Shown here: positions 1-23,998 of the stretch, piece by piece
How the letters are laid out: each line of letters begins with the position of its first letter
How positions within the stretch are numbered: position 1 is the first letter of the stretch
Virus record (IMG/VR): IMGVR_UViG_3300042894_004149
Location: 1 to 23,998 of that record
DNA: 23,998 nt
Source of the DNA: a virus
Strand: one strand, 5' to 3'
The notes under the pieces: model-generated
What the model was told of the DNA's origin: nothing
What the model saw: only the letters and a program-made list of their open reading frames with translations
The model's database searches: none
Translations under genes and position numbers: made by a program

Positions 1-674
1 TTGACACCTTTGCGATTCTTCATCCAGTATTCGTTGTTGAACTTGGTGGCCGCAACAGCTTCGGTCAGTGTGCTGATGCCACATGCCGCGGCTGCTTTCT
101 TATCGTGAATCACCCAAGTTGGAATATCCAATGTCATTCCATAATCACAAATGCCATCTAGCCATTTCAGCACAGTTTCACGTTTTTTCTGAGCAGCATC
201 TATTAATTTCAAATAATCTGCTAAGGGATTTACAGTTACAGTTTTGCCTTTGTCGGTCACAGTGGTGCTGGTACCTTGTGCAGTTAGGTTGGCAATTTTT
301 TGTTTGACTTCTGCGCTGCCAGGATCGCGCCATTCACCTGGCCACAGCCCTTTAGCGATCTGGAATCCTCCAGAGTCGCCCAGCATCAGTGTGCCTGCTT
401 CTCTTGCACGTACCATATCTTCACTTGGATCTGTTTTGGTAAGATCTAGGTTAGCATGTCCACCGGAATACAAACTCCAGCGGTATGGAAACAAGGCCTG
501 TTGGCTGTTGAGCCAATTCATCTGTTCCATATCTTGAATACCCACAGGCATACGTGCAGGATCCACATAAGGTCCTACACGTTGTTTGCCTACAAACGTG
601 GCATAGAATCCACTGATGGCTGGCAGGAATACTGCATAGTCGTTTTGCTTGGCAGTTAAATTGTCTTGTGGCAT
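1..674 (-). CDS. dpdA: TGT-like / DpdA-like DNA (or tRNA) guanine transglycosylase, 3' end missing
   Basis: This frame is open from the ATG at 674 to the window edge (about 224 residues). The motif LGDSGGFQI near residue 95 matches the DSGGFQ active-site signature of tRNA-guanine transglycosylases. A later segment, CDYGMTLDIPTW, resembles the second TGT core region (xxMxLDxxP). Phage members of this family (DpdA) swap guanine for a 7-deazaguanine base in DNA and protect it from restriction; that is family knowledge. The ATG at 674 is the first after an in-frame stop, and it overlaps the end of the upstream methyltransferase gene by 19 bases. There is no strong Shine-Dalgarno, so coupling is likely. 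The C-terminal half, including the nucleophilic Asp and any zinc site, lies outside the window. No preQ0 biosynthesis gene is visible here. DpdA rather than a tRNA enzyme is inferred from the phage context. Confidence 0.72.
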   Translation of the reverse strand, partial: MPQDNLTAKQNDYAVFLPAISGFYATFVGKQRVGPYVDPARMPVGIQDMEQMNWLNSQQALFPYRWSLYSGGHANLDLTKTDPSEDMVRAREAGTLMLGDSGGFQIAKGLWPGEWRDPGSAEVKQKIANLTAQGTSTTVTDKGKTVTVNPLADYLKLIDAAQKKRETVLKWLDGICDYGMTLDIPTWVIHDKKAAAACGISTLTEAVAATKFNNEYWMKNRKGV

Positions 675-1330
675 ACTAGTCTTATATTTCCATCCATTGA
701 GTCATCATATCCATTGGATAAATTTACATCAAAAACAAGATAAGTAGCAGGAATATTTTCCAATTGAGTCCTTATCTCTGTTTCAAAATCAAAATTAGGC
801 AAAGAATCATTATCAAATCGTGGATCGCGGTCGATCATGCGTTGTAGATTAAGTGCTAAAAATCCACAGCCACCCGGTGATAACATAGAAATAAAATCTA
901 AAACAACTTTACGCAAATCCGATAGTGGATGAAAATGTAAAGAACATATTGCAAACGCAGATTCAAAAAAATTCTGATGTTGCTGAATATATTCGTCATC
1001 GACGTGACCATACAAATCTGCATGATATGCTACACTACTAATATTATGGTCAATTCCAATAATATTAGGAATATATTTTTTAAATATATTCCATCCGCAT
1101 CCTATATCATATATTATTTTAGGATTCCTGTCTGTTAGATACTTTAAATAATAAAAAGGAACTGCAAAAAATTGTCTAGTGCCTACATGTTCCCGAGGCG
1201 AGCAATTATATCTATCTGCAAGAGAATAATATAATTTATCAAAATCTTGTGTTAAGCGGTGACATAGTTCAGTCTGCTCAAAATAAGCTTTGAATGTTTT
1301 TAAGTTGTAGGGATTAATATTTTTTTGCAT
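656..1330 (-). CDS. class I SAM-dependent methyltransferase-like protein (224 aa)
   Basis: A Rossmann-type methyltransferase is indicated by YDIGCGW at residues 74-80 (motif I, D-x-G-x-G) followed by IIGIDHN about 15 residues later, where the acidic residue at the end of strand beta-2 would bind the ribose of SAM. LSPGGCGFLALN near residue 150 fits the usual PGG turn before strand beta-5. The substrate cannot be read from the sequence. The gene starts 25 bases downstream of the sliding-clamp stop and its 3' end overlaps the TGT/DpdA-like gene by 19 bases, so it is probably co-transcribed with clamp and dpdA-like genes. A DNA- or nucleotide-modifying role would suit that position, but this is inference. 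Its AT content looks higher than that of the neighbouring dpdA-like gene. Confidence 0.7.
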   Translation of the reverse strand: MQKNINPYNLKTFKAYFEQTELCHRLTQDFDKLYYSLADRYNCSPREHVGTRQFFAVPFYYLKYLTDRNPKIIYDIGCGWNIFKKYIPNIIGIDHNISSVAYHADLYGHVDDEYIQQHQNFFESAFAICSLHFHPLSDLRKVVLDFISMLSPGGCGFLALNLQRMIDRDPRFDNDSLPNFDFETEIRTQLENIPATYLVFDVNLSNGYDDSMDGNIRLVCHKTI

Positions 1331-1355
1331 ATTATTTCTATTTTGAAAAATCTAA

Positions 1356-2078
1356 TCACTTAGTCAATGCTAGTAAAATATAATTATAGGTAGCAAGGCC
1401 GGAATCCACTGTGATTCGAGCACAGCCGTCGTCGCTGATGCTGATGGTTTTGTCTCCGGTCAAGCTCAAAATGTTCATCACAGTTTTGGTAGGATAACTC
1501 CATGCTCGCTTTAGTTGGCCCGTCACTGCTGAGTGAAAGATGAAATTCCCTGCATGGGTTGAATGATCTCCAAACAAACATACCAAATTTCCATTTTCTA
1601 CTTTGATCTGAAAACTTGTTTCTTCAGCATGTGCTTGTGCTTGCATACGCAATCGTTGAATGGCCACCACAGTGGGAACAAATGTGATATGCCAGGTTGC
1701 GCCTCTGAATTTTGGTGTCTTGACCTGTGCCGAAACCACTCCGGATGTCATAAACCTATAGTTGTTTTTGAAATCGCTTGCAGCATTTTCAAAATCAATT
1801 CCGTCGGGTTCTCCGGTTGCTTTGTGCGTGACTGTTAGTTTGCTATTTTCTTTGTAGGCTTCTAAATTCAACAAGATCTTGAGTTTGCCCAAATTAGGCA
1901 TACCAAAAGTTCCTGTGAACTTGGGTTCTGGCACTGTGAACTTGGCATCCAATACTACGGAATTATCAGTACCAACACCAACCACCTCTGTGGCATTGGC
2001 ATCCCCGGTGATTTTAATTAGTTCGATGCATCCCAAGTCGTGCGTGTGTTCTACTAAGTCTAATAGATTGTCTTTCAT
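1356..2078 (-). CDS. gp45: DNA polymerase sliding clamp, T4 gp45-like (240 aa)
   Basis: The product is about the length of T4 gp45 (228 aa) and has clamp-like features. It begins MKDNLLDLVEHTHDLGCIE, contains the central segment KFRGATWHITFVP, and ends in the strand YNYILLALTK. By family knowledge it forms a ring that tethers the polymerase and, in T4, also activates late transcription. The frame extends further upstream, but I chose ATG 2078 because AGGAGA lies nine bases before it and a sigma-70-like promoter (TTGCAA, 17 bases, TATAAT) sits just upstream in the gap. The matching polymerase, with a clamp-binding C-terminus, is encoded two genes upstream. Clamp-loader genes (gp44/gp62) are not in the window. 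Recognition is from remembered family pattern, not alignment. Confidence 0.8.
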   Translation of the reverse strand: MKDNLLDLVEHTHDLGCIELIKITGDANATEVVGVGTDNSVVLDAKFTVPEPKFTGTFGMPNLGKLKILLNLEAYKENSKLTVTHKATGEPDGIDFENAASDFKNNYRFMTSGVVSAQVKTPKFRGATWHITFVPTVVAIQRLRMQAQAHAEETSFQIKVENGNLVCLFGDHSTHAGNFIFHSAVTGQLKRAWSYPTKTVMNILSLTGDKTISISDDGCARITVDSGLATYNYILLALTK

Positions 2079-2087
2079 GTGTATATT

Positions 2088-2093
2088 TCTCCT
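2088..2093 (-). promoter_or_regulatory. ribosome binding site of the sliding-clamp gene
   Basis: AGGAGA on the minus strand, nine bases before ATG 2078. It decides the start: the same frame is open further upstream, but those starts lack a Shine-Dalgarno and would lie upstream of the predicted transcript start. Confidence 0.75.
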
Positions 2094-2100
2094 ATTGTTT

Positions 2101-2129
2101 ATTATACAGTGTGTATTTAGATTTTGCAA
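2101..2129 (-). promoter_or_regulatory. sigma-70-like promoter for the clamp gene
   Basis: On the minus strand TTGCAA (2129-2124) is followed by a 17-base spacer and a perfect TATAAT (2106-2101). It lies entirely in the gap between the 340-aa gene and the clamp gene, giving a predicted start near 2094 and a leader of about 16 bases carrying the AGGAGA site. This suggests that host RNA polymerase transcribes the clamp separately from the polymerase gene, as expected for an early or middle phage gene. Confidence 0.6.
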
Positions 2130-2130
2130 G

Positions 2131-3153
2131 TCATTTGTTGATAATTTTTGCCAAAGATTGACCCCCGCGAATACTGGTAGTTTTGCCAGGTCGTTGTAGT
2201 TCTATCCAGGTCCATGTACTATTGTTGTGCCATTTGAATATGCACTTGTATCCAATGGATTGAGCTAATTCAAAAATCAATCGTCCAGGGGTATAGTAAG
2301 AAACATTATGTTCAATCAGCATGACTGCATGATGCCGATCACAGTCATTGATAGTCATACACAATACCCCACCTGGCATTAATTTTTTAAAAATTTCTTC
2401 AAGATATTGCTTGATCACTGACAATGGTTTGTAATTAAAATAATTGTAAGCCACACATAATGCAATTTGATCACTGGGCAATTTGTCTAACGTTTTGTTT
2501 ATCACATAAGGACGCAGTCTACGCTGATACACTGGGTTAAATTTATCTAACACAGGTTGGAACAAATCTTTGTGATCATCAACTATGTACACAGGATCAT
2601 TGGCTGTTATCAAGTCAATAAAAGATTCTTTTCCGGGATGAATTACCATGGCAGAAAAGCGCCAATCAGTGCGAAGAAGAATACGATTGTGCAAAATTTC
2701 TTTAACAGTTACGTCTGGCTCTAATATATCATCCAGCCACTGTGTATTGTGTTTTTTGGTAAATGTTGTTTTTATTGGATCTATGCCAAATCTTCTTATG
2801 CCATAGTTGTCAATGTAAAAATCATTAAGCAATGGATCATTTGAATCAAATGACTGATTGAGATAACAATCACTATATTGTTGATATCGTAACTCACTTT
2901 GTTCAAGCCAAGTAGATTCTTCAGCATAGATAATTTGATCAATTTCTTTTTTTAAATCTACTAGATGATTTTCAAAATTGTCAAAAGAATTTTGCAATGC
3001 AATATTCTGCGACTCTAAATCATGCGAGATTATTGTTTGTGAATTAACTGTGTGTATAATTTTTTCAAGGGCATATCGGGCATGCAGTTTAACATCAACG
3101 CAGGACAAGTTATCAAGTTGATTGCGATAAAAAACAAGCTCGCTAAATTTCAT
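2131..3153 (-). CDS. methyltransferase-fold-like phage protein with degenerate SAM motif (340 aa)
   Basis: Residues about 40-80 look like a coiled coil (ENHLVDLKKEIDQII). The C-terminal half has the layout of a class I methyltransferase: a hydrophobic strand (DPVYIVDDH), then IALCVAYNYFNY, then a helix leading to LMPGGVLCMTIND, then an aromatic-rich last strand. The usual glycine-rich motif I is missing at the expected place, so it may be a very divergent or inactive methyltransferase. The start codon overlaps the polymerase stop (TAATG at 3153-3155), so it is translationally coupled to DNA polymerase. Stable coupling to polymerase and a position before the clamp suggest a replication-associated or DNA-modifying role. 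No function is assigned. Confidence 0.55.
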   Translation of the reverse strand: MKFSELVFYRNQLDNLSCVDVKLHARYALEKIIHTVNSQTIISHDLESQNIALQNSFDNFENHLVDLKKEIDQIIYAEESTWLEQSELRYQQYSDCYLNQSFDSNDPLLNDFYIDNYGIRRFGIDPIKTTFTKKHNTQWLDDILEPDVTVKEILHNRILLRTDWRFSAMVIHPGKESFIDLITANDPVYIVDDHKDLFQPVLDKFNPVYQRRLRPYVINKTLDKLPSDQIALCVAYNYFNYKPLSVIKQYLEEIFKKLMPGGVLCMTINDCDRHHAVMLIEHNVSYYTPGRLIFELAQSIGYKCIFKWHNNSTWTWIELQRPGKTTSIRGGQSLAKIINK

Positions 3154-5813
3154 TATGACCAGTCAAACAAACTTTGGAACGTATTTTCTGTATTGGTAGC
3201 TGATGCCAAGTCCCAGTTTAGTACACCCAATAGGTTATCAATTTTTTGATCTACCACAGTGGCTTCCATTTCTGAATCGTCAAATGGCAAATCTTTAAAC
3301 CACTGTGGCAAATGCATTTCATCTGTGGGATAACCTATGCTGGTCCAGCCAAGTGCATTGCTCTTTAGTTTGCACACAATGGTTTTCATGCCATCTACTA
3401 CCTGCATTGAATAATTGTCGCTATTCATCTTGCGCATGGCATTCCAGTTAATGGCAGCTCTGACGTGGCCCGGCATGTTGGCACGACCCAGTCGTTCTTC
3501 TTCTTTGGCATACTTGGTCAAGTTGTTCACACGTTTAGGCGAACCTTTTTCCCAACCCGGGCGTTCAGCAAATTCATATTTGAATTTACGTATGCGTTCA
3601 ATGATAACGCCACGTTGAACACCACTCAACACACTATTTAAAATTTCTAATAGAAAATCTTGAATAACCTTAGGAGTGTCACTGCGCTTTAGGTCCAGAC
3701 CCATGGCCTTGGTCTTGCCGGGTTTACCATCAACATCTAATCTTTTGCCTTCAAGATCAATGATGTTGACTGCATAACGTTTCTTTGTAATAAACAAACT
3801 ACGATCTGCCACAAGTTCTCTGCCAGCCTTGATAAGTTCTCCGGCGCCTCTAGGACAATGAAATGCTCGTTCCATGTACGCTGGAAAGCTGAGATTAACT
3901 TGCTCGGCAATTGAATCATACAGTGCAATACAAGTTTCTTTGCTCCATTCCATGCGTCCTGCTTCAACTTCGGACTTTAACACCGGCCATGCACTAAAAT
4001 AACATGAATCTGTGTCGCCGTATATAATGGACTCGCCCATGTGATCATACTTGCCGGTGATGCATTCATTGATGTGTGCATCCATGTGTTGAGCAATGGC
4101 GCGGCCAGTGAGCGTGGTACTTTGCCCGATACGTTTGTCAAAGAATCTACAACCTGGATTTAAAATAGCACCATACAAGCTATTCAAGTTAATTTTCTTA
4201 ACTAACTGACGCTTATCCCAAAATGATTCTTCTTTTTTAGTTTTAGCTTCTTTCTTTTTGGCCTGCATCTCTTTACGTTCAGCATACCAACGTTCTAGTA
4301 ATCCTGGTATAATACCTTTTCGCTCATAGGTCACAATGGTTCCGTTGGCAGTCAGCATCCAGGGTTGATTACTGTCAAATATCATTGTCCATACCTCTGC
4401 GGCACTGTGCACAGTTTCATTGCCGTCTTGCCAGTCTATGGTAATTTCTGTACCACGTTGTTGTTCCATGACCGCGGTATATTCTAAACTACCAAACAGG
4501 CCTTCCCAGGCCATGGCAAAACTACTTTTATTATCAATTTTGCCTTTGATGTACCGATCAGTCATCACAGGGCGTAGTTGGCCAATGATAGTTTCTGGCC
4601 CCATGTTGAGTGCTCGAATAGCCGACGGATACAGTGAGTTAATATCAACTGATCCGATCCATTCGTGTATGCCTTTTTTGGGATATGCTACATATGCTCC
4701 GGCCGCTTGCGTGTCATCATCTGTGAGTCGTTGTTGTCGATTGGGAACAACCATACCACGTTCGTGCGCTTCATTGATAATGGCCTGTTCAGTCACGGCC
4801 ACGGCTCCCATGGTAGTTTGCAACAGCACAGTGTTGGCATGCGCCAGTTCGTTGGCTAGATCCAGGAATCGTAATTTTTGATCCAATTTGTGCAACAACA
4901 GCGTGTCTTGGCGATTGTATTCTAAAAATATCTTGAAGTTTTGATTGTACAGTTGATCCAGTGTGCCTTCGAATTGAGTCTTGCGTTCGTCTAACTCGTA
5001 CTCACCAATGGCATCCAAACTGTAACTATGACGTTCTTCATAGGTATACTTGCGATACAGTTGCATATAGTCCATGTGCACTCGCCCAATCAAATCATAC
5101 GTTTGATTTTCTGCACCAAATCGTTCAAACATTCTTGGCTTAGGGTACTGATTCCACAAACAGAATCTGCGTGTGTCATCCTTGTTCAGCACACGAGTTA
5201 CTCTGTTCACAGTATAAGGAATATCGTATCCTTCCGAATTCCACCCGGACAGTGCATCTGCGTCTTCAATGAGATCCAAAAATGTTTTTAACATTTCTTC
5301 TTCACGTTCAAATAACATACAGTTTTCAAACGTGCCAGCAATTTCTTCAGCAGTGGCCCAACTCATGTGTTTTGGTGGTACTGCCAATGTGACCAGTTGA
5401 TCTAACCATGTTAGATATAATGATATTGCAGTTATGGGATTAAAAGGATCTGCAACTGGGCTAAATCCACGTTCTGGATCAAACGCAACTTCAATGTCAA
5501 AAAATGCCACATTGAGTTCTGGCGCATCTTGTCCAATGTAATTTTCACTTAAACATCTGAATACAGGATTGATATCACTCTCGTAGAGATTTTTGCCTGA
5601 CTGTGCTCGAACTTCTTTGCGAAACTCTTTGTTGTTGCGTGTACTAAACCGTGATACCGGCGTGCCATAAATGCTGGTAAACTTGCCACGTGGGTCGTCG
5701 TAGTAAAATATATAATTGGCTGGATATTCCTTGTAGACTCGTTCGCCATTGCGTCGTTCTACAACATGGATACGATCGTGTTCACGATCATAAAGTGCGT
5801 CAATATAACTCAA
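3153..5813 (-). CDS. gp43: family B DNA polymerase with 3'-5' exonuclease, T4 gp43-like (886 aa)
   Basis: Length is close to T4 gp43 (898 aa) and all expected motifs are present in order. Exonuclease: FFDIE at 104-108 (Exo I), GWNSEGYDIP at 190-199 (Exo II), YNRQD at 299-303 (Exo III). Polymerase: VDINSLYPS at 389-397 (motif A), KKINLNSLYG at 539-548 (motif B), IIYGDTDS at 596-603 (motif C). The last seven residues, QSLFDWS, look like a clamp-binding peptide, comparable to the hydrophobic tail of gp43 that binds gp45. No intein or domain split is seen. The start is a TTG at 5813, with GGAGA four bases upstream and no ATG in a comparable position. It is the first gene after a short leader with a tandem repeat and is coupled to the 340-aa gene downstream. 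Confidence 0.95.
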   Translation of the reverse strand: MSYIDALYDREHDRIHVVERRNGERVYKEYPANYIFYYDDPRGKFTSIYGTPVSRFSTRNNKEFRKEVRAQSGKNLYESDINPVFRCLSENYIGQDAPELNVAFFDIEVAFDPERGFSPVADPFNPITAISLYLTWLDQLVTLAVPPKHMSWATAEEIAGTFENCMLFEREEEMLKTFLDLIEDADALSGWNSEGYDIPYTVNRVTRVLNKDDTRRFCLWNQYPKPRMFERFGAENQTYDLIGRVHMDYMQLYRKYTYEERHSYSLDAIGEYELDERKTQFEGTLDQLYNQNFKIFLEYNRQDTLLLHKLDQKLRFLDLANELAHANTVLLQTTMGAVAVTEQAIINEAHERGMVVPNRQQRLTDDDTQAAGAYVAYPKKGIHEWIGSVDINSLYPSAIRALNMGPETIIGQLRPVMTDRYIKGKIDNKSSFAMAWEGLFGSLEYTAVMEQQRGTEITIDWQDGNETVHSAAEVWTMIFDSNQPWMLTANGTIVTYERKGIIPGLLERWYAERKEMQAKKKEAKTKKEESFWDKRQLVKKINLNSLYGAILNPGCRFFDKRIGQSTTLTGRAIAQHMDAHINECITGKYDHMGESIIYGDTDSCYFSAWPVLKSEVEAGRMEWSKETCIALYDSIAEQVNLSFPAYMERAFHCPRGAGELIKAGRELVADRSLFITKKRYAVNIIDLEGKRLDVDGKPGKTKAMGLDLKRSDTPKVIQDFLLEILNSVLSGVQRGVIIERIRKFKYEFAERPGWEKGSPKRVNNLTKYAKEEERLGRANMPGHVRAAINWNAMRKMNSDNYSMQVVDGMKTIVCKLKSNALGWTSIGYPTDEMHLPQWFKDLPFDDSEMEATVVDQKIDNLLGVLNWDLASATNTENTFQSLFDWS

Positions 5814-5840
5814 TTTTTCTCCGATTATGGCCGATTAGCC
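5814..5840 (-). promoter_or_regulatory. polymerase leader: Shine-Dalgarno and tandem TAATCGG repeat
   Basis: The 54-base gap before the polymerase TTG carries GGAGA (5822-5818), four bases from the start codon. Overlapping and just upstream of it are two direct copies of TAATCGG (5837-5831 and 5827-5821) exactly ten bases apart. In T4 the polymerase represses its own translation by binding an RNA element next to this ribosome site. A paired element at the same place here could play a similar part, though I do not see a comparable stable hairpin. Confidence 0.4.
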
Positions 5841-5867
5841 GTGTTGCATGCTCGTAACGTGAGCGAC

Positions 5868-6455
5868 TCATTCTTGTTTATTTACACGCCTGGCTGGTTG
5901 CCCCAGATATAACCCAGATTGCTCGATGCTTTTTGTAACCAAGGCAGCGGCGCCCACCTCTACCCAATCACATATAGAAAGTTTGTCAATGACATTGCTT
6001 CTCATTCCTAACACACACATAGATCCTATTGTGGTACTGCCGGCTATCATAGCACCTGGTTGCATAAGACTTCCTTGTCCAAGGTTGCTTTGATGGGCAA
6101 TCATACAGTAAGGTGCAACTAAACAATCTCGCCCAATGGTACTACTCCAAAGTGCACTGGAAAATTGAGAAATTACAGAACCTTCGCCAACTTCAGCATG
6201 TGGATCAATTACACAACTTGGGTGAATCAGTGTAGCACGTGATAACAATCTTTCGTCTAGTGCAGTAATTAATTGTTTTCTCAAGTCAAGATCACGAGTC
6301 ACTGCAACTACAAATCGATCATTGTCTTTATAGTTGCCTTGCAAAAAGTCATCTGGTTCTAGGATATCAATAGACTGCCCGTGAGTACTAAACAATCCAA
6401 CAAAGTCATTGGCTAATGTGGCTTGATTATACCCGATTATTTTTATCTTGCTCAT
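5868..6455 (-). CDS. left-handed beta-helix sugar O-/N-acyltransferase, PglD/NeuD-like (about 195 aa)
   Basis: From about residue 80 the protein is built of hexapeptide repeats (for example VIDPHAEVGEGSVI and LIHPSCVIDP), the left-handed beta-helix fold of acyl/acetyltransferases. An N-terminal part starting KIKIIGYNQ has the Rossmann-like layout of PglD/NeuD proteins. The histidine in MIAHQSNLGQG sits where the catalytic His of PglD lies, and the protein ends with the typical GLYLGQPARRV turn. Such enzymes acylate amino-sugars or sialic acids for surface glycans. I prefer ATG 6455 (MSKIKIIG), where homology would begin; ATGs at 6476 and 6494 are alternatives and there is no clear ribosome site. 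The gene overlaps the 3' end of the DUF6356-like gene by 29 bases, suggesting coupling. Confidence 0.72.
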   Translation of the reverse strand: MSKIKIIGYNQATLANDFVGLFSTHGQSIDILEPDDFLQGNYKDNDRFVVAVTRDLDLRKQLITALDERLLSRATLIHPSCVIDPHAEVGEGSVISQFSSALWSSTIGRDCLVAPYCMIAHQSNLGQGSLMQPGAMIAGSTTIGSMCVLGMRSNVIDKLSICDWVEVGAAALVTKSIEQSGLYLGQPARRVNKQE

Positions 6456-6690
6456 GCTGTTGTTGGTCTTCTGCATCAAATAGTTTCTGTGCATGGCGTA
6501 ACTTTCGCATGTCCTTGAACACTCGATATATGCCTACTGGTCCTTTATTAGCCCAGATCCCCGGAAACACCCCATGAATAAACCCCAACATGGCAATTTT
6601 AATAAGTTGGTAACCCACTACAATACTGTGATGTAGGTGTTGCCAATAAGTCCAACCAGTGTCTTTAAGATGTTGTTGATGTTTGTTCAT
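6427..6690 (-). CDS. small membrane-associated protein, DUF6356-like (87 aa)
   Basis: A hydrophobic segment around residues 24-46 (GYQLIKIAMLGFIHGVFPG) is followed by a charged tail. A His-rich N-terminal stretch precedes a GYQ...GFIHGxFP pattern that I recall from DUF6356 proteins, which often sit in phage or capsule-type loci. The function is unknown. It overlaps the acyltransferase gene downstream and lies 24 bases after dsbA-like, so it appears to belong to the same transcript from the promoter near 7000. Identification is by remembered motif only. Confidence 0.55.
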   Translation of the reverse strand: MNKHQQHLKDTGWTYWQHLHHSIVVGYQLIKIAMLGFIHGVFPGIWANKGPVGIYRVFKDMRKLRHAQKLFDAEDQQQHEQDKNNRV

Positions 6691-6714
6691 GGCTATTCTG
6701 AGATACGGTCACTG

Positions 6715-6975
6715 TTATAGTGTTTTGCCCACAGTTTCTAGAATTGTTTCTAACAATTCATGATCCTGTTTCTCTCTACCAAACTCTGCCTTGTGTGCAA
6801 GCCTAATGGCTTTTTTCAGGACAGCAGGCTTGATCTCAAGCTCCTCGGCAACTGCTTTGATAGTGTCAGCTAGCCCACCGTTTAAAGTTTCAATTTCGTG
6901 CATGACCTGCATGCCTTCGTTGATGATTTGAGTGAGCTTGAGTTTTTGTTCGCCGTTGAAAGTTTTTGTAGACAT
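6715..6975 (-). CDS. dsbA: dsDNA-binding protein, T4 DsbA-like (86 aa)
   Basis: This short, charged, all-helical protein has the length (86 aa against 89 in T4) and layout of the DsbA-like double-stranded DNA-binding proteins of T4-type phages. A first helix (EQKLKLTQIINEGMQVMHEI) is followed by a core, DTIKAVAEELEIKPAVLKK, with the spacing of a helix-turn-helix. In T4, DsbA binds DNA near late promoters and modulates transcription. The start is secure: AGGAG lies six bases before ATG 6975 and a sigma-70-like promoter precedes it. This assignment rests on remembered family resemblance. Confidence 0.62.
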   Translation of the reverse strand: MSTKTFNGEQKLKLTQIINEGMQVMHEIETLNGGLADTIKAVAEELEIKPAVLKKAIRLAHKAEFGREKQDHELLETILETVGKTL

Positions 6976-6980
6976 ATAAA

Positions 6981-7026
6981 TCTCCTGTTAGTCAAACAAG
7001 TATACAGTATTATGTGTAAAAGTCAA
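6981..7026 (-). promoter_or_regulatory. sigma-70-like promoter and ribosome site for dsbA-like gene
   Basis: On the minus strand TTGACT (7026-7021) is followed by a 16-base spacer and TATACT (7004-6999). The predicted start near 6992 leaves a short leader with AGGAG (6986-6982). The promoter would drive dsbA-like, the DUF6356-like gene and the acyltransferase gene. Confidence 0.55.
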
Positions 7027-7121
7027 TGATATTTTGGTTAAATCAGTAATTATAATATTTTAGTTTTATAGATTATTTGACAAGAAATATTTATTAACTG
7101 AAGATTGAAATCCAGTACCAA

Positions 7122-8201
7122 TTAAAAAAAATTTTTAATCTTTTTTACACTTTCGGTATTTAGATCTTCACAGTGGACAAACAAATCGTTGTTTTTAATG
7201 TAATTTAAATTGTAACGAACGGCATCAATTCCTGATTGGAACAATTGATCAAGATTGGTATTTTGTATGTAATCAATTGCGGAAAAAATACCTTTAATCC
7301 GAGTAAGATCTCCTGAATCTGTGTCGTAACTGATATCAAATCCGAAATCAACAGAAAGTCCCAGATCCTTTAATGTTTTGTAAGTGTTACATTGTCCTAC
7401 AGCCAAAAATGGTCTACCAGCTAATAAGGGTTTAAAAGTTTTTTCAGTCAAGTAAGGACCCGGATAATAAAAGTTCTTATTATCGAGTATAGTCCTTGAA
7501 TAGTGCCAACTTTCATTTGTAAGATTGATCCAGGCATCCAGAAACGGTGCAATTTGCCACGAAGCATTTAAAACTGGGGAGATGTTTATAGATTCTGTAT
7601 CATCTTCAAAATTTATCAGTGTTTTGGACAATGATGTTAACTCAAGTTGATCAAGGTATGGGTATCCGTTGGGGTATCCATGATGATCATCTAATTTTCC
7701 CATACTATTGTGATAGGTCAGTATCATGTCACTGTGATCAAAATGTTGCAATAAGTATGCAGTGACAAATTTTTTGTATTGTGTAATTCGGTAGCTTAAA
7801 CTGCTAATTTTATATTTGGGAGTTTTGATTTCTGTGGCCATTCCAATGTCGTTGATTGCTTGGTCCAATTGCTTGTGTAAAGTTATGTATTTAATTACAG
7901 TTATATTTTCAGGCCAGACAGGATTTTTTTCAATATCATAATCGGTGACTAATAAGATTGGTACTGGATACACACGACGAGCTTGTTCTAGAATCCAAGG
8001 TATGTCCATATATTCGGTATGGAATGATATGAAATATCGTTGATAGTTTGCAGGTAAATCAAACTTGGGCCATTGTAAATTTATGCCAAGAAAAATTTCT
8101 GGGCCTACATCAAACTCCTGTCCATAGATTGATTTAAGTAAATCGTCAATTTGAATTTTTGATAAATTTAACGATGTGCCAACATTTAAAAAATCAAGCA
8201 T
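7122..8201 (-). CDS. putative glycosyltransferase-like phage protein (359 aa)
   Basis: The C-terminal third contains YLTEKTFKPLLAGRPFLAVG followed by a LKDLGLSVDFGF segment. This resembles the donor-sugar region of GT10/GT-B-type enzymes (TEK-x-x-x-x-LLAG-x-P) and a family of uncharacterised phage proteins with the same signature. The N-terminal half alternates strands and helices (YFISFHTEYMD, ILLVTDYD), consistent with a Rossmann-like domain. No DxD metal site is obvious. The gene stands alone, with non-coding gaps of about 110 bases before and 146 bases after it. A perfect TATAAATA box is four bases upstream of the start and there is no Shine-Dalgarno. It is AT-rich relative to the cargo genes upstream. 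The enzyme class is tentative. Confidence 0.45.
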   Translation of the reverse strand: MLDFLNVGTSLNLSKIQIDDLLKSIYGQEFDVGPEIFLGINLQWPKFDLPANYQRYFISFHTEYMDIPWILEQARRVYPVPILLVTDYDIEKNPVWPENITVIKYITLHKQLDQAINDIGMATEIKTPKYKISSLSYRITQYKKFVTAYLLQHFDHSDMILTYHNSMGKLDDHHGYPNGYPYLDQLELTSLSKTLINFEDDTESINISPVLNASWQIAPFLDAWINLTNESWHYSRTILDNKNFYYPGPYLTEKTFKPLLAGRPFLAVGQCNTYKTLKDLGLSVDFGFDISYDTDSGDLTRIKGIFSAIDYIQNTNLDQLFQSGIDAVRYNLNYIKNNDLFVHCEDLNTESVKKIKNFF

Positions 8202-8205
8202 GAAC

Positions 8206-8213
8206 TATTTATA
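8206..8213 (-). promoter_or_regulatory. T4-type late promoter box TATAAATA
   Basis: The minus strand reads a perfect TATAAATA, the T4 late -10 element, ending four bases before ATG 8201. With usual T4 geometry the transcript would begin at about the start codon, giving a leaderless or near-leaderless message. Weaker partial matches (TAAATA core) precede the 1475-aa gene (22741-22734) and the glycosyltransferase gene (23677-23670). Confidence 0.45.
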
Positions 8214-8216
8214 GTT

Positions 8217-8341
8217 AATAATTGGTCACTTTTAGTTTCACGGTAGCGAATCGTTACACTAGGCCAGCACCCGGCCACACCACGTAACAGAGTTACGGTC
8301 CTAAGGGTGTTCTTTATCGTCCGGCCGCAGCTAACGCGGCC
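8217..8341 (-). other. structured non-coding gap with stacked inverted repeats at the end of the cargo operon
   Basis: Between the deaminase stop (8314) and the next gene start (8201) I see no gene, but several inverted repeats. GGCCGC-7-GCGGCC (8323-8341) lies at the very end of the deaminase gene. CGTAAC-AGA-GTTACG (8283-8297) is a perfect six-base stem. GGCC-7-GGCC spans 8262-8276, and an imperfect GTA-x-CG stem lies near 8243-8257. None is followed by a U-tract on the minus strand, so a classical terminator is not supported. A structured 3' end or processing site is the simplest reading. Confidence 0.45.
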
Positions 8342-8970
8342 CCGTTGTTAAAACTTTGACTCCAACTGCTGGCAGTTCGGTTAGCTCGATCTTTGCTCCA
8401 GCGATATCCTGCACGATGCCCCGAACAGTCTTTGGTGCATGGTGATCCTAAAAAAGTCAATTCATCTAGTTGTTCTGTTCTGTGTTCCAAAAATGTATTG
8501 GCAAACACATGGCACAGCTCATGTATCTTGGGATTTTTTGTACACTCAGTGTGGAATTTTTTGTGTTGATATCGATCACTGAGATTCTGTGTGGGATCTT
8601 CAAATCCACAATATACTTTGCGTACTGGGCTGTTGTTGATTAATTCTGTACAACTTGGACCGTCTCGTTCGCTGACTGGCATTGGTTCACTGCAAGGACT
8701 GCAGGTTGTTATGATAATACTACCTGCAGGAATGTTACCAAACTTGCGCTCATACTGTTCCATGGCAGCAAGTTCTCCATGTGCCCGTCCGTGTGTGGTT
8801 TTATAATTCACTGCTTTGACTAGATTATTGTTAGTATCTAGTACTGCGGATGCTACCATGCCGTACTTTTCTGGGTCTTGTTTTTTACCCTCAATAATCA
8901 TTGCACATAACTGAACCAAAATATCATCCAGTTTGTTGTGGTTGCGAATTTGAAAATCACTGACTCGCAT
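8314..8970 (-). CDS. cytidine deaminase-like protein with capsid-targeting-like leader and C-terminal CTKDCSGH module (218 aa)
   Basis: The deaminase zinc site is visible: RAHGELAAM around His64/Glu66 (the H-x-E motif) and TCSPCSEP with Cys90 and Cys93 (P-C-x-x-C type). This fits a zinc-dependent nucleotide or nucleic-acid deaminase. The start is ATG 8970, forming a TAATG overlap with the preceding stop; a longer frame exists but would lose this coupling. The N-terminus MRVSDF resembles the MRASEF/MRAQEF leaders of neighbours, but lacks the hydrophobic-x-Glu cut site. After EQLDE (residues 166-170) comes a separate C-terminal module with GSPCTKDCSGHRAGYRW, a Cys/His pattern I recall from other phage proteins. 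The substrate (free cytidine/dCMP, DNA or host RNA) is unknown. It is the last gene of the cargo operon. Confidence 0.7.
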   Translation of the reverse strand: MRVSDFQIRNHNKLDDILVQLCAMIIEGKKQDPEKYGMVASAVLDTNNNLVKAVNYKTTHGRAHGELAAMEQYERKFGNIPAGSIIITTCSPCSEPMPVSERDGPSCTELINNSPVRKVYCGFEDPTQNLSDRYQHKKFHTECTKNPKIHELCHVFANTFLEHRTEQLDELTFLGSPCTKDCSGHRAGYRWSKDRANRTASSWSQSFNNGAALAAAGR

Positions 8971-9371
8971 TATATAACCTGTGTCCAACTAGTTATGTTG
9001 GGGTCATGGAATATTTCATCCAGGTAGTCCTGAGATTCCCAAATGTCTTCTTCTGCAAATTTAAATTTTCTATAAGCACCCGTGGCCTTGGCAACTTTTT
9101 CTAGGTATGATACTATGGCATCTTCACCAGCTTGGGCCAACGCAGCTCTGGCGTCAGGCTCAACTTTGGCCAATACTCGTAGCCCCCACAAGGCTGCACG
9201 ACCCCAATGACTGTCGGCTTTGAAATCTTGTACTGGTGTATTTTTATACCAGTCCGGAGCACCGGCCAATGGGTCTGGTCGCGCCGTATCAACACGATCG
9301 CCCAGGCTTTTGTTCATAAATCCCACAAACCCTGGATCAGTGGCTTCAATTAAAAATTCACTTGCTCTCAT
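8970..9371 (-). CDS. unknown protein with capsid-targeting-like leader MRASEFLIE (133 aa)
   Basis: No domain is recognised. The protein starts MRASEFLIEATD, closely resembling the T4 internal-protein leader MKTYQEFIAEA, with a prohead-protease-like site LIE|A after residue 9. The body is soluble and mainly helical, with a tryptophan-rich middle (HWGRAALWGL) and an Ala-rich segment near residues 70-90. A second possible cut site, YLDE|I, lies near residue 118. ATG 9371 overlaps the stop of the 661-aa gene by four bases (ATGA), and its own stop overlaps the deaminase start, so the three genes are translationally coupled. I infer that it is packaged in the capsid. Confidence 0.7.
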   Translation of the reverse strand: MRASEFLIEATDPGFVGFMNKSLGDRVDTARPDPLAGAPDWYKNTPVQDFKADSHWGRAALWGLRVLAKVEPDARAALAQAGEDAIVSYLEKVAKATGAYRKFKFAEEDIWESQDYLDEIFHDPNITSWTQVI

Positions 9372-11353
9372 TTTTTTGGAAACTTTTTACGCAAAAGTTG
9401 TTTAATAAGTGTTTGTGTGCGTGGATCTGTAGGAGGACTCCATTCTTTCCTGCGCAGATAATAGCCAGCAGTATCAAAACCGGAGTCAAATGTATTCACA
9501 CCTGGTGGAAAGTCAGCGGCCATCATGTTTTTCAGTGATCGAATGTTAGGCGGTGCTATTGTAATTTCAGCAAAATTACTTAGATCAGATTCCTCTGCTT
9601 TTTGTTTTCTAGCTGGGGCATTAAATTTAGCCAGTAGATTTGTTTTGGCACTGGCGCTGTTGGGAACCACAGTCATAAACTCTGCATACTCTGCTTTCCA
9701 ACCAACATTAAATGCTCCTCTGAATGCATCTTGAGCAACTTTATCCATGCTGCGATTTTTCTTGGATCTCATTATGTCCATGGACACCACAGGCATTCCG
9801 TTGGTTCTGAGATAGCTGATCATTTGTTCAGTATCAGCATTTGGCACAGTACCTGTTGGTCCACCAGTTAGTTTGGCCAGTTTGGCCAGATATTCTTGTC
9901 GGTACAGTGCAGGATCACTGGCAATGATCATGGCACGAATAAAGCGTCCCACTGAGTTGTAAATGCCTGCAAAGTCTGCCAGGTAGTTGCCGCCTGCATG
10001 CCTGAAGCTGAAGTATTTGCCGTTGTTGCTGATACTGGCTGTATGACCTTGTGTGGCATCCTTGGCCATGGCATTTAATTTTGCCATATCAATGCTGACA
10101 GTGGTTCTGGGTTGACCAATTGGATTGGGTTTTTTACCTCTGGGTGCTGTAACTTTGACTGCACCGGTGGCTCTGCTCACTATTGATCTTTCAGCACTGC
10201 GAGCGTAGCTGCTGTTTTCGCGGCCAAAGTACTTTAACACATACTGGTCGCCTAAAAACACTGCCAATTTAAGCACATCTAAATTGCCCGGTATGCTGAC
10301 ATTGATGTGCAGGCCGGTGGTTGAGTTGGTGTACAGGCGCAGTTGTTTTGCCAGGCCATAAAAACTTTTCAACGCACCCACAGCTTCTACTGCTGGCAAA
10401 GGCGGACTGACAATTTCGCAACTGGCATCACCACTGTTATCTGTTTCTAAACTGCCGTCTGGTTCAATGTACCAGTCGGTAAGATTTTTTGGTTTTTGGT
10501 GATAGCTATGAAATACATTGACCTTGCGACCGGTCATTTGTTCCAGCGACGGAACCAGTATGCTGACTGCTTTGTTATAATCTTCGTCATCATCATCTTC
10601 GTAGTCATCATCGTAATCTTCGTACTCATCTAAATTCAAGTCATCCCATACTTCTGCCATGGATGTTTTAAATTCAAAATACTGATCAAAGTTGCCGGAT
10701 ATCTGAACAGCATTTCCTGATCGACTGCCCTGGTCTACCACTGTGCCGGCATACACAAAACTCATTAAATCTTCCCAGCTGAAATTACTGAAATGTGTGA
10801 TTAACGAGGCCAGTTGGTTAGTTTTAGGTTTGTTATTGTAATAATAAATGCGGACGGCAAATCGTTTAAAAAATCTAAGTTGGCTAGTTGGTGACAGGTC
10901 TCGAGGAATACGATTTCTTGGATATTCTCGGCGAACGTGTTCAATTGTGTCGGCTCTGATTTTTTCTGGGATTTGATCAAATACTTCTCGTATCTTTGCA
11001 AGTTTTTGCTCTGTCATTTGCATGGCAGCAGTCTGCATGTTATCAAAGCCATTTATGGGTTGTTTAAATGCAAACAAATTGTCAAACTGATCAGGTGAAA
11101 AGGCTTCTAGCTCAGTGTTATCAACCCACTCTTCAAACATAGGTTGAAAGTTTGACATGGAGTATTTGTCATCTTCTTTGTTTATTTCCGGGTCAGCACC
11201 TGTGATTGTGGCTTCTGGTACATGCACTTCAAACTCAAAACCCACCAACACACCAGCCTGCTGTCCTTGTGCAACTGCACGGTCAAATTCCGTGGGGTTC
11301 ATGGCTGCTTCGTCAAGGTCAGCTTGTTCGGGTAAAAAGTGGTAGAGTTTCAT
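9368..11353 (-). CDS. amidoligase-family protein with protease-cleavable leader (661 aa)
   Basis: Three motifs of the phage amidoligase-type (COOH-NH2 ligase) fold are present: GFEFEVHVP at 38-46, EPDGSLE at 297-303 with CEIVSPPLP at 312-320, and TGLHINVS at 346-353. Members are expected to form amide bonds between carboxylates and amines using ATP; the substrate here is unknown. The leader (MKLYHFLPEQADLDEAA) holds two candidate prohead-protease sites, LPE|Q and LDE|A. Residues 239-259 form an unusually acidic stretch, encoded by a TCATCATCT-like repetitive DNA tract. The region after the motifs (LGDQYVLKYFGR, ALYRQEYLAKL) parallels the amidoligase part of the 1475-aa protein, so the two are paralogues. 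It starts 11 bases after the hydrolase gene and ends in an ATGA overlap with the next gene. Confidence 0.75.
   Translation of the reverse strand: MKLYHFLPEQADLDEAAMNPTEFDRAVAQGQQAGVLVGFEFEVHVPEATITGADPEINKEDDKYSMSNFQPMFEEWVDNTELEAFSPDQFDNLFAFKQPINGFDNMQTAAMQMTEQKLAKIREVFDQIPEKIRADTIEHVRREYPRNRIPRDLSPTSQLRFFKRFAVRIYYYNNKPKTNQLASLITHFSNFSWEDLMSFVYAGTVVDQGSRSGNAVQISGNFDQYFEFKTSMAEVWDDLNLDEYEDYDDDYEDDDDEDYNKAVSILVPSLEQMTGRKVNVFHSYHQKPKNLTDWYIEPDGSLETDNSGDASCEIVSPPLPAVEAVGALKSFYGLAKQLRLYTNSTTGLHINVSIPGNLDVLKLAVFLGDQYVLKYFGRENSSYARSAERSIVSRATGAVKVTAPRGKKPNPIGQPRTTVSIDMAKLNAMAKDATQGHTASISNNGKYFSFRHAGGNYLADFAGIYNSVGRFIRAMIIASDPALYRQEYLAKLAKLTGGPTGTVPNADTEQMISYLRTNGMPVVSMDIMRSKKNRSMDKVAQDAFRGAFNVGWKAEYAEFMTVVPNSASAKTNLLAKFNAPARKQKAEESDLSNFAEITIAPPNIRSLKNMMAADFPPGVNTFDSGFDTAGYYLRRKEWSPPTDPRTQTLIKQLLRKKFPKK
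10570..10640. repeat. imperfect TCATCATCT-type tract inside the 661-aa gene
   Basis: The plus strand shows many short repeats of TCATCATC and TCTTCGTA-like units. They encode the Asp/Glu/Tyr-rich acidic stretch (residues 239-259) of the amidoligase. This looks like local repeat expansion within a coding frame and may vary in length between related phages. Confidence 0.55.
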
Positions 11354-11364
11354 AATCTTTGGTG

Positions 11365-11949
11365 CTAGCTATTATTTATCGCGGCTATTTTATCTTGTAT
11401 AATAGCAATAACTTGGTCACTGAGCACCACTTCGTAGTGATTATAATCAACTTCAATCAGTTCCATTCCCTGATCATGATGCCGTTGACTGGCCACAGTG
11501 ACAATGCCGTCGTTTGGTCCCATGATCCAGGCCGCACTACCTTTGACTGTGACTATGTTGGTCCAGGGATGATGTATTTCAATTTGATCTGCTTGACGCA
11601 TGGGCCAACTGTGCGGACCTATGTCTTTTAACAGTCTGCTGAAGGGTAAAAAATACTTGGCAAAATCTGCAGTTTCGGCACCGCCATAGGGTGTGCTTAG
11701 TGTTATTGCACCCAGGACCTGATTGGGTATTAAATTGGCCAAATGCAGTGCATAGATTCCGCCCAAACTGTGTGCAACAAAAAATATATTGTTGACATCA
11801 TGTAACTGCGCCAGCATGGCATCAAGATTGTGCTTGAATCCGTCAGCACTGTTGTATTCTAAAACTATGTCAGATCCGCCGACATGTTCTCGGATATAAT
11901 TAAAACTTTCTCCTGTGGCACTGGCACCGTGAATATAAACTAGATTCAT
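11365..11949 (-). CDS. alpha/beta hydrolase, lipase/esterase-like (194 aa)
   Basis: The fold is clear: an N-terminal strand with an oxyanion-hole HG motif (LVYIHGASATG), the nucleophile elbow FVAHSLGG with Ser at about residue 61, a likely acid in MGPNDGIVT, and the catalytic His in DYNHYEVV. It is short for the family, so the cap domain is small. The substrate is unknown: a lipid, an ester on a surface glycan, or a signalling ester are all possible. It lacks the MRAxEF leader and any early hydrophobic-x-Glu site, unlike its neighbours, but sits inside the same coupled operon, between the possible 25-aa peptide (two-base gap) and the 661-aa amidoligase gene (11-base gap). No signal peptide is seen, so it would act in the cytoplasm. 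Confidence 0.82.
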   Translation of the reverse strand: MNLVYIHGASATGESFNYIREHVGGSDIVLEYNSADGFKHNLDAMLAQLHDVNNIFFVAHSLGGIYALHLANLIPNQVLGAITLSTPYGGAETADFAKYFLPFSRLLKDIGPHSWPMRQADQIEIHHPWTNIVTVKGSAAWIMGPNDGIVTVASQRHHDQGMELIEVDYNHYEVVLSDQVIAIIQDKIAAINNS

Positions 11950-11951
11950 TG

Positions 11952-12029
11952 TTAGACTGGACTATAAGGATTTTTAAATCTATCGTAGCCGTCGTCTTCA
12001 GGATACACTGGGTATTCATTGTGTCTCAT
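11952..12029 (-). CDS. possible 25-residue peptide, Tyr/Asp/Pro-rich
   Basis: ATG 12029 overlaps the stop of the 495-aa gene as ATGA, and the TAA at 11954-11952 is two bases before the hydrolase ATG. This gap would otherwise be the only 76-base hole in the operon. The peptide begins MRHNEYPVYPEDDGYD and ends NPYSPV. It has no recognised family. The exact tiling is the only evidence that it is translated; it might instead just carry ribosomes to the hydrolase start. Confidence 0.45.
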   Translation of the reverse strand: MRHNEYPVYPEDDGYDRFKNPYSPV

Positions 12030-13513
12030 TTCTTACGCCCTCTACGCATGTTTAATTGCCAGCGAGCCAGTTGTCCTTTGCGACCTTTGGCATGCGAGGC
12101 CTTTTCTAGTTCAGCCATGGTGGCTTTTTTAGGAATACCGTGTCTTTGACTATCACCAGGTCGACCTGGACCTTTGCCGTCGGCAAAGTTTTCTCCTACT
12201 GTCTTAACAATTGGTTTTATTCTGCTCAATTCATAAACAATTTCATCACCATGATCAAACGCATTTGATTTATATCCCCAAGCAGTGGCATATCGTTGAA
12301 CCAATCTGCTGTATAATTTTGACCGACTCATACTATTTTGTCCTGGTTCAACATCTTTGCTGGCTGAAAATGCTATGTTTGCTGGTTGTTCAGTTTTTAG
12401 AAACTGTTTTATAGCTGTTAGTACTGTGGCAAATACTCGTTGAGAATCACCATTGCCTGTGGTTTCTAAACTGTTGTTTCTCCAAAACGAAACATTAACT
12501 TCATACGGTGTGGTATGTTCAAACATGACATGCAGATATGATCCATCATCTAGTGTGGCTAATGCATCATAGTCACCATGTTCACTTTTCTCCCATTTAA
12601 TGGAATAAGGTTGATCAAAGGCTTCTGCCACACCCGGCTGATCTATTTTTGCATTCATGCTGGTCAAATGTTTGACGTCACTGTGCTTTTTCCATTTGGC
12701 CCACATGTTCTTGCCCATGGCAGTTTGTGCGCCACTGGGCCAAATATTGGCACCCAGCATACGCATGACCGCATACATGTTTTTGGCTATACCATGCCCT
12801 TGCCATTTTGGGCTCACATACGTACTGACACTTTCTAAAGCTGTGCGAGTGTCATGCTTGATAAATGTAACACGGCCCACTTCTCGGTTGTTGATTCTTG
12901 CTATGACTTCGGGCATGTTATCCCATTGAGTACGTACTAGATATGTGATACCATTGATTTCTTCACTCCAACGGAATCCTGGACGCAAGACTTCGTAATT
13001 AAACTTTTCCAGGCCTTCTGCTAGTTCTGTATCAGGGCGTGATACAGATTTAAAATCGACATCAAACAACGGACCTGGCATGTAGCGACCAGATTGCGTG
13101 ACCATGCCTGCTTGTAGGCGTTGGACTATTTCCGGAGTCAAATCACGATTGCGCAGATATTTAGGAAACAAATGTGTTTCCACAGGTGCGTCTCCTTCCA
13201 GCTTTGATATGGCCTGCATTCTATGACGGCCATCATGCCCTTTGACCTGTGCTGGTTCGCTGAAATCGCCGGACTGCCATGCTTCGGGCACAACAATATC
13301 TAAAAATGGAGCACCAATGGTACCACCTGTACCAATGTGCCGTTCCATTCTGCTGTTGTCTTGATCTGTGAGCGGTAATGCCAGTCGTAAAAATGTACTG
13401 GGCTTCATTGCCACACGCAGACCACGATAATCAACTTCCTGATTCCATGGCACAGATCCTGCGCCTGTGCGATTGTCTATGTTGACTTCGTTAACAAACT
13501 CTTGTGCTCTCAT
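12026..13513 (-). CDS. capsid-targeted multidomain protein: ParB-like and GNAT-like domains plus basic tail (495 aa)
   Basis: Leader MRAQEFVNE|V matches the capsid-targeting pattern. Residues 30-120 contain KGHDGRHRMQA (91-101), the signature loop of ParB/sulfiredoxin-type domains, which include nucleases and CTPases. Residues 185-280 look like a GNAT acetyltransferase, with YVSPKWQGHGIAKNMY (232-247) as the acetyl-CoA loop. After VAE|A (297) comes a phage module containing FSASKDVEPGQNSMSRSKLY, and after VGE|N (441) a strongly basic tail rich in Gly, Lys and Arg with GQLARWQLNMRRGRKK at the end. The modules are therefore separated by the same hydrophobic-x-Glu tripeptide as in the 1084-aa protein. 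Both gene ends are ATGA overlaps. The ParB and GNAT activities are inferred from single motifs. Confidence 0.68.
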   Translation of the reverse strand: MRAQEFVNEVNIDNRTGAGSVPWNQEVDYRGLRVAMKPSTFLRLALPLTDQDNSRMERHIGTGGTIGAPFLDIVVPEAWQSGDFSEPAQVKGHDGRHRMQAISKLEGDAPVETHLFPKYLRNRDLTPEIVQRLQAGMVTQSGRYMPGPLFDVDFKSVSRPDTELAEGLEKFNYEVLRPGFRWSEEINGITYLVRTQWDNMPEVIARINNREVGRVTFIKHDTRTALESVSTYVSPKWQGHGIAKNMYAVMRMLGANIWPSGAQTAMGKNMWAKWKKHSDVKHLTSMNAKIDQPGVAEAFDQPYSIKWEKSEHGDYDALATLDDGSYLHVMFEHTTPYEVNVSFWRNNSLETTGNGDSQRVFATVLTAIKQFLKTEQPANIAFSASKDVEPGQNSMSRSKLYSRLVQRYATAWGYKSNAFDHGDEIVYELSRIKPIVKTVGENFADGKGPGRPGDSQRHGIPKKATMAELEKASHAKGRKGQLARWQLNMRRGRKK

Positions 13514-16500
13514 TGTGGTTGGTATTTTTTAACATCGTTGGCAAACTGTTTTTTAGTTGCTTGTACAATACCACCAAAACGTTTGTCAGCACGTTTGAAG
13601 TTGCCTTCTAGGTCTGATTTGCCTGCATCGGCTGCGGCAGCACGTTTGTATTGTGTTAACTTTTCGTTTGAAAGTTCGTTGAGAGCTTCAAACGGCCAAT
13701 CAGCGGAGCCTTGCTCTGATACATCTTCTTTGGTGGCAACATTTATGGCCTTACCACTACGCTCTGGATTAGGATCTTGTCTGCGCTTGCGTTGAGCTGC
13801 ACTAGCACGACCTTTTTTGCCTAGTGCATGTGCCTTGGCAGCCGGCAGGCATTTGGGTTTGCCTTCGCCAGGCTCTCGAGCACAGTCGCCTTTGATATTG
13901 CCTTTGGTGTCCATGCGCACCCATTTTTCCTTGTTGAACCAGTCATGTAGATTTTCTTCCAGTTCTTGCACTAGACTTTCTGTGGTTTTATTGCCCCAGT
14001 TGCTTGCACCTTTCTTGCGGCATTTAACTAATGCACCACTGGCATAAGCACTGGGCCATACTTTGTAACGACTCTTAACTTTGTAGTAGCAAGCATCTTT
14101 CTTTTCGTTCATCAATTCTTCACTGACCATCTCGCCACCACAATGCGGGCAACTTTCACTATGTGACTGTTGTTCTTGTACACTTTCTTTTGGAACACAG
14201 TTAGGAACTTGTTTACCACCTTTGTTTTTCATACCTACTTGCTTATGTGTATCCCAGCAGGCTTCTTCTAAATCTATACCCTCGTCAGTTTTCTTAGTAG
14301 CATTTATATATTTTCTATATACCGACGCTGCCTCAGATTTTCCTGCAGCCTTAGCACGTTGTTCCATTGCCACTGCGGCTTGGATCTTATGTGCGTGACT
14401 ACGACCACTGTTACGGATCTTTGACACACTGGCTCTAGCATCCTCTGCTGTAGCAAATTTTAAACCAGTGATAGTTCCTTTAGGATTTTCATCTGTGTAT
14501 AAATCGCTATGCTTTTTACTATTAGCAGGTTGTCCTGGTTTTCTTGCAATTCTAGAATTATCTTCTTCAATATCTTCATTCTTCACACAATTGGGATATG
14601 TTTTACCAAACATTTTTTTGTTACCTTCTTTGTGATAACCTTTCCAACAAGCTTCATCTAAATTAGTATGGTCTACATGAGTTTCACACATGCCACAGTC
14701 AGGGCAAGTCATCTCCATTTCAACACTTTCCGTGTGTTTTTTCTTGCCGGCGCAGTGAGCCTTTTGCGAGAAGCCCTTGGGATGACTACAGTTGATACTG
14801 CTCTTGTACTTTTGGCTCCAGTCTTCAGACATGCCTTTGGGTTTCTTGCCTGCTTTCTTCATGGCAATGGCAATGGCCGCCTGTTGTGCAGCATTTGCAG
14901 CTTCCATCACACTTTCGTGACAATTCCACTTGCGTAAGGCCAAGGCTTTACGAGTTGGTTTGCCATTGGGCTTTTTCATTGGACCTTTGACACCTGACAT
15001 TCTGGCGCAGAAACTCTTACGGCGTTTGGCAGCCTTGCTGCCTGGTTTGAGTTTACTGGGCTTGGTAGTGACTGCAGTCTGTAGTTTACTACCAGGATGT
15101 TCTCTACGATAGCTGGCCACACCTTTGGCATTTAATCCACCAGTTTTGTTCTTGCCAGATTTCTTTTGCCAAGCCGCAGTTTCCAGCAGTGTCTCATCAT
15201 CTACTGATTCAAAATCTTCCCAAATTTGTTCAGGATCAACACTGAGTTGTTTGGCCAGTGCACCAATCCAGTCTTCAATGATATCAAATTGACTGTCTAG
15301 ATCTTGCGTTACATCTTGAATACCGTTTATTAGATTCAAGTTTTCTGTCACACGTCGATTAGCAGCCCGCATAAGGCTCACTGTTTCATCAAGCCCATTC
15401 AAGGCCTGTAGATGATTCAGTTGGTCAACGGTTTTTTTTTGAGTGTGTTTGGTAGTCTGCTCTAACGGGCCTGGCCTGGCATCTTCCTGAGCCATAGATC
15501 GAAATGGAGTCATTGCTTTCTTTGCAACTTTTGGCAGGCCTCCTGTGGGGTCGACTCGGGTGGCCAATCTATTGTTGCCTAGACTTTTGGTTTCTCTATC
15601 ATCACGTTTAAAGTTTGGATTTTTATTGTAGAAGTCTTGACTTTGTTTATTCATCCGGCTGGTATCTTTTTCGCCTTCCGCCATGCCTTCTTGCATGCCT
15701 TTTAATAGTTCTTGTGCTCTTTCAACACTAATCATATATCTACCAGTGCGATTAGGATCTGCTGCCTTTTGTAGATATTCTTTGCTAAAACCTTTTGGTG
15801 TTTCTGCCGCCGGTTTATTATCTGCGGGTGCAGTTACTGTTGCACTTGGTTTCAATCCACCAGTAAACCCACCTTGTCCGTCAGGGGTTACTCTAGCCTG
15901 TGCACCAGCAGAACCCAATGCCATTGCACCAGTTAATGCGGCTGTACCTAGTGTTTCTTTCCAACCTTCATCCATGCCCTGTTGTGGATCATTGGGATTG
16001 GTAGTCAACACAAATTCTTTGCCCTGATTGAACAGTTTGGCCTGCATTGTTAATGCGGCTTTGTTTGCGGCAGCTTTATCGCGGAATGAATATGGATTGC
16101 CCTGTTTGTCTCTAATGAGTTTGCCATTGAGACGAATATACCAGGTACGTGTATCAGGTGCAGGGTCCTGACCTTCAGGATCTCTTGCACCACGAGCAAA
16201 GCCTGTGCGATTTGCATGATAGTTTCTGCCTGCTTCGCCTAGATCTTGACCCATTCGGGCCAATGCTCGTTCAACTTGCTGAACCCAACCGCTGACGTCA
16301 CTGGAGCCAATTTCTTCTGTATCACCCACAAAGTCTGCAACATCATCAATGGCCTGTGTTACCAACACAGGGCCATACTTGCTCAATAAGTCTGTGCGTT
16401 GTGTCAGTATCCTTCTAGTGATAGCACCGGCCACTGGGTTTTGTTCTTCATTTTCGGCCACACCACGTTGACCTGGCACAGATCCAATATTTTTATAACT

Positions 16501-16764
16501 GGCCAGTTTAGCATCCATGGCATCCAATGCTGCAGAGATTGTGTTGTAATCAGACAAAAATGTCATGCCAGCATCTGGACCTTGATTTTTAACAATGCTT
16601 TTGTATTGACCCAACAAATGTCTGGCTTGCCAATAAGCAATAGGCATCATTTCGCGACCTATTTTTAAATCAATGTCTTGACTACGATTCACTGCAACAG
16701 CCAGTTGCTGAAATACCTTGTATGCATCATTCGTGCGATTTTCAAATAGGTCTTGTACTAACAT
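13510..16764 (-). CDS. lysine-rich multi-module protein, candidate capsid-internal polyprotein (1084 aa)
   Basis: The protein is a string of short basic modules divided by hydrophobic-x-Glu sites. Leader MLVQDLFE|N is at residue 8. Modules include RTWYIRLNGKLIRDKQGNPY (206-225), a DUF6321-like RRKSFCARMSGVKGPMKKP (581-599), a segment with INCSHPKGFSQKAHC (657-671), two copies of a CW...GK...PNCV unit (706-726 and 836-856), a GRSHAHKIQAAVAMEQRAKA block (787-806), ACYYKVKSRYKVWPSAYASG (891-910), DWFNKEKWVR...CLPAAKAHALGKKGRASAA (941-990), and a C-terminal KRFGGIVQATKKQF (1061-1074). Two CxxC pairs (687-690 and 872-875) could bind zinc. Candidate cuts lie after LLE528, VME621, MSE647, LDE704, IEE734, LEE834, VQE864, LEE937, VSE1017 and LNE1030. 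I infer that it is packaged and cut into peptides. TAATG and ATGA junctions couple it to both neighbours. Confidence 0.75.
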   Translation of the reverse strand: MLVQDLFENRTNDAYKVFQQLAVAVNRSQDIDLKIGREMMPIAYWQARHLLGQYKSIVKNQGPDAGMTFLSDYNTISAALDAMDAKLASYKNIGSVPGQRGVAENEEQNPVAGAITRRILTQRTDLLSKYGPVLVTQAIDDVADFVGDTEEIGSSDVSGWVQQVERALARMGQDLGEAGRNYHANRTGFARGARDPEGQDPAPDTRTWYIRLNGKLIRDKQGNPYSFRDKAAANKAALTMQAKLFNQGKEFVLTTNPNDPQQGMDEGWKETLGTAALTGAMALGSAGAQARVTPDGQGGFTGGLKPSATVTAPADNKPAAETPKGFSKEYLQKAADPNRTGRYMISVERAQELLKGMQEGMAEGEKDTSRMNKQSQDFYNKNPNFKRDDRETKSLGNNRLATRVDPTGGLPKVAKKAMTPFRSMAQEDARPGPLEQTTKHTQKKTVDQLNHLQALNGLDETVSLMRAANRRVTENLNLINGIQDVTQDLDSQFDIIEDWIGALAKQLSVDPEQIWEDFESVDDETLLETAAWQKKSGKNKTGGLNAKGVASYRREHPGSKLQTAVTTKPSKLKPGSKAAKRRKSFCARMSGVKGPMKKPNGKPTRKALALRKWNCHESVMEAANAAQQAAIAIAMKKAGKKPKGMSEDWSQKYKSSINCSHPKGFSQKAHCAGKKKHTESVEMEMTCPDCGMCETHVDHTNLDEACWKGYHKEGNKKMFGKTYPNCVKNEDIEEDNSRIARKPGQPANSKKHSDLYTDENPKGTITGLKFATAEDARASVSKIRNSGRSHAHKIQAAVAMEQRAKAAGKSEAASVYRKYINATKKTDEGIDLEEACWDTHKQVGMKNKGGKQVPNCVPKESVQEQQSHSESCPHCGGEMVSEELMNEKKDACYYKVKSRYKVWPSAYASGALVKCRKKGASNWGNKTTESLVQELEENLHDWFNKEKWVRMDTKGNIKGDCAREPGEGKPKCLPAAKAHALGKKGRASAAQRKRRQDPNPERSGKAINVATKEDVSEQGSADWPFEALNELSNEKLTQYKRAAAADAGKSDLEGNFKRADKRFGGIVQATKKQFANDVKKYQPQ

Positions 16765-17378
16765 TATTTTTCCTCAATGTAATCTTGTTGTTCGGGATGA
16801 CGTGCTCGCATACGTGCATTAAACATTTCCACTGCCATACGTGCATGATCTACATTTTCAAAACGAGTTTTCAATGCACGACCACCGCGACGAATTTCAT
16901 AACCTGTGTTTTCATCTCCATGCAATTCGCAATTGCTGCCGTCTTCCATGGCAATGGCTATGACAGGATAGCCTTCATCTGTGTTTTGCTTTTGGATTTT
17001 TGGCACTAGGTCGCGAATCTCAGCAGATTTTTGCTTGAGATCTGTGTCGTTGTGTGTTTTATCTTTTAGGTCGCTGTCAACTCGTATTTCATCTTCAAGA
17101 TTTTTCAAATAGTCAGTGAGGCTTCGTTTTACCTTGTCAACCACATCTTCCACAACGTCTCGATCGTCTTGTACACTATCGCCTACCATGTATCCTGCCA
17201 TGGGATTTTTAGGATCAGTTTTTGCGTTCAGTACTGACACAGTTTTGGGCTTGAACAGCGCAGGCAATTGATGTGCAGATTTCTGCTGAGCATTAAGCCC
17301 ATGCCGGACTGTGACCGGAGTTATTCGTCCTTCAAGAACGGCCAAACGTTCAACTATGCTGCGGAATTCAGAATCCAT
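16764..17378 (-). CDS. unknown acidic/helical phage protein (204 aa)
   Basis: No domain is assigned, though the opening (MDSEFRSIVERLAVLEGRI) and the NPMAGYMVGDSV segment look like a family I have seen in T4-like phages. Residues 75-130 are highly charged and likely a long helix or coiled coil (VDKVKRSLTDYLKNLEDEI). The last 70 residues, with ELHGDENTGYEIRRGGRAL, may form a small beta domain. Early hydrophobic-x-Glu sites IVE|R and VLE|G fit protease processing. The C-terminus, DYIEEK, is nearly the same as that of the protein ending at 23695. It starts one base after the Dps-like stop and ends in a TAATG overlap with the 1084-aa gene. Confidence 0.65.
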   Translation of the reverse strand: MDSEFRSIVERLAVLEGRITPVTVRHGLNAQQKSAHQLPALFKPKTVSVLNAKTDPKNPMAGYMVGDSVQDDRDVVEDVVDKVKRSLTDYLKNLEDEIRVDSDLKDKTHNDTDLKQKSAEIRDLVPKIQKQNTDEGYPVIAIAMEDGSNCELHGDENTGYEIRRGGRALKTRFENVDHARMAVEMFNARMRARHPEQQDYIEEK

Positions 17379-17379
17379 A

Positions 17380-17820
17380 TCACGCCCTTACCTCTTTTAG
17401 TGTTGCACGTAGTTGCCAGGCAAACTTGTTGGTTTGACTCAATCTTTCGGCAATGAAATTGGCAATGTCTTGTTTGTTTTCTTGGGTGGCGGCAGTAAAA
17501 CATTGGTTCAACAAATCAACCAAGATTTCACTGTCGGCCAGCAATTCTTCTACCATGAGTCGGGCGCGAGGTATTTTGCTTTGTCCGGGTATTACACTGA
17601 GTTCTAAAAGACGTTCCATACTGCCTGGTGCATATTCGCCCAGGCTACGGATATATTCTGCTATGGGATCCACTGCAGAATAGGCATCTTCATATATTTT
17701 CTGAAAAAACTTGTGATACTGATAAAAGTCAGGAGTTTCTACATTCCAATGAAAAGCATGTGCTTTCACATAGTGTGCAAACTGTGTTCCCAACAGTGTT
17801 TTTAACAAATCAGCTAACAT
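17380..17820 (-). CDS. dps: Dps-like ferritin-family protein (146 aa)
   Basis: AHAFHWNVETPDFYQYH (20-36) matches the Dps signature HWNV-x-x-P-x-F. The intersubunit ferroxidase residues can be placed from E. coli Dps: H51 = His24, H63 = His36, D78 = Asp51 and E82 = Glu55, all with the right spacing. The fifth residue, D67, is Gln40 here, so metal binding may be altered. Dps proteins form 12-subunit shells that oxidise iron and protect or compact DNA. It lacks a basic N-terminal DNA-binding tail and a capsid leader. Its place among candidate internal proteins suggests protection of phage or host DNA, but the role is inferred. TAATG coupling upstream and a one-base gap downstream bind it into the operon. 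Confidence 0.85.
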   Translation of the reverse strand: MLADLLKTLLGTQFAHYVKAHAFHWNVETPDFYQYHKFFQKIYEDAYSAVDPIAEYIRSLGEYAPGSMERLLELSVIPGQSKIPRARLMVEELLADSEILVDLLNQCFTAATQENKQDIANFIAERLSQTNKFAWQLRATLKEVRA

Positions 17821-18017
17821 TACTTTTTCCGTTTCTTGTATGTTTTGTAAGACTCTGGCGTGTTTGGAGTCTCGTCATTAGAGTATTTATGCCCGGCAAA
17901 GAAACTGCCGGCATTTCGAGAAATCACACCGCCCATGGGTGTGGCAACGGTGGCGATACTGCCTGAACCTGTGGCACCTGCTGATGCATTTTCACGTATA
18001 AATTCTTGTGCTCGCAT
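17820..18017 (-). CDS. small basic-tailed protein with leader MRAQEFIRE, candidate internal capsid protein (65 aa)
   Basis: The leader MRAQEFIRE|N is the cleanest match in the window to the T4 internal-protein targeting sequence. The mature part would be only 56 residues: a Gly/Ala/Ser-rich stretch (ASAGATGSGSIATVATPMGG), then a polar region, then a Lys/Arg-rich end (KTYKKRKK). Such composition fits a small DNA-associated internal peptide rather than an enzyme. The gene has TAATG overlaps at both ends (18017 and 17820). No known family is named. Confidence 0.7.
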   Translation of the reverse strand: MRAQEFIRENASAGATGSGSIATVATPMGGVISRNAGSFFAGHKYSNDETPNTPESYKTYKKRKK

Positions 18018-18301
18018 TATCTTATCCTCACTGTGGAATCTTGTATGGTAGCAGTGCCTTCTGCTACTCGCAAGTTCTGTATATTTAACCCTGCAGAAGT
18101 GCCCGGTACCAGCTCATAACGGATCTTGTAATCACCAGGTTCTGCCAATATAGGTATCATTTCTTCAAGATAAACATTTTCCCAGATCCATGTGCGTTCT
18201 GTGAACAATTCATTGTTCACATACAGTCTATAGATAGGCAGTTGACCAGTCTCATAATCACAGTGAACATCAGCCACAACTTTCACAAATTGCTGTGTCA
18301 T
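18017..18301 (-). CDS. unknown beta-rich protein (94 aa)
   Basis: The sequence alternates short hydrophobic strands and turns (IYRLYVNNELFTERTW, DYKIRYELVPG) and looks like a small beta-sandwich, as found in phage structural or carbohydrate-binding domains. I recall similar small proteins in T4-like phages but no function. It has no capsid leader. It sits between the 1475-aa gene (ATGA overlap at 18298-18301) and the 65-aa tagged gene (TAATG at 18017), so it is co-translated with presumed cargo. It could be an assembly partner or chaperone for its neighbours, but nothing in the sequence shows this. Confidence 0.6.
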   Translation of the reverse strand: MTQQFVKVVADVHCDYETGQLPIYRLYVNNELFTERTWIWENVYLEEMIPILAEPGDYKIRYELVPGTSAGLNIQNLRVAEGTATIQDSTVRIR

Positions 18302-21300
18302 ACTTTTACTTCTTTTACACTACCAATTTCCCAGTCTGCCACACCGTACTGTGCTTTCATTAATTGTCTGGCCAAATGTGCATTTTGTGCAGTCACAGCA
18401 ACATCAATGTAGCCTGTGTAGGTCGGCTGTTTTATTTTTACAGGAGCAGACCATAGTTTATAGGTTGTGTTGGGATTTTTAGTTTCAGCAACTTCCTGAT
18501 TGACCAATTGTCTTGCTAAGTTTTTTTGTTTGTTAATATTCTTAGGAGTTCCTGTGCCACTTTCGTGATGATTGAATACGCCATACAGTTTGATGACTGT
18601 GGGATTGCGACCTTCAATGGTATAATATAAACTAAGGTCTCTGGTTAAATGTGCGTGTCGTAATTTTGGTATTGCAGACCCCAGTGGTCCTGCAGCAATA
18701 AACGGAGAGTCGTTGCCCCAGGGTTGACCTGGCGTGACCATTTTAAACTTTAAAAATTCTTGTATTTTATTTGCTAAATCAGGAAGTTGCTCTGATTTGT
18801 TCTGTACTGTTTTATCAAACAAACTGCTTTTTTTGATTTCAAAATTATTTGTAGATTCAGTCAGAGCCCAAGGTTCTTGATCAAGCTTGATCAAAGCATT
18901 GATAAATGATTCAGTCACTGACTCACTCATTATTGGATACACTTCAGTGGGAACTGCAATACTGTTGCTTCGTACCCATTGTCCAGCAACTCTGTTAGCA
19001 TCTTCTTGGCTGTTGCCTATACCGCTGAATCTGTGGAGTTCTTCTCCAGTGTTGCTGTCTACTACTTTCCACGCACCAGTGAATGTACCGGGTGTTGCTC
19101 GTTGTTGTGCTAGGTCTATAGTAGATCCTGGAACAGTCCTTTGTGCAAATTCAAGATCAAGTGGAACGTCTTCTACACCCGGTATCGGACGTGGAGTTGG
19201 TAATTGTTGTGCCCTTGGAGTAATGATAACATCATCTGTGGTCACTGTCATTGGGAAGTTTGTTGGATCAGTTTCATGCGCAGCCGCCAATGCTGACAGT
19301 TCATTTGGTGCACGAACTTCTACATAGCGTGCCATGTTGTCTAGCAAGCTCACTGTCCATAGTGGTTCAACTCTTGAAGCGCCAACAGTTGTTGGTGTTG
19401 TTGAATTTACTTCAATGCCACTTTCTGTGTCGATCACTGTCCAGTCTGTGGGTGCAGTGCCGTTTCTGTTGGCCCAGGCCTGCAACACATAGGGTATTTG
19501 TTGTGGTACCGCACTGAACATGAATCTTGGCCGAGCTTCCGCTCCGGTGGCACGATTTATAATTTCATAACGACCATTGGGATCACTTTGTCGCCCAGGA
19601 GTTGCAGTGTGGCGTATATCTCCGCCCACTACTTGCATGCCGGAATCTAAAACAATATAGTTGTAAAAAGCAATGTCGTTTTCAGCGGCATAGAGTTTGG
19701 CCTGTGCATCAGCCTTTTCGGCACTGGTAGCAGTGAACCTTGCATATTCTTGATAGGTGTCAGGATTGACCATGCGATACTGTTGTTTGTCTTTGGGCTT
19801 GTCTTGGCCGAGTTGACGTTGCTCCGCGGCAATTCTTGTCAATTCCTCTCGGTTGATTTTTCCAGCCATGTATTCTGACAACAGGTTAGCAAAGTCTGCT
19901 TCGGTAGCAATCTTAAAAGTTTTCTTTCCGGTAGCAGGATTTCTACCGTGTTCAATCTCTGTGCCACTCAATGCACGATACAGTTTCTTTAGATACTCTT
20001 GTCGATACTTTGCAGGATCCACTGCTGCATCAGTGGCCACAACAAATCGTTCTAGTGTCGTTTGAATCTTATCAAAGTTTGCATCCAACCAATCACCACC
20101 TGGAGATCTAAATTCAATATAGCCATTTTTGACATTGATTGAACTGTACTTGTCTGTCTGGGCGTTGTGTATCACACGAGTGGCAGCTTTGCTTAGATTT
20201 TCACGCATGCGATCCAACAAAACTTCTGCAGTTTCGGGACGATTTTTTATATTGTTCATGACAATATTGTACACTGACTTGGCGTAGGTATTACCCAATC
20301 TTCCAAATTCTTTAGCCACATAGTTGTCACCCAACAACAATGCCAGTTTGACAAGATCAAGATTTTTCATTTCTGCATCAAGTCCCGGTACACTCACATT
20401 GATATGCAGGCCAGTTTTGTTTGCTTTGCTGGTATAGCAACCATTGGAGTCGGCCCACTTTTTGACTTTTTGCATGTCCTTGGCCAGTTCATCCAGAGGC
20501 AAGGGTGGGCTAATAAATTCTAATCCGCGATCATTGCCACTATTGGCTTCTAAGCTGCCGTCAGGCTCAACAATATACGCACCTTGACTATATGCATCGT
20601 CGCGATCTATGTTGTGATAATCGTCGCCCCACATCACTGGTCGACCAATGGCCTTTTCAAAACTTTCAGCCACTGCTTCTATACTGTAAGTGCCATCGCC
20701 CATGCCATCGTCTTCGGTCCAGTGGGGCCAAGTAATCCTAGTACTATAAGCACTTTCTACATCCTGCATGTCTCGTATGCCTTCAGATCTCAACCATTGT
20801 TCTTCGTCATACTCGCCATCATCCTTTTTTTCATCTCTAAATTCTTCAAGAGCTTCGTCTCTGGATTCGCCGGCTTCTTCCCACAGATAATTGGAATAGT
20901 TCAGTATGTCGTCTTTGGTTATGTTATAGTCTGAATCTTTGTCAAGGTAAGCAATAATTTCTTCTGGATCAATGTTGTTGGCCACCCATTCAGCAAAGAA
21001 ATCAAATCCGTTATCGGTCCAGTCTTCGTAAATTTTAGTTTCACGCCAATCAAGGTAATTTGACTCAAGCTCAGTTCGCAACTCTCTTATGGCTCTGGCG
21101 CCGTTAAAATCGCGGTCATCAAAAAATTCAATGATTCCATCAATATCCCGGGCAGTTTCGTTGTAATTGTCATAATCAGGCTCTGGCTGAAAATCATACT
21201 CGCCGCCTTCAACATTGGGCACAATCATTTCAAATTCAATGCCGGCTCGTGCATCAACAGACTTTGACAACTTTCTTAGGCTTTTGCCACCCATGTTGAT

Positions 21301-22725
21301 TTCGTCTAGTTGTTCAGCTTCACTCAATGGTCGTTTGAAAGCGGCCAACTGTTCAGCCAATCGCTTGACCAGGCCGTCTGGGCGTAGTTCTTGTGGATGA
21401 CCTTGTGCGTCGGTGTTTAGTAAAAAAGCATTGGCTGCACGACCAATGGCGCCAGGACGTACATCCTGAGTAATGGCCATCTCAAATCTGGGATCATGCA
21501 TTTCAGCAGTGGTAGGAATATACCCACTGGCTTCTGCCACTGTGGACTTTTCAAACAGTTCCGGATGCATGGCACCGTATCGACGCATGATAATGCCGGC
21601 TGCTGCATTGGCTTCATTTTCTTCAGGTGATCCTGTGTGTCCAGAGTCGGGCGCTATTGTTTGTGTTTCACCTTGACGTTGATGAGTGAGTTCGTGTGCG
21701 CAGGTACGCAACACATCCATGATGTGCCGATTGCCTATGCTGATTTCCAATTGGTTTGTGTCGTGATCATAACGACCAAATGTTCGGTTTCGTGCTGACC
21801 AAGCTGGATCTCTACGCAATCGTATTTGTGGTTCTGTTTCTAATTCAAGTTCTTTTGCACAGAATGCCACAAAATCTCGTAAAATACTTTCATCATCGGT
21901 TTCACTCAAGAACATTTTGGTACTAGGGCTAACACCATCCGGAGTTATTTCTACTTCGGCCAGCTTCTTTTTGCTATTAAATCCATAGGTCATCCTGGGC
22001 TTGGACATTATGGTGGATTCTACTAGACTTAACTCTTCATCATGTGCAGCATTACGTGCATCATGCAATCGAGAAATATCACCTTGTGTACGTAGCATTT
22101 TGTACGCAAGATTTTCTCCGCCCAGTTCGCCGTTTTGGGCCAATCCGGCCAAGCGCATGCGTTTGATTTTGTCAATCAACTGTGAGATTTTGGTCAAATT
22201 TTTGCCAGCAACTGCTGAATCAATTCTGTGCTTGAGATCATTGTATTTGCTGCGAACTGCATTGTCATTCACTGTGGCAGGTCTTTGTCGTGGTATATGC
22301 ACCCAATCGTTGTTCAACACACTGAACACACCTTGACTGACTGCAGGCTTGTCTGCGTCTTCTACATAAAGCTCAACTTCATATCCGCCAATGGTGATGT
22401 TGTGGGTGTCATTATATTGGTACTTTTTAGCATCAAACAATTCACGGTACACTTCGTTATCGGCATGTGGCATTCGAACTACCAAATGTAGATCAATGTC
22501 AGAATGTGGAGTGTATGTGTAGCCGGCATTGCTACCCAGCACTGTGATGTCTTTGACGTCTATATTGGCAAGCCCAAGATGTTCGCGAAAATCTTCTGCA
22601 ATGGTCAGCAGTTGATCGCGAACTTCGGGGCGCATGTGCTGGCCTTGCCAGATCACAGGGTTCAATTTGTCATTGAATTTTACTGCGTCGGCAAGGTTAT
22701 AGGAATCTAATTCGGTGATGTTCAT
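18298..22725 (-). CDS. giant polyvalent protein: nucleotidyltransferase, HExxH metallopeptidase, amidoligase, repeat modules (1475 aa)
   Basis: Domains in order: (1) a nucleotidyltransferase, 35-150, with LGSNAG at 63-68 and SDIDLH at 75-80 (GS...DxD) and a third acidic strand VELYVED; (2) a zinc metallopeptidase, 240-395, with AHELTH at 343-348 and a likely third ligand in ENEANA near 371; (3) an amidoligase, about 490-920, with GIEFEM (495-500), EPDGSLE (720-726), LEFISPPLP (735-743) and TGLHINVS (771-778), interrupted by a very acidic insert around 505-680; (4) degenerate 50-residue repeats between 980 and 1265; (5) a C-terminal module with LARQLMKAQYGVADWEIGSV. Hydrophobic-x-Glu sites fall between parts (LVE235, VAE398, LDE475, VTE1272, LTE1290). 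It matches the published idea of 'polyvalent proteins' that phages carry into hosts. The leader MNITELD is a weak capsid tag. It is the first gene of the operon. Confidence 0.8.
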   Translation of the reverse strand: MNITELDSYNLADAVKFNDKLNPVIWQGQHMRPEVRDQLLTIAEDFREHLGLANIDVKDITVLGSNAGYTYTPHSDIDLHLVVRMPHADNEVYRELFDAKKYQYNDTHNITIGGYEVELYVEDADKPAVSQGVFSVLNNDWVHIPRQRPATVNDNAVRSKYNDLKHRIDSAVAGKNLTKISQLIDKIKRMRLAGLAQNGELGGENLAYKMLRTQGDISRLHDARNAAHDEELSLVESTIMSKPRMTYGFNSKKKLAEVEITPDGVSPSTKMFLSETDDESILRDFVAFCAKELELETEPQIRLRRDPAWSARNRTFGRYDHDTNQLEISIGNRHIMDVLRTCAHELTHQRQGETQTIAPDSGHTGSPEENEANAAAGIIMRRYGAMHPELFEKSTVAEASGYIPTTAEMHDPRFEMAITQDVRPGAIGRAANAFLLNTDAQGHPQELRPDGLVKRLAEQLAAFKRPLSEAEQLDEINMGGKSLRKLSKSVDARAGIEFEMIVPNVEGGEYDFQPEPDYDNYNETARDIDGIIEFFDDRDFNGARAIRELRTELESNYLDWRETKIYEDWTDNGFDFFAEWVANNIDPEEIIAYLDKDSDYNITKDDILNYSNYLWEEAGESRDEALEEFRDEKKDDGEYDEEQWLRSEGIRDMQDVESAYSTRITWPHWTEDDGMGDGTYSIEAVAESFEKAIGRPVMWGDDYHNIDRDDAYSQGAYIVEPDGSLEANSGNDRGLEFISPPLPLDELAKDMQKVKKWADSNGCYTSKANKTGLHINVSVPGLDAEMKNLDLVKLALLLGDNYVAKEFGRLGNTYAKSVYNIVMNNIKNRPETAEVLLDRMRENLSKAATRVIHNAQTDKYSSINVKNGYIEFRSPGGDWLDANFDKIQTTLERFVVATDAAVDPAKYRQEYLKKLYRALSGTEIEHGRNPATGKKTFKIATEADFANLLSEYMAGKINREELTRIAAEQRQLGQDKPKDKQQYRMVNPDTYQEYARFTATSAEKADAQAKLYAAENDIAFYNYIVLDSGMQVVGGDIRHTATPGRQSDPNGRYEIINRATGAEARPRFMFSAVPQQIPYVLQAWANRNGTAPTDWTVIDTESGIEVNSTTPTTVGASRVEPLWTVSLLDNMARYVEVRAPNELSALAAAHETDPTNFPMTVTTDDVIITPRAQQLPTPRPIPGVEDVPLDLEFAQRTVPGSTIDLAQQRATPGTFTGAWKVVDSNTGEELHRFSGIGNSQEDANRVAGQWVRSNSIAVPTEVYPIMSESVTESFINALIKLDQEPWALTESTNNFEIKKSSLFDKTVQNKSEQLPDLANKIQEFLKFKMVTPGQPWGNDSPFIAAGPLGSAIPKLRHAHLTRDLSLYYTIEGRNPTVIKLYGVFNHHESGTGTPKNINKQKNLARQLVNQEVAETKNPNTTYKLWSAPVKIKQPTYTGYIDVAVTAQNAHLARQLMKAQYGVADWEIGSVKEVKV

Positions 22726-22733
22726 ACGAACTG

Positions 22734-22741
22734 TATTTACC
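22734..22741 (-). promoter_or_regulatory. weak late-promoter-like box (GGTAAATA) before the cargo operon
   Basis: Six of eight bases match TATAAATA, with the TAAATA core intact. It lies in the 22-base gap before the 1475-aa gene, the only gap at the head of the operon. No Shine-Dalgarno is seen between it and ATG 22725. It is the best candidate for late transcription of the operon, but a chance match is possible. Confidence 0.3.
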
Positions 22742-22747
22742 GAATAG

Positions 22748-23644
22748 TTACTTGGCTTTGGTTTTGTTCTTTTTAGAAGTGCTTGATGCTAAAACTTTGG
22801 CTTCCACAGGCTTGGGAACATCCACTGGTGCAGCAACACCCGCAGCACCGCCCAGGGCTGCGCCGTTGGCCAAGGCCAAATTGTGCAGTTCTTTGTACAA
22901 GTTATCTTGTGTGGCAAAATCAAACACATAAGTTCCTGTGTGTTTCAGCAGCACACGTTTGTCTACCCATACTTTACCACCTAGATCACGCCAGTTTTCG
23001 CAGAATGTCCAGTCTTCTGAGTAGTAACGATTTTCACGTACTGCGGTATCAAAGTAGGTTTTCATGTGCGGATTAAGTTCCACTGGCAATCCAATATCAT
23101 TCATAAACGGTTTCACCGCAGGATGAGCATCCATTTTCTCAAACACATCGCGTTTGATCAATAAAAATCCTGTACCTGTTTTGGTAACTTCTTGTAGGCC
23201 ATTGGGGCCTTCTTCTGCACCGTCGAATCCATTCACACACCATTTGACTGGCAGGCTTTTCATAGGATACAGTCCGCCAATCACATCAACTTGACGATCT
23301 AGCAATACCATCAAGTGCCAGGGTTCCCACCCAATGTCTGCGTCAATAAACATCAGGTGTGTGGAATCCTTGTTGTGCAAGAATTTAGCAGTCAGGGTGT
23401 TTCTAGCACGACTGATCAAGCTTTCATTGGTCATGGTTTCCATGGTCCAGTCAATGCCCAACTGACGAGCGGCATTGCTCCATTTGATATAACTCATAAA
23501 CGTAGATTCTGTGAGCATACCACCATAACAGGGCATGCAAATGTGCACCCTTGTGGTTTTTAAATAGTCAATGTTGACTTGGATTTGTTGCTGACCCGGC
23601 GCCACTGGGGTTTCTGTGGTAGGTTTTGCTTGTTCGTCTGCCAT
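22748..23644 (-). CDS. GT-A glycosyltransferase-like protein (298 aa)
   Basis: The segment VHICMPCYGGMLTESTF (33-49) opens a GT-A fold. LMFIDADIGW (97-106) holds the DxD metal site (Asp101, Asp103), and VIGGLYPMK follows as in phage and GT2-type glycosyltransferases. EDWTFCENWRDLGGKVWVD near residue 220 resembles the acceptor-side ED motif. The first 25 residues are low-complexity (Pro/Gln/Thr) and the last 30 are Ala/Lys-rich with a basic end (SKKNKTKAK). It could glycosylate phage DNA, a virion protein or host surface sugars. The start is supported by AAGGAA five bases before ATG 23644. It is separated by 22 bases from the polyvalent gene and by 50 bases from the gene before it. Confidence 0.8.
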   Translation of the reverse strand: MADEQAKPTTETPVAPGQQQIQVNIDYLKTTRVHICMPCYGGMLTESTFMSYIKWSNAARQLGIDWTMETMTNESLISRARNTLTAKFLHNKDSTHLMFIDADIGWEPWHLMVLLDRQVDVIGGLYPMKSLPVKWCVNGFDGAEEGPNGLQEVTKTGTGFLLIKRDVFEKMDAHPAVKPFMNDIGLPVELNPHMKTYFDTAVRENRYYSEDWTFCENWRDLGGKVWVDKRVLLKHTGTYVFDFATQDNLYKELHNLALANGAALGGAAGVAAPVDVPKPVEAKVLASSTSKKNKTKAK

Positions 23645-23648
23645 GAGG

Positions 23649-23677
23649 TTCCTTTAGTAAATTGTGAAATATTTACT
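23649..23677 (-). promoter_or_regulatory. leader of the glycosyltransferase gene: hairpin, Shine-Dalgarno, late-like box
   Basis: AAGGAA (23654-23649) is a good ribosome site. Just upstream is an inverted repeat GTAAAT-8-ATTTAC (23657-23676), a six-base AU-rich stem with an eight-base loop that would sit against the ribosome site. It overlaps AGTAAATA (23677-23670), a possible late promoter box. If the box is used, only part of the hairpin is transcribed, so the two readings exclude each other. Confidence 0.35.
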
Positions 23678-23694
23678 CTAGTATAACACAGGCA

Positions 23695-23998
23695 TTATTT
23701 TTCTTCAAGGTAATCGGTGGATTCTTTTAGTGCACCAGACAGACGATCCCACATCTGTTGTGTGCCGCCCCACATGTTGTATTTTGTTGAATATTTAAAA
23801 TTCAACGATTTAAGTTCGTTCTCACTGTGACTACCGCCTATTTGATTGGGTCTTTTCCAAACAAATTTGTTAGTAACTGGATTCATTTTTTGTGCAGTTT
23901 GTCTACGTATATTCATAGCCTGGCCATCAGTGGGTCTGAATTCTTCGGCCATGTGTGGTTCTTCGGCGTTTCTGAATTCAAAACGACCTTGATGCAGA
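23695..23998 (-). CDS. unknown protein, 5' end outside the window (at least 101 residues visible)
   Basis: The frame is open to the right edge, so the apparent start at ATG 23952 is probably internal. The visible part contains EFRNAEEPHMAEEFRPTDGQ, with two EFR-type segments close together (FEFRNAEE, AEEFRPTDG), then WKRPNQIGGSHSENELKSLN, and ends TDYLEEK. No domain is recognised. The tail is nearly the same as that of the 204-aa protein in the cargo operon (DYIEEK). It is followed by a 50-base gap with regulatory-looking sequence before the glycosyltransferase gene. Confidence 0.6.
   Translation of the reverse strand, partial: LHQGRFEFRNAEEPHMAEEFRPTDGQAMNIRRQTAQKMNPVTNKFVWKRPNQIGGSHSENELKSLNFKYSTKYNMWGGTQQMWDRLSGALKESTDYLEEK

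Follow-up and report, generated by a model that had tools for sequence, protein, structure and literature searches.

A probable capsid-cargo cassette in a giant T4-like phage, with shared leaders and prohead-protease-type junctions

Introduction

The closest described counterparts of the locus presented here are the internal proteins IPI-IPIII and Alt of phage T4, which likewise combine a short leader ending in hydrophobic-x-Glu, mutually unrelated protein bodies and an S77 protease (PMC9026906, PMC9958956). In T4 DNA, as checked here, the leader MKTYQEFIAE is encoded twice and MKTFKEFIKE once. In phiKZ and SPN3US, too, a protease distantly related to gp21 processes many head proteins after x-Glu, with an S/A-x-Glu motif and several propeptides of more than 100 residues (PMC5694885). 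A further parallel is provided by the polyvalent proteins, which carry many enzyme domains per polypeptide, are thought to be delivered with the DNA and separated by proteolysis, and for which Iyer et al. (2017) proposed release by embedded peptidases; a ParB-like domain is packaged in P1 (PMC5512222). Finally, virions of the cyanophages S-CREM2 and S-SCSM1 contain a leader-bearing SAM hydrolase, kinase, cytidylyltransferase and NMNAT (PMC10665884, PMC9602691).

Here we characterize a window of 23,998 nt, positions 1-23,998 of IMG/VR record IMGVR_UViG_3300042894_004149. Compared with the T4 internal proteins, the protein bodies are far more numerous, some products resemble polyproteins and have internal sites, and the enzymes go beyond Alt. 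Putative sites inside these products and a copy of the capsid arm are additions to an earlier note on this DNA.

Results

Organization of the gene block

All genes between 22725 and 8314 lie on the minus strand in tight packing. The earlier note had described a twelve-gene operon with no gap above 11 bases; the dense packing on one strand stands, while the genes number 11 and one junction, a 76-base gap at 11950-12025, is wider than the overlaps or gaps of at most 11 bases found at all others. The same-strand run is not confined to this block but spans 656-23952, nearly the whole contig.

22734..22739, minus strand: TAAATA box that resembles the core of T4 late promoters and precedes the start of the 1475-aa gene by 14 bases
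18298..22725, minus strand: 1475-aa multidomain protein, no typical leader
18017..18301, minus strand: 94-aa conserved gene, no leader
17820..18017, minus strand: 65-aa gene, leader MRAQEFIRE, predicted cut after Glu9, between 17991 and 17990
17380..17820, minus strand: Dps/ferritin-like protein (Pfam 6.5e-22), no leader
16764..17378, minus strand: 204-aa conserved gene, no leader
13510..16764, minus strand: 1084-aa polyprotein-like gene, short leader variant MLVQDLFE
12026..13513, minus strand: 495-aa gene, leader MRAQEFVNE
11365..11949, minus strand: alpha/beta hydrolase-like protein, no leader, the 76-base gap upstream
11373..11378, minus strand: TAAATA box upstream of the amidoligase-like gene
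9368..11353, minus strand: 661-aa amidoligase-like enzyme, leader MKLYHFLPE (Pfam Amidoligase_2 5e-4, just under the cut-off)
8970..9371, minus strand: 133-aa gene, leader MRASEFLIE, body without known relatives
8314..8970, minus strand: deaminase-like gene (Pfam 6e-9) with HxE and CxxC signature, N-terminus MRVSDFQIR

The 1475-aa protein comprises a nucleotidyltransferase-like domain (residues 1-234), an HExxH peptidase-like region and an amidoligase-like domain, and the N-terminal region of the 495-aa product shows a ParB-like GHDGRHR motif together with a weak GNAT match. For the 133-aa, 94-aa and 204-aa genes, PHROGs and Pfam give no family above the cut-off. We infer late expression of the block and count the two TAAATA boxes in its favour; in relative G001, late-type boxes are enriched about 18-fold 5' of genes.

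A nine-residue leader on unrelated proteins

Clear leaders stand at the true starts of four genes: MRAQEFIRE, MRAQEFVNE, MRASEFLIE and the looser MKLYHFLPE, for which an orthologue reads MKLYDFLTE. MLVQDLFE is a plausible short variant, judging from relatives, where genes in this position start MIIDDLFE and MNLLNLIE, although a third starts MIIDQLFT. The earlier claim of a shared leader thus applies to these genes. It fails for MRVSDFQIR of the deaminase-like gene, rejected as a cleavable leader because Glu is missing from the cleavage position in the orthologues shown (MxxSDFxIx or MRATDFEIR). A clear leader is also absent from the five genes whose coordinates begin at 11365, 16764, 17380, 18017 and 18298. 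The proposal that every gene of the block encodes capsid-targeted cargo is not upheld.

In relatives, 287 ORFs start with the 9-mer leader and fall into 42 single-linkage body groups, which bears out the view that it sits on many unrelated proteins. In contigs picked by DNA polymerase and not by leader, 19 of 5,504 near-start Met codons open the motif M[RK]xx[EDQ][FILY][ILVMFT]xE, versus 3 of 10,402 internal ones (Fisher p=8e-7). As it is found at gene starts and not at internal Met, the leader is real beyond chance.

The consensus, MRAxEF[I/L/V]xE, is nine residues long, one residue shorter than T4 MKTYQEFIAE, and P3 of the window's leaders is I, V or L. Most giant-phage leaders lack the position-4 aromatic that matters for targeting in T4 (PMC9026906, PMC9958956); it is absent from the MRAxEF leaders and present in MKLYHFLPE, while the aromatic near the cut (Phe) is kept. 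Cyanophage leaders, in contrast, have the T4 spacing, MKxFxxFLxE, with aromatic residues at both T4 positions 4 and 7.

Hydrophobic-x-Glu at module junctions

The 1084-aa product, with a net charge of +36 and 17 Cys, is a chain of small modules that begin directly at an [LIVMF]xE site or no more than four residues away from one:

14920..15180, minus strand: DUF6321 module, residues 529-615 (Pfam 9e-21), preceded by LLE
14713..14823, minus strand: WSxKYKxSI[DN]C module, preceded by MSE
14563..14652, minus strand: first CWxGY two-Cys module, preceded by LDE
14173..14262, minus strand: second CWxGY-type module (ACWDTHKQVGMK), preceded by LEE
13963..14103, minus strand: KKDACYYKVK module, preceded by MNE
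13714..13953, minus strand: LHDWF basic two-Cys module, preceded by LEE
13513..13674, minus strand: LSNEKLTQYK basic module at the polyprotein end, preceded by LNE

Residues 894-957, in the region of the KKDACYYKVK module, give a weak match to Pfam DUF5872; for DUF6321, a literature search found nothing. Similar junctions are seen in other products. The 495-aa product has an FDQPY module after VAE (predicted cut between 12623 and 12622) and an NFADG basic module after VGE (between 12191 and 12190), the 661-aa enzyme a second site, LDE, before AAMNPTEF (bond between 11309 and 11308), and the deaminase-like gene a C-terminal GSPCTKDCSGH module preceded by LDE (bond between 8461 and 8460).

Across 10 module types, [LIVMF]xE stands at the module's own register in 118 of 138 deduplicated contexts, versus 2.1% per position; for the WSxKYKxSI[DN]C module in relatives the count is 31 of 32 distinct contexts. 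These contexts are drawn from related phages, so that p-values overstate their independence. In an unbiased test leading from leader-bearing proteins to their internal homologues, the site fell exactly at the homologous bond in 112 of 207 cases. Relative G004 has an insertion of about 480 aa exactly at the VAE/ASGYIP site of the 1475-aa protein, and the inserted block itself ends in VRE.

Could these sites simply belong to the module folds, for instance as helix starts, and stay uncut, leaving only the leader-bearing genes as internal proteins of the T4 kind? The sites are conserved beside conserved modules, and conservation alone is no proof of cutting; moreover, most of the many [LIVMF]xE triplets in the 1475-aa protein are probably chance. 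Yet about ten unrelated modules share P3 and P1 at their starts while P2 and the residues beyond P3 vary, and modules that follow an internal hydrophobic-x-Glu in one phage sit directly behind the cleavable leader, in the same register, in another. As a negative control, the DUF6321 proteins of six phages without a detectable S77 gene have neither leader nor site. We therefore consider uncut sites unlikely, and cutting by the same protease at identical inter-module sites would turn the 1084-aa product, the 495-aa product and probably also the 1475-aa protein into polyproteins.

Candidate proteases

The earlier note had named a gp21-like protease gene as a check. An S77 (T4 gp21-type) prohead protease is present in all five cassette-bearing contigs of at least 249 kb that were searched, in relative G001 at 262533-263171; none was found in the window or in two further contigs of this phage (75 kb and 50 kb), fragments covering part of the genome. 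The sites differ from those of phiKZ and SPN3US in having a large hydrophobic P3 and a leader of about nine residues; the 118 contexts above, scored without fixing the leader, follow hydrophobic P3 plus Glu and not S/A-x-Glu.

Alternatively, the products might belong to the polyvalent proteins as described by Iyer et al. (2017), with release by an embedded metallopeptidase. The 1475-aa protein does contain several different domains, which are re-sorted in relatives, and its HExxH region adjoins the nucleotidyltransferase-like and amidoligase-like domains, in keeping with the release mechanism proposed for that class (PMC5512222). However, the sites obey the hydrophobic-x-Glu rule of S77 also in the 1084-aa and 495-aa products, in which Pfam recognizes no peptidase, and thus fit a protease acting in trans; the two mechanisms could also coexist. 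Release by an embedded peptidase in place of the prohead protease is accordingly improbable in our view. Amidoligase-like proteins are seen here, but amidoligases are not mentioned among the polyvalent proteins (PMC5512222). Phage Atu_ph07, for which 131 virion proteins are reported, was considered as a proteome test and set aside; its amidoligase homologue starts MRWQDISSKKLTE, with no clear leader.

Homologues in cyanophage virions

No proteomics of this phage or its close relatives was found, and the cyanophage proteomes bear on homologues, not on the window's own proteins. In S-CREM2 and S-SCSM1, homologues of the window's modules and of its nucleotidyltransferase-like domain occur in virions. 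All three S-CREM2 homologues of the cassette (gp137, gp156 and gp160) are in the published virion mass-spectrometry set, among them gp156, the homologue of the 1475-aa protein, which lacks a strict leader; S-SCSM1 ORF29, another cassette homologue, carries a virion-protein annotation, and the S-SCSM1 NMNAT named as detected starts MKSFLQFLKE (PMC10665884, PMC9602691). The text of the papers, as far as accessible, mentions neither the leader, nor its removal, nor the junction sites (PMC10665884, PMC9602691).

These data bear on the idea that the leader is a conserved start serving another use, perhaps a high translation rate or host protein turnover, on ordinary late or host-takeover genes. The tight gene run lies near the DNA polymerase and not beside head genes, and several of the encoded enzymes could act in the infected cell. 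Nevertheless, four of four strict-leader proteins of S-CREM2 were detected in purified virions and none went undetected (p=0.003; PMC10665884, PMC9602691), the final tripeptide of the leader equals that of the inferred capsid-protein cleavage site, and equivalent sites lie in the middle of fusions. A leader unrelated to packaging is thus very improbable.

A copy of the capsid arm

The leader ends in L/I-x-Glu, as does the expected cut site of the relatives' major capsid protein: the aligned capsid proteins of 34 relatives have LxE at the matching place, followed in many of them by NASAGxT, the same sequence as in the 65-aa cargo. That product consists of the leader, then NASAGATGSGSIAT, a near copy of the N-arm of the relatives' mature major capsid protein, and a Lys-rich tail. 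A search for the 65-aa protein in annotated phages gave no match. T4 gp61.1, a hypothetical protein of 54 aa, shows the same design, with MKTFKEFIKE, a copy of T4's own capsid N-arm and a Lys-rich tail. The arm sequences of the two differ because each follows the capsid protein of its own phage. Some records annotate relatives of gp61.1 as major capsid protein; published proteomics on gp61.1 was not found in the open literature.

S-CREM2 gp160 and S-SCSM1 ORF97 similarly carry a copy of their own capsid arm near the N-terminus. In S-SM2 the only match was the capsid gene itself, and a short search of the proteome of relative G007 gave no convincing copy. As the copies follow three unrelated-looking arm sequences, co-evolution is suggested. 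In T4, cyanophages and giant freshwater phages alike, a small protein, packaged or presumed to be so, would then copy the arm of its own capsid; that cargo generally docks at, or occupies, the site of the freed arm is a tentative reading of these sequences, to which we give somewhat less than even weight.

Discussion

What can be concluded about the function of this block? It probably serves a giant T4-like phage as a cassette of late-expressed cargo, with leader-directed packaging into the prohead, S77 cutting and polyproteins. The earlier interpretation as capsid cargo gains from the leader on unrelated bodies, the S77 gene of relatives, the capsid-like L/I-x-Glu and the homologues in cyanophage virions, but does not extend to all genes. 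In the scenario we favour, the nine-residue leader would bring at least four or five products into the prohead core, where an S77 protease of the gp21 type would cut after hydrophobic-x-Glu to take off the leader. The same protease would cut the identical sites between the modules of the longer products, so that the polyproteins would yield small basic, often two-cysteine, peptides and enzymes inside the head. The contents would presumably be delivered into the host, where the cargo may do its work.

Because all parts start at the same kind of junction, they could pass from gene to gene, either on their own after a leader or within a fusion. This design suggests a reason for the free shuffling of cargo genes, and a phage could vary the combination of contents that accompany its DNA into the host. 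From any leader or hydrophobic-x-Glu junction one would predict head-packed proteins together with their cut points. A large set of 'hypothetical' genes in giant and cyanobacterial phages would thereby become readable, and effector enzymes of phages could be sought from the sequence itself. A testable role is also assigned to T4 gp61.1, a hypothetical but conserved protein of this classic model phage; if the docking proposal is true, capsid-arm docking would be a general way of holding internal proteins against the inner shell.

The Cassette and Its Phage

The window is a complete IMG/VR contig of 23,998 bases, almost entirely spanned by a same-strand run of genes. The operon from 22725 to 8314, put at twelve genes in the earlier note, comes to 11 minus-strand genes in our count, and its tight junctions, overlaps or gaps of at most 11 bases, hold everywhere but at one gap of 76 bases (11950-12025). 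Gene functions were assigned from Pfam and PHROGs.

Genes of the cassette, with predicted cuts
18298-22725, minus: 1475-aa protein, nucleotidyltransferase-like domain and amidoligase-like domain
17820-18017, minus: 65-aa protein
13510-16764, minus: 1084-aa protein, DUF6321 and a weak DUF5872 match; predicted cuts after residues 8, 528, 621, 647, 704, 734, 834, 887, 937 and 1030
12026-13513, minus: 495-aa protein, weak acetyltransferase match; predicted cuts after residues 9, 297 and 441
9368-11353, minus: 661-aa protein, second amidoligase-like, match slightly below the curated cut-off; predicted cuts after residues 9 and 15
8314-8970, minus: cytidine-deaminase-like protein; predicted cut after residue 170
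within the block, minus: Dps/ferritin gene
within the block, minus: alpha/beta hydrolase

Two longer contigs of 75,033 and 50,467 bases (G005 and G006; L421-L427) encode copies of the 1084-aa and 1475-aa products that are 100% identical, and thus appear to represent the same phage as the window, or nearly so. By its DNA polymerase gene this phage groups with jumbo phages related to T4, among them Sinorhizobium phage Phosso and Agrobacterium phage Atu_ph07, whose polymerases are 47-50% identical. A large relative, G001 (364,404 bases), is 85% identical in the DNA polymerase; the contig of a giant relative, G009 (524,565 bases; L459-L485), holds several matches to the 1084-aa protein together with a prohead protease of the T4 gp21 type (S77).

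TAAATA boxes, which resemble the core of T4 late promoters, lie ahead of several window genes (22739, 11378 and 8211), with 14 on the coding strand versus 3 on the other. Late-type boxes are likewise enriched in relatives: in G001, 27 of 352 genes have one within the 35 bases ahead of them, where 1.5 would be expected and the opposite strand gives 2. Position and enrichment together make late expression likely. The boxes of the window resemble T4 late promoters yet lie very near the start codons.

Leaders and the Prohead Protease

A shared leader ending in hydrophobic-x-Glu, as in T4 MKTYQEFIAE, is borne out at the starts of four genes (MRAQEFIRE, MRAQEFVNE, MRASEFLIE and MKLYHFLPE). A short form, MLVQDLFE, is plausible, as MIIDDLFE or MNLLNLIE stands at the same place in two of three relatives. 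The deaminase start, MRVSDFQIR, had also been counted as a leader and has to be given up, the Glu being absent in every orthologue shown. No clear leader was seen in the Dps and hydrolase genes or in those designated 18017, 16764 and 18298. Orthologues of the 1475-aa protein (window 18298-22725, residues 1-10) start with M-x-[IL]-x-E followed by LDS[YF] (MNITE, MNINE, MDIYE, MNILE and MKLQE, with MNTAE as the exception); this start might itself be a leader of very small size.

Across about 1.75 Mb of relatives selected by DNA polymerase, the motif occurs at 19 of 5,504 near-start Met codons versus 3 of 10,402 internal ones (p=8e-7). All loci gathered hold 287 leader-bearing ORFs, falling into 42 single-linkage groups by body sequence, a count that reflects breadth rather than enrichment, since some loci were fetched using the motif itself.

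S77 is encoded in G001 and in four further relatives (G007, G008, G009 and G010), was present in every cassette-bearing contig of at least 249 kb searched, and occurs also in cyanophages S-SM2 and S-CREM2; no S77 gene turned up in the fragments that represent the phage of the window. All 34 aligned capsid proteins of the clade have LxE followed at once by a short NASAGST-type stretch rich in Ser, Thr, Ala and Gly, in the N-terminal region where T4 gp23 is cut after FLTE; by position and motif, we infer this LxE to be the cleavage site.

Internal Sites in the Long Proteins

In the relatives, one and the same module is found both on its own after a leader and embedded in a long protein. With contexts of similar upstream sequence dropped, [LIVMF]xE stands at the module's own register in 118 of 138 contexts covering ten module types, against a background of 2.1% per position in the same ORFs. 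For the WSxKYK module the site is found in 31 of 32 contexts and the Glu in all 32, while residues past P3 vary freely. In a second test, free of hand-picked modules, the 30 residues that follow each leader were compared with homologous stretches inside other ORFs; the site lay exactly at the homologous bond in 112 of 207, and other offsets scored far lower, except for one echo from double sites. As the module contexts are related by descent, p-values are a rough guide only, and the argument stands on the conservation of P1 and P3 amid changing surroundings.

In the G004 orthologue of the 1475-aa protein, some 480 additional aa sit precisely at the STVAE/ASGYIP site of the window protein. TVSE and PVRE mark the edges of this block, and part of it recurs elsewhere in G001, there too flanked by such sites. 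The 1084-aa protein has 17 cysteines and a net charge of +36; its modules (window 14173-14823 and 13714-14103; also L243 and L490-L494) are mostly short and basic, with two conserved cysteines.

Other phage families carry the DUF6321 module too: Pelagibacter and Synechococcus T7-like phages, HTVC023P and MEP401. Six such phages, in none of which an S77 gene was found, serve as a negative control: neither a leader nor an [LIVMF]xE site precedes the module there. In two Pelagibacter phages it sits between the scaffold and capsid genes, which points to head association. In podoviruses DUF6321 can be found alone.

A Copy of the Capsid Arm

After its leader, the 65-aa protein reads NASAGATGSGSIAT, and a capsid protein of the clade reads NASAGSTASGNIAT after its LxE. 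Their alignment score is 57, versus a maximum of 42 in 2,000 shuffles, and the pattern is seen again in dozens of relatives. The best non-capsid match to the capsid arm is gp160 in S-CREM2 (75% over 24 aa), ORF97 in S-SCSM1 and gp61.1 in T4. The last, a 54-aa hypothetical protein (NC_000866.4 18966-19130, minus; L507 667-831), reads as a capsid-targeting leader, MKTFKEFIKE, then a copy of the mature N-arm of gp23 and a Lys-rich tail; it scores 69 against the gp23 arm (shuffle maximum 42). S-CREM2 gp160 (L248) and S-SCSM1 ORF97 (L497) are virion proteins with a copy of their own phage's capsid N-arm, GFTGAAAPxGPxAGYDPLM. The three arm sequences have no obvious mutual resemblance, which suggests that every group of phages copies the arm of its own capsid protein. 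S-SM2, RN05-S and G007 show the pattern less strongly or not at all. Some records label gp61.1 relatives 'major capsid protein', so the resemblance has already been caught in annotation; a literature search found no paper on it.

Published Virion Proteomes

In purified S-CREM2 virions, 52 of 219 products were detected (PMC10665884, Table 3). All four matches to a strict pattern based on the leader of T4 (^M[KR].{2,4}F[ILVMF].E) are among them, namely a SAM hydrolase, a kinase, a cytidylyltransferase and gp13 (p=0.003, somewhat optimistic since the pattern was written after the N-termini of detected proteins were known). A looser pattern gave 5 detected and 1 undetected (p=0.003), the loosest 7 and 7 (p=0.025). 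Homologues of the window block were detected in three of three cases, gp137 (DUF6321), gp156 (nucleotidyltransferase-like) and gp160 (KKDACY module). Virion-associated gp12 (L246 7704-10313), annotated Cas9-like, lacks the strict leader and has an internal FASFMAE about 18 residues from its start.

In S-SCSM1 the counterpart of the 1084-aa protein, ORF29, carries a virion-protein annotation, and the paper names an NMNAT as detected (PMC9602691). The NMNAT starts with MKSFLQFLKE. The leader goes unremarked in the available parts of both papers (PMC10665884, PMC9602691).

Discussion

Several lines, all from sequence comparison or from the virions of other phages, give good support to the proposal that the leader-bearing genes encode packaged cargo trimmed by the protease. 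The reading of the long proteins as polyproteins and the copy of the capsid arm are additions to the original idea. Each product of the cassette is a candidate member of the T4 internal-protein kind. Set beside T4 internal proteins and polyvalent proteins, the cassette works like the former, with domain shuffling in the style of the latter.

Follow-up and report, generated by a model that had tools for sequence, protein, structure and literature searches.

Gene and predicted pieces

The window (the whole stretch of 23,998 nucleotides analysed here) is a 24-kb virus record in which the ORF listing places a 1084-residue ORF on the minus strand at 16764..13510, stop included. The plus strand has stops throughout 13510..16764 and no coding frame, and a plus-strand reading of this interval was dismissed for that reason. 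The record is only a fragment of the genome that harbours the gene; an identical protein is encoded by two larger virus contigs, L001 and L002, one of which was checked and has the same gene order as the window. An earlier note on this DNA had read the protein as a polyprotein with hydrophobic-x-Glu tripeptides (HxE) at almost every module boundary, and all ten of its tripeptides (LLE528 to LNE1030) were found at the residue numbers given. The pattern [LIVM]xE occurs 24 times in the protein, where composition-shuffled copies give 11.7 ± 3.0 (p ~0.0005); the stricter, T4-like [LI]xE is mildly enriched by the same measure (11 versus 6.3, p ~0.05). Further edge sites, additional to the first list, are LFE8 at the putative capsid-targeting end, VAE104, MDE266, MAE363 and MNE887.

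The predicted products, all on the minus strand and mostly of 2.5–11 kDa, begin with residues 1–8, MLVQDLFE (16741..16764), a capsid-targeting-like peptide ending in LFE that matches neighbouring genes and relatives in form and position. It is followed by a product of residues 9–104 (16453..16740) that ends in (QR)GVAE104, a GVAE joint word recurrent in relatives; by one or more products within 105–266 (15967..16452), with an uncertain inner site at LGE177 and an end at MDE266, the edge before the GWKETL module; and by that module itself, 267–363 (15676..15966), which ends in MAE363 and has 25 variants among relatives, with HxE before it in 7/7 contexts. The limits of residues 364–460 (15385..15675), which have few relatives only, are uncertain. 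An acidic ‘IWED’ module, 461–528 (15181..15384; charge −12.6), then ends in LLE528 and lies directly before DUF6321 in relatives, where this arrangement is found in 66 places. The DUF6321 module, 529–621 (14902..15180), ends in VME621 and also occurs as stand-alone genes; this 93-aa piece has a pI of 11.2 and a charge of +21.5, and Pfam PF19846 matches residues 537–613 with 74.7 bits against a cut-off of 28.5 (E=9.2e-21).

Downstream of DUF6321 lie a AANAAQQAAIAIAMKK peptide, 622–647 (14824..14901), which ends in MSE647 and has HxE upstream in 3/3 contexts, and a WSQKYK..SHPKGFSQKAHC plus CPDCGMC unit, 648–704 (14653..14823), which ends in LDE704 and has HxE at its start in 26/26 non-cyanophage contexts. 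Two ACW...PNCV copies (705–727 and 835–857) stand directly behind LDE704 and LEE834, as had been noted. The first belongs to a peptide of residues 705–734 (14563..14652) ending in IEE734, with HxE kept in 11/19 non-cyanophage contexts, and the second to a peptide of residues 835–864 (14173..14262) ending in VQE864; between them is the RKPGQPANSKKHSDLY..GTITGL module, 735–834 (14263..14562), which ends in LEE834 and at whose start cyanophage Bellamy gp123 has its Met. Behind the second ACW peptide lies the CPHCGG zinc-knuckle-like peptide, 865–887 (14104..14172), ending in MNE887. Next is the DACYYKVKSRYKVWPSAYASGALVKCRK module, 888–937 (13954..14103), ending in LEE937, where Pfam PF19197 (DUF5872) gives a weak match to residues 894–957 (22.2 bits, under the curated cut-off of 27.5). 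The chain closes with the LHDWFNKEKWV..KPKCL module, 938–1017 (13714..13953), which ends in VSE1017 and is preceded by HxE in 15/16 non-cyanophage contexts; a spacer peptide, 1018–1030 (13675..13713), placed by sequence and ending in LNE1030; and the LSNEKLTQYKRAAAADA module, 1031–1084 (13513..13674), with HxE at its start in 15/16 contexts, including MKPSDFLTE/ and MSNILKGLQLNE/ (a slash marks the edge).

The modules had been described as Lys/Arg-rich, which holds for most units but not for 461–528, 865–887 and 648–704, which are acidic or near neutral. The CxxC pairs, carried by two units, were located at 687–693 and 872–875 and are of zinc-knuckle type. No enzyme or peptidase domain was detected in the protein with Pfam and PHROGs, and no functional match for any module in Pfam, PHROGs or solved-structure searches; PHROGs instead returned many overlapping ‘unknown function’ families, each of which matches just one piece of the protein (phrog_727, for example, the region around 491–622). 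No relatives of solved structure were found by sequence. AlphaFold predicts a small three-helix model for DUF6321 with confidence (pLDDT 87.6); it has no fold match in the PDB (best E 7.4); a model of 887–1017 was discarded (pLDDT 40). We found no paper on DUF6321 function. DNA binding or condensation seems the most likely role for this +21.5 unit, and the acidic 68-aa piece upstream across LLE528 would make a sensible partner, masking a DNA-binding DUF6321 peptide until cleavage. A giant virus that infects algae has a DUF5872 annotation as well (PMC12085832), which together with the weak match here hints at module exchange across virus realms.

Three neighbouring genes in the window open with targeting-like sequences (MRAQEFVNE, MRAQEFIRE and MRASEFLIE). 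The first of these starts a 495-aa protein at 12026–13513 (minus strand) with weak GNAT and weak DUF6934 matches, a GVAE297 joint and, after VGE441, a strongly basic tail; it resembles another cargo chain, one that includes enzyme domains. At 18298–22725 (minus strand), a 1475-aa protein combines NTP-transferase-like, HELTH zincin-like and amidoligase segments with a QLDE joint at 475, and is possibly a cargo protein of the polyvalent type. A Dps/ferritin-like gene (17380–17820, minus strand) lies within the cluster of targeting-led genes, and a BFVD entry joins Ferritin/Dps and a DUF6321-like fold in a single 679-aa chain.

Module shuffling and edge tripeptides

Matches to the protein were found by tblastn in 526 phage records, chiefly those of T4-like cyanophages and pelagiphages, all of them to pieces only: no homologue in these records covers 80% or more of the query. 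The first 80 viral-contig relatives are mosaics of the window protein's units, and across ~330 loci the shared modules stand in 47 different adjacent pairs, most units having several upstream neighbours. Relatives range from ~150 aa (one or two units) to more than 1200 aa. In bacterial genomes a single weak locus turned up, from the MAG of a gammaproteobacterium, and it gives nothing on the host. The cyanophage mosaic homologues (L086, L087, L088 and L332) adjoin terminase genes (gp16/gp17 region) and are named T4-GC119 ‘hypothetical’ or ‘structural’, with the S-SM1 relative among T4-GC119. Cyanophage relatives are without an obvious capsid-targeting N terminus and are located between terminase genes, which speaks against head cargo. 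One of them, S-SCSM1_29, shares units with the window protein, has edges at VSE63, FNE263 and VSE436, and is annotated ‘virion protein’; the virion proteome of S-SCSM1 has been measured (PMC9602691).

For each unit, upstream sequences were collected, contexts at least 40% alike were collapsed to one, and HxE was scored at the module edge per context; the contexts that enter these counts are partly related by phylogeny. At the exact edge in the first set, HxE precedes the WSQKYK..SHPKG unit in 19/19 contexts (0.97 expected), LSNEKL..YK in 8/9, GWKETL in 7/7, WFNKE in 6/6, AYASG in 3/3 and ACW in 8/11. Because the offsets had been picked on this set, models and offsets were then frozen and applied to new loci, leaving out contexts that resembled earlier ones; HxE was found exactly at the edge in 39/75 held-out contexts, and in 54/75 when a small shift was permitted, where 3.5 are expected. 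Cyanophage AYASG and WFNKE modules score 0 at the exact offset because their edges are mostly shifted by one residue (IEE/GKKDACY, IDE/EGLRDWF), and for AYASG in cyanophages just 7/15 contexts show HxE close to the module start. A true weak spot is ACW outside the cyanophages, with 2/6 in the held-out set. Pooling the non-cyanophage contexts (n=89, with differing flanks) places HxE at the edge in 88%, compared with 0–18%, usually ~3%, at 19 other upstream offsets; P3 is L in 53, V in 15, I in 9 and M in 4 of these contexts, and P1 is E in 80. Linkers differ in length and sequence, yet the (D/E)E ahead of the module is kept, and DUF6321 has HxE within a few residues upstream of its first Trp in 25/32 differing contexts.

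Two candidate statistics did not survive. Uniform depletion of HxE within modules is untrue: it holds for ACW, YKxxA and WFNKE and not for DUF6321 (‘LNE’) or GTITGL (‘AME’), and the presence of HxE inside these cores means that the tripeptide alone cannot suffice. ‘HxE anywhere in the linker’ was dropped as weak, since the reversed motif ExH is likewise enriched somewhere in linkers, and scoring was for this reason tied to the exact position; at the edge itself ExH shows no enrichment. By that test, conservation across shuffled contexts indicates that the module-edge tripeptides are under selection. The check suggested in the earlier note, that modules should shuffle while the tripeptide at each edge stays conserved, thus came out in its favour among the relatives.

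The same edges recur as the starts of proteins. In short relatives, which carry one or a few modules behind a targeting peptide, an internal edge corresponds to the capsid-targeting site at the N terminus (MKPSDFLTE/, MKASEFINE/), and the unit follows straight after it, as in MKASEFINE/GWSQKYK, MKPSDFLTE/LSTEKL and MRINEIEIVNE/DWQKTNK. DUF6321 occurs alone in S-RIP1, HTVC115P, MEP401, WH11-B and Skadi-3, which are small non-T4-like phages; these stand-alone proteins begin with MAKSPAWQRKEGK or MAKTPAWTRKEGK, aligned with LLE528/TAAWQKKSGKNK, and some end in ..LRAWNC where the window protein runs on to HESVME621/. Two stand-alone DUF6321 genes (L334 1510–1761 and L337 1453–1704) have capsid or head-assembly genes beside them or close by. 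In cyanophage Bellamy, gp123 opens with M-SNPRIPRKPGQPANSKKHSDLY, which corresponds to the unit behind IEE734/DN in the window. Since the targeting-site, stand-alone DUF6321 and gp123 starts all coincide with edges, the comparison indicates that the residue after the edge Glu begins a unit. Units of the chain therefore occur elsewhere as independent proteins, and site-like tripeptides are kept at their boundaries while they shuffle, as is expected of a polyprotein.

The chain could instead stay whole, as a structural or ‘polyvalent’ virion protein of several domains in which HxE is simply a part of acidic flexible linkers or of each module's N-cap. Linkers are indeed acidic and hydrophobic, with ExH enriched in them too, and polyvalent phage proteins of 2–15 domains are known (PMC5512222). 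Such a reading is poorly matched by the single sharp peak in position, at P1, that modules unrelated to one another share, by edges that are identical with targeting-site ends and stand-alone start codons, and by the lack of any HxE in 5/6 stand-alone DUF6321 proteins, and we consider it unlikely. Shuffled modules with a cutting signal at nearly every joint argue that the chain is most likely cut during head building, and cutting at the conserved joints is likely.

Candidate protease and known head cargo

Cleavage by T4 gp21 follows L/I-X-E. In IPIII the N-terminal ten residues combine head targeting with the cut site; residues 8 and 10 matter for processing, which an Asp at position 10 prevents (PMC9026906). 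Peptidase_S77, the family of the gp21-type prohead protease, is encoded in four larger relatives (G004–G007, records of 249–524 kb), with conserved EVDHP and GVSSRG motifs. The gene lies in a portal/gp67-like/gp21/gp22/gp23 cassette; apart from S77, which is a family match, the members of the cassette were named by their order and by resemblance. In three of these four relatives the major capsid protein has LAE right before a conserved, presumed mature start, SSAGTTTAGNIATLN or near-identical. Contigs L001 and L002, which encode the identical protein but are fragments, have no gp21 gene, a point against the gp21 reading. A 65-aa protein encoded in the window at 17820–18017 (minus strand), MRAQEFIRENASAGATGSGSIATV, resembles the region of the presumed gp23 maturation site in relatives (..LLAESSAGTTTAGNIATLN).

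Taken together, the shuffling of modules, the coincidence of edges with targeting sites and start codons, and the protease genes of relatives give good support to the proposal of a polyprotein with hydrophobic-x-Glu cut sites. The interpretation in the earlier note is thereby supported in part; release within the capsid and DNA-binding or host-acting roles of the peptides are its predicted side. We consider it probable that a T4-like phage packages the protein as a head-cargo polyprotein and that gp21 cuts it in trans. A mechanism is proposed where the first eight residues act as a capsid-targeting sequence and carry the entire chain into the core of the prohead. During head maturation, the T4-type prohead protease (gp21, Peptidase_S77) would cleave after hydrophobic-x-Glu at the joints and free about a dozen small proteins, most of them basic and some with CxxC pairs. 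The freed peptides would stay with the DNA in the virion and may be ejected into the host.

The closest precedent is provided by the T4 internal proteins IPI–III and Alt, which have a capsid targeting sequence and are processed by gp21 (PMC9026906, PMC3012670). Like them, the window protein opens with a short N-terminal peptide ending in hydrophobic-x-Glu (MLVQDLFE/) and would yield mostly basic small proteins; its larger relatives encode a protease of the same family (S77), and a diverse, fast-changing cargo is likewise shared. The T4 proteins have one protein per targeting sequence and a single cut (a C-terminal one as well in Alt), whereas the window protein has one targeting sequence, many modules and a site at nearly every joint. 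In giant phages, head proteins such as SPN3US gp245 and phiKZ gp175 are cut after x-x-Glu by prohead proteases homologous to gp21, several times per protein (PMC10052503). Nearly all of these sites (A-x-E) belong to propeptides at the N terminus, which are lost, and multiple cuts in SPN3US head proteins fall nearly always in discarded propeptides (PMC10052503), whereas the pieces here are conserved modules.

Polyvalent phage proteins, for which an analogy with RNA-virus polyproteins has been drawn and which are reported to be scarce in cyanobacteria (Iyer et al. 2017, PMC5512222), resemble the window protein in uniting many domains in one packaged polypeptide, as presumed here. They embed zincin- or assemblin-like peptidases and enzyme domains; the window chain has neither, and consists of small modules with a proposed cutter in trans. 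We found no source that ties DUF6321, DUF5872 or phrog_727 to proteolytic release and, in the open-licence literature, no paper that describes prohead-protease cleavage of a cargo polyprotein. The window protein is best described as a candidate variant of the T4 internal-protein/prohead-protease system, new as a multi-module chain.

Alternatively, the chain could be cut and yet be a scaffold-like core protein, as with T4 gp22, gp67 and gp68 or the SPN3US propeptides; its fragments would help the prohead to assemble and then, for the most part, be expelled. In T4, the cutting of gp22 and other core proteins gives many fragments, most of which leave the head (PMC9026906), and the long SPN3US propeptides are cut several times (PMC10052503). 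The modules here, unlike spacer propeptides, are strongly conserved and occur as stand-alone genes in other phages; moreover, S-SCSM1_29 is recorded as a virion protein, and the phages already have their own gp22-like and gp67-like proteins. There is little chance, in our estimate, that a scaffold role accounts for the chain.

The QGVAE joint and the spread of modules

Many joints read QGVAE. These use GTG in 75/86 and GCG in 80/86 cases, codons that the same genes otherwise use at 17% and 10%, and they share a near-identical 15-base word, CAAGGTGTGGCGGAA, dispersed in L001–L080 and related loci. With one mismatch allowed, the word occurs 126 times in the loci, 125 of them in the QGVAE frame; its reversed form has zero occurrences. 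Other joints (QLDE etc.) have mixed codons. A codon-biased word almost confined to a single reading frame is why this joint type seems to spread as DNA and then to be kept as protein, and the spread is probably by recombination between modules. That the edges are mainly recombination seams, a dispersed DNA word for module swapping whose amino-acid meaning is incidental, would fit the codon bias and the near-identical word but is very improbable, and a DNA word was rejected as the main cause even of the GVAE joints, given the in-frame count of 125/126, the mixed codons of the QLDE and other joints, and the fact that most edges are not GVAE.

For packaged cargo cut by the head protease, a wider extension is conceivable, although we hold it only tentatively: large aquatic T4-like phages may have a general joint system in which the sites for the prohead protease also serve as seams for exchange, in part through one repeated DNA word (CAAGGTGTGGCGGAA, read as QGVAE). 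One targeting-led chain could then take up any peptide or enzyme domain, package them together at a fixed ratio and have them freed inside the head, which would amount to a true polyprotein strategy for injected cargo. If the polyprotein reading is correct, it would explain a large family of ‘hypothetical’ proteins of aquatic T4-like phages, spread over the 526 phage records, and would predict the exact ends of a dozen virion peptides. A targeting peptide combined with HxE joints would provide a rule for spotting injected cargo, and the chains would be natural cases of multi-payload packaging into T4-type heads. Tailed phages would then have a polyprotein strategy in which the head protease, and not a built-in peptidase, does the cutting.
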